From: Prevotella sp.
Lineage (GTDB): Bacteria; Bacteroidota; Bacteroidia; Bacteroidales; Bacteroidaceae
Direction: 5' to 3'
Assembly (NCBI GenBank): GCA_017615355.1
Contig: JAGAAJ010000005.1
Location: forward strand, 1 to 37,367
DNA length: 37,367 nt
A program made the translations under genes and the position numbers. The notes beneath the pieces are model-generated. The model was given only the letters and a program-made list of their open reading frames with translations. It was not told where the DNA came from and made no database searches. Below are positions 1 to 37,367 of the stretch, one piece after another (positions within the stretch are counted from its first letter, which is position 1; each line of letters starts with the position of its first letter).

Positions 1-1
1 G

Positions 2-130
2 CAGCAGGGAAAGACCGGCAACGGCGATTCCACCCTTCGCGTTTGGCAGAATCGTGGGTACATCGCCTTTGATGCGGCCAGCGGGCGGTACATGAAGACG
101 GAGGAGTATAAGAGGAAGTTTTCGAAATGA
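2..130 (+). CDS. C-terminal end of an unidentified accessory protein (5' truncated by window edge)
   Basis: An open frame runs in from the left edge and stops at the TGA at 128-130, giving 42 residues rich in basic and aromatic positions (it contains RVWQNRGYIAFD and GRYMKTEEYKRKF). The alternation of charged turns and short strands would fit the wing of a winged-helix or another DNA-binding tail, but this is a guess from composition. The P5-like gene downstream is of a type often found in Bacteroidota cassettes beside VirE/DUF3987 primase-like genes, so the tail of such a protein is one possibility. The stop codon lies in the first unit of a heptamer array. The family cannot be assigned from this fragment. 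Confidence 0.55.
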   Translation, partial: QQGKTGNGDSTLRVWQNRGYIAFDAASGRYMKTEEYKRKFSK

Positions 131-156
131 AGAATGAAGACTGAAGAATGAAGAAT
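126..156. repeat. Heptamer tandem array, unit AATGAAG
   Basis: Four units in perfect 7-nt phase (third unit ACTGAAG) plus a partial fifth. The first unit supplies the TGA stop of the preceding frame. The array fills the gap to the gene starting at 168. Confidence 0.85.
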
Positions 157-167
157 TTGCTTCCGCC

Positions 168-656
168 ATGATTACCATCGAAAATACTCAAGAGTGTTTC
201 GTGCAGCTCTGGCTTCGGCTGGAGCGCACGAGGCGCCTGCTCCACGGGCAATGCAAGCGATACTGCATCCGTCGCGTGCTGAAAACGTGGTTCGGCTTTG
301 AAGCGAATGACGACTTTATCTGGGAAGTGTGCAGCAGATGCGAACAAGCAGGCTACGACGAGCTGCCGCTACCGTCGCTTTATCCGCGCAAGCACCGCGA
401 ACTGCTCAGGGCCATCGTCGCAGTCAAGCTGGGCATCAGCTCGTGCAGGGTCAAACTGAAAGCCCTCGACAAGGCCTACAGCATCGCCTTCCCGAAGAGC
501 ACGCCGATAAATGTGGAGAAGAAAAAGCCTCACCCCCTCGCTCGGCACTGCCGCTTCGCCTCGCGAAGAACCCCCTCTCCGAGGGGCGAGGGGGAAGTCA
601 GCAAAGCTGACGTTACAGTTGCTACAGTTGCTACAGTTAAAAAAATGAAGAATTAA
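168..656 (+). CDS. Hypothetical protein with repeat-derived C-terminus
   Basis: 162 residues, starting at the ATG at 168 about 12 nt after the heptamer array. I do not recognise the family. The first ~118 residues look like a genuine folded, helix-rich basic protein with several Cys residues and a conserved-looking block (RCEQAGYDELPLPSLYPRKH), followed by helices ending at SIAFPKSTPIN. From residue 121 on the sequence is encoded by a G/C-rich palindrome (531-596) and then by a 9-nt repeat giving VTVATVATV, so the last ~40 residues are probably a read-through into repeat DNA rather than a conserved domain. The stop TAA (654-656) sits inside the next heptamer array. It lies between a truncated accessory gene and a phage-like gene, so it is probably part of the same cassette. 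Confidence 0.6.
   Translation: MITIENTQECFVQLWLRLERTRRLLHGQCKRYCIRRVLKTWFGFEANDDFIWEVCSRCEQAGYDELPLPSLYPRKHRELLRAIVAVKLGISSCRVKLKALDKAYSIAFPKSTPINVEKKKPHPLARHCRFASRRTPSPRGEGEVSKADVTVATVATVKKMKN
531..596. repeat. G/C-rich REP-like palindrome inside a coding region
   Basis: CCCCCTCGC at 533-541 pairs with GCGAGGGGG at 586-594. Inside this are a second short hairpin (CCCCTC / GAGGGG around 573-586) and a TTCGC/GCGAA hairpin. It resembles the CCCCTCC...GGAGGGG elements elsewhere in the window but its flanks differ, so it may be a related subfamily. Confidence 0.7.
614..638. repeat. 9-nt tandem repeat, unit TACAGTTGC
   Basis: Two full units plus seven bases of a third. Being a multiple of three it stays in frame and encodes the VATVATV tail of the upstream hypothetical protein. 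Confidence 0.75.
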
Positions 657-674
657 GAATGAAGAATGAAGAAT
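644..674. repeat. Heptamer tandem array, unit AATGAAG, carrying a stop and a start codon
   Basis: Units AATGAAG, AATTAAG, AATGAAG, AATGAAG and a partial fifth, all in 7-nt phase. The TAA ending the upstream gene (654-656) and the ATG starting the downstream gene (659-661) both lie inside the array. It has the same unit as the array at 126-156, so the two flank the hypothetical gene as direct repeats. Confidence 0.85.
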
Positions 675-1099
675 CAAAACAGCCCAGAGGGCTGAGAAAC
701 AACAATCCGCTGAACATCCGCAGGACGGGAAAGGATCAGTGGAAAGGTCTCGCAGAAGTGCAGAATGATCGCAGCTTCTGCCAGTTTAAATCTTTGGAGT
801 GGGGCTGGCGTGCCGCCTTCTACCTGCTCACGCGTACCTATTATCATACGCACAGGCTCTACACCATCCGCGGCATCATCTCGCGCTGGGCGCCGCCGCA
901 GGACCACAACAACACGGAGGCGTATATCCGGAACGTGAGCCGTCTGACCGGCATCGGCCCCGACGAGCCTATCGGCATCCCCTCGCAGCAGCCTGCCCGC
1001 TGGATGATGCTGGGTATGGCGATGGCCATTCAGGAATGTGGAACGGATAGCCTGGATTACTTCGCGATGCTCCGCGGCTGGGAGCTGCTGCGTGAATAA
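659..1099 (+). CDS. Phage 'structural protein P5'-like protein
   Basis: 146 residues. The opening PRGLRNNNPLNIRRT, the following Trp-containing block, QFKSLEWGWRAAF, then IISRWAPP and NNTEAYI, match from memory the Bacteroidota family annotated as 'structural protein P5', thought to derive from a virion protein and to have a lysozyme-like or transglycosylase-like fold. No signal peptide is visible. The family is typically carried in prophage remnants or in small cassettes with VirE/DUF3987, HU-like and amidase genes. Here the preceding genes are an unknown protein and a truncated accessory gene. The start at 659 lies within a heptamer array, and the first six residues (MKNEES) are largely encoded by it, so the N-terminus may have been remodelled. 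The role in this cell is unknown; the family call is fairly confident. Confidence 0.75.
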   Translation: MKNEESKQPRGLRNNNPLNIRRTGKDQWKGLAEVQNDRSFCQFKSLEWGWRAAFYLLTRTYYHTHRLYTIRGIISRWAPPQDHNNTEAYIRNVSRLTGIGPDEPIGIPSQQPARWMMLGMAMAIQECGTDSLDYFAMLRGWELLRE

Positions 1100-1164
1100 A
1101 TAAGACTGTGCTCGGCTGATTTCTTCTGTCAGAAAATTTCTTCCGTCATTTAGCGCTGCATTTT

Positions 1165-1195
1165 TTTGCTGAATGAAAAAAAAACCGTACCTTTG
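1165..1195 (+). promoter_or_regulatory. Bacteroidota-type promoter for ileS
   Basis: TTTG at 1165-1168, 19 nt spacing, TACCTTTG at 1188-1195, matching the primary sigma consensus of the phylum. The predicted transcript starts near 1202, about 23 nt before the chosen ileS ATG. Confidence 0.8.
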
Positions 1196-1224
1196 CAGCT
1201 CGAAAATTGATTAGCATAAGAAAT

Positions 1225-4200
1225 ATGACAAAGAGATTCGCCGAGCACAACGGCTTGAACCTGACACAGGTGAACAACGAGATGTTGGAAAAGTGGATGA
1301 AAGAGGACATCTTCCACCGCTCGATTGATGAGCGCGAGGGCTGTCCGCAGTTCGTGTTCTTCGAGGGTCCTCCCTCGGCCAACGGTCATCCGGGCATCCA
1401 TCACGTATTGGGCCGTGCTCTGAAGGATACATTCAACAGATACCGCACGATGCAGGGCTTCCAGGTGAAGCGCAAGGCTGGCTGGGATACTCACGGCCTG
1501 CCTGTGGAGCTGAGCGTGGAGAAGGCGCTGGGCATCACCAAGGCCGACATCGACAACCCTGAGTCGCCCCGTTACATCTCGACGGAGGACTACAACATGA
1601 AGTGCCGCGAGAACGTGATGACCTACACGAAGGAATGGCGCGACCTGACGGAGAAGATGGGTTACTTCGTGGATTTGGATCATCCCTACATTACTTATGA
1701 CAATAAGTACATTGAGACGCTGTGGTGGCTGCTGAAGCAGTTCTATCAGAAGGGGCTGCTCTATAAGGGCTACACCATCCAGCCGTATTCGCCAGCTGCC
1801 GGCACGGGCCTGAGCTCGCACGAGCTGAACCAGCCCGGCTGCTATCGTGACGTGAAGGACACGACGTGCACGGCCCTCTTCAAGATGAAGAACCCGAAGC
1901 CGGAGATGGCAGGGTGGGGTACCGCCTACTTCCTTGCCTGGACGACGACGCCCTGGACGCTGGCTGCGAACAGCGCGCTCTGCGTAGGCCCGAAGATTGA
2001 CTACGTGGCCGTGGAGACCTACAACCCCTATACCGCCAAGCCCATCACGATTGTCCTGGCCGAGGCGCGTCTGAACGCCTACCTCGCTCCCGAGGGCAAC
2101 ATCACCGACGGCGGCGAGATGCCTGAATACAAGAAAGGTGAGAAGTTCATGCCCTACCGCATCGTGGGCCGCTACAAGGGTACCGACCTCGTGGGGATGG
2201 AATATGAGCAGCTGATGCCCGCCATCAAGCCGATGGGCGAGGCCTTCCGCGTCATTCCCGGCGACTATGTGACGACTGAGGACGGCGCAGGTATCGTGCA
2301 TATCGCTCCGAACTTCGGTGCCGACGACGCTTTCGTGGCCAAGCAGGCAGGCATCTGTCCCATCGTGCTCATCGACAAGAAGGGCAATGAGCGTCCTGTG
2401 GTCGACCTGCAGGGCAAATACTACGTTATCGACGACCTTGATCCTGACTTCGTCAAGAACTACGTGAACGTGGAGGAATGGAACAAGTTTGCAGGCCGCT
2501 ACGTGAAGAACGCCTACGACGAGACGCTGACCGACAAGGACGAGACGCTGGACATCAGCATCTGCATGGACCTGAAGGCTCAGGACAAGGCCTACAAGAT
2601 TGAGAAGCACGTGCACAACTATCCGCATTGCTGGCGTACCGACAAGCCTGTGCTCTACTATCCACTTGATTCTTGGTTCATTAAGAGCTCTTCGATGAAG
2701 GAACGCATGAGCGAGCTGAACAAGACCATCGGCTGGCATCCCGAGTCGACGGGCAGCGGCCGCTTTGGCAACTGGCTCGACAACCTGAACGACTGGAACC
2801 TCTCGCGCTCGCGCTTCTGGGGCACACCGCTGCCCATCTGGCGCAGCGAGGACGGCGAGGAGATCTGCATCGGCTCGCTGGAGGAACTCTACAACGAGAT
2901 TGAGAAGGCTGTGGCCGCCGGCGTGATGGAGAAGAATCCGCTGAAGGAGAAAGGCTTCGTGCCTGGCGACATGAGTCAGGAGAACTACGACCGCATCGAC
3001 GTGCACCGTCCCTACGTGGATTACATCAAGCTGGTGAGCCCCACGGGTAAGCCGATGAAGCGCGAGAGTGACCTCATCGACGTGTGGTTCGACAGCGGCT
3101 CGATGCCTTACGCCCAGCTGCACTATCCGTTTGAGAACAAGGAGCTCATCGACGAGCGCAAGTTCTATCCCGCCGACTATATCAACGAGGGTGTTGACCA
3201 GACACGCGGCTGGTTCTTCACCCTGCACGCCATCGCCACGATGATTTTCGACTCGGTGGCCTTCAAGAATGTTGTCTCTACAGGTCTCGTGCTCGATGCC
3301 AAGGGCAACAAGATGTCGAAGCACGTGGGCAACGTGGTGAATCCCTTCGAGATGATTGAGAAATACGGCTCTGACGCCGTGCGCTTCTATATGATGACGA
3401 ACAGCGAGCCTTGGGACAACCTGAAGTTTGACCCCGAGGGCGTGGATGAGGTGCGCCGCAAGTTCTTCGGCACCCTCTACAACACCTACTCGTTCTTCGC
3501 CCTCTATGCCAACGTGGATGGCTATGAGCCGTCTGTTGCGTTGGCAACGCAACAAACAAGACCCGAGATCGACCGCTGGATTCTGTCAAGCCTGAACACG
3601 CTGGTGAAGAGTGTGACCGAGGAACTCGACGGCTATGACCCCACAAGGGCAGGACGACTGATTGACGCCTTCGTCAACGACGACCTCTCGAACTGGTTTG
3701 TGCGCCTGAACCGTAAGCGCTTCTGGGGTAAGGAGATGGATGCCGACAAGCGCTCGGCCTATGATACGCTCTACACCTGTCTGATGACGGTGGCCAAGCT
3801 CATCGCACCCTTCGCTCCCTTCTATGCCGACCAGCTCTACCGCGACCTCGGCGGCCAGAAGGACAGCGTGCATCTGGACGACTTCCCCGTGGCTGACGAA
3901 TCACTCATCGACACCGACCTCGAGGCCCGTATGGAGATGGCACAGAAGATCACGTCGATGGTGCTCGCCCTGCGCCGCAAGGTGAATATCAAGGTGCGCC
4001 AGCCGCTGCAGAGCATCATGGTGCCTGCCACCGACGAGCAGAAGAAGCACATCGAGGCTGTGAAGCAGCTCATCATGAACGAAGTGAACGTGAAGGAGCT
4101 GAAATTCGTTGAGGGTCAGGGCATTCTGGTGAAGAAGGTAAAGTGTAACTTCCGCACGATGGGCAAGAAGTTCGGCAAGCTGATGAAGGGCGTTGCCGCT

Positions 4201-4644
4201 GCTATGGATGCCTTGTCGCAGGAGCAGATTGCAGAGCTGGAGCAGCAGGGCACCATCGGCATCAACGTCGAGGGACAGAACCTGACCGTAGAGGCTGTCG
4301 ACGTCGACATCATCAGCGAGGACATCCCCGGCTGGCTGGTGGCCAACGAGGGTGCGCTGACCGTAGCACTCGAGGTGGAGCTGACCGACGAGCTGAAGAA
4401 CGAGGGTATGGCCCGCGAGCTCATCAACCGCATACAGAACATTCGTAAGGAGAGCGGACTGGAAATCACCGACCGCATCATTGTCACCCTCTCACCCAAC
4501 GACGACGTCGAGAAGGCGGTCAATGCCTTCGGCGAATACGTGAAGACACAGGTGCTGGCCGACAGCATCGTCATCGCTGCGAACGATGGGCAGGAGGTGG
4601 ACTTCGACGACTTTAAACTGAACATCAATATCACTAAATCCTAA
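1225..4644 (+). CDS. ileS: Isoleucyl-tRNA synthetase
   Basis: Charges tRNA-Ile with isoleucine in the cytoplasm and edits misactivated valine. The protein is 1139 residues. The class I signature appears as HPGIHH at residues 55-60 in the EGPPSANG context, followed by GWDTHGLPVE, and the KMSKS loop is KMSKH at 696-700. WFDSGSMPYAQ and the overall length fit the longer, eukaryote-like IleRS2 clade, which includes mupirocin-tolerant enzymes; that tolerance is an inference here. The frame is open from a TTG at 1207, but that lies only a few bases past the predicted transcription start, whereas ATG 1225 gives the usual MTKRF-type N-terminus. It is followed 6 nt later by the DksA-like gene and then lspA, an order common in Bacteroidota. 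Confidence 0.97.
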   Translation: MTKRFAEHNGLNLTQVNNEMLEKWMKEDIFHRSIDEREGCPQFVFFEGPPSANGHPGIHHVLGRALKDTFNRYRTMQGFQVKRKAGWDTHGLPVELSVEKALGITKADIDNPESPRYISTEDYNMKCRENVMTYTKEWRDLTEKMGYFVDLDHPYITYDNKYIETLWWLLKQFYQKGLLYKGYTIQPYSPAAGTGLSSHELNQPGCYRDVKDTTCTALFKMKNPKPEMAGWGTAYFLAWTTTPWTLAANSALCVGPKIDYVAVETYNPYTAKPITIVLAEARLNAYLAPEGNITDGGEMPEYKKGEKFMPYRIVGRYKGTDLVGMEYEQLMPAIKPMGEAFRVIPGDYVTTEDGAGIVHIAPNFGADDAFVAKQAGICPIVLIDKKGNERPVVDLQGKYYVIDDLDPDFVKNYVNVEEWNKFAGRYVKNAYDETLTDKDETLDISICMDLKAQDKAYKIEKHVHNYPHCWRTDKPVLYYPLDSWFIKSSSMKERMSELNKTIGWHPESTGSGRFGNWLDNLNDWNLSRSRFWGTPLPIWRSEDGEEICIGSLEELYNEIEKAVAAGVMEKNPLKEKGFVPGDMSQENYDRIDVHRPYVDYIKLVSPTGKPMKRESDLIDVWFDSGSMPYAQLHYPFENKELIDERKFYPADYINEGVDQTRGWFFTLHAIATMIFDSVAFKNVVSTGLVLDAKGNKMSKHVGNVVNPFEMIEKYGSDAVRFYMMTNSEPWDNLKFDPEGVDEVRRKFFGTLYNTYSFFALYANVDGYEPSVALATQQTRPEIDRWILSSLNTLVKSVTEELDGYDPTRAGRLIDAFVNDDLSNWFVRLNRKRFWGKEMDADKRSAYDTLYTCLMTVAKLIAPFAPFYADQLYRDLGGQKDSVHLDDFPVADESLIDTDLEARMEMAQKITSMVLALRRKVNIKVRQPLQSIMVPATDEQKKHIEAVKQLIMNEVNVKELKFVEGQGILVKKVKCNFRTMGKKFGKLMKGVAAAMDALSQEQIAELEQQGTIGINVEGQNLTVEAVDVDIISEDIPGWLVANEGALTVALEVELTDELKNEGMARELINRIQNIRKESGLEITDRIIVTLSPNDDVEKAVNAFGEYVKTQVLADSIVIAANDGQEVDFDDFKLNINITKS

Positions 4645-4650
4645 TGATTT

Positions 4651-5037
4651 ATGGCTGAAAAAACACGCTACACTGACGAAGAACTCGAGGAGTTCCGTCA
4701 GATTATTCTTGAGAAACTTGCACTGGCCAAGCGCGACTATGACCAGATGATGGATAGCTTGACCAACCGCGATTCTAACGATGTGGATGACACGTCGCCC
4801 ACCTACAAGGCACTTGAGGAGGGCAGCGAGACACAGTCGAAGGAAGACCTGATGAAGTTTGCCGCCCGTCAGCAGAAGTTCATCCAGGGTCTGAGGGCTG
4901 CTTTGGTGCGTATCGACAACAAGACCTACGGCATCGACCGCATCACAGGAAAGCTGATTCCTGCCGAGCGCCTGCGCGCCGTGCCTCATGCTACGCTGAG
5001 CGTGGAGTCGAAGGAGCTCGAGAAACAAAGGAAATAA
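4651..5037 (+). CDS. DksA/TraR-like protein lacking the zinc cysteines
   Basis: 128 residues. The N-terminal two thirds form a charged helical hairpin like the coiled coil DksA inserts into the RNA polymerase secondary channel. The C-terminal block YGIDRITGKLIPAERLRAVP followed by HATLSVES is the DksA zinc-finger region, but the four positions normally Cys are D96, T99, S117 and S120, so it cannot bind zinc in the usual way. Bacteroidota homologues are known to be Cys-poor; here none remain. It lies 6 nt after ileS and 9 nt before lspA, so the three are almost certainly cotranscribed. A role in transcription control is inferred from family membership; the (p)ppGpp response cannot be judged from sequence. 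Confidence 0.85.
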   Translation: MAEKTRYTDEELEEFRQIILEKLALAKRDYDQMMDSLTNRDSNDVDDTSPTYKALEEGSETQSKEDLMKFAARQQKFIQGLRAALVRIDNKTYGIDRITGKLIPAERLRAVPHATLSVESKELEKQRK

Positions 5038-5046
5038 AATCTGTCA

Positions 5047-5679
5047 ATGGTTAACGGAAAACCCATTATGACACGGGGAAGGATGGCGGTGCTGTTAGTC
5101 ATCGCCATCTTGCTCATTGACCAGATTATCAAGATCTGGGTAAAGACCAGCATGGAGCTGCACGAGAGCATCCGTGTCACGGGCTGGTTCTATATCTCGT
5201 TTATCGAGAACAACGGTATGGCGTGGGGAATGCAGCTCGGCCCGAAGCTGTTGCTGTCGCTCTTCCGCGTTGTGGCCATCGGCTTCCTCGGCTATTACAT
5301 CTGGCTGCAGGCGCAGAAGAAGGCCCGCTGGGGATATATGGTGTGTCTGGCGATGGTGCTGGCAGGTGCCGCAGGCAATCTCATCGACTGCATGTTCTAC
5401 GGCTTGGGCTTCGAAGCTTCCACGCCGTTCAGCGTCAGTCAATGGGTGGGGCTGGGCAACGGCTATGCGCCCTTCCTGATGGGAAAGGTGGTAGATATGT
5501 TCTACTTCCCCATCATCGAGACCACTTGGCCTGACTGGATGCCGTTCTGGGGCGGCGAGGACTTTGTCTTCTTCAGTCCTGTCTTCAACTTTGCCGATGC
5601 CAGCATCTCCGTAGGCGTTGTCGTGCTGTTGCTCTTCTACCGGAAGGAACTTGCAAAGATTTCTCTGAAGCGTGAATAG
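5047..5679 (+). CDS. lspA: Lipoprotein signal peptidase (signal peptidase II)
   Basis: Inner-membrane aspartyl protease that cuts the signal peptide of prolipoproteins after the lipobox Cys is diacylglycerated; target of globomycin. 210 residues with four hydrophobic spans. The two catalytic aspartates are D150 in GKVVDMFYFP and D184 in FNFADASIS; ENNGMAWG and AGAAGNLID are also conserved. It is longer than the ~160 residues of E. coli LspA because of a periplasmic insertion between GNLID and GKVVD, which is usual in this phylum. ATG 5047 is used; the internal ATG at 5068 (second Met, before TRGR) is an alternative. Its stop overlaps the start of the next gene, itself a lipoprotein substrate. 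Confidence 0.95.
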   Translation: MVNGKPIMTRGRMAVLLVIAILLIDQIIKIWVKTSMELHESIRVTGWFYISFIENNGMAWGMQLGPKLLLSLFRVVAIGFLGYYIWLQAQKKARWGYMVCLAMVLAGAAGNLIDCMFYGLGFEASTPFSVSQWVGLGNGYAPFLMGKVVDMFYFPIIETTWPDWMPFWGGEDFVFFSPVFNFADASISVGVVVLLLFYRKELAKISLKRE

Positions 5680-6583
5680 AGTATTCACCATCGTCCTTAC
5701 GGGCTTGATGATGCTTTTCATAGCCTGCAAGCCTGGAACGCCGAGCCAATACATACAGCCCGACGATATGGAGGATATTCTGGTCGACTACTATATGGCG
5801 CAGGCGATGGCGCAGCAGGCGAACTCCTCGATGGGAGAGCGGGAATACAACACGGCTATGTACATCGAGGCTGTGTTGAGGAAACACGGTGTGACAAAGG
5901 CCGAGTTTGACTCGTCGCTGGTGTATTACTACACACGATCCGACCGATTTGATGCCATCTGCAAACGTGTGTCAGAGAGACTTGACGAACAGGCTCTGAC
6001 GCAGGGTGCCTCTGAGGGCGAGATTGGTAAATATGCCCAATACAATGCGACGGGCGACACCGCTAATGTATGGGCTGATCGCACTACGGCACTCCTGATG
6101 CCGATGCCGCCCTACAACAGATGGGACTTTGCTATTGAGGCCGACTCTACTTATCGTCGCGGCGATGCGCTGATGATGATGTTTATGAGCGACTTCATGT
6201 ATCAGACGGGTTCGAAGAACGGCCTTGTCTATATGGCGGTGGAATACGACGATACCGTCGTCAGCCGCAATCTGCGCTTCTCGGTGTCAGGCTTGGCGCA
6301 GCTGCGAGTGCCTGAGGACACGATGAGAAGGATGCGTGCCGTGAAGGGTTTCTTCTATCTGGATGGCGCCAACGACCAAACGACCTCGACGCGCCTGCTC
6401 TTCCTGAACAATGTACAACTGATCAGATTCCATACCATCGATGACGACAAAGAACTTCCGACGGATAGCATCCCACGAGGTGGTGATGCCGGACGGCTCG
6501 CGCCAGACTCTGTCAGTAGTGGAGATTCAATCAGGGGTGGTGACGAAGTGCTTCCCCTTGACACAGGAATTACCGTTCACTGA
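5672..6583 (+). CDS. DUF4296 family lipoprotein
   Basis: 303 residues, starting with GTG at 5672, which overlaps the lspA stop by 8 nt. A lipoprotein signal peptide ends in the lipobox LFIAC, so Cys19 would be lipidated. The mature N-terminus (PDDMEDILVDYYMAQAMA) matches DUF4296, a Bacteroidota family commonly found after lspA; its function is unknown. The central region (roughly 125-250) is beta-rich and soluble-looking. Residues 257-303 are of different character: Gly-, Asp- and Ser-rich with no hydrophobic core, and encoded by DNA that also encodes the first 47 residues of the next gene in another frame. The natural end of this protein may therefore once have lain earlier. Confidence 0.85.
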   Translation: MNRVFTIVLTGLMMLFIACKPGTPSQYIQPDDMEDILVDYYMAQAMAQQANSSMGEREYNTAMYIEAVLRKHGVTKAEFDSSLVYYYTRSDRFDAICKRVSERLDEQALTQGASEGEIGKYAQYNATGDTANVWADRTTALLMPMPPYNRWDFAIEADSTYRRGDALMMMFMSDFMYQTGSKNGLVYMAVEYDDTVVSRNLRFSVSGLAQLRVPEDTMRRMRAVKGFFYLDGANDQTTSTRLLFLNNVQLIRFHTIDDDKELPTDSIPRGGDAGRLAPDSVSSGDSIRGGDEVLPLDTGITVH

Positions 6584-6665
6584 GTGGATGACAGGAGAGA
6601 TTGTGCTAAGGCGTGATGAGCAAGGCCTCACGCGCGCGTATTATAATAATGTAATCATCAACTAA
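6441..6665 (+). CDS. Small conserved-looking cytoplasmic protein overlapping the DUF4296 gene
   Basis: 74 residues in the +1 frame relative to the upstream gene, overlapping it over 6441-6583. The sequence (HEVVMPDGSRQTLSVVEI, then PLTQELPFTEWMTGEIVLRR) alternates strands and turns like a compact beta fold and resembles small hypothetical proteins I recall next to DUF4296 genes in Prevotella. No signal peptide or membrane span. The overlap suggests translational coupling. Because the non-overlapping end (6584-6665) has no other explanation and the frame reads like a protein from its first ATG, I regard it as real, with the overprinted tail upstream as the newer sequence. Function unknown. Confidence 0.7.
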   Translation: MTTKNFRRIASHEVVMPDGSRQTLSVVEIQSGVVTKCFPLTQELPFTEWMTGEIVLRRDEQGLTRAYYNNVIIN

Positions 6666-6678
6666 AAACTATAGGATT

Positions 6679-7986
6679 ATGAACTTGAAAGTACGCTTGT
6701 CTATTATGAACTTCCTGGAGTTTGCTGTCTGGGGAGCGTATCTGACCTGTATGGGAAACTACCTGGGAAAGGCAGGACTTGGTGAGCAGATAGCCTGGTT
6801 CTATGCCATTCAGGGTATCGTGTCAATCTTTATGCCTACGCTGATGGGTATTGTAGCCGACAAGTGGATACAGCCGCAGCGTCTGCTCGGCCTCTGCCAT
6901 CTGGTGGCTGGTGCCGCTATGCTGGGATGCTGGTGGATGGGTATGGAGGCAGGCTTTGGCAATGAATTGCCCAATAAGGGAGCCTTCATCGCTATGTACA
7001 CGTTGAGTGTGGCTTTCTTTATGCCGACTATTGCGTTGGGTAATACCACCGCCTTCACCATCTTAAAGGACAACGGCTACGATACGGTAAAGGACTTCCC
7101 GCCCATCCGTGTGTTAGGAACCGTGGGCTTCATTATGACCATGTGGTTCGTCAACTGCGCCGTGTGGGAGGATGGAAGTTTCTCGTTCACCTTCGCAGAG
7201 AACAGCCATAAGTTCCAGTACACCTACATGCAGTTCTTTGTCTCAGGCCTGCTCAGCCTGGTGCTCTTCGCCTATTGCTTCTCGTTGCCAGAGTGCAAGC
7301 TGACGAAGAAAGAGAAGACTGCCTCGCTGGCTGAGACGCTGGGTCTGAGTGCTTTCAAGCTGTTCAAGACCAAGAAGATGGCGCTGTTCTTTATCTTCTC
7401 AGCACTGCTGGGTATGTGTCTGCAGGTGACCAACGGCTATGCAGGACCGTTTATCACCAGTTTCAAGGGTGATCCTGCCTTTGCCGATACCTTCGCTGCC
7501 AACAATGCTACGCTGCTGACGTCTATCTCACAGATCAGCGAGGCTTTGTGCATCCTGATGATTCCCTTCTTCCTGAAGCGTTTCGGCATCAAGGTGGTCA
7601 TGCTGATGTCAATGTTTGCTTGGGTGTTCCGCTTCGGCTTCTTCGGTCTTGGCAATCCTGCTATGCCTGGCGTGATGCTCTTCATCCTCTCTTGCATCGT
7701 CTATGGTGTGGCCTTCGACTTCTTCAATGTCTCTGGCGGTATCTTTGTCGACCAGGAGTGTGATCCTTCTATCAAGGCATCGGCACAGGGACTCTTCATG
7801 ATGATGACGAATGGTCTTGGCGCTACTATCGGCACGTTGGCCGCTGGAGAGATAGTGAATCACTATTGCTCCTGGCAGGGTGATTATCTGCTGGGTAGCT
7901 GGCAGACCTGCTGGTTCATCTTCGCCTGCTTTGCTTTGGTGGTGGGTGTCAGCTTCGCCTTGTTGTTCAAGCCGGAGAAGAAATAG
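6679..7986 (+). CDS. MFS nucleoside:H+ symporter (NupG/XapB type)
   Basis: 435 residues with about twelve hydrophobic spans and no signal peptide, as expected for an inner-membrane major facilitator. The opening (VRLSIMNFLEFAVWGAYLTC), IVADKW after the second span, and the internal block PPIRVLGTVGFI are characteristic of the nucleoside:H+ symporter family that imports purine and pyrimidine nucleosides. Start ATG 6679 is preceded by an A-rich stretch 13 nt after the small upstream gene, so it may be the last gene of the ileS-lspA transcription unit or use an unrecognised promoter. Substrate range cannot be told from sequence. The next gene, rsmE, follows after 6 nt. Confidence 0.9.
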   Translation: MNLKVRLSIMNFLEFAVWGAYLTCMGNYLGKAGLGEQIAWFYAIQGIVSIFMPTLMGIVADKWIQPQRLLGLCHLVAGAAMLGCWWMGMEAGFGNELPNKGAFIAMYTLSVAFFMPTIALGNTTAFTILKDNGYDTVKDFPPIRVLGTVGFIMTMWFVNCAVWEDGSFSFTFAENSHKFQYTYMQFFVSGLLSLVLFAYCFSLPECKLTKKEKTASLAETLGLSAFKLFKTKKMALFFIFSALLGMCLQVTNGYAGPFITSFKGDPAFADTFAANNATLLTSISQISEALCILMIPFFLKRFGIKVVMLMSMFAWVFRFGFFGLGNPAMPGVMLFILSCIVYGVAFDFFNVSGGIFVDQECDPSIKASAQGLFMMMTNGLGATIGTLAAGEIVNHYCSWQGDYLLGSWQTCWFIFACFALVVGVSFALLFKPEKK

Positions 7987-7992
7987 TACACG

Positions 7993-8742
7993 ATGAAGGA
8001 AGAACGCTACTTCTATGTTCCTGGGGCATCAACCCTGAGTGAGCTTCCTGAGGAGGAAGCCACGCACGCCCTGCGCGTCCTCCGCCTGAAAGAAGGCGAC
8101 GAGATGATGCTGATGGATGGTGAGGGAACGTTCTTCCGTGCATCTGTCTCGATGACCAGCGGAAAGCATTGCTTCTATCAGATTCTTGAGACGTTGCCGC
8201 AACAGCGCACCTGGCAGGGACATCTGCATTTAGCCATCGCGCCGACGAAGATGATGGAGCGCATCGAATGGCTTGCAGAGAAAGCCACTGAGGTGGGCTT
8301 CGACGAGCTGTCGCTGCTCGACTGCCGCTTCTCTGAACGCCGTGTGGTGAAGACGCCACGACTGGAGAAGATAGTTATCTCAGCTATGAAGCAGAGTCGC
8401 AAGGCCTGGAAACCTGTTGTCAACGAGATGCAGGACTTCAAGAGTTTTATTTCGCAGCACACGACTGGCCGTCGCTTCATCGCCCATTGCTATGAGGAGA
8501 TAGAGAGGGTGAATCTGTTTGAGAGCTTACAGAAAACCCACCCCCAACCCCTCCCTCACAGGGAGGGACAGGGTGAGAGTCCGCTTCTCGTCCTCATCGG
8601 TCCTGAGGGTGATTTCTCCATCGATGAGGTGCGGATGGCTGTCGATGCAGGCTTTGTCTCCGTTGATTTGGGAAAGAGCCGCCTGCGTACAGAGACGGCA
8701 GGCTTGGCAGCAGTAATGATGATGCAACTGTCGCAACAATGA
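7993..8742 (+). CDS. rsmE: 16S rRNA (uracil-1498-N3)-methyltransferase with a repeat-encoded loop
   Basis: SAM-dependent SPOUT methyltransferase that methylates U1498 of 16S rRNA in the assembled 30S subunit. 249 residues: N-terminal PUA-like domain (1 to ~70), then the knotted SPOUT domain with APTKMMERIEWLAEKATEVG, LIGPEGDFS (201-209) and the SAM-binding knot LGKSRLRTETAGLAA. Residues 181-197 (KTHPQPLPHREGQGESP) are not expected in the family: they are encoded by a G/C-rich palindrome at 8541-8567 and fall in the loop just before the GPEG strand. The frame and the downstream motifs remain intact, so the enzyme is probably functional. Its TGA overlaps the ATG of the ABC ATPase gene (ATGA). 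Confidence 0.94.
   Translation: MKEERYFYVPGASTLSELPEEEATHALRVLRLKEGDEMMLMDGEGTFFRASVSMTSGKHCFYQILETLPQQRTWQGHLHLAIAPTKMMERIEWLAEKATEVGFDELSLLDCRFSERRVVKTPRLEKIVISAMKQSRKAWKPVVNEMQDFKSFISQHTTGRRFIAHCYEEIERVNLFESLQKTHPQPLPHREGQGESPLLVLIGPEGDFSIDEVRMAVDAGFVSVDLGKSRLRTETAGLAAVMMMQLSQQ
8536..8582. repeat. REP-like palindrome inserted in frame in rsmE
   Basis: CCCCCAACCCCTC at 8541-8553 is identical to the start of the element at 32781. The core is a hairpin, CTCCCT / AGGGAG around a CAC loop (8551-8565). The stretch adds residues to a protein family that normally lacks them, which points to insertion. Confidence 0.8.
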
Positions 8743-9410
8743 ACAAGATACAATTCAAGAACGTTCTGCCGCAGGTCTTCGCCAGCGCTGCATCAGCCAT
8801 TGATGGTGTGGGGCAGGGGACTTTCGCTTCAGACATCTGGCAGAAGGATGTTTGCTTTGAGCGAGGCCACCATTATCTGATAGAGGCCGATAGCGGCAAG
8901 GGCAAGAGTACGTTCTGCAGCTACATCCTCGGCTATCGTCACGACTATAGCGGACAGGTGCTCTTCGACGAAAAGGATTCTCGTAGCTATAGCATCAGCG
9001 ACTGGAGCAATCTCCGTCAGCGACATATCAGCTGCCTCTTTCAGGAGTTGCGTCTCTTCCCTGAACTGACGGCATTCGAGAATGTGGAAATCAAGAACAA
9101 ACTGACCAGTCACAAGACCCGCCAGCAGATAGAAGGGTGGTTTGAGCGCTTGGGCATAGCCGACAAACTGATAGCCAAGGTGGGACGTATGTCCTTTGGT
9201 CAGCAGCAGCGAGTGGCCTTGATGCGTTGCTTGGTGCAGCCTTTCGACTTCCTGCTGGCCGATGAGCCTATCAGTCATTTGGACGATCGCAATGCTGAGA
9301 CGATGGCTGCACTCATCAAGGAGGAAGCCGACCATCAGGGTGCCTCCATCATTGTGACAAGTATTGGCAAACGCCTTCCCTTGGATTACGAATTCACTTT
9401 GCAATTATGA
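8739..9410 (+). CDS. Stand-alone ABC transporter ATP-binding protein
   Basis: 223 residues, one nucleotide-binding domain. Walker A is ADSGKGKST (50-58), Q-loop Q102, signature MSFGQ (151-155) and Walker B FLLADEP (171-177). The H-loop histidine expected near residue 208 is replaced (IIVTSIGK), which in other ABC ATPases weakens hydrolysis. Compared with LolD/FtsE-type subunits, the size, FQELRLFPELTAFENV and the lack of a second domain fit that group. No permease gene lies nearby. The ATG overlaps the rsmE stop, and its own stop overlaps the next ATG, so rsmE, this gene and the DUF3256 gene form one tight operon. The partner and substrate are unknown; an envelope role is suggested by the exported neighbour. 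Confidence 0.88.
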   Translation: MNKIQFKNVLPQVFASAASAIDGVGQGTFASDIWQKDVCFERGHHYLIEADSGKGKSTFCSYILGYRHDYSGQVLFDEKDSRSYSISDWSNLRQRHISCLFQELRLFPELTAFENVEIKNKLTSHKTRQQIEGWFERLGIADKLIAKVGRMSFGQQQRVALMRCLVQPFDFLLADEPISHLDDRNAETMAALIKEEADHQGASIIVTSIGKRLPLDYEFTLQL

Positions 9411-9910
9411 AGAAAGTTCTTTCAGTTTTACTCACGCTTTGCTTCTCGACTGCGGCCCACTCCCAGGGGATTGGGGTTAATCCTCCCTCCTTCGGGGGGA
9501 CTGAGGGGAGCTCCATCTCTGAGCTGTTCAAGGCGATGCCCGACTCGCTGCTCCCCTATCTGACCACGAATAACCGGCTGGACATGCTTGACTTTATGGA
9601 AGCCAAGATGAAGGCAGAGGTGACTAACTTGCTGGATGGCAAGAGTGAGATGACGGCTTTGACACACGACAGCCTCTCCATCCGTATGAATGGAGTGCTG
9701 AACATCGATATGAAGGTCATCAATGTTGCCGAGCCTGTGGACAGCAGTACGCAAGTCATCCGAGTGGTGCGTACCTATAGGCTCAATGAAAACCAGACAG
9801 AGCGTATAGCTGATGTCTATAGCTCTGTCTGGCGTAAGCTTTCTTCTGTCGTGGAGCAGTCGTCGTTACTGAAGCGTGACGATGAACTGCTGTCGAAACC
9901 TCACCTCTGA
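9407..9910 (+). CDS. DUF3256 family exported protein
   Basis: 167 residues with a signal peptide (MKKVLSVLLTLCFSTAAHSQ, probable cut after residue 20). The body, FKAMPDSLLPYLTTNNRLDML, then MKAEVTNLLDGKSEMTALT and DSLSIRMN, matches DUF3256, a Bacteroidota periplasmic family of unknown function. Between signal peptide and domain, residues 21-36 (GIGVNPPSFGGTEGSS) are encoded by a G/C-rich palindrome and look like an inserted linker. The ATG overlaps the stop of the ABC ATPase gene by 4 nt (ATGA). The 3' end overlaps that of the convergent gene by 10 nt. It could be a periplasmic partner of the neighbouring ATPase, but only proximity supports this. Confidence 0.85.
   Translation: MKKVLSVLLTLCFSTAAHSQGIGVNPPSFGGTEGSSISELFKAMPDSLLPYLTTNNRLDMLDFMEAKMKAEVTNLLDGKSEMTALTHDSLSIRMNGVLNIDMKVINVAEPVDSSTQVIRVVRTYRLNENQTERIADVYSSVWRKLSSVVEQSSLLKRDDELLSKPHL
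9474..9511. repeat. REP-like palindrome at the mature N-terminus of the DUF3256 protein
   Basis: GGGGATTGGGG followed by CCTCCCTCC-TTC-GGGGGG and GAGGGG. It is a degenerate relative of the CCCCAACCCCTCC elements at 8541 and 32781, read from the opposite strand. It is in frame and keeps the signal peptide intact. Confidence 0.65.
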
Positions 9911-10404
9911 GGCATTCCCTGCTGTGGTTGCTGTGGACGCGGGCCGCGACCCCAGCTTCTCATCATGTTGCGATGGAATTTCTCTTCAGCGCGCAGGATG
10001 TCATACACCTTTGAGGCGGACAGCGTCTCGAGGAAACGCAGGTGGTAGGTCTGCTGGATGCGCTTGAGCTCCAGGTCAATCTCATCCTGCTCCTTGATGG
10101 CTTTCAGGCAACCCTGCTCGTCGGCAGGCTTTACGCGGGCCACATTACGCTGGCGCATGAAGACGGCACGCTGTTTCTCCGCCATCTCTTTGTAGATAGG
10201 GAAGAATGCGGCGGCTTCCTGAGTAGTGAGGTTAGCCTCCTTGGTGATGAATTCCTCCAGCTGTGCCTGGAATCTCTCTGGTGAGAAACGCTGTCCCTGC
10301 CCTTGGCCTTGTCCCTGTCCTTGACCGAACCCCTGACCAAACCCTTGTGCGTTGGCGCTCAGGGTCAGCATCAGTGCCATGCAGAAAAAGAATAGTTTCT
10401 TCAT
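9901..10404 (-). CDS. Secreted Spy/CpxP-like protein with a GQ repeat
   Basis: 167 residues. A signal peptide ends at ANAQ (about residue 20). It is followed by a Gly-Gln repeat (GFGQGFGQGQGQ...) to about residue 38, then a long amphipathic helical region (residues ~45-145: FQAQLEEFITKEANLTTQEA, FFPIYKEMAEKQRAVF, and later LRAEEKFHRNMMR) with a LTxxEA motif, reminiscent of the Spy/CpxP and heavy-metal-sensor (CnrX-like) fold. The C-terminus is Pro/Gln-rich. It is last in an ECF sigma / membrane protein / secreted protein operon, so it may sense or buffer envelope stress for the sigma factor; this is inferred from gene order. The GQ tract is encoded by near-identical 6-nt repeats and could vary in length. 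Its 3' end overlaps the convergent DUF3256 gene by 10 nt. Confidence 0.78.
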   Translation of the reverse strand: MKKLFFFCMALMLTLSANAQGFGQGFGQGQGQGQGQGQRFSPERFQAQLEEFITKEANLTTQEAAAFFPIYKEMAEKQRAVFMRQRNVARVKPADEQGCLKAIKEQDEIDLELKRIQQTYHLRFLETLSASKVYDILRAEEKFHRNMMRSWGRGPRPQQPQQGMPQR

Positions 10405-10407
10405 TCT

Positions 10408-10435
10408 CTTAACTCCTAACTGTTAACTCCAAAAT
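10408..10435. repeat. Heptamer tandem array, unit CTTAACT
   Basis: CTTAACT, CCTAACT, GTTAACT, CCAAAAT in 7-nt phase between the anti-sigma-like gene and the secreted protein gene. On the coding (minus) strand the units contain TAA or TAG, giving stops in several frames just after the upstream gene. Confidence 0.75.
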
Positions 10436-10437
10436 TC

Positions 10438-10866
10438 TTAGTACATGTCAGCCATCAGGCAGGCATAGATTTCCTGATTGTCAATCATGGCGTAGTCTGC
10501 CTCCTCGTCAATATACGAGTCGCTGTAGTAATTGTAGTCTGTCGGCTCGTTGACGGCAACCTGCTGCGACGTGGGTTGTGGTGTGGCCACCTCACTTCTG
10601 TTGTTGAAGGCGATGGCTGCAATGAACACACCCACGCAGATGCATGCTGCTGCGTAGAGCCAGGGGCGCAGACGCTTCATCACAGCCACGCGGGCAGGCT
10701 TGTGCAAAGGCTTCATCTCTGTGGTGACAGCCTTTGTCTCAGTCTCGGCGGCCTGCGGAATCTTGTCCATAACCTGCTGTGTGAGCTGCTCAAAGTAGCC
10801 CTCAGGTACGGTGAAGGGATTGCGTTTTCCCATTTTGCTGTTCAGATAATCTTCTTCGTTCATCAT
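10438..10866 (-). CDS. Putative anti-sigma factor, single-pass membrane protein
   Basis: 142 residues. Cytoplasmic N-terminal part (1 to ~68) with the motif NPFTVPEGYFEQLTQQVMDKI, seen in Bacteroidota anti-sigma-like proteins; one membrane span around residues 70-88 (LYAAACICVGVFIAAIAF); and an acidic, Tyr-rich periplasmic tail ending IDNQEIYACLMADMY. Its place directly after an ECF sigma gene (46 nt gap) and before a secreted Spy-like gene argues that it tethers or inhibits the sigma factor. It lacks the zinc-binding HxxxCxxC motif of ZAS-type anti-sigma factors, so the binding mode would differ. No enzymatic motif is seen. Confidence 0.75.
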   Translation of the reverse strand: MMNEEDYLNSKMGKRNPFTVPEGYFEQLTQQVMDKIPQAAETETKAVTTEMKPLHKPARVAVMKRLRPWLYAAACICVGVFIAAIAFNNRSEVATPQPTSQQVAVNEPTDYNYYSDSYIDEEADYAMIDNQEIYACLMADMY

Positions 10867-10912
10867 AGTTTTTTTCCTTTCTGCAACTTAGACGGGTTAG
10901 TAGAAGTATGGT

Positions 10913-11464
10913 TTAATCGTGTCGGTGAAAAAATTCCGTGATTTTTTTAACGGCGATATGGTAGGAGGCTTTCAGTCCTCCCTCGCTTGTTCCCAAGACC
11001 TGACTGATGTCGCTGTATTTCATCTCATCGTAGTAACGCATCTGGAACACAGTGCGTTGCACCTCAGGCAGGCTGGCGATGGCTTCCTGCAGCTGAGCCT
11101 CTGTCTCGTCGCCGTCGAAATACTTATCGGCCATCAGCTTGTTGGCCAGCCCCAGCGTGATATCGTCGGCGCTGAGCGTCTGGCGTTTCTTCTGGCGGCG
11201 AGTGAAGTCGAGGGCTTCGTTGATGGCGATGCGGGTGAGCCATGTGATGAGCTTGGAATCGCCCTTGAAGGTGTCAAGTGAGCTCCAGGCCTTCAGCAGC
11301 GCGTTCTGCAGCACGTCGTCGGCATCTTCGTGAACCAGCACGATGCGGCGCACCTGCCAGTAGAGCTGTTCGCTATACTGACGCACCATTGCCTCAAAGC
11401 CCTTTCGTTGGGTGGCAGGACTCTTTAGCAAGTCTTTCAGTTGCTGGTCGTCGTAGGATTCCAT
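10913..11464 (-). CDS. ECF-type RNA polymerase sigma factor
   Basis: 183 residues with the two ECF domains. Region 2: YSEQLYWQVRRIVLVHEDADDVLQNALLKAW (split here as YSEQLYWQVRR and HEDADDVLQNALLKAW) followed by LITWLTRIAINEALDFTRRQ. Region 4 starts at ASLPEVQRTVFQMRYYDEMK, with the helix-turn-helix YSDISQVLGTSEGGLKASYHIAVKKI. It directs RNA polymerase to a small regulon, usually including its own operon. No TAnnTTTG promoter is evident upstream; a hexamer repeat occupies the spacer. The two downstream genes encode a membrane protein and a secreted helical protein, a layout typical of envelope-stress ECF systems. Confidence 0.93.
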   Translation of the reverse strand: MESYDDQQLKDLLKSPATQRKGFEAMVRQYSEQLYWQVRRIVLVHEDADDVLQNALLKAWSSLDTFKGDSKLITWLTRIAINEALDFTRRQKKRQTLSADDITLGLANKLMADKYFDGDETEAQLQEAIASLPEVQRTVFQMRYYDEMKYSDISQVLGTSEGGLKASYHIAVKKITEFFHRHD

Positions 11465-11469
11465 AAAGT

Positions 11470-11541
11470 AAACGATAACGAAAACGATAACGAAAACGAA
11501 AACGAAGACGAAGACTAAAATCGAAAACGCTAACGCTAACT
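11470..11541. repeat. Hexamer-phased degenerate tandem repeat, units AAACGA / TAACGA
   Basis: Twelve consecutive hexamers, beginning AAACGA, TAACGA, AAACGA, TAACGA and drifting to CTAACG/CTAACT, fill the spacer between the L,D-transpeptidase stop and the sigma factor start. Unlike the heptamer arrays, the period is 6. No promoter motif is visible within it. Confidence 0.8.
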
Positions 11542-11552
11542 AATTGACGCTG

Positions 11553-13088
11553 TTACTCGATGTAAGGTTTAATGGCTTTCAGCAGTGTCTTGTCGTAGCT
11601 ATAGGGATCACCCCACACCTCCATCTCTCCTGTCTGCGGATTGGGATATTCCGTGAAGTAATTGATGTTGACAGGTACAGGGGGTGTCACATCTGCATTG
11701 TTCACAAGACGGATGGCGCCTGAGTGTGTGCGCTTGTATTCGCGTCCCTGATCTGTCTGCGGCTGCAGGTCCATCGAGAGGCGGATCTTGTCGAGGAACC
11801 ACGGGTCGGCATCATGCAGTACGAAGCAGGCGATGTCCATAGGTCGCTGCAGACGGATGCATCCGTGTGAGATGGTACGTGTGGCATTGTTGAAAGCACC
11901 TGGCGACGAGGTGTCGTGCAGGTAGACGGAGAATCGGTTGGGGAAGCGGAAGATGATGCGTCCCAAGGAGTTACCGGCTCCGCTGCGCTGTCTCACGGCA
12001 TAGCGGCCACTGGCCAGCTCGGCACGTGACAGGTTGGCAGGATTGACGCGTCCGCCAGGACCTACAACATAGTAATTGCGGCGTGCGAAGTAGGCTGAGT
12101 CACCTGCGTGTCCGCTCACCTCACCACGGATGATGCTCTGTGGGATGCCCCATTCGGGATTGACCTCCACGCGCTGAATCTCGCTGGTGAGCAGAGGCGA
12201 CTTTGTGGATGGCTTGCCACAGCAGATGCGCATGTTGATGACGCTGTCAGGAGCGATGGCCCATACCTGCTGTGCGGCCACATTGACGAAGATGCGGCGG
12301 CTGGCCTGCTCAGGGTGCTTCTTGTCGCGCCAGCGCAGACGCTCCATATTGCATTGTGTGCGCTGCTTGGCTTCTACGGTGCTGTCGATGGTGAGTTGCT
12401 GCTTCAGCCGTTCATAGGCAGGGTCTTGCGGCTCGATGGAGTCGAGGAAGTTGAGCATCGTCTGCTTGTCGGTGAGCTGACTCAGGGCGTAGTGTACAAA
12501 GGCGCTGTCAGGCTGCTCATTTTCGATGTCGTAGTTGTTGGCACCGAAGAGTTTCTTGGGTGAGGTGAAGCCGAAACGCTGTCCGATGGCATAGCGCAGA
12601 TAGGCCTTGGTGAGGTTGTATTCGGCCTGCGCCATAGCCTGCGGAGCGTTCTGTGCTGAATCGGGCTGGTGCATGACGGCCAGCGCTGAGTCGATGTCTG
12701 ACAGCAGGAAGATTTCTTCCTTGAAGCCCATTGCCTGTGCCTGACTGTGCATCAAGCTGTCCAAGGCGTCGGCCATCGGCATGTCGGACGGTGAACCCAT
12801 CCAGAACCACTGGGTATTGTCACTGGCATCAGTATAATACTGTGCACTCATGCGGTCAGCAAAGCCAGAGTCGGAGCTTTCAGACACAAAAGCAGCCAGC
12901 TGCCTGTGAGCCTCTTCGCGATGCTGCTGGTAGAATTGCTCCAGCTTCTGCGCGGCTTCATCGGCGGCTGTCTGTTCTGCAGACTTTCCCTGACAGGCTG
13001 AAATGTTTAGGGCAATGGCGATGCCCGCGGCGATGGCTAACGTACGGTAACCTTGCGCGCCACTTTGCCTACTTTCAGAATGTAGCAC
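11553..13088 (-). CDS. L,D-transpeptidase (YkuD family) lipoprotein
   Basis: 511 residues. A lipoprotein-type signal ends at ISAC with Cys32 as the lipidation site. The N-terminal half (about 50-260) is helical and resembles the scaffold domain of Bacteroidota YcbB-like L,D-transpeptidases. The YkuD catalytic domain lies at about 265-430 and ends with the active-site motif SHGCIRL: catalytic Cys410 with His408. A C-terminal extension (430-511) contains VPVNINYFTEYP, found in YcbB-like enzymes. It would form 3-3 peptidoglycan cross-links or attach proteins to peptidoglycan in the periplasm. No other ATG/GTG/TTG occurs before the signal peptide, so the start at 13088, 52 nt inside the upstream gene, appears forced and implies translational coupling. 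Confidence 0.9.
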   Translation of the reverse strand: MLHSESRQSGAQGYRTLAIAAGIAIALNISACQGKSAEQTAADEAAQKLEQFYQQHREEAHRQLAAFVSESSDSGFADRMSAQYYTDASDNTQWFWMGSPSDMPMADALDSLMHSQAQAMGFKEEIFLLSDIDSALAVMHQPDSAQNAPQAMAQAEYNLTKAYLRYAIGQRFGFTSPKKLFGANNYDIENEQPDSAFVHYALSQLTDKQTMLNFLDSIEPQDPAYERLKQQLTIDSTVEAKQRTQCNMERLRWRDKKHPEQASRRIFVNVAAQQVWAIAPDSVINMRICCGKPSTKSPLLTSEIQRVEVNPEWGIPQSIIRGEVSGHAGDSAYFARRNYYVVGPGGRVNPANLSRAELASGRYAVRQRSGAGNSLGRIIFRFPNRFSVYLHDTSSPGAFNNATRTISHGCIRLQRPMDIACFVLHDADPWFLDKIRLSMDLQPQTDQGREYKRTHSGAIRLVNNADVTPPVPVNINYFTEYPNPQTGEMEVWGDPYSYDKTLLKAIKPYIE

Positions 13089-13354
13089 CCTTTGGGAAGA
13101 TTAAGTTCAATACGCTGTGCAGGACCTTCTATTTTGTAGGTAGCCACGGCGCGTCCTGTCAGCGACACCACTTCGAGTGTCAGTCCTGTGGCTCCCTGCA
13201 CGTTGACGGTGTTTCCGTCGACGCTGAGCTGCGGCACCTGCTCGTCAATCTGCTCTGCTACGCCCAGCTCCATCACCATAGTGGATGCCTTGGCCGGCAC
13301 AGCCAAAGTAAGCATAGATGCACACGCAAATATGAGTAAATTCTTTCTATTCAT
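13037..13354 (-). CDS. Small secreted protein resembling a T9SS sorting-type domain
   Basis: 105 residues with a signal peptide (MNRKNLLIFACASMLTLAVPAKA). The mature part is essentially one beta-sandwich-like unit: VDGNTVNVQGATGLTLEVVS, then LTGRAVATYKI and LPKGCYILKVGKVARKVTVR. This is the pattern of Por secretion-tail (type IX sorting) domains, where the closing strand is KGxYIVKVG...KV. Here there is no cargo domain, so either it is a stand-alone sorting-like module or the resemblance is structural only. Its last 52 nt also encode the start of the L,D-transpeptidase in another frame. A strong promoter lies 26-57 nt upstream. Confidence 0.72.
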   Translation of the reverse strand: MNRKNLLIFACASMLTLAVPAKASTMVMELGVAEQIDEQVPQLSVDGNTVNVQGATGLTLEVVSLTGRAVATYKIEGPAQRIELNLPKGCYILKVGKVARKVTVR

Positions 13355-13379
13355 GCATGAAATTGTTGTAATTACAGCG

Positions 13380-13411
13380 CAAAAATAGCAAAAATATTCT
13401 TTCCTGCCAAA
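13380..13411 (-). promoter_or_regulatory. Bacteroidota-type promoter for the small secreted protein / L,D-transpeptidase operon
   Basis: On the minus strand TTTG (13411-13408), 20 nt, TATTTTTG (13387-13380). A second TATTTTTG lies at 13396-13389, without a well-spaced -33 box. The leader to the ATG at 13354 would be about 18 nt. Confidence 0.8.
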
Positions 13412-13433
13412 AAATTTCGCATAAAAATGCGTT

Positions 13434-14351
13434 TTAGACGTCGATTACGTCCATTTCGTTGGTCAAAAAGGTGTTGGGGAACACGTTTTTGGCCTCATTC
13501 AGCAGTATCGTCTCGTCGGCGTAGCGGGCACTATAGTGACCCAGTAGCAGCTTGCCCACATGTGCGTCGCGAGCCACGATGGCGGCTTGCTCGGCGGTGG
13601 AGTGGTAGTATTTCTCGGCGCCATCCTTCTTGTCGTTGGCGTAGGTGCTCTCGTGGTAGAGGGTGTCGACGCCCTCCACCATCTCATGCAGCTTGGGCAT
13701 ATAGCGTGTGTCCGAGCAGTAGGCGTAGCTGCGCGTCCTGTCTGGAGGAGTCACCAGCTTCTCATGAGGAATGACGGTGCCGTCGGGTAGGGTATAGCCT
13801 TGTCCGGCCTTGATGTTGTTGATTTGCGAGACGGGAATGCCGTACATGTCAATCATGTCGCGGCGTATGTGTGGCAGCGTGGGTTTTTCGCGGAAGAGAT
13901 AGCCGGCACAGGGCATGCGGTGGTCCAAGGGGATAGTCTCCACCGTGAGCGAGTGGTCCTCATACACCACCTCCTGCTTCTTCGTGTCGATGGCATGAAA
14001 CTCTACGCTGTAGCCGATGTCGTAGTTGAAAAACAGGTCCAGCTGTGCCTTCAGCATGGGCTCCAGCTCAGCGGGAGCATGGACGTGCAGGGTAGCATTG
14101 CGTCCCAGCAGTCCGAAGGTGCTGATGATGCCGATGAGACCGAAGCAGTGGTCGCCGTGTATGTGCGTAATAAAGATGTGGCCTATCTTCTCGAATGACA
14201 GCGACGAGCGTCTGATCTGCACTTGTGCACCCTCGCCGCAGTCAATCATGAAGAACTTGCCCCGACACTCCACCACCTGCATCGATGAGAAATGCTTGGT
14301 GGTGGGCAGGGCGCTGCCGCATCCCAGGATGTGTACGCGGAAAGGTTCCAT
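13434..14351 (-). CDS. rnz: Ribonuclease Z (tRNA 3' endonuclease)
   Basis: Zinc metallo-beta-lactamase-fold endonuclease that removes 3' trailers from tRNA precursors, needed here because neither tRNA gene in this window encodes CCA. 305 residues, the usual length for the short form. The metal-binding signature HIHGDH is at residues 63-68, preceded by GCGSALPT and followed by the substrate-binding PLDHRMPCAGY, then YCSDT and YHESTYAND. It starts at ATG 14351, 9 nt after the upstream lipoprotein gene, and is the last gene of the lysS-gpsA-mazG-lipoprotein-rnz run. The next gene downstream has its own promoter. Confidence 0.95.
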   Translation of the reverse strand: MEPFRVHILGCGSALPTTKHFSSMQVVECRGKFFMIDCGEGAQVQIRRSSLSFEKIGHIFITHIHGDHCFGLIGIISTFGLLGRNATLHVHAPAELEPMLKAQLDLFFNYDIGYSVEFHAIDTKKQEVVYEDHSLTVETIPLDHRMPCAGYLFREKPTLPHIRRDMIDMYGIPVSQINNIKAGQGYTLPDGTVIPHEKLVTPPDRTRSYAYCSDTRYMPKLHEMVEGVDTLYHESTYANDKKDGAEKYYHSTAEQAAIVARDAHVGKLLLGHYSARYADETILLNEAKNVFPNTFLTNEMDVIDV

Positions 14352-14360
14352 TCCTCGTTC

Positions 14361-15047
14361 CTACCAGTTGATGACGTAGTTATCGGGATCATCGTCCTCG
14401 AAGTTGATTCCCAAGTCAACCTCGGGTTCAGGCACATAGCGGCCGTATTCGAAGGTCTCATCCTCGTTCACATTCGACAGGTAGAGCGAGTCGGCAGTCA
14501 TCCTGGTGATCTCGTAGGTGAGGGTGTAGTACAAGTCGGTGTCGTCGCCGCGTGTCTCTACAATCTGCAGCTGACCGTTGAAGATGCGCCAGGCCTTGTA
14601 TTCGATGTCACCCTGCTGCTCGAAGCCCTCCGCATCGCCATTGTCCTTGATGATGATGCCAGAAGGCGTGCTGCCGTCATAGGGGCTGGGAATCACCCAT
14701 TCACCCAGCAGCATGTCCTTGTTGATCACTTTCAGCGCGATGGTGCCGGTGGTGTCGGCTATGACGCACAGGTTCTCACCCCTGCTGTATCCGGGCAAAA
14801 CCATACCGTTCTTTCTTGCTTCGGTCACGTCGAAGTAGAGCGTGTCCTCGTTGTCGGTGATGATTTGCAGCTGGTCGTTTGTCGAGCCGGAGCCACAGAT
14901 ACCATAGATAGTACTGTCGCCTACCTGCTTGACAGGCGTTACCTCTTCATACGGATAGTGTTGGGGCTTCTTGATGTTGCAGCTCCCCAGGGTGGCTGCG
15001 ATGATCACAGCCAGAAGCATCATCATGGTGTAATGTTTCATAGTCAT
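14361..15047 (-). CDS. Lipoprotein with a lipocalin-like beta-rich body
   Basis: 228 residues. The signal peptide ends in the lipobox TLGSC (Cys23). Either Met1 or Met3 could start it; both leave the same mature protein. The mature sequence alternates strands and ends in an acidic tail (PEVDLGINFEDDDPDNYV). The second half, LLGEWVIPSPYDGSTPSGI then GIIIKDNGDAEGF, KAWRIFNGQLQIVE and TYEITRMTADSLYL, is the pattern of Bacteroidota lipocalin-like lipoproteins (a GxW near the first strand). Ligand and role are unknown. It lies between mazG (43 nt, with a heptamer array) and rnz (9 nt) and is probably cotranscribed with them. Confidence 0.75.
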   Translation of the reverse strand: MTMKHYTMMMLLAVIIAATLGSCNIKKPQHYPYEEVTPVKQVGDSTIYGICGSGSTNDQLQIITDNEDTLYFDVTEARKNGMVLPGYSRGENLCVIADTTGTIALKVINKDMLLGEWVIPSPYDGSTPSGIIIKDNGDAEGFEQQGDIEYKAWRIFNGQLQIVETRGDDTDLYYTLTYEITRMTADSLYLSNVNEDETFEYGRYVPEPEVDLGINFEDDDPDNYVINW

Positions 15048-15062
15048 AGTGATATTTTAGTT

Positions 15063-15103
15063 TTCAATGTTCATGTTCAACGTTCAATGGTCATCGTTCA
15101 AGG
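15063..15103. repeat. Heptamer array, unit TTCAATG, overlapping the mazG stop
   Basis: TTCAATG, a 6-nt variant TTCATG, TTCAACG, TTCAATG, GTCATCG, TTCAAGG. The mazG stop codon (15091-15093 on the minus strand) and its last codons lie inside the array. On the minus strand the units contain TGA. Confidence 0.75.
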
Positions 15104-15951
15104 CTTTTCGCCTCGTTCCACAGCTTGTCCATCTCCTCCAATGTCATCTCCGTCAGGGGCCGACCGCCGCGGATGCTGTGCTCCTCGATGTAGTTGAATC
15201 GGCGGATGAACTTCGCGTTGGTGCGCTCCAGTGCGTTGTCGGGGTTGAGCTTGTAGAGTCTGGCGGCGTTAATCACCGAGAAGAGGAAGTCACCCAGCTC
15301 GTTGGTGCTCTTCTCCTTGTCCTCACGCTTCAGCTCGGCCTCCAGTTCAGCCAGCTCCTCATGCACCTTGTCCCACACATCTTCTTTCTTCTGCCAGTCG
15401 AAGCCCACGTTGCGGGCCTTGTCTTGAATGCGGTAGGCCTTGATGAGCGAGGGCAGCGATGCCGGCACGCCGCTCAGCACCGTCTTGTTGCCGTCCTTCT
15501 CCTTCAGCTTGATCTGTTCCCAGTTCTGCAGCACCTGATCGGAAGTCTTTGCCTGCGAAAACTGCGACATGTCATTTTCTTTCGTATCGGGCTGATAGGG
15601 CAGGGGCAGTGGTTTCTTTTCACCCACCTGGCTAGGATGATAGACATGCGGATGGCGGAAGATGAGCTTGTCGGTCTCCGTGTTCAGCACGTCGGCAATG
15701 TCGTATCGTCCCTCTTCGCGGGCAATCATCGCATAGAAGCATACGTGCATCAGCACGTCGCCCAGCTCCTTCATCATGTCGTGATGGTCGTTGCGCATGA
15801 TGGCATCGCAGAGCTCGAAGGTCTCTTCTATCGTGTTGGGACGTAGGCTCTCATTCGTCTGCTTGTGGTCCCAGGGGCATTTCTCCCGCAATTGGTCCAG
15901 CACGTCGAGCAGTCGCCCGAAAGCCTCCATCTGTTCCTCTCTAGTGTGCAT
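15091..15951 (-). CDS. mazG: Nucleoside triphosphate pyrophosphohydrolase MazG, with an insertion
   Basis: Cytoplasmic all-alpha enzyme that hydrolyses (d)NTPs to NMP and pyrophosphate and removes aberrant nucleotides. 286 residues with two MazG domains. The first has CPWDHKQTNESL, the metal-binding EETFE (E42, E43, E46) and ELGDVLMH (E62, D65); the second has DKARNVGFDW, then EELAELEAEL and ELGDFLFSVINAAR. Between HPHVY (100-104) and QNWEQIKLKE (W144) there are 39 residues where the E. coli enzyme has about 14; the extra stretch includes GEKKPLPLPYQPDTKEND. This linker between domains looks disordered and is unlikely to disturb the active site. It lies 35 nt after gpsA. Confidence 0.94.
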   Translation of the reverse strand: MHTREEQMEAFGRLLDVLDQLREKCPWDHKQTNESLRPNTIEETFELCDAIMRNDHHDMMKELGDVLMHVCFYAMIAREEGRYDIADVLNTETDKLIFRHPHVYHPSQVGEKKPLPLPYQPDTKENDMSQFSQAKTSDQVLQNWEQIKLKEKDGNKTVLSGVPASLPSLIKAYRIQDKARNVGFDWQKKEDVWDKVHEELAELEAELKREDKEKSTNELGDFLFSVINAARLYKLNPDNALERTNAKFIRRFNYIEEHSIRGGRPLTEMTLEEMDKLWNEAKSLER

Positions 15952-15986
15952 TCTTTCCTATTTTTACTCTTTGCTGTGTAACTGTC

Positions 15987-16982
15987 TTATCTGAATGAAT
16001 CTGTGAGGAGTTTAATCTCGATATGTGGAGCGATGCGCTCGTAGAGGATGTTGTAGACGGCATCGAGGATGGGCATGTTGACATGCCAGTGGCGGTTGAT
16101 CTCCTTCATACACTTCGTGCCGTAGTAGCCCTCGGCAATCATCTCCATCTCCATCTGGGCGGACTTCACGCTGTAGCCCTTGCCGATCATGGTGCCGAAG
16201 ACGCGGTTGCGGGAGAAATTGGAGTAGCCGGTGACGAGGAGGTCGCCCAGGTAGACGCTGTCGTAGACGTTGCGCTCGATGGGGTGGACGGCCTGAAGGA
16301 AGCGGGCCATCTCCTGCACGGCGTTGGACATGAGGACGGCCTGGAAGTTGTCGCCGAACTTGAGGCCTCCGCAGATGCCGGCAGCGATGGCGTAGACGTT
16401 CTTCAGCACCGACGAATACTCGATGCCGACGACGTCGGACGAGGTCTTGGTCTTGATGAAGGGGCTGGACAGCACGGCGGCGAAGTCCTCGGCCTTCTCC
16501 TCGTCGGAGCAGCCCACGGTGAGGTAGCTGAGGCGCTCGAGGGCCACCTCCTCGGCATGCGAGGGGCCGCCGATGCAGGCGAGGTTGTCGTAGGGCACGT
16601 CGAAGGCCTGGTGGAAATACTCGGTGCAGATGAGGTTTTCCTCGGGCACGATGCCCTTGATGGCGGTGACGATGAACTTGTCCCTGAGTCGTGTCTTCAG
16701 CTTGCGCAGGTGGTTCTTGAGGTAGGGCGAGGGCACGACGAAGACGAGGGTGTCGTAGTCGGCGGCTATCTTGTTGAGGTCGTCGCTGAAGGCAATCTCG
16801 TCGGTATCGAAGTGTACGCTGGTGAGATAGCTGGGGTTGTGGCCCATGCGCTTGAAGTCCTCTATCTGGTCTTCACGGCGCATATACCAGCCGATGTGGT
16901 GCGTGTGCTGCACCACAATCTTGGCAATGGCTGTTGCCCATGAGCCTCCGCCGATGATGGCTATCTTACCGCAGTCAAACAT
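15987..16982 (-). CDS. gpsA: NAD(P)H-dependent glycerol-3-phosphate dehydrogenase
   Basis: Reduces dihydroxyacetone phosphate to sn-glycerol 3-phosphate, the backbone for phospholipid synthesis. 331 residues. The N-terminal Rossmann motif is IAIIGGGSWATAIAK, with the second cofactor loop VFVVPSPYL and then AIKGIVPEENL. The C-terminal catalytic domain has the conserved IEYSSVLKNVYAIAAGI (catalytic Lys) and NRVFGTMIGKGYS. No signal peptide: cytoplasmic. It follows lysS on the same strand after a 62-nt spacer composed almost wholly of a heptamer array, an adjacency I recall as common in Bacteroidota. It is probably cotranscribed from the lysS promoter. Confidence 0.96.
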   Translation of the reverse strand: MFDCGKIAIIGGGSWATAIAKIVVQHTHHIGWYMRREDQIEDFKRMGHNPSYLTSVHFDTDEIAFSDDLNKIAADYDTLVFVVPSPYLKNHLRKLKTRLRDKFIVTAIKGIVPEENLICTEYFHQAFDVPYDNLACIGGPSHAEEVALERLSYLTVGCSDEEKAEDFAAVLSSPFIKTKTSSDVVGIEYSSVLKNVYAIAAGICGGLKFGDNFQAVLMSNAVQEMARFLQAVHPIERNVYDSVYLGDLLVTGYSNFSRNRVFGTMIGKGYSVKSAQMEMEMIAEGYYGTKCMKEINRHWHVNMPILDAVYNILYERIAPHIEIKLLTDSFR

Positions 16983-16987
16983 GATTC

Positions 16988-17043
16988 ATTGACCATTGAA
17001 CATTGAACATTGACCATTGAACATTGACCATTGAACATTGATC
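16988..17043. repeat. Heptamer tandem array, unit ATTGAAC / ATTGACC, eight copies
   Basis: The clearest array in the window: eight units in unbroken 7-nt phase, varying only at positions 6-7, filling the lysS-gpsA spacer. On the coding (minus) strand the unit reads GTTCAAT/GGTCAAT and yields repeated ATG triplets in all frames just upstream of the gpsA start. Confidence 0.92.
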
Positions 17044-17044
17044 A

Positions 17045-18775
17045 TTAGGCTTGCGCCTTCTCAATCCATGCGGCGACTTCGTCAACGCTGGGCTTCTGGA
17101 GGTCGAGCTTGTATTTCTTCACAATGTCGCCGATTTTCTGCTGCAGGCCCTGGGCCTTTTCGTTCTTAATGTCGGAAAGCAGGTAGAAACCGGCCTTGCG
17201 GAGGACGTAGACCCAGTCCTCGGCGACGCCGATGGCGGCCCACTCCTGGATGGATGACTGCGGGGCTTTCTTCTCGGGTTTCATCTGCGGGAAGAAGAGC
17301 ACCTCCTGGATGAAGGTCTTGCCCGTCATGAGCATGACGAGTCGGTCAATGCCGATGCCGATGCCCGAGGTGGGTGGCATGCCGTACTGCAGGGCGCGGA
17401 GGAAGTCCTGGTCGATGATCATGGCCTCGTCGTCGCCCTTGTCGGCCAGTCGCATCTGCTCCTTGAAGCGCTCCTCCTGGTCGATGGGGTCGTTGAGCTC
17501 GGAGTAGGCGTTGGCCAGCTCCTTGCCGTTGACCATCAGCTCGAAGCGCTCGGTGAGGCCGGGCTTTGAGCGGTGCATCTTCGTGAGCGGCGACATCTCG
17601 ACGGGATAGTCGGTGATGAAGGTGGGCTGTATGAAGGTGCCCTCGCAGAACTCGCCGAAGAGCTCGTCGATGAGCTTGCCCTTGCCCATGGTCTCGTCTA
17701 CGTCCATGCCCTTCGAGAGGCAGAAGGCGCGTATCTCCTCCTCGGTCTTGCCGTCGCAGTCGAAGCCTGTCTTCTCCTTGATGGCGTCGAGGATGGGCAG
17801 ACGGCGGTAGGGTGCCTTGAAGGACACGATGTTGCCGTCGATCTCACGCTCGGGGCTGCCGTTGACGGCGATGCAGATGGTCTCGAGGAGCTTCTCGGTG
17901 AATGACATCATCCAGTTGTAGTCCTTGTATTGCACATAGAGCTCCATGCAGGTGAACTCGGGGTTGTGGTTGCGGTCCATGCCCTCGTTGCGGAAGTTCT
18001 TGCCGATCTCGTAGACGCCCTCGAAGCCACCCACGATGAGTCGCTTGAGGTAGAGCTCGGTGGCAATGCGCATGAACATGTCCTGGTCGAGGGCGTTGAA
18101 ATGCGTTGTAAAGGGACGGGCGGATGCACCTCCGGCGATGGATTGGAGGATGGGAGTTTCGACTTCGGTGTATCCTGCCTCGTCCAAGACCTTTCTAAGG
18201 GTGCGAATAACCGTAGCACGCTGAAGAAAGGTATTTTTCACGCCGTCGTTGACCACGAGGTCGACGTAGCGCTGGCGGTAACGCAGCTCGGGGTCTTCGA
18301 ACTTGTCGTAGGCCACGCCGTCCTTGTATTTCACGATGGGCAGGGGCTTCAGCGACTTCGACAGCAGCGTGAGCTCCTTGGCATGCACGCTGATCTCGCC
18401 TGTCTGGGTGCGGAAGACGAAGCCCTTCACGCCGATGAAGTCGCCGATGTCGAGCAGCTTCTTGAATACCACGTTGTAGAGGTCTTTGTTCTCGTCTGGG
18501 CAGAGGTCGTCGCGGGTGACATACACCTGGATGCGGCCCTTGGAGTCCTGCAGCTCGACAAACGAGGCCTTGCCCATCACGCGCTGGCTCATCATACGGC
18601 CGGCGATGCACACCTCGCGGGGCTCGGCGTCGTCGCTGAAGCTGGCGATGATCTCGGTGGAGAAGGCATTGGTGGGATACTCGGCGGCAGGGTAGGGGTT
18701 GATGCCCTGACGGCGCAGCTCGTCGAGCGACTGGCGGCGCAATATCTCTTGTTCTGAAAGTTCTAAGATGTTCAT
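17045..18775 (-). CDS. lysS: Lysyl-tRNA synthetase, class II
   Basis: Charges tRNA-Lys in the cytoplasm. 576 residues from the chosen start. N-terminal OB-fold anticodon-binding domain (to ~150: VCIAGRMMSQRVMGKASFVE), then the class II catalytic core: motif 2 is RNEGMDRNHNPEFTCME, motif 3 is GIGIGIDRLVMLMTG. A C-terminal extension of about 70 residues after the core (WAAIGVAEDWVYVLRKAGF...) is typical of Bacteroidetes LysRS. The frame is open up to 18901, but that start would lie upstream of the predicted promoter, and MNILELSEQEILRRQ is the normal beginning, so 18775 is taken. First gene of the lysS-gpsA-mazG-lipoprotein-rnz run. Confidence 0.97.
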   Translation of the reverse strand: MNILELSEQEILRRQSLDELRRQGINPYPAAEYPTNAFSTEIIASFSDDAEPREVCIAGRMMSQRVMGKASFVELQDSKGRIQVYVTRDDLCPDENKDLYNVVFKKLLDIGDFIGVKGFVFRTQTGEISVHAKELTLLSKSLKPLPIVKYKDGVAYDKFEDPELRYRQRYVDLVVNDGVKNTFLQRATVIRTLRKVLDEAGYTEVETPILQSIAGGASARPFTTHFNALDQDMFMRIATELYLKRLIVGGFEGVYEIGKNFRNEGMDRNHNPEFTCMELYVQYKDYNWMMSFTEKLLETICIAVNGSPEREIDGNIVSFKAPYRRLPILDAIKEKTGFDCDGKTEEEIRAFCLSKGMDVDETMGKGKLIDELFGEFCEGTFIQPTFITDYPVEMSPLTKMHRSKPGLTERFELMVNGKELANAYSELNDPIDQEERFKEQMRLADKGDDEAMIIDQDFLRALQYGMPPTSGIGIGIDRLVMLMTGKTFIQEVLFFPQMKPEKKAPQSSIQEWAAIGVAEDWVYVLRKAGFYLLSDIKNEKAQGLQQKIGDIVKKYKLDLQKPSVDEVAAWIEKAQA

Positions 18776-18817
18776 TCTGTGTGTAAAAATAATGTGTCTA
18801 TTTTCCGTTTTCGGCTG

Positions 18818-18849
18818 CAAAATTACAAAAAAAATCCAATCGGAACAAA
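18818..18849 (-). promoter_or_regulatory. Bacteroidota-type promoter for lysS
   Basis: Minus strand TTTG (18849-18846), 20 nt, TAATTTTG (18825-18818). Transcription would start near 18811, about 36 nt before the lysS ATG. It lies in the spacer just past the stop of the sensor kinase gene, so lysS is probably independent of it. Confidence 0.85.
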
Positions 18850-18864
18850 AAAAGCGTGCTTTTT

Positions 18865-20781
18865 CTATAGTGTCAGCGGCAGTTCGATGATGAAGCGGCA
18901 TCCCTCGTGGTAGTCGGCGTCGAGGATGAGGTCGCCGCCCAGGTTCGTGATGTGGCGCTTGGCCAGCGGGAGGCCGAGGCCGAGCCCCTCGGAGAGGTCG
19001 TCTATCTTGGTGAAGAACTGGAACACCATCTCGCGGTCGGCTTCGGCAATGCCCCTGCCTGTGTCTTCCACGATGAAGCGGACGACGGGCGATGCAGCGT
19101 CCTTGTCGACGGTGATCCTGATCGCCACATGCTGGCCGTCGGAATACTTGGCTGAGTTGTAGAGCACCTCCCTGAGGCTGCGCATCAGGTAGGAGTGATT
19201 GGTGCGAACGGTGAAGCTGTCGTCCACCTCCGTCTGCAGGTTGATGTTGAGGTCGGGGTAGTAGACCTTGACGTAGTCGATGGTCTCACGTGCCAGGTCG
19301 TTGCACGCCACATTGTCGCGTTTGCCGCTGCGGAGCTCTTCTGAGAGTCCCGTGTCGGAGCTGTCGAAGAGCATCAGGACCATGCGGTTGAGCAGCACGG
19401 TGTTGTGGTTCATCATGCCCGTGATGCCCTTCTTCTCTTCCTCGGGCAGCTGTCCGTCGGCGTCGCGCAGCACCTGTGCAAAGCCCATGATGATGTTGAG
19501 CGGTGTGCGTATCTGGTGCGACACGTTCTGTATGAAGGCCAGCTTCTGCTTGTCGGCCTCCTCGGCCACCTGTGTGGTCTTCGCCAGCTCCTCGTTGCGC
19601 TTCTCGGTCTGTCGGGCGGAGTGGCGCACGATGCCCATGTGGAAGTTGAGCGACTGCAGCATGGAGGCGAAGCTGTTCTGCAGGCGTCCTACGACGTCCT
19701 CGCGATGGCTTTTCGGGATGTGCACCTCCATGTTGCCGTCGGCGATGCTCTGCGTCCTTCCAAGGAGCATGAAGAGCGGACTGATGGAATGCTTGACGGC
19801 CCTGTGGCAGAGCAGGAGGATGACAATCAGGCCGATGATGAGCAGCGGGATGATGATGTAGGAAAGCTTGTGGTAGCCTCCCAGGATGTCGCTGTCAGGA
19901 CAGACGAGGGCGAGACTCCAGTTGGTGCCAGGCACGGGCTGATAGCAGACGATGCAGGACTCCCCGTCGATATCGAGGGCCATGTTGCCTGCCTTGCCCT
20001 TTGTCATCTCGTGTCCCAGGATGATGAGGTCGGCCTGGCTCTTTGTGTCCACGCCGTCGAAGATGGTTGTGGTGAAGAGGCGTGACGGGTCGGGATGGAT
20101 GAAGAAGTGTCCCTCGTCGTCAATCATCATGAAGTAGGCGTTAGGGTAGGGTTTCTCTTCTTCTGAGATGACCTTCGAGAGTCGCAGCAGCGAGATGTCG
20201 GTGGAGATGATACCGAGGAAGCGGTCGTCGGCGTCGTACAACGGCAGTCCGTAGGAGGCTATCATGCCGTCGAGCGTCAGCTCCAGCGAGTCGGCTTCGT
20301 CGAAATAGGCCACCCAGCAGCGGTCGTTGAGGTTGCGCGGCGTCTTATACCATATCTTGTCGAAGTATTCGTACTGCTCCTCGATGGTGGACACGATGCT
20401 GTCGCCCTCACGGATGGAGTAGACGGAGAAATAACGGCCGTATTCGGGGAAGATGTCGGGCTCGGCGCTGACCGAACAGCCGTCGACGTGGGGATTCAGC
20501 TGCACGACGCGGTGGCTGAGAGCCAGTATGGAGTCGGGGTTCAGGTATTCCGCCACGAGCCAGCTGCTGGCGTTGGTTGCCGTCTCGATGGCGTTGATCT
20601 TCTGCGTGAGGCGCTGCATGGCTGCCGTCAGCACGCTGTTGGCACGTCCCACGGCCTCGTTGCGGATCATGTGGCGCGACTGTGTGAAGAGCACGCCTAT
20701 CGACACCACGAAGATGGGCACAGCCAGCAGCAGGAGTCCCAGGCTGAGCTTCGTCGAGAAGGACCTGCGGATGTTAATCAT
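18865..20781 (-). CDS. Membrane sensor histidine kinase (Cache-HAMP-HisKA-HATPase)
   Basis: 638 residues. Membrane span at ~10-33, a periplasmic double-Cache-like sensor (~34-305), second span ~306-328 (IIIPLLIIGLIVILLLC), a HAMP linker (~330-385), HisKA with FIQNVSHQIRTPLN and the phosphoacceptor His422, and a HATPase domain with N box LREVLYNSAKYS, G1 box VEDTGRGI and G2 box GLGLGLPLAKR. All catalytic motifs are intact. No receiver domain is fused and no response regulator gene is nearby, so the partner is encoded elsewhere. Its ATG overlaps by 8 nt the stop of the upstream sensor-like gene, which has the same architecture but a dead, truncated kinase part; equal expression of the two is likely. 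Confidence 0.93.
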   Translation of the reverse strand: MINIRRSFSTKLSLGLLLLAVPIFVVSIGVLFTQSRHMIRNEAVGRANSVLTAAMQRLTQKINAIETATNASSWLVAEYLNPDSILALSHRVVQLNPHVDGCSVSAEPDIFPEYGRYFSVYSIREGDSIVSTIEEQYEYFDKIWYKTPRNLNDRCWVAYFDEADSLELTLDGMIASYGLPLYDADDRFLGIISTDISLLRLSKVISEEEKPYPNAYFMMIDDEGHFFIHPDPSRLFTTTIFDGVDTKSQADLIILGHEMTKGKAGNMALDIDGESCIVCYQPVPGTNWSLALVCPDSDILGGYHKLSYIIIPLLIIGLIVILLLCHRAVKHSISPLFMLLGRTQSIADGNMEVHIPKSHREDVVGRLQNSFASMLQSLNFHMGIVRHSARQTEKRNEELAKTTQVAEEADKQKLAFIQNVSHQIRTPLNIIMGFAQVLRDADGQLPEEEKKGITGMMNHNTVLLNRMVLMLFDSSDTGLSEELRSGKRDNVACNDLARETIDYVKVYYPDLNINLQTEVDDSFTVRTNHSYLMRSLREVLYNSAKYSDGQHVAIRITVDKDAASPVVRFIVEDTGRGIAEADREMVFQFFTKIDDLSEGLGLGLPLAKRHITNLGGDLILDADYHEGCRFIIELPLTL

Positions 20782-22189
20782 GGTCGTCCTCCTTTCCCAT
20801 GTCCTTGTCCGACATGTTGATGAGATTGCTCAGCAGCTCGGCAATGTCCTCGCCGTTCTTCTGGATGTCGTTGGCCAGGCTGTCGGCCTTTTGCGGGCCT
20901 ATCTCCTGACTGTAGTTGCACAGGAGGTTGACGTCCATGCTGATGGCATTGGCGGGGCCCACCATCTTGATGGTCATATTGTGCAGGAAGGACGTCTTCA
21001 TGCGGTCGGCCCTCTTTATGCGGGTGTAGGCAGCCTGGAGGCTTTCGCTGCGCTCCTCCATCGTGGCTTTCAGACTCTCCATCTCGCCCATCTTCGCCGA
21101 CAGCGACTGCTGCATCTGCTGGAAGTTCTCCTGCAGACGGCCTATCTCGTCCTGTCTGTTGGTGTCGGGAATCTTCTCGTCGTAGTGGCCTTTCGCGATG
21201 TGCTGGGCCGAGCGTGTCAGCAGCAGCAACGGCTTCAGCTGGTGATGGGTGAGTGCACGGCAGAGAATGAAGAGCAGAAGCAATCCCACGAAGGCGATGA
21301 TGAGCACATAGTACAGCAGCTTGTTGTAGTCGCCGAAGATGTCGTCCTCAGGATAGATGATGCCGGCGCTCCAGCCAAGCTTCTGCATGGAGCGGCCTGT
21401 TACGGCGGCACGCTCGAAGGGCTTGTAGAAGACGTAGTAGTCGGCGCCGTTCTTGGTGAATCGCTTATAGCCCGTCTCGCCCGAGAGCATCGCCTTGGCG
21501 GCTGCTTGGGCAGAGGGGTCGGCGTTCTCATTGTTGGTGAAGACGGTCTGGTGGTACAGCTTGGTACTGTCAGGATAGACGATGAACGAGCCGTCGCCGG
21601 CCAGCAGCGTGCTGTAGGAGTTGGCCGAAGGCTTCGCTTCCAGCACGATCTGCGAGAGCAGGCTGAGCGACGCGTCGACAGCCATCACTCCTATGGGCTG
21701 GCCGTCGGCACCCGGGAGGGGCAGGCAGAACGTGATGATGGGATGCTTGGCAATCTTGCTCGCCGAGGGGTCCTGCCATCCGGGCATCCCCGCCGCCATG
21801 GAGTTGACAAACCAGGGCTGCTTCGCATAGGCGCTGTCCGTCTTGAAGGCGATGATGCAGTCCACGATGTAGGGATTCGACGCGATGAGCTGCTTCATGT
21901 AGCGCTTGCGCTTCTCGGCGTCGTCGAGATGGGGCAGGATGTTGAAGTAGATGTTGCCCGACGCCTGCTCTACGCTCAGCAGGATGTTGTCGATGCGCTG
22001 CACGGTGCCTTCCAGGGTCTGCGCAGCCTTCTGCAGCGCCTCCTCCTTGACGGCCTTCCTCGAATAGTGCAGCATCACCACCAGCGATGCCAGGAGCAGG
22101 ATAGCCATCGCAATAACCATCATAAGACTCAGTCGGATTGACAGAGTCTTACGGATGATTCTTGGAAGGCGTATCTTCATCATGCTCAC
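20774..22189 (-). CDS. Cache-HAMP protein with a degenerate, truncated histidine kinase core
   Basis: 471 residues, paralogous in layout to the kinase downstream. Span ~15-42, periplasmic Cache region ~43-288 (with PWFVNSMAAGMPGWQDPSAS and PIITFCLPLPGADGQPIG), span ~289-312, HAMP ~313-366 and a coiled coil to ~395. Residues ~396-465 align without gaps to the HisKA helices of the neighbour (ADRMKTSFLHNMTIKMVGPA against ADKQKLAFIQNVSHQIRTPL), but the phosphoacceptor position is Ile407, the following Arg-Thr is lost (only the Pro is kept), and the protein ends where the HATPase domain should begin. It cannot be a kinase itself; heterodimerisation with, or allosteric control of, the downstream kinase is the natural inference. 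The start could be Met1, Met3 or Met4. Confidence 0.88.
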   Translation of the reverse strand: MSMMKIRLPRIIRKTLSIRLSLMMVIAMAILLLASLVVMLHYSRKAVKEEALQKAAQTLEGTVQRIDNILLSVEQASGNIYFNILPHLDDAEKRKRYMKQLIASNPYIVDCIIAFKTDSAYAKQPWFVNSMAAGMPGWQDPSASKIAKHPIITFCLPLPGADGQPIGVMAVDASLSLLSQIVLEAKPSANSYSTLLAGDGSFIVYPDSTKLYHQTVFTNNENADPSAQAAAKAMLSGETGYKRFTKNGADYYVFYKPFERAAVTGRSMQKLGWSAGIIYPEDDIFGDYNKLLYYVLIIAFVGLLLLFILCRALTHHQLKPLLLLTRSAQHIAKGHYDEKIPDTNRQDEIGRLQENFQQMQQSLSAKMGEMESLKATMEERSESLQAAYTRIKRADRMKTSFLHNMTIKMVGPANAISMDVNLLCNYSQEIGPQKADSLANDIQKNGEDIAELLSNLINMSDKDMGKEDDHD

Positions 22190-22198
22190 ATCTTACTT

Positions 22199-22233
22199 CA
22201 ACCATCAACCATCAACCTTCAACCATCAACCAT
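22199..22233. repeat. Heptamer tandem array, unit CAACCAT, five copies
   Basis: CAACCAT x2, CAACCTT, CAACCAT x2 in exact 7-nt phase, between the stop of the DUF4301 gene and the start of the Cache-HAMP gene. On the coding (minus) strand it contains TGA in each junction. Confidence 0.9.
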
Positions 22234-22234
22234 C

Positions 22235-23737
22235 TTATTGGTGCTGTTCGCGCAGCAGGTCGTTGACGGTCTTGACGGGGTTGAACGTGCCGAGGGGCAC
22301 CTCGACGAACACCGTGTTCCAGTCGCTCATCGCGCCGTTCCACAGGCCGGGCAGCTCCAGGGCCTTCAGCTCCTTGCCGCCCTTCGACTTGCTGGAGATG
22401 AAGCCCGTGGTCTTGTCTACGAAGTCGGGCAGGTTGAAGGGCTGGCCCTTGTAGTCCTTCACGGCGCACACCAGGTCGACGGGGTTGAAGTGGGTGCCTT
22501 GCGTGAACATCTTCATATAGGCCTCGTTCTGGGTGTCAATCTGCGAGCTCTCCAGAATCTGCAGGCTCACCGTGCCGTCCTGGTTGTAGGTGAGGAACGG
22601 GCCGCCGCCGGGCTCGCCCACATTCTTCACCACGCCGCACACGCGCATGGGGCGGTTCAGCTTGCGGCGCAGATAGTCGGCGTCCACCTTGTTGTCCTTC
22701 GGCTGACAGCACAGCTCCTTCTCCACGAAGGCGGCTATCTCCTGCAGCTCAGCCTCCGAGGCGCCCTTGTCGAGCAGCTCCAGATAGGCGAAGGCCTTCT
22801 TCTGCAGGGTGACCAGCACGCCGGCAATCACCTGCTTCCACTCTACCGTCTCAGGCTTCAGACGGTCGGGCACCACGTTGTCGATGTTCTTGATGAAGAT
22901 CACATCGGCGGCTATCTCGTTCAGGTTCTCAATCAGCGCACCATGACCGCCCGGACGGAACAGCATTGAGCCGTCGGCCTCGCGGAAGGGTGTGCCGTCG
23001 GGATTGGTGGCGATGGTGTCGGTCGAGGGCTTCTGCTCCGAGAAGCTGATGTCGTACTTCACGCCGTATTTCTGTGCGAAGCCGTCGGCCTTCTCGGCCA
23101 CCTTCTGCTTGAAGAATTCCATGTGCTCGTGCGAGACTGTGAAGTGCACGTGAGCCTCGCCCTTAGAGGCGGCGTAGAGGGCTCCCTCCACCAGATGTTC
23201 CTCCATCGGCGTGCGCGGGCCCTCGGGATATTTGTGGAAGAGCAGCATGCCCTTCGGCAGCTGTCCGTAGTTCAATCCCTCCTTCTTTAACATATTGGCA
23301 GCCACTGCTTTGTAGTTGCCTGCTGCTATCAAGGCTTTAATGCCTTTCCCCTCGTTCTTCAGGCATACGGCGTCGAGTGCATCGTAGAAGGCGAACTTCT
23401 CGATCTCGTCGAAATATTTCTTCTCGAAGTCGGTGGTGGGCACGTCGTAGGGCGCGTCGACAAATGCAAAAATGTTCTTGAACATACGGCTGGCAGCACC
23501 GCTGGCGGGCACGAATTTCACCACGCCGTGGCCCTCGGCCTTATACTGTTCCCAGGCATTGACAAATGCCTTGCGCTCGTCGGCTGTGGGAGCCACGATG
23601 CCGTTGCCCACGGCTGCTGCGGCCTCGAGTCGCAGGAAGGGGAAACCGGTTGCAGCCTGCTGAAGCTGTGTCTCAATCTGCGCTGCGCTGATGCCACGTG
23701 CTGCAATCTGCTGCAGGTCTTTCTCTGATAGATTCAT
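22235..23737 (-). CDS. DUF4301 family protein
   Basis: 500 residues, soluble, no signal peptide. It opens with MNLSEKDLQQIAARGISAAQ and has the family blocks FPFLRLEAAAAVGNGI, FVPASGAASRMFKNIFAF and GGHGALIENLNEIAADVIFI. The PASGAASRMFK stretch resembles a nucleotidyltransferase-like phosphate loop (GxGxASR), and the fold may be sugar-nucleotide-transferase related, but the function is not established. The open frame extends to 23782, yet a strong promoter has its -7 box at 23787-23780, so a Met there would precede transcription; Met at 23737 is the right start. It is followed after 45 nt by the Cache-HAMP gene, with which it is probably cotranscribed. Confidence 0.9.
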   Translation of the reverse strand: MNLSEKDLQQIAARGISAAQIETQLQQAATGFPFLRLEAAAAVGNGIVAPTADERKAFVNAWEQYKAEGHGVVKFVPASGAASRMFKNIFAFVDAPYDVPTTDFEKKYFDEIEKFAFYDALDAVCLKNEGKGIKALIAAGNYKAVAANMLKKEGLNYGQLPKGMLLFHKYPEGPRTPMEEHLVEGALYAASKGEAHVHFTVSHEHMEFFKQKVAEKADGFAQKYGVKYDISFSEQKPSTDTIATNPDGTPFREADGSMLFRPGGHGALIENLNEIAADVIFIKNIDNVVPDRLKPETVEWKQVIAGVLVTLQKKAFAYLELLDKGASEAELQEIAAFVEKELCCQPKDNKVDADYLRRKLNRPMRVCGVVKNVGEPGGGPFLTYNQDGTVSLQILESSQIDTQNEAYMKMFTQGTHFNPVDLVCAVKDYKGQPFNLPDFVDKTTGFISSKSKGGKELKALELPGLWNGAMSDWNTVFVEVPLGTFNPVKTVNDLLREQHQ

Positions 23738-23779
23738 GGTATTTTTCTTTTTAGGTTTTGAAAACATGTTTATTGCTCG

Positions 23780-23811
23780 CAAAAGTACGGAAAAAATTCA
23801 AAACTTCCAAA
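23780..23811 (-). promoter_or_regulatory. Bacteroidota-type promoter for the DUF4301 gene
   Basis: Minus strand TTTG (23811-23808), 20 nt, TACTTTTG (23787-23780). Start of transcription expected near 23773, giving a leader of about 36 nt to ATG 23737. Confidence 0.85.
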
Positions 23812-23825
23812 TCATTTATCAAAAA

Positions 23826-23851
23826 AGGCCGAAAATTTGCGTTTTCAGCCT
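23826..23851 (-). terminator. Rho-independent terminator of the CDF gene
   Basis: A 10-bp stem (AGGCTGAAAA / TTTTCGGCCT on the minus strand, with one G-U pair) and a 6-nt loop, starting 3 nt after the CDF stop and followed by a run of six T on the minus strand. It separates this unit from the DUF4301 promoter. Confidence 0.85.
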
Positions 23852-23853
23852 TT

Positions 23854-24738
23854 TTATTTGTCGGGCTCTACATGCACGGCCACGTGGGTGAGTGCGCCGT
23901 AATGATCCTTCAGCAGGTGCTCCACCTCGGAGGCTTTGTCGTGGGCCTCGTGCAGGCTGATGTCGCCATCCATGCGGATGTGCAGCTCGATGGCATAGTG
24001 GTTGCCGATGCGGCGGGTGCGCAGGTTGTGGGGATTCCTGATGTCGGGCAGCTGGGCCACCAACGACAGTATCTCCTGCTCCACCTCGTCGGGCAGCGAC
24101 TGCTCCATGAGGTCGCCGATGCCATCGCGCAACAGGTCGACGGCTACCTTGACGATGAACACGCCGACGATGACCGACGCCACGGGGTCGAGCACCGTCC
24201 AGCGCTGGCCCAGGAGGATGGCACCGCCGATGCCTGCGGCTGTGCCGAGGGAGGAGAGGGCATCGCTGCGGTGATGCCAGGCGTTGGCCTCGACGGCCTG
24301 TGACTGCAGCTGGCGGGCCTTTCGCATTGAATAGCGGTAGACGGCCTCCTTCAGCACGACCGACAGCAGCGCCGCCCACAGGGCCAGCAGTCCGGGTGCC
24401 GTGAGCTGCTCGCCGTTGGCCCAGGCGATGATCTTCACCACGCCGCTGTAGACGATGCCCACGGCCACGCCCAGGAGTGCCAGGCCGATGATGGTCATGG
24501 CCAGCGTCTCGTATTTGCCGTGCCCGTAGTCGTGCGACTTGTCCTTGGGCATGGCGCTGAGGCGGACGAAGACGAGGACGATGATGTCGGTGACGAAGTC
24601 GCTGAGCGAGTGCACGGCATCGGCCACCATCGCGGCGCTGTGTCCCACGATGCCGGCCACGAACTTGAAGAGCAGCAGCACCACATTGACTGCGCCGCCC
24701 ACCAACGTCACCTTGTAGATCTCTCTGTTGCGTGTCAT
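23854..24738 (-). CDS. Cation diffusion facilitator (CDF) family metal transporter
   Basis: Exports divalent metals such as Zn, Fe, Mn or Co in exchange for protons across the inner membrane. 294 residues, about six membrane spans in the first ~205 residues, then a cytoplasmic C-terminal domain (LPDEVEQEILSLVAQLPDI ... VHVEPDK). The transport site is formed by HSLSDFVTD (H43, D47, D51) in the second helix and HHRSD in the fifth (near residue 155). An Asp at the first position (D47) with His in the fifth-helix motif fits the Zn/Fe type but does not decide the metal. It is transcribed alone, between two terminator hairpins; the promoter is unclear because only 25 nt separate it from the tRNA-Cys terminator. 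Confidence 0.92.
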   Translation of the reverse strand: MTRNREIYKVTLVGGAVNVVLLLFKFVAGIVGHSAAMVADAVHSLSDFVTDIIVLVFVRLSAMPKDKSHDYGHGKYETLAMTIIGLALLGVAVGIVYSGVVKIIAWANGEQLTAPGLLALWAALLSVVLKEAVYRYSMRKARQLQSQAVEANAWHHRSDALSSLGTAAGIGGAILLGQRWTVLDPVASVIVGVFIVKVAVDLLRDGIGDLMEQSLPDEVEQEILSLVAQLPDIRNPHNLRTRRIGNHYAIELHIRMDGDISLHEAHDKASEVEHLLKDHYGALTHVAVHVEPDK

Positions 24739-24763
24739 GAGCTACGATGTCTCTAAAACAAAG

Positions 24764-24798
24764 AATCGGAAGTGCTTTGTTTTCAAAGACTTCCGATT
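24764..24798 (-). terminator. Terminator after tRNA-Cys
   Basis: Long hairpin: AATCGGAAGT (24764-24773) pairs with ACTTCCGATT (24789-24798), extended by CTTTG/CAAAG around a TTTT loop, with a T-rich tract after it on the minus strand. It lies 9 nt past the tRNA 3' end. Confidence 0.8.
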
Positions 24799-24806
24799 TC
24801 TTTCTG

Positions 24807-24878
24807 AGGTGCCTAGCAGATTCGAACTGCTGTAGACGGTTTTGCAGACCGTTGACTAAGCCACTCATCCAAGGCACC
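24807..24878 (-). tRNA. tRNA-Cys (GCA)
   Basis: 72 nt read on the minus strand. Acceptor stem GGTGCCT/AGGCACC, discriminator T (typical of tRNA-Cys), anticodon stem ACGGT/ACCGT with loop CTGCAAA giving anticodon GCA, and a T arm AGCAG-TTCGAAT-CTGCT. CCA is not encoded, so 3' processing by RNase Z and a CCA-adding enzyme is expected. Confidence 0.96.
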
Positions 24879-24896
24879 GATTTGGAATTGCGGGTG

Positions 24897-24928
24897 CAAA
24901 GTTAGCGTTTTTTTTCCATCCGTCCAAA
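24897..24928 (-). promoter_or_regulatory. Bacteroidota-type promoter for tRNA-Cys
   Basis: Minus strand TTTG (24928-24925), 20 nt, TAACTTTG (24904-24897). It lies inside the last codons and stop of the upstream Cys-rich membrane protein gene; transcription would start about 12 nt before the mature tRNA. Confidence 0.85.
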
Positions 24929-25156
24929 TTTTTCTTCATGTTTTTTCTTCTCACACGCTTCTTTCCTGTTTTCCTGATTCCTCAGCGGGCATTCCGGACA
25001 GCAGGTACAGGCCGAATCCTCACTCCCCCCAGCACTCCGATCGATGGCCCTGTGACATGGCGATGTCAGCGATTTGTGAAGACGCCATCCGGCATAGCCT
25101 GCGGCAAGCACAACGACGATGACGACGATGGAAATCTGTATTATGTACGCGAACAT
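24902..25156 (-). CDS. Small Cys-rich membrane protein, FeoB-associated type
   Basis: 84 residues. One N-terminal membrane span (YIIQISIVVIVVVLAAGYAGW, residues ~4-24), a short linker, then a cysteine cluster (CTCCPECPL) and a highly charged Lys/Glu tail with one more Cys. The arrangement of a single span followed by a C-x-x-CPL cluster resembles the FeoB-associated Cys-rich membrane proteins, which are thought to help ferrous iron uptake or metal binding. No feoA or feoB gene is present in this window, so the assignment rests on layout alone. It sits 3 nt after the lipid kinase stop and may be cotranscribed with it. Its 3' end contains the tRNA-Cys promoter. Confidence 0.65.
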   Translation of the reverse strand: MFAYIIQISIVVIVVVLAAGYAGWRLHKSLTSPCHRAIDRSAGGSEDSACTCCPECPLRNQENRKEACEKKKHEEKFGRMEKKR

Positions 25157-25159
25157 ATA

Positions 25160-26110
25160 TTATATGTGCAGCATCTTGGCAAGGCGTCCGGGCCGTGCCT
25201 TGTCTTCGACTGACTTGGGGTTGACGACGGCCTTCAGGCCTCGCGGCTCGAGGCGGATGTCGATGTCGGTGCCCATGACGGTGGGGTCGCCGTCGTAATG
25301 CACGGCGCCGTCGGCAGGGCGGTGGATATGCAGCCGTCGGACCTGTGTGTGGGTGACGTGGTGGTTGCGCTTGATGGTCTTGGTGAATAGATCCACGAGC
25401 ACCCTCGTGGCGCTAAGGCCCTTGATGGGCTCGATGATGATGACGTCGAGCAGTCCGTCCTGCATGGATGCCTCAGGGGCGATGTAGGTGTTGTTGCCGT
25501 ATTGCGCCGCGTTGGCACAGGCGATGAGGAAAGCCTGGAGGTGCTTCGTCTCGCCGCCGGCATCCTCGATGGTGACGTCGTAGGTGTCGCCCTTGTACTT
25601 CAGCCCTTCCTTCAAGACCATGCGTGCATAGGTGCTGAGCCCTCGCTTGCCTGACTGCGCGAAGAGCAGCGACACATGTGCATCGAAGCCCATGCCGCAG
25701 GTGCAGAAGAAGGGATGGTCGTTGATGAGACCGTAGTCGAAGCTGTCGGTCTGTCCCTGGTTGATGATGGCCAGCGCTCCCTTCATGCTCATGGGCAGGC
25801 AGAGATGGCGTGCGAGGCCGTTGCCCGATCCGCAGGGCACGATGCCCAGGGCGGTATCGGTGCCCACCAGGGCACGGGCCACCTCGTTGACGGTGCCGTC
25901 GCCGCCTACTGCCACGCAGATGTCGGTGCCGCGGGCTGCGCTGTCGGCTGCCAGCTCGGCGGCGTGGCCTGCATACTCGGTGCGGATGATGTCATACTCG
26001 AAGCGGTCGTGGTCGATGACTTTCTCCACAATCTTGTCGAATCCCTTCTTCGAACTGGTGCCCGAGATGGGGTTGACGATGAATAAAATCCGTTTTTTGG
26101 CGTCTTGCAT
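25160..26110 (-). CDS. Diacylglycerol/sphingoid-type lipid kinase (YegS/DgkB family)
   Basis: ATP-dependent kinase for diacylglycerol, sphingosine, ceramide or a related lipid; acts at the inner face of the membrane. 316 residues from Met at 26110. The N-terminal nucleotide-binding domain has VNPISGTSSKKG, the signature VGGDGTVNEV (GGDGT at 69-73) and PCGSGNGLARHL; the beta-rich C-terminal domain ends with HYDGDP and LEPRGLKAVVNP. The open frame extends to 26269, but the added 53 residues run across the promoter region and into the neighbouring gene's leader. The start lies only 6 nt after a TACATTTG box, so the message may be almost leaderless. It is divergent from serine palmitoyltransferase, which suggests a sphingolipid substrate (inference). 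Confidence 0.92.
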   Translation of the reverse strand: MQDAKKRILFIVNPISGTSSKKGFDKIVEKVIDHDRFEYDIIRTEYAGHAAELAADSAARGTDICVAVGGDGTVNEVARALVGTDTALGIVPCGSGNGLARHLCLPMSMKGALAIINQGQTDSFDYGLINDHPFFCTCGMGFDAHVSLLFAQSGKRGLSTYARMVLKEGLKYKGDTYDVTIEDAGGETKHLQAFLIACANAAQYGNNTYIAPEASMQDGLLDVIIIEPIKGLSATRVLVDLFTKTIKRNHHVTHTQVRRLHIHRPADGAVHYDGDPTVMGTDIDIRLEPRGLKAVVNPKSVEDKARPGRLAKMLHI

Positions 26111-26115
26111 GGGTG

Positions 26116-26123
26116 CAAATGTA
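26116..26123 (-). promoter_or_regulatory. Promoter -7 element for the lipid kinase gene
   Basis: TACATTTG on the minus strand, matching TAnnTTTG. No clean TTTG lies 19-21 nt upstream (only a TTTC-like match near 26147-26150), so this is a weaker promoter. The predicted start is at or within a few bases of the ATG at 26110. Confidence 0.6.
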
Positions 26124-26194
26124 CTGAAATTGTCGGAAAATGAGGTCGAAAAGGAAAGAAAAATGACAAAATCAAACATTTTTTCAAAAAATGA

Positions 26195-26224
26195 GTTGTA
26201 TTTACAGAATTTTATGTAACTTTG
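26195..26224 (+). promoter_or_regulatory. Promoter for serine palmitoyltransferase
   Basis: TAACTTTG at 26217-26224 with a weak -33 (GTTG, 26195-26198) 18 nt upstream. Leader of about 30 nt to the ATG at 26261. It shares a 150-nt A/T-rich divergent region with the lipid kinase promoter. Confidence 0.7.
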
Positions 26225-26260
26225 CAGCCTGAAAAAAAAGTAATACCTATAAACATAGTT

Positions 26261-27451
26261 ATGGGACAACTACAAGAGAGATACAAATCGTATCGTAGAC
26301 CTCAGGAGGCAATCGCAAGAGGCATCTATCCCTACTTCCGTGCCATCACGGGAAAACAGGGCACTGAGGTGGATATGGGTGGACATAAGGTGCTGATGTT
26401 CGGATCGAACGCCTACACAGGCCTGACGGGCGACCAGCGCATTATTGACAAGGCTAAGGCAGCCATCGACAAGTACGGTACGGGTTGTGCCGGTAGCCGT
26501 TTCCTCAACGGTACGCTTGACTTGCATATTCAGTTGGAAAAAGAAATAGCCGAATTCATCGGCAAGGACGACTGTCTGTGCTTCTCTACAGGTTTCAGCG
26601 TGAATCAGGGCGTCATCCCCGCTGTGCTGGGCAAGGACGACTTTGTGATCTGCGACGACCGCGACCACGCCTCCATCGTTGATGGACGCCGCCTCGCCTT
26701 CGCTCGTCAGCTTCACTATAAGCACAACGACATGGAAGACCTGGAGCGTGTGCTGCAGAAACTGCCCGAGGAAGCCATCAAGCTCATCGTCGTCGACGGT
26801 GTCTTCTCGATGGAGGGCGACCTCTGCAAACTGCCTGAGATCGTAGAGCTGAAGAAGAAATACAACTGCTCCATCATGGTGGACGAGGCCCACGGCATCG
26901 GCGTCTTCGGACGGCAGGGTAGGGGCGTGTGCGACCATTTCGGCCTGACGGATGAAGTGGACCTGATCATGGGTACGTTCTCGAAGTCGCTGGCCAGCAT
27001 CGGCGGATTCATCGCTGGTGATGCCGACACCATCAACTGGCTGCGTCACACTTGCCGCACCTACATCTTCTCGGCATCTAACACTCCCGCAGCCACCGCC
27101 GCAGCAATGGAGGCCCTTCACATCATCCAGGAGGAGCCGCAGCGCATCGAGGCCCTGTGGAACGTGACGAACTATGCCCTGAAGCGTTTCCGTGAGGAAG
27201 GCTTCGAGATTGGCGACACGGAGAGCCCCATCATCCCGCTCTATGTTCGCGACGTAGACAAGACATTTCTGGTGACCGCCCTTGCATTCAATGCAGGCGT
27301 GTTCATCAATCCTGTTATTCCGCCGGCATGTGCCCCGCAGGACACACTGGTAAGATATGCCCTGATGGCGACGCACACCAATGAGCAGGTGGAGCGCTCG
27401 GTCATCGCACTGAAGAAGATCTTCGTAGAGCAGGGCATTATCAAAGGTTAA
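26261..27451 (+). CDS. spt: Serine palmitoyltransferase (alpha-oxoamine synthase family)
   Basis: PLP enzyme condensing L-serine with palmitoyl-CoA (or a branched acyl-CoA) to 3-ketosphinganine, the first step of sphingolipid synthesis, found in Bacteroidota. 396 residues. PLP-site features: DRDHASIVDG (His136 stacks on PLP), VDEAHGIGVFG (Asp208) and TFSKSLASIGGF with Lys242 forming the Schiff base. The close relatives KBL, BioF and HemA share these motifs; the N-terminal YPYFRAITGKQGTEVDMGGH and GCAGSRFLNG resemble Bacteroides Spt rather than KBL, hence the call. A Met in the frame at 26222 lies within the -7 box and is not used. The last codons and stop (AAAGGTTAA) are the first unit of a heptamer array. 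Confidence 0.88.
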   Translation: MGQLQERYKSYRRPQEAIARGIYPYFRAITGKQGTEVDMGGHKVLMFGSNAYTGLTGDQRIIDKAKAAIDKYGTGCAGSRFLNGTLDLHIQLEKEIAEFIGKDDCLCFSTGFSVNQGVIPAVLGKDDFVICDDRDHASIVDGRRLAFARQLHYKHNDMEDLERVLQKLPEEAIKLIVVDGVFSMEGDLCKLPEIVELKKKYNCSIMVDEAHGIGVFGRQGRGVCDHFGLTDEVDLIMGTFSKSLASIGGFIAGDADTINWLRHTCRTYIFSASNTPAATAAAMEALHIIQEEPQRIEALWNVTNYALKRFREEGFEIGDTESPIIPLYVRDVDKTFLVTALAFNAGVFINPVIPPACAPQDTLVRYALMATHTNEQVERSVIALKKIFVEQGIIKG

Positions 27452-27478
27452 AAGGTTAAGGGTTAAAGGTTGAAGGTC
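27443..27478. repeat. Heptamer array, unit AAAGGTT, containing the Spt stop codon
   Basis: AAAGGTT, (A)AAAGGTT, AAGGGTT, AAAGGTT, GAAGGTC: one unit has an extra A, the rest are in 7-nt phase. The TAA of the upstream gene (27449-27451) arises at a unit junction. Confidence 0.85.
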
Positions 27479-27504
27479 AGTCCTTTTCTTCTTAACCATA
27501 TGAT

Positions 27505-27577
27505 CGAGGTGTAGCGCAGTTGGTAGCGTTCCTGGTTTGGGACCAGGATGTCGCAGGTTCGAGTCCTGTCACCTCGA
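27505..27577 (+). tRNA. tRNA-Pro (TGG)
   Basis: 73 nt. Acceptor stem CGAGGTG/CACCTCG, discriminator A, anticodon arm CCTGG-TTTGGGA-CCAGG with anticodon TGG, and a T arm GCAGG-TTCGAGT-CCTGT. CCA is not encoded. No TAnnTTTG motif lies just upstream, so it may be transcribed by read-through from the Spt gene. Confidence 0.95.
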
Positions 27578-27595
27578 CTTAGTTGGGCATTACAG

Positions 27596-30070
27596 ATGAG
27601 CGTATACAGACTATTATGTTTTTTGTTTCCTGTATTGCTTACTGCACTGCAGGCCAATGCCTCTGAGGAGGAACGGTCTTTTATTGTCATCAATGCTTCC
27701 AACGGCTTGGCCGACAATAGTGCGCAGGTTGTGAAGTGTACGTCCAACGGCCGCATCATCATCTCCACCATTGGCAATCTGAATTTCTTCGACGGTAAGT
27801 CATTTACCCATGCCGACACCAAGGCCGAGTATGAGTATGAATTGCCGTCGTATCTCGGCCATTATCACCTCTATTTCGACGACGACAATCACATCTGGCT
27901 GAAAGACAAGCAGAAAGTGATGTGTCTGGACCTGATGTCGGAGAGCTATGTCAGCACAGCCGACAGCATCATCAAGTCGAAGGGATGCAACAGCAAGGTG
28001 CTCGACCTCTTCGTCGACCAGTATGGCTCGATGTGGTTTGTCACAGAGGATGGACTCTTCAGCGCCAAGTACAAGCGCACCTATCACGTGTTGCGAGACC
28101 GTATCCTGCAGGATATAGATGTGGCCGGCAATACCATCTATTTCTTCTACGACAACGGCGAGGTGCTGGGCACCGATACGCTGGGCAACACCGTGTGCAG
28201 GGTGAATGCCTACGAGGGAGAGATGGTGGAGAAGTATTCCGGCTCCTCCGTGCTGCAGCCCTTTGGCGACGGCTTCTTCCAAATCCGTAACGGCGATAAG
28301 GGAGCCATCCTGCTCTATTTCAATGTGAAGGAGAACAAATTCGAAGTCATTAGAGAGGTGGACCATCACCTGAACAATATGACGATTGACTCGAAGGGAG
28401 AGCTGCTTTACATCCCCTCGGAATATGGCTATTACGTCTATCATCCTGATACGAAGGAAGTTGAGCATGTGCCTGAGGTGCTATTGAGCGACGGCCAGAC
28501 GATGGCTACCGACTGCAACGCGATGGCTTTTGACCATCAGGGCGGCCTGTGGATAGGTACTGAGAAACGCGGCGTCCTCTATGCACGTCCTCACTCATTA
28601 TCCATCCGTGCCTATCCTTGGTCGGATGACCGAGCCATGAATTATGGCGCTATGCTTTATGAGGCACCTGGAAATATCAGTATCTCGTATTATGATGGCA
28701 TCAGGGCGAATTGTGAGTTGACAAGCGACAGCCGCGGCTGGAAATGGATAGGCACCCGGCTGGGTTTGTTCATCGAGCAGCCTGGAGGCGAGAAGCTGCA
28801 CTATAGCCGCTCCAACGGACTGAACAACGAGGTGGTGCACTCCATCATCGAAGACCAGGATCACAATATGTGGGTGGCCACGTCATGCGGTATCACGTTC
28901 TTCCTCATCAATGACGGGAAGATCGTGTTCATCAATAATTTCACCTCCAACGACAATGTTCCTGACGAGTCTTTCGAGAACTGTAAAGTGATGATGCTCG
29001 ACGACGGCACTATCCTGATGCAGGCTGTGGAGCATGTCGTCGAATTCAACCCGAAAGACCTGAAAGACGTCAATGTGCCGCATGTCGTCACCAACTTGAA
29101 GCCTCGGTTGGTGCGTATGCTGATGAACGGCAACGATGTGGTGGCTGGCAGGGAATATGACGGTCATGTCATCGTGGACAGGGCCATGACTCGTGTGGAG
29201 CATATCAACCTGAAGAGTGACCAGAACTCCATCGCCCTCACATTCTCTGCGCTGAATTACTACCGCCCCATACAGACCTACTACCGTGTAAGGGTGAAGG
29301 AGCTGGGCAACAAGTGGCAGGTCTACTCGAGAAGCAGCTCTTCGCAGGTCGACGACAGGGGCCTGCTCCACTATCCGATGGTGAACCTGAAACCTGGCGA
29401 CTATCATGTGGAGGTGCAGGCATCGCTCTTCCCCGACCAGTGGCAGGAAGACTTGCCCGACGACCAGCGCTTTGTCTGGATCGTACACGTCAAGGAGCCC
29501 TGGTGGCGCACTACCGGTTTGTATGTGTTGCTGGGTGCCATCCTGCTGGCGTTGCTCATCGTGAACTTCTTCTTCTTCAACAGAAATACGCGTATGCGTG
29601 TTCGTCGCAATAGTGAGGAGGGCGAAATCATACGTAAGATTCGACTCTATGCTCAGCGATGCGATGATTTTGCCAATCGGCCTCTCTCGCCAGTTGGCGA
29701 CGACCTGTCTGGCTCGTCGGCTTCCGGCTCTGTAGATAAGCTGAGTCCTGAGTTCATCGACATGATGATGAAGCTGATGCCCTTCATCAATTCACACAAT
29801 GAGCGCCAACTCAATATGCGTCAGCTGAGTGTGGAAGGTGGCGTGGATATCGTCAGGCTCTACGAGATTATGTCTGGCAATATGCACAAGAGTCCTCGTG
29901 AGCTGGCCCGCGTCATCAATTTGCAGAAAGCTGCCAAGCTGCTCCGTACTACCGATATGAGCATCGAGCAGATTGCGCTGGAGTGTAAGTTCTATACGCC
30001 GAACTATTTCATCGGCAACTTCTTCCACGAATACAAGATGACGCCGCAGGAGTATCGGCGTCAGGCTTAA
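27596..30070 (+). CDS. Membrane-spanning AraC regulator with periplasmic Reg_prop / Y_Y_Y sensor and no kinase
   Basis: 824 residues. Signal peptide 1-21. A periplasmic beta-propeller of two-component-regulator-propeller repeats follows (for example SKVLDLFVDQYGSMWFVTED, AFDHQGGLWIGT, SIIEDQDHNMWVATSCGI), then a Y_Y_Y domain at ~535-635 (NSIALTFSALNYYRPIQTYY), one membrane span at ~639-662 and a cytoplasmic tail. The C-terminal ~108 residues are an AraC-type DNA-binding domain (INLQKAAKLLRTTDMSIEQIALE followed by FYTPNYFIGNFFHEYKMTPQEYRR). Hybrid two-component systems of this phylum have HisKA, HATPase and receiver domains between span and HTH; all three are missing, with only ~55 residues of linker. 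Signal transfer would be direct. Start ATG 27596 lies 19 nt after tRNA-Pro. No polysaccharide-utilisation genes adjoin. Confidence 0.9.
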   Translation: MSVYRLLCFLFPVLLTALQANASEEERSFIVINASNGLADNSAQVVKCTSNGRIIISTIGNLNFFDGKSFTHADTKAEYEYELPSYLGHYHLYFDDDNHIWLKDKQKVMCLDLMSESYVSTADSIIKSKGCNSKVLDLFVDQYGSMWFVTEDGLFSAKYKRTYHVLRDRILQDIDVAGNTIYFFYDNGEVLGTDTLGNTVCRVNAYEGEMVEKYSGSSVLQPFGDGFFQIRNGDKGAILLYFNVKENKFEVIREVDHHLNNMTIDSKGELLYIPSEYGYYVYHPDTKEVEHVPEVLLSDGQTMATDCNAMAFDHQGGLWIGTEKRGVLYARPHSLSIRAYPWSDDRAMNYGAMLYEAPGNISISYYDGIRANCELTSDSRGWKWIGTRLGLFIEQPGGEKLHYSRSNGLNNEVVHSIIEDQDHNMWVATSCGITFFLINDGKIVFINNFTSNDNVPDESFENCKVMMLDDGTILMQAVEHVVEFNPKDLKDVNVPHVVTNLKPRLVRMLMNGNDVVAGREYDGHVIVDRAMTRVEHINLKSDQNSIALTFSALNYYRPIQTYYRVRVKELGNKWQVYSRSSSSQVDDRGLLHYPMVNLKPGDYHVEVQASLFPDQWQEDLPDDQRFVWIVHVKEPWWRTTGLYVLLGAILLALLIVNFFFFNRNTRMRVRRNSEEGEIIRKIRLYAQRCDDFANRPLSPVGDDLSGSSASGSVDKLSPEFIDMMMKLMPFINSHNERQLNMRQLSVEGGVDIVRLYEIMSGNMHKSPRELARVINLQKAAKLLRTTDMSIEQIALECKFYTPNYFIGNFFHEYKMTPQEYRRQA

Positions 30071-30094
30071 GAATCAGGATTTAGGATTAGGTAG
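30067..30094. repeat. Heptamer array, unit TTAGGAT-like, containing a stop codon
   Basis: TTAAGAA, TCAGGAT, TTAGGAT, TAGGTAG in 7-nt phase. The TAA that ends the AraC regulator gene (30068-30070) lies in the first unit. Confidence 0.65.
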
Positions 30095-30113
30095 GTGCAG
30101 CAGCTGCATCAAT

Positions 30114-30377
30114 TCATGATTTCTTCCTACGCAGCGACTGCATCAGTCCGCCGTAGTTGCGACGCAGTTTCTTTACCAGCAGGAAGGCATCAATCACCAT
30201 AGCGCCATGCGAGAGCAGGTTGGTCACAAACTGGCCTGTAGTGGAGTCTTTCCGCTTGACGAAGAGGGAGCCCCACAGCTGGCTGATGTGCTCATTGTCG
30301 CGGTCTATCTGCCTGCGCAACTCGTACTTGCGCTGGCGGATTTCTTCAAGTGTGCGAAAATCGTGTGTCTTGTCCAT
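30114..30377 (-). CDS. Small basic hypothetical protein of the YtxH/holin operon
   Basis: 87 residues. The N-terminal half is a charged helix (TLEEIRQRKYELRRQIDRDN), followed by a weakly hydrophobic stretch (HGAMVIDAFLLVKKL) and a strongly basic end (RRNYGGLMQSLRRKKS). No signal peptide. The helix, short hydrophobic patch and basic tail resemble YqjK of the E. coli YqjD-YqjE-YqjK set, in role and place rather than in recognisable sequence. It is third in a run after YtxH-like and holin-like genes (30 nt gap). Function unknown. Confidence 0.7.
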   Translation of the reverse strand: MDKTHDFRTLEEIRQRKYELRRQIDRDNEHISQLWGSLFVKRKDSTTGQFVTNLLSHGAMVIDAFLLVKKLRRNYGGLMQSLRRKKS

Positions 30378-30407
30378 CGTAGGCAGTAGGGGAATGATTC
30401 AGCTTGA

Positions 30408-30758
30408 TTAGTCCTTCAGCAGCAGACGGGCCAGATAGCGCACCAGCGGACGCTCTATCCATGGACGGCGGAAGGCATAGATGAGCAGCAGCACAAAGGC
30501 GTGCATTGCTGCCACGGCCATGAAGGCACTCGTGAGCCCGATGTGCTTCGACAGCCAGAAAGCCAGGCCTAGCGAAGCAAAGAGCAGCACGACGATGAGG
30601 ATGAGGAATAAAAGAATAGCCAAGGTGGCTCTCGTCAGCAGACGCACCACCTTGTCTATCACGTCGAGCTTCACGTACTCCGTCTGGAGTCCGAGATAAT
30701 GTTTCAGCGCCTCAATGAGCTGGGCGATGGTCTCTACATTCTTGTCGCTCGACAGCAT
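30408..30758 (-). CDS. Phage-holin-family (YqjE/Hol-X-like) membrane protein
   Basis: 116 residues with two strong membrane spans (LAILLFLILIVVLLFASLGLA at ~46-66 and FMAVAAMHAFVLLLIYAF at ~79-96), a charged N-terminal helix and a short basic C-terminus. This is the layout of the putative actinobacterial holin-X / YqjE superfamily, which in most chromosomes is not phage-related but a resident inner-membrane protein tied to stress or stationary phase. It lies 13 nt after the YtxH-like gene and before the 87-residue protein. No lysis genes are nearby, so a phage role is unlikely. Confidence 0.8.
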   Translation of the reverse strand: MLSSDKNVETIAQLIEALKHYLGLQTEYVKLDVIDKVVRLLTRATLAILLFLILIVVLLFASLGLAFWLSKHIGLTSAFMAVAAMHAFVLLLIYAFRRPWIERPLVRYLARLLLKD

Positions 30759-30771
30759 GGGTCACGTGTTT

Positions 30772-30978
30772 TTAGTCAGCTGCTTCCTCTAGGTCGTCGA
30801 CCAGATCGCCCACGTCCTTGCGGTTCAGCTTGATGTTGTGCTTCTTCATGAAGTCGTTGACGGTGTCCGAAATCTTTGCACGTGTGTCCTTGCCGCTCTC
30901 AGGAGCCAGCAGAAGGCCTGCGGCAGCACCGGCGATAGCTCCGCCGATGAATGCTCCAATGTAACCAAGTCCTTTCAT
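30772..30978 (-). CDS. YtxH domain-containing small membrane protein
   Basis: 68 residues. A glycine-zipper-like N-terminal membrane segment (YIGAFIGGAIAGAAAGLLLAP), then ESGKDTRAKI and a charged amphipathic helix. GLLLAPxSGxxTRxxI is the YtxH signature (general-stress type proteins). First gene of a three-gene operon with a holin-like protein and a small basic protein. A TAAATTTG box lies about 48 nt upstream. Confidence 0.88.
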   Translation of the reverse strand: MKGLGYIGAFIGGAIAGAAAGLLLAPESGKDTRAKISDTVNDFMKKHNIKLNRKDVGDLVDDLEEAAD

Positions 30979-31025
30979 GTTGTTTCTTGTTTTTGTTAGT
31001 AATGGATAAAATAATTATTCACGTG

Positions 31026-31033
31026 CAAATTTA
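31026..31033 (-). promoter_or_regulatory. Promoter -7 element for the YtxH operon
   Basis: TAAATTTG on the minus strand. No clear TTTG lies 19-21 nt upstream, so the -33 contact is weak or absent. The leader would be about 40 nt. The rest of the divergent region to 31196 is A/T-rich; a TAACTTCG box at 31150-31157 is a weak candidate for the SPOR gene on the other strand. Confidence 0.55.
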
Positions 31034-31196
31034 CGAATTTTTTTGAGATACATGCATGAAAAGCCGTTATTTTTTTTATAAAAATGTTAGTTTTTGTTCA
31101 TTTAACAAAGTTTATGCACGTAAATGCTGTTTTTTTCGAGCAGAATTATTAACTTCGCGCTGGAAAATCATTATTAATCGACAATAAACAACTATT

Positions 31197-31715
31197 ATGA
31201 AAAAGTACATCTTCATGTTAGCCGGTTTTTGCCTGGCTATGTCATTCACAAGTTGCGGATCCAGTGAGAAGGCCTATAAGAAGGCTTACGAGAAAGCTCA
31301 GGCTCAGGCAGCCCAGCAGCAGACTCAGCAGCCCACCGTCCAGCCCACTGTCCAGCCCGTCACCACTGAGACGCCTGTTGTGACGCCCGTCGTCACCACA
31401 CCTTCCACTCAGACACAGGTCGTTGACAACCGTGACAACGTGCAGGTGCGTCAGGAGCGCGTCAGCGTGGTCAGCGGTGCCGGATTGCAGAGCTACAGCG
31501 TCGTCGTGGGTTCCTTCTCAGTCATCGCCAATGCCGAGGGTCTGCAGCAGCGTCTGAAGAACGCCGGCTATGCCGCTCAGATTGTGAAGAACGAGGAGCG
31601 TAACATGTATCGCGTTGTTGCTTCCACCTACACCAACAAGGCTGACGCCGTTGCCAGCCGCGACCAGCTGCGTAGCACCTATGCTGACGCCTGGCTGCTC
31701 TACAACGGACAGTAA
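31197..31715 (+). CDS. SPOR domain lipoprotein
   Basis: 172 residues. The signal peptide ends in the lipobox FTSC, so Cys20 is lipidated. A Lys/Ala/Gln helix, then a Pro/Thr/Val/Gln-rich flexible linker (~40-80, with repeated PTVQP and TPVV), and a C-terminal SPOR domain (~97-170: LQSYSVVVGSFSVIANAEGL, LKNAGYAAQIV, MYRVVASTYTNKADA). SPOR domains bind denuded septal peptidoglycan, so a role at the division site or in outer-membrane anchoring to peptidoglycan is likely. It is followed 10 nt later by ruvX. Confidence 0.92.
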   Translation: MKKYIFMLAGFCLAMSFTSCGSSEKAYKKAYEKAQAQAAQQQTQQPTVQPTVQPVTTETPVVTPVVTTPSTQTQVVDNRDNVQVRQERVSVVSGAGLQSYSVVVGSFSVIANAEGLQQRLKNAGYAAQIVKNEERNMYRVVASTYTNKADAVASRDQLRSTYADAWLLYNGQ

Positions 31716-31725
31716 TCCTTTCTCC

Positions 31726-32139
31726 TTGGCACGCATCCTATCCATCGATTATGGCCGGAAGCGTACCGGCGTGGCAGTCACCGACCCTCTACAGCTTATT
31801 GCCGGAGGATTGGCGACTGTCGCCACGTCAGAGCTATACGATTGGCTCGTCCAGTACATCCAGCGTGAGCAGGTGGAACGTATCATCATCGGCGAGCCGC
31901 GTCAGATGAACGGACAGCCCAGCGAGAACATGCAGCGTGTGCAGCAGTTCGTCAACCGCTGGAAGAAGGCGCAGCCCGCCATTCCCATCGAGTTCTACGA
32001 CGAGCGCTTCACCTCCGTTATTGCCCATCAGTCTATGCTCGACGGCGGCCTCCACAAGAAAGCGCGCCAGGACAAAGCACTGGTCGACCAGATCAGCGCC
32101 ACCATCATCCTCGAGGATTATTTGCGCTCAAGAAAGTAA
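31726..32139 (+). CDS. ruvX: Putative pre-16S rRNA nuclease / Holliday junction resolvase-like (YqgF)
   Basis: RNase H-fold nuclease implicated in maturing the 5' end of 16S rRNA; long annotated as a Holliday junction resolvase. 137 residues. Acidic active-site residues lie in LSIDYGRKRTGVAVTD (Asp), IIIGEPRQMNG (Glu) and DKALVDQISATIILEDYL (Asp). The start is TTG at 31726, giving MARILSIDYG, the normal N-terminus and length. An in-frame ATG at 31615 would add 37 residues read out of frame from the SPOR gene and is rejected. It follows the SPOR gene by 10 nt and precedes def by a heptamer-filled spacer. Confidence 0.93.
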   Translation: MARILSIDYGRKRTGVAVTDPLQLIAGGLATVATSELYDWLVQYIQREQVERIIIGEPRQMNGQPSENMQRVQQFVNRWKKAQPAIPIEFYDERFTSVIAHQSMLDGGLHKKARQDKALVDQISATIILEDYLRSRK

Positions 32140-32157
32140 TAATCTCTCCTCACAATT

Positions 32158-32206
32158 CTCACCTCACACCTCTCACCCCTTACCTCTCACCTCTCACCTC
32201 ACACCT
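32158..32206. repeat. Heptamer tandem array, unit CTCACCT, seven copies
   Basis: CTCACCT, CACACCT, CTCACCC, CTTACCT, CTCACCT x2, CACACCT: seven units in unbroken phase between ruvX and def. On the coding strand this unit contains no stop triplet, unlike most other arrays. It ends 5 nt before the def ATG and pushes aside any ribosome-binding site. Confidence 0.9.
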
Positions 32207-32211
32207 CCAAA

Positions 32212-32772
32212 ATGATTCTACCTATTTATATATACGGTCAGCCTGTGTTGAGAAAAGTGACCGAAGACATCACTCCCGACTATCCCGACCTGAAGCAGCT
32301 CATCACCAACATGTGGGAAACGCTGGCCGACAGCGAGGGCATTGGCCTGGCTGCTCCGCAGATAGGACTGCCTATCCGCCTCAGTGTCATCGACTTGCGT
32401 CCATTGGCTGAAGATATGCCTGAATACAAGGACTTTTCTCAGGTTTACATCAATCCGCACATTATCGAGACAGACGACACCCATGTCGACACCTCGGAGG
32501 AAGGCTGCCTCTCGCTGCCTGCCATCCATGAAAAGGTGACGCGTCCCACACGTATCCATGTCAAGTGGCAGGACGAGGATTTCCAGCAGCACGACGAATG
32601 GGTGGAGGGCTATCTTGCCCGTGTCATGCAGCACGAGTTCGACCATTTGGAAGGCCACATGTTCATCGACCATATCTCGCCGCTTCGCAAGCAGCTCATC
32701 AAGAGCAAGCTGAAAGCTCTTACTCAGGGCCGATACCGCTGTGCTTACAAGACGAAGCCGGTGAGAAGGTAA
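32212..32772 (+). CDS. def: Peptide deformylase
   Basis: Metalloenzyme removing the formyl group from nascent protein N-termini. 186 residues with all three signatures: [10 protein letters not shown] from residue 43, EGCLSLP with metal ligand Cys99, and HEFDHLEG with His141, Glu142 and His145. No signal peptide. The length and type-1-like motif spacing are normal. The stop is followed within 8 nt by a REP-like palindrome, then by the TPR gene. It is probably cotranscribed with the SPOR and ruvX genes. Confidence 0.96.
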
Positions 32773-32780
32773 TAAGCCTA

Positions 32781-32888
32781 CCCCCAACCCCTCAATGAGG
32801 GGAGTTAAGATAGTTTGAGGATGTTATTATCACGCTTCTTCAAAGTTACAAAGTATTTTAACGCCCCTCCCTTCTGGAGGGGTTGGGG
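32781..32888. repeat. REPIN-like inverted pair of REP palindromes over a start codon
   Basis: Left element: CCCCCAACCCCTC with hairpin CCCCTC-AAT-GAGGGG (32788-32802). Right element: hairpin CCCCTCC / GGAGGGG followed by TTGGGG (32864-32888). CCCCAACCCCTC (32782-32793) is the exact inverse of GAGGGGTTGGGG (32877-32888), so the two can form one large stem around an ~83-nt loop. The loop contains the ATG (32821) of the TPR gene. Confidence 0.82.
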
Positions 32889-34866
32889 ATGGGCTTTTTT
32901 ATTCTTGTTTCCCCTTATTTGTCGCGCCCAGTACAACATTGAAAGGCTGATCACCATTGGCCGCTCGGCGCTCTACTACGAAGACTATGTCCTTGGCATG
33001 CAGTATTTTAATCAGGCCATTGCAGCCAAGCCCTACCTCTACGAGCCTTGGTTCCTTCGTGGTGTGGCCAAGTACAACCTCGACGATTTTGCGGGTGCCG
33101 AGGCCGACTGCTCTGAGGCCATCGAGCGCAATCCCTACGTTGTCGGCATCTATGAGTTGCGTGGCCTGACGCGTATCCAGCAGGAGAAGTTTTCTGAGGC
33201 CATCACCGACTACAACCGTGCCCTCACCATCACTCCCGACAACCGTTCGCTTTGGCACAATCGTGTGCTCTGCCATCTGCAGAACAAGGACTACGACATC
33301 GCCCTGGCTGAACTCGACACCATGCATGCCCGCTGGAGCTCCTATGCCCAGGCCTACACCATGCGTGCCGATGTCTACATGCAGATGACCGATACGACGC
33401 ATGCTATTCAGGCATTGGAGAAAAGCCTCGAGATCGACCCCTACGACGGCAAGACATGGGCGGCACGCAGCATCATCAGCCTTTCACGCCGTGAGTGGCC
33501 CGATGCCGAGAGCCAGCTCGACCACGCCATCCACCTGTTGCCGAAGACCGGCAACTACTACATCAACCGTGCCCTGGCTCGCTACAATCAGAACAACCTG
33601 CGTGGCGCTATGTCCGACTATGACGCTGCCCTCGACCTGGAACCCAACAACTTCCTCGGCCACTACAATCGCGGCCTGCTCCGTGCCGACGTGGGCGACG
33701 ACAATCGCGCCATCACCGACTTCGACTTCGTGCTTGGCCTTGAGCCCGACAACATGCTCGCCCTCTTCAACCGCGCCGTGCTGCTCGACCGCACCGGCGA
33801 CCTACGTGGGGCTGTGCGTGACTATACGAAGATCATCGACGAGTATCCCAATTTCTATACCGCCATCATCTACCGTGCCCGTTGCTATCGCCGCTTAGGC
33901 CAGACGGCAAAGGCTGAGCTCGACGAGTTCAAGGTCTACCGCACGCAGCTCTATCAGCAGCTCTATGGCATTCAGCCCAAGGCCACGAAGCGCAGCCAGC
34001 GCAAGCGCAGCGATCTGGACATGGAGAAATACGACGAGTTGGTGGTGGCCGACGAGCAGGAGCCGGAGCGCGAGTACAAGAGTGATTACCGTGGACGGGT
34101 GCAGAATCGCCATGCCGACATGGATCTCCAGCCCATGTTCACCCTCGCCCTCGAACCGCAGCAAGGCGATGTGAACAAGACGCGTCACCATGATGTTCGC
34201 ATCGACGAGCTGAACGAGCAGACCACTGAGCGTCCGCTCTATGTCAGCAATGCGCAGGCCTCGCTCGACACCGAGCATGCCACTGCTTGGTTCAACTATA
34301 TTGACTCGCTGAGCACCGCTATCGACAGTCAGGCCAGCATTACTAAGTCTCTGCCGCTGCTCTTGCACAGGGCCGCAGCCCTTGCGGCGCTGCAAGACTA
34401 TGCGACAGCCATCAGCGACCTGTCGCTTATTATCGAGCACCAGCCGCTCACGTCCCGCGGCTCGTCCCTTTCTCTTGCCGCTATGTGGCTGAAGACCTTT
34501 TGCCAGGTCCGTCTCAACCAGTATGAAAGTGCTGTGGGAAGGACCAATGAGACGTTACCGAAGAACATAGGTGTCATCACCGAGCTCGACAACACCATTG
34601 AAGCCCACCATACCTGCGCCTATCTGCTCTACAACCGTGGCTGCCTGAAGGCCCAGCAGCTCGACTATAATGCCGCCATCGACGACTTCAACAAGGCTCT
34701 CGAGGCTGAGGCCAACCTGCCAGAGGCCTACTACAACCGAGGCATCTGCCGACTGAAGGCAGGGCAGACTGCCGACGGCATTGCTGACCTGAGCAAGGCT
34801 GGCGAGCAGGGACTCTATGCTGCTTATAGTATCATCAAAAAATACAGAAACAATGGCACGAAATAA
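32821..34866 (+). CDS. Large secreted tetratricopeptide-repeat protein
   Basis: 681 residues from ATG 32821 (a TTG at 32815 is also in frame). The signal peptide runs to about LICRA-QYN. Its n-region contains FNAPPFWRGWGW, encoded by a REP-like element. The mature protein consists of TPR helices: about 9-10 repeats from residue ~40 to 390 (for example GMQYFNQAIAAKPYLYEPW, ADCSEAIERNPYVVGIYEL, SDYDAALDLEPNNFLGHYNR), a less regular charged central region (~395-475), then more repeats to the end (AIDDFNKALEAEANLPEAYY). TPR arrays bind proteins; as a periplasmic or surface protein it may scaffold an envelope complex. Its 3' end overlaps the next gene by 14 nt, so the two are coupled. Confidence 0.88.
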   Translation: MLLSRFFKVTKYFNAPPFWRGWGWAFLFLFPLICRAQYNIERLITIGRSALYYEDYVLGMQYFNQAIAAKPYLYEPWFLRGVAKYNLDDFAGAEADCSEAIERNPYVVGIYELRGLTRIQQEKFSEAITDYNRALTITPDNRSLWHNRVLCHLQNKDYDIALAELDTMHARWSSYAQAYTMRADVYMQMTDTTHAIQALEKSLEIDPYDGKTWAARSIISLSRREWPDAESQLDHAIHLLPKTGNYYINRALARYNQNNLRGAMSDYDAALDLEPNNFLGHYNRGLLRADVGDDNRAITDFDFVLGLEPDNMLALFNRAVLLDRTGDLRGAVRDYTKIIDEYPNFYTAIIYRARCYRRLGQTAKAELDEFKVYRTQLYQQLYGIQPKATKRSQRKRSDLDMEKYDELVVADEQEPEREYKSDYRGRVQNRHADMDLQPMFTLALEPQQGDVNKTRHHDVRIDELNEQTTERPLYVSNAQASLDTEHATAWFNYIDSLSTAIDSQASITKSLPLLLHRAAALAALQDYATAISDLSLIIEHQPLTSRGSSLSLAAMWLKTFCQVRLNQYESAVGRTNETLPKNIGVITELDNTIEAHHTCAYLLYNRGCLKAQQLDYNAAIDDFNKALEAEANLPEAYYNRGICRLKAGQTADGIADLSKAGEQGLYAAYSIIKKYRNNGTK

Positions 34867-36037
34867 AGAAATCCTCTCCTGGAATCACATCCTCTCTTCC
34901 GTCCTGGAATTGCCGGGCGTGAAGGTCGACCGTGTAATTTTCCTGCGCAAGGAGCTGCGGCCCTACTGTGGTCTCACCAAGCTCGACATGCTCGAGAATG
35001 TCAGGCCTTATACCATCGTCAGCGACAAGGCCATCGACAATGTGGCGCAGCGCGTCATCAACCGTCATACCGCCTTGGCCACCACCGCCAGCACCATCGC
35101 CGGACTGCCGGGAGGCCTCGCTATGGCAGCCACCATACCAGGCGACATCCTCCAGTATTATTATCATGTCGTGGTGCTGTCGCAGAAGCTGGCCTATCTC
35201 TATGGCTTCCCCGATTTCCTTGACGACGAGGGTGAGATGAACGCCATGTCATCCGACCTGCTCACCATCTTCATGGGCTCGATGATGGGTGTGAAGGTGG
35301 CCGACCAGGGCATCTCCGAGTTGGCAAAGGGCTTGGCCAGGCAGGCCGTGGGGCGGTTGCCGCGAGTGGCCATCACCAAGGCCGCCGTCTATCCCATTGC
35401 CGTGCGCATCGCACGCATTGCCGGCATGAAGCTCACCAAGGAAGGCTTCGCCAAGAGCATCGGCAAGTTCATCCCCATCGCCGGAGGCCTCTTCTCGGGC
35501 AGCCTCACCCTGTTGACCTTCAAGCCTGGCGCACGCCGGCTGCAGAAACGACTCAAGGCGCAGAAGATGCATTTCACCGATGGCGACATCGATGCCATGG
35601 CCTTCAGCAACATCAAGGCCTCTTTCTCTAAGGCCGAGCAGAGCGAGCATCATCCCGAGGCCAAGCAGCGGGCCGTCATCCAGGCCATGGTGAACATGGC
35701 AAACATTAACGGCGCCGTGGCCGATGCCAAATACCAAGTCATCGAGAAGAAGGTGGCACAGTCGGCCCTTGACGATAATGAGAAACTGGAGCTGCTTGGC
35801 AACATTGGCAATGCCGAGGGCGGTGTCAGCGACTTCAGCTACGATGTCGACTTCGACCTGCTGGCCTGCGATCCCGACTATGCCCTTGATGCCCTCCGTT
35901 CGCTTGTCGACGTGGCCACCGTGAGCGACTCGCAGCCCACCATGGCCGAACGCATGTATCTCACCATGTCGGCCAAGGCTCTCGGCCTGTCAAAGGATGT
36001 CCTTGACGACACCCTGAACAGCAGCCCCGACAAATAA
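34853..36037 (+). CDS. EcsC-family protein with a TerB-like C-terminal domain
   Basis: 394 residues from ATG 34853; the frame is open from further upstream, but MARNKEILSWN is the better start and overlaps the TPR gene by 14 nt. The first ~250 residues match the EcsC family: ALATTASTIAGLPGGLAMAA, TIPGDILQYYYHVVVLSQKLAYLYG, then AGGLFSGSLTLLTFKPGARRLQ, with several hydrophobic, Gly-rich helices that could lie in or against the membrane. The last ~120 residues (VIQAMVNMANINGAVADAKYQVIEKKVAQS) resemble a TerB tellurite-resistance helical domain. EcsC's function is unclear; TerB-type domains occur in membrane-stress complexes. No signal peptide; likely a cytoplasmic, membrane-associated partner of the exported TPR product. 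Confidence 0.8.
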   Translation: MARNKEILSWNHILSSVLELPGVKVDRVIFLRKELRPYCGLTKLDMLENVRPYTIVSDKAIDNVAQRVINRHTALATTASTIAGLPGGLAMAATIPGDILQYYYHVVVLSQKLAYLYGFPDFLDDEGEMNAMSSDLLTIFMGSMMGVKVADQGISELAKGLARQAVGRLPRVAITKAAVYPIAVRIARIAGMKLTKEGFAKSIGKFIPIAGGLFSGSLTLLTFKPGARRLQKRLKAQKMHFTDGDIDAMAFSNIKASFSKAEQSEHHPEAKQRAVIQAMVNMANINGAVADAKYQVIEKKVAQSALDDNEKLELLGNIGNAEGGVSDFSYDVDFDLLACDPDYALDALRSLVDVATVSDSQPTMAERMYLTMSAKALGLSKDVLDDTLNSSPDK

Positions 36038-36391
36038 AGCGACTTGACCGAAAAAAAAACAGTGCATGTGTTATTTGATGAGTAGCGTTTAAAAAGCCTG
36101 AGTAACTTTAGAAAAGTAGCTGAGTGACGTAAAAAATGCTGTGATGCTTCATTTTTGGACTAGTTGTCGAAGCTGAAATATGCGTTTTGCCCCAGTGTGG
36201 ATCAAAGAACCGAGCCCCTGATCTCTCTTGACGGACGGGCTGTATGAGATAATAATGTGTAAAAATTTAATGGCGGGGATGACAAAATGATGAATCTTCG
36301 CCCGCATTTTGTTAGTTTAACGCCATAATTGCGCGGAATTACGAAAATAATTACTAACTTTGCACTCGTTAAACAATAAAACAGAAAGGTT
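36038..36391. other. Intergenic region with short inverted repeats and a promoter
   Basis: 354 nt without a convincing ORF and more A/T-rich than the flanking genes. GATCA (36200-36204) / TGATC (36219-36223) enclose AGAACCGAGCCCC, and AGCCC (36213-36217) / GGGCT (36237-36241) form an overlapping hairpin; this may be a decayed small palindromic element. A TAACTTTG promoter box lies at 36355-36362. I see nothing else. Confidence 0.5.
36355..36362 (+). promoter_or_regulatory. Promoter -7 element for the PIN toxin-antitoxin pair
   Basis: TAACTTTG, with no good TTTG at the usual spacing (ATTG at 36328-36331 is 23 nt away). The leader to ATG 36392 is about 24 nt. No clear operator palindrome is visible around it. 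Confidence 0.65.
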
Positions 36392-36625
36392 ATGGAACAA
36401 GTTAGAACACCGTTGAATGCAGCTCAGATGGAATTTCTACAGCTTCTGGGACGCATCAAAACTGAGGAGGAACTAAGCGAACTCCGAAAGGTGGTTTGCG
36501 ACTACTACGCCCGCAAGATTGACGAGGAGATGGATCAACTATGGGCTGAAGGAAAGTGGGACAATGAGAAGAACGAGGCCATACTGAAAGAACATCTTCG
36601 CACACCGTACAAGTATGCCAAATAG
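36392..36625 (+). CDS. Putative antitoxin of a PIN-domain toxin
   Basis: 77 residues, acidic and fully helical: MEFLQLLGRIKTEEELSELR then VVCDYYARKIDEEMDQLWAEG and a basic Lys/Tyr tail. There is no recognisable ribbon-helix-helix or AbrB DNA-binding motif. Small helical proteins of this kind (the E/L/R-rich helix followed by ARKIDEEMDKLW) occur immediately upstream of PIN toxins in Bacteroidota. Its last 11 nt overlap the toxin gene, so both are made together. The antitoxin role is inferred from place and size. Confidence 0.78.
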   Translation: MEQVRTPLNAAQMEFLQLLGRIKTEEELSELRKVVCDYYARKIDEEMDQLWAEGKWDNEKNEAILKEHLRTPYKYAK

Positions 36626-37040
36626 GAGAATTGTGCTTGACACCAATTGCCTGCTTGCCTCTTTGTCGAGGCAGGGCAATGCCTATCCTGTGTGGAAAGG
36701 CTTTCAGGATGGGCGTTACGTTCTTTGCGTGAGCACGGAAATTCTGGAGGAATACGAGGAAATCATTGCAAAGAAGACCACTCCCAGCCTTGCCAAAAAC
36801 GTCGTGGACTTGATTGTGAAGAGCGAGAATGTAGTGCAAGTGAACACCTACTACCACTGGAACCTCATCTTAGCCGACCCCGACGACAACAAGTTCGTGG
36901 ACTGCGCCTTTGCCGCCGGAGCCACCTACATCGTGTCGGACGATTCGCACTTTGACGTTCTTCGTGACATCACATTCCCCCAACTGCTGGTGCTTAGGCT
37001 GAAAGAGTTTCTGGAAGCACTGCAGAAGGAAGACAAATAA
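36615..37040 (+). CDS. PIN-domain ribonuclease toxin (putative PIN family, TIGR00305-like)
   Basis: 141 residues. The PIN core is complete: VLDTNCLLASL (Asp9, first metal ligand), STEILEEYEEII (acidic pair in the helix), LADPDDNKFVDCAFAAGATYIVSDDSHF (the DxDDxKF...A block with SDD). DPDDNKFVDCA and YIVSDDSHF are diagnostic of the 'putative toxin-antitoxin system toxin component, PIN family' group. It would cleave RNA (often tRNA or mRNA) when freed from its antitoxin. It overlaps the antitoxin gene by 11 nt. Nothing indicates inactivation. Confidence 0.9.
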   Translation: MPNRRIVLDTNCLLASLSRQGNAYPVWKGFQDGRYVLCVSTEILEEYEEIIAKKTTPSLAKNVVDLIVKSENVVQVNTYYHWNLILADPDDNKFVDCAFAAGATYIVSDDSHFDVLRDITFPQLLVLRLKEFLEALQKEDK

Positions 37041-37094
37041 TACCTACCCGTAGCATCTACCTCTGCATTGTCTCTGACTCTACGTTCGAAGTTC

Positions 37095-37196
37095 CTAAGT
37101 TCCAACTGCCAAAAACAAAGCGTTAGCAAACGCGTTTTCAAAATGTAGTGCTCCCTCTATGTAGCCGTTCCAATCTCTTGCGAGGTGGCTCGGCAT
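37095..37196 (-). CDS. Possible 33-residue small protein
   Basis: ATG at 37196, stop TAG at 37097-37095. The product begins MPSHLARDWNGYIEGALHFE and ends FLAVGT; it is hydrophobic toward the C-terminus, with ENAFANALFLA as a possible amphipathic or membrane-associating helix. A promoter with correct spacing lies immediately upstream and would start transcription about 7 nt before the ATG. The family is unknown. It could instead be a short noncoding transcript or the remnant of a mobile-element gene. Confidence 0.3.
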   Translation of the reverse strand: MPSHLARDWNGYIEGALHFENAFANALFLAVGT

Positions 37197-37209
37197 GAGT
37201 TAACGGGTG

Positions 37210-37241
37210 CAAAGGTACTCAAATTATGATTCTGCGTCAAT
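37210..37241 (-). promoter_or_regulatory. Bacteroidota-type promoter reading left
   Basis: Minus strand ATTG (37241-37238; consensus TTTG), 20 nt, TACCTTTG (37217-37210). It would drive the possible small ORF or an antisense RNA toward the toxin gene. Confidence 0.6.
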
Positions 37242-37312
37242 TTGGGTGAGAACAATTCGTTGCAAAATTTAACTATCTATTTGATAATCAACACATTAGT
37301 TAACTAAACAAA

Positions 37313-37344
37313 GTTGTAGATGTGCGTATTTTTTCGTATCTTTG
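37313..37344 (+). promoter_or_regulatory. Bacteroidota-type promoter at the right edge
   Basis: GTTG (37313-37316; consensus TTTG), 20 nt, TATCTTTG (37337-37344). It points out of the window; the gene served is not visible. Confidence 0.6.
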
Positions 37345-37367
37345 TATGTGAACTCAAAGAAGAAAAA

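Follow-up and report, generated by a model that had tools for sequence, protein, structure and literature searches.

The window, a 37,367-nt stretch of Prevotella sp. (GCA_017615355.1, contig JAGAAJ010000005.1), contains two overlapping genes that belong to a conserved two-gene cassette of rumen Prevotella, in which a half-kinase sensor gene (A) is followed by a complete kinase gene (B). The 8-nt overlap, reported in a preliminary description made from the sequence alone, was confirmed (Table 1). Gene A starts with GTG, and ATG codons lie 6 and 9 nt downstream of it.

Table 1. Coordinates of the A–B gene pair and its encoded features in the window
Feature	Position	Strand	Evidence
Gene A, membrane pseudo-histidine-kinase, 471 aa	20774..22189	(-)	conserved in 208 pairs
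A dCache_1 periplasmic sensor, residues 46-259	21413..22054	(-)	Pfam, E 1e-15
A HAMP, residues 313-364	21098..21253	(-)	Pfam, E 3e-13, strong
A DHp-like two-helix domain, residues ~391-466, final domain of A	20792..21019	(-)	profile versus 2c2a/3dge; gapless hhalign to B DHp
A Ile407 codon, phosphoacceptor position	20969..20971	(-)	alignments and sequence
8-nt overlap, A stop / B start	20774..20781	(-)	
Gene B, complete sensor histidine kinase, 638 aa	18865..20781	(-)	sequence, Pfam and alignments
B dCache_1 sensor, residues 114-291	19909..20442	(-)	Pfam, E 7e-15
B HAMP, weak match, residues 332-379	19645..19788	(-)	Pfam, E 0.002, under cut-off
B HisKA/DHp, residues 413-468	19378..19545	(-)	Pfam, E 3e-10
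B His422 codon	19516..19518	(-)	sequence
B HATPase_c (CA), N/G1/G2 boxes, residues 531-637	18871..19191	(-)	Pfam, E 1e-16

Domain make-up of the two proteins

As had been described, the two proteins share one architecture, with dCache_1 and HAMP in both (the B HAMP match being weak) and DHp helices that align without gaps. Protein B has the features of a HisKA sensor kinase, namely a HisKA domain with its histidine and a HATPase_c domain with N and G boxes, and its reading as a complete kinase with His422 and the N, G1 and G2 boxes was borne out by Pfam and by alignments. In two same-gene alignments, comprising 32 and 71 B proteins, His422, Gln423, N542, G575, G599, G601 and G603 were invariant. 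The residue at H+1 of B was Gln in 196/208 pairs; an acid is usual at this position of histidine kinases, which leaves the autokinase strength of B unsure.

Protein A falls outside the HisKA sensor kinases, since Ile407 aligns opposite His422 of B and the chain stops after the DHp segment with no HATPase_c domain; both the replacement of the phosphoacceptor and the loss of the catalytic (CA) domain had been recognized correctly. An hhalign comparison of the A and B helices covered 77 columns with zero gaps (98%, E 2e-14). The A protein of the window had no match to Pfam HisKA at E<1, and 19 of 80 scanned A sequences matched it at E<=0.1. The A profile also aligned with residues 11-87 of the histidine kinase chains 2c2a and 3dge (HK853; E ~8e-7), a range that we take to be their DHp part. 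Judged by profile only, A carries the DHp two-helix fold. Its helix-core pattern is retained, with Pro at +5 in 92% of A sequences, and R+3, T+4, L+6 and N+7, which are 97-99% conserved in B, are lost in A.

Conservation and co-divergence across relatives

We then compared 208 non-redundant A–B pairs collected from relatives. A ended 52-89 residues past the phosphoacceptor site in every pair, while B extended at least 209 residues past it in 193/208. Full-length A orthologs, set beforehand as the sign of a recent local truncation, were not found in any of the 208 pairs. The A site was non-His in 205/208 (Asn in 128 and Asp in 57), with the Ile of the window as a single case, so that the expected conservation held for a non-His residue but not for Ile itself. 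A can be classed as a pseudo-histidine-kinase, as it has no phosphoacceptor and yet is conserved: median dN/dS values were 0.12 for A, 0.15 for its DHp and 0.10 for B, and A is under purifying selection. In the phylogenetic tree, one branch (support 92) set the A sequences apart and another (support 99) the B sequences, and the branching of the two largely matched; each is a single clade with a single origin.

Gene order was similarly conserved. The two genes overlapped by 1-30 nt in 149/208 pairs, most often by 8 nt (65 pairs) or 4 nt (64 pairs), and every A having enough flanking sequence adjoined a B. Across 16 genomes picked for having A, all 42 CA-bearing B genes came immediately after an A, as counted by hand (38 matched in one stretch; 4 matched in pieces or with the sensor partly unmatched).

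The claim that the partner of A is an intact kinase held for most pairs. The B histidine was present in 188/208, and a CA domain was present in B except in a short class and in broken copies. Among the 196 full-size pairs, 19 had a B without His, showing that the partner is not always intact. N542, D573, G575, G599, G601 and G603 were kept in all 19, and from these alignments we regard His-less B as a derived branch with a retained ATP site. In two pairs (L282 and L293) A carried His and B carried Gln; a short class like C141 (L010, L251-L257) consisted of CA-less partners that have His. A His at position -4 of A was considered as a substitute acceptor and rejected: it was about equally common with a His-bearing B (137/180 pairs) and without (15/20), and does not track the loss in B.

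When HAMP+DHp distances of A were compared with those of B, the correlation was r 0.85, which none of 999 shuffles reached; co-divergence of adjacent genes also results from inheritance as one cassette. Direct coupling analysis (DCA) of the HAMP–DHp part placed the highest inter-protein couplings at equivalent positions (band mean 0.0135 versus a maximum of 0.0093 across 224 other, overlapping bands). The coevolution of the helix pairs expected in the preliminary description was upheld in part: this band contrast exceeded all 20 clade-preserving shuffles at each of four levels, but the near-diagonal count (16 of the top 200) was equalled or exceeded at three of the four, the shuffle maxima being 15, 18, 16 and 17. 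Because shuffles matched this count, coevolution lends weak to moderate support to A–B contact. Both the mirror-tree and the near-diagonal signals appeared stronger without the shuffle control than with it.

Genomic neighbourhood and related systems

No response regulator was found on the contig of the window (C127), in agreement with the earlier description; the nine Response_reg matches of the genome all lay elsewhere. A receiver scan of 180 flanked loci found receiver-like genes near the pair in seven. Strong matches in five of these represented three different places (L136=L220, L168, L089=L183), none of them on the strand of the pair; the weak matches (L190 and L194) were both 1003-aa proteins. 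A separate scan of same-strand neighbours lying within 200 nt took in 65 of the 69 upstream and 56 of the 59 downstream ones, the remaining seven being A or B of tandem pairs. The A–B pair is accordingly not a canonical two-component operon with an adjacent same-strand regulator, and a fixed regulator in the neighbourhood was rejected, as neighbours vary from locus to locus. P0003, a REC-HisKA-HATPase protein by Pfam, occurred in 108/124 pair-bearing genomes versus 48/274 other genomes of the genus; it may be a lead for the downstream partner of B, with a distribution that might just mark a clade.

Pseudo-histidine-kinase partners are already known, namely DivL, FasC and RetS. The divL gene is unlinked to cckA, and RetS and GacS are unlinked hybrid kinases that retain their catalytic parts. 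Among the matches listed in the open-licence literature, we found no description of the A–B pair. FasB and FasC of group A Streptococcus are likewise two kinase-like membrane proteins from a single operon, form a heterodimer by two-hybrid assay and include one proposed pseudokinase with a dispensable CA (PMC12675982). FasC retains His246 and a putative CA, both of which A lacks, the fasA regulator gene lies inside the operon, and each protein has six putative TM domains instead of dCache-HAMP sensors (PMC12675982). The A–B pair also differs from a FasBC-type split pair in that B mostly has both His and CA and no same-strand adjacent receiver was seen in the scans.

DivL of Caulobacter, the pseudo-kinase of the DivL–CckA system, acts on the pathway of another kinase and resembles A in having a non-His residue (Tyr) at the phosphoacceptor site; its CA is dispensable for activity. 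Unlike A, it keeps this CA, contains multiple PAS domains and is a binding partner of DivK~P (PMC4211667). A lies outside the DivL family, which has Tyr, rarely Ala, and a retained CA, whereas A has Asn or Asp as a rule and no CA. RetS–GacS of Pseudomonas is also a kinase–kinase heterodimer that sets output, although both proteins are described as homodimerizing as well (PMC12675982). In C. glutamicum, the CA-truncated ChrS-Ala245fs alters signalling via a paralogous kinase and requires its DHp; it is a laboratory-evolved frameshift, whereas A is an ancient gene, and a heterodimer with the truncated form was not detected (PMC9491836). RcsD is likewise a kinase-like membrane protein that lacks the conserved His and partners a full kinase, RcsC, with which it interacts. 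It relays phosphate and has an HPt domain (PMC3762810), a domain absent from A.

Proposed heterodimer and its alternatives

Given the domain make-up, the conserved absence of both His and CA from A, the gene order, single origin, co-divergence and purifying selection obtained in this analysis, we propose that A and B probably form an obligate heterodimeric sensor kinase, to which A contributes one half of the dimer and an additional sensor. The earlier reading of A as a regulatory pseudokinase gains support from the conserved non-His site and truncation, from B not being seen without A in the 16 A-bearing genomes and from purifying selection; from the sequences we infer heterodimerization through physical contact, the direction of control and autophosphorylation in cis. 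The proteins would be translated from the overlapping genes and assemble via HAMP, coiled linker and DHp helices; the resulting parallel four-helix bundle would have a single phosphoacceptor (His422 of B) and a single catalytic domain (the CA of B), and each protein would contribute its own dCache sensor. The periplasmic state of A would be relayed to B through the HAMP and pseudo-DHp helices of A, and would set whether the CA of B reaches its own His in cis, as well as the kinase or phosphatase mode of B towards a response regulator whose gene would lie at another locus.

The textbook histidine kinase is a homodimer; if the proposal is true, a single kinase here would take input from two unlike sensors. 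Such a family, natural and expanded and with only one active site in each dimer, would raise the question of how a signal passes from the catalytically empty half to its active partner. It would also inform the cis-versus-trans question of autophosphorylation with no need for engineered mutants, and would make A–B pairs potential ready parts for two-input sensors. The one-site model leaves the 19 His-less B proteins unexplained, and this ATP-site-retaining branch raises the question of signalling by kinase cores in the absence of phosphotransfer. Tentatively, the family might consist of heterodimer-only kinases with one subunit a pure sensor-dimer half, its derived His-less pairs signalling via ATP-driven conformational change and no phospho-histidine.

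Of the alternatives, the strongest, rather unlikely in our estimate, is that A heterodimerizes as a stoichiometric inhibitor: B would phosphorylate in trans, leaving each A–B dimer dead, and A would titrate B until a ligand of A releases it. Having neither acceptor nor donor, A would make the dimer incapable of trans phosphorylation, and RetS inhibition of GacS is described (PMC12675982), but the overlapping genes and the constant placement of B after A in the 16 A-bearing genomes better suit a constitutive subunit. We consider it distinctly improbable that A acts without contact to B, as a homodimeric decoy or an independent receptor whose DHp face binds the response regulator of B or another partner. 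Inactive DHp domains can bind regulators, as DivL binds DivK (PMC4211667), but A has lost the R+3, T+4 and N+7 conserved in B, and all A with sufficient flanking sequence adjoin a B.

There is very little likelihood of a split kinase, in which His-less B and CA-less His partners complete each other across loci. Both halves exist, pairs L282 and L293 have an inverted His distribution, and the FasB CA is proposed to phosphorylate the FasC His (PMC12675982). The CA-less type, however, was counted in at least 2/15 His-less-type genomes (15 of 19 were searched) versus at least 11/47 others, by hand and by frame length among the matches listed, with more distant frames of ~490-506 aa left out. A third His-less-type genome contained a broken CA-less remnant (L258). 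Finally, a decaying kinase pseudogene accidentally retained beside B would fit the lost catalytic parts and the Ile of the window, which its relatives do not share, but this has next to no probability, as local truncation and pseudogene status are ruled out by the dN/dS of A, its common end point in frame in 208/208 pairs and its one-clade tree.

The A–B pair was also present in records of named strains, namely Xylanibacter ruminicola Ga6B6 and D31d and Prevotella sp. tc2-28 and ne3005, which makes it experimentally testable.

Conservation of the gene pair

In the window, an 8-nt overlap joins A, the upstream pseudo-histidine-kinase gene, and B, the downstream sensor histidine kinase gene, both on the minus strand. 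The dimerisation (DHp) helices of B aligned without gaps with the final 80 residues of A (hhalign, 98%, 77 columns), placing Ile407 of A opposite the phosphoacceptor His422 of B, and the A family profile matched the histidine kinase chains 2c2a and 3dge over residues 11-87. Pfam, hhalign and the sequence confirmed the preliminary description of two overlapping genes, in which A carries DHp helices with Ile407 at the phosphoacceptor position (the site) and B is complete. Gln occupies H+1 in 196 of 208 B proteins; an acid is usual there in HisKA kinases.

A search of the window's own assembly (90% complete) identified two further pairs. On contig C14, a 486-aa A with Asp at the site overlaps a complete 642-aa B; on contig C141, a 341-aa A whose sensor is mostly gone overlaps a 483-aa B that retains HisKA and the His and lacks the catalytic (CA) domain. 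Genus-wide, 159 of 398 genomes contained a match at E<=1e-24, 124 of them at E<=1e-50. Once A genes sharing an identical tail had been reduced to one, DNA around many genus matches and 80 named loci (two of these records, L205 and L220, labelled just Bacteroidales) yielded 208 adjacent pairs, including 8 that belong to the short C141 class.

The A site was Asn in 128 pairs, Asp in 57, Thr in 8, His in 3, Lys, Gly, Glu and Gln in 2 each, and Tyr, Ile (the window), Ala and Arg in 1 each; with Asn or Asp in 185/208, residue choice is constrained. The B site was His in 188, Gln in 11, Arg in 5, Tyr, Pro and Asn in 1 each, and a gap in one broken copy. A ended 52-89 residues past the site throughout, and B extended at least 209 residues in 193/208. 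The non-His site and the truncation of A are both conserved features of the family. Start-stop distances were -8 in 65 pairs and -4 in 64 (149 in total at -1 to -30) and 0 to 41 in 29; the longer overlaps in the remaining 30 are probably due to start-codon choice. Tandem double pairs were found at L052 (its second A truncated at the edge of the sequence), L070, L201 and L202.

The 208-pair set was gathered mostly with A as query and cannot alone show that B needs A. When B- and A-centred profile searches, with the B matches listed in full, were compared by hand count in 16 genomes, all picked for having A, A lay directly upstream of all 42 CA-bearing B genes (38 matched as one stretch, 4 in pieces or missing part of the sensor). 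Two A genes without B sit at contig ends (L114, L163).

Locations of the genes and loci discussed
Feature	Location	Strand	Product	Remarks
A	window 20774-22189	minus	471 aa	dCache_1, HAMP (Pfam)
B	window 18865-20781	minus	638 aa	dCache_1, weak HAMP, HisKA, HATPase_c (Pfam)
B H422, Q423	window 19513-19518			
His-less B	L076, L078, L131, L135, L138, L266, L269, L273, L275, L277, L280, L282, L286, L293, L294, L295, L299, L302, L303			
Extra upstream genes	L131:1630-2649, L133:6005-7000, L134:5971-6972, L138:1618-2589, L078:5955-6968			in line with A and B
Extra upstream genes, longer stretches	L076:6026-8253, L135:406-2608			in line with A and B
Short class	L010:3741-6214, L251-L257			
SpoIIE phosphatase genes	L011:2677-6036, L012:2598-5540			dCache-HAMP-SpoIIE
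B-SIS joint frame	L101:3857-6631		924 aa	continues into GKRP_SIS_N
P0003	C80 (own assembly); L322:1462-2586			orphan REC-HisKA-HATPase protein (Pfam)
Receiver gene	L136:6025-6375 (= L220:8024-8374)		116 aa	single domain, convergent with B

Ancestry and variants

A tree built from 88 dCache-HAMP parts set 24 A apart at one branch (support 92) and 24 B apart at another (support 99), with largely matching inner order. The loss of His and CA in A therefore dates to the family root. Median dN/dS, among relatives 72-97% identical from an earlier set of 142 pairs, was 0.12 for whole A (57 comparisons) and 0.15 for the DHp portion alone (54), and 0.10 (85) and 0.09 (76) for B. A search of 295 genomes of the order, scoring at most 5 candidates per genome, gave no match outside the genus that combined an A-length frame with DHp coverage; the 29 loci from outside the genus that were placed in the tree landed outside A. 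Ahead of A, the B sensor joined the genus's dCache-HAMP-SpoIIE phosphatases (support 97), a SpoIIE label assigned by motif and Pfam-checked for L011 and L012. The latter two genes, with sensors close kin of B's, each lie directly behind an NMT1-type periplasmic-binding-protein-like gene.

B had lost His in 19 of 196 full-size pairs, through at least 5 changes on the B tree (3 counting well-supported branches alone). These proteins keep the ATP site (N542, D573, G575, G599, G601 and G603 in 19/19, G577 in 18), and the partner A likewise lacks His in 17/19. At L282 and L293, whose A proteins are 67% identical, the site is swapped: A has His, and B has Gln and retains its CA. An extra upstream gene, encoding a 323-354-aa dCache-type protein ending after the second membrane span, occurred at 5 of the 19 loci (L076, L078, L131, L135, L138), the flanks of the other 14 being mostly too short to show one, and at His-bearing L133 and L134; 2 of these loci also encode a 406-407-aa dCache-HAMP protein upstream. 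In the short class, which is itself conserved, neither partner has CA and the second retains His. The B-SIS joint frame at L101 is either a fusion or a sequencing error.

Coupling, proposed mechanism and novelty

In pairs with His-bearing B, A retained the helix 1 core (K-9, F-6, L-5, M-2, M+2, P+5, I+9, offsets from the site; 89-96%) and had lost R+3, T+4, L+6 and N+7, conserved at 97-99% in B. This sequence pattern is that expected of a dimerising helix pair freed from catalysis, in which the polar site residue would retain some role.

A parallel A-B dimer should produce covariation at equivalent columns. Mean-field DCA of 196 pairs gave a mean of 0.0135 for the band of equivalent columns, above that of every other offset (the 224 remaining bands, which overlap, averaged -0.0026 with an SD of 0.0055 and peaked at 0.0093). 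This band contained 18 of the 200 strongest couplings, compared with an average of 5.9 and at most 13 in the others. Among the top 25 and among the top 50 couplings it did not rank first. Since homologous columns share variability, we permuted partners within clades using a reduced alphabet, at four cluster levels with 20 shuffles per level. The real contrast (0.0061) exceeded all 20 shuffles at every level (maxima 0.0041-0.0057), whereas the top-200 count (16) was not above the shuffles at three of four levels (maxima 15, 18, 16, 17). The covariation lends weak to moderate support to an A-B dimer.

We favour a model in which A and B would be obligate partners in a heterodimer that carries two sensors, a single His and a single CA; the model requires B to autophosphorylate in cis. 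If B instead autophosphorylates in trans, A would be an inhibitor; the handedness of the DHp loop of B would tell cis from trans autophosphorylation.

Histidine kinase control by pseudo-kinases is described for DivL (PMC4211667) and FasC and RetS (PMC12675982), with further cases in a ChrS variant (PMC9491836) and RcsD (PMC3762810). No published account of the A-B pair was found in the open-licence literature searched. None of DivL, FasC, RetS, the ChrS variant and RcsD is known to combine the three features of this pair: His and CA both lost, a neighbouring partner gene at each locus and several copies per genome. Hence, pseudo-kinase control is already known, and the A-B pair is new as a variant of it.

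Possible output partners

Pfam matches in the window's own genome number 9 for Response_reg and 15 for HisKA, with no receiver on the window's contig. Beside the pairs, we observed no receiver gene on the pair's own strand. Response_reg was likewise absent among Pfam families matched by at least 3 of 65 upstream, or at least 2 of 56 downstream, same-strand neighbours. Orthologs of P0003 occurred in 108/124 pair-bearing versus 48/274 other genomes, and each of the 16 pair-bearing genomes without one is recorded as <=90% complete. P0003 is a candidate downstream partner, only a lead because a shared clade could explain its tracking of the pairs. A receiver profile built from the nine Response_reg matches gave strong hits at 5 of the 180 flanked loci, representing 3 distinct places and on the opposite strand every time; at L136, 20 nt separate the single-domain receiver gene from the end of B.
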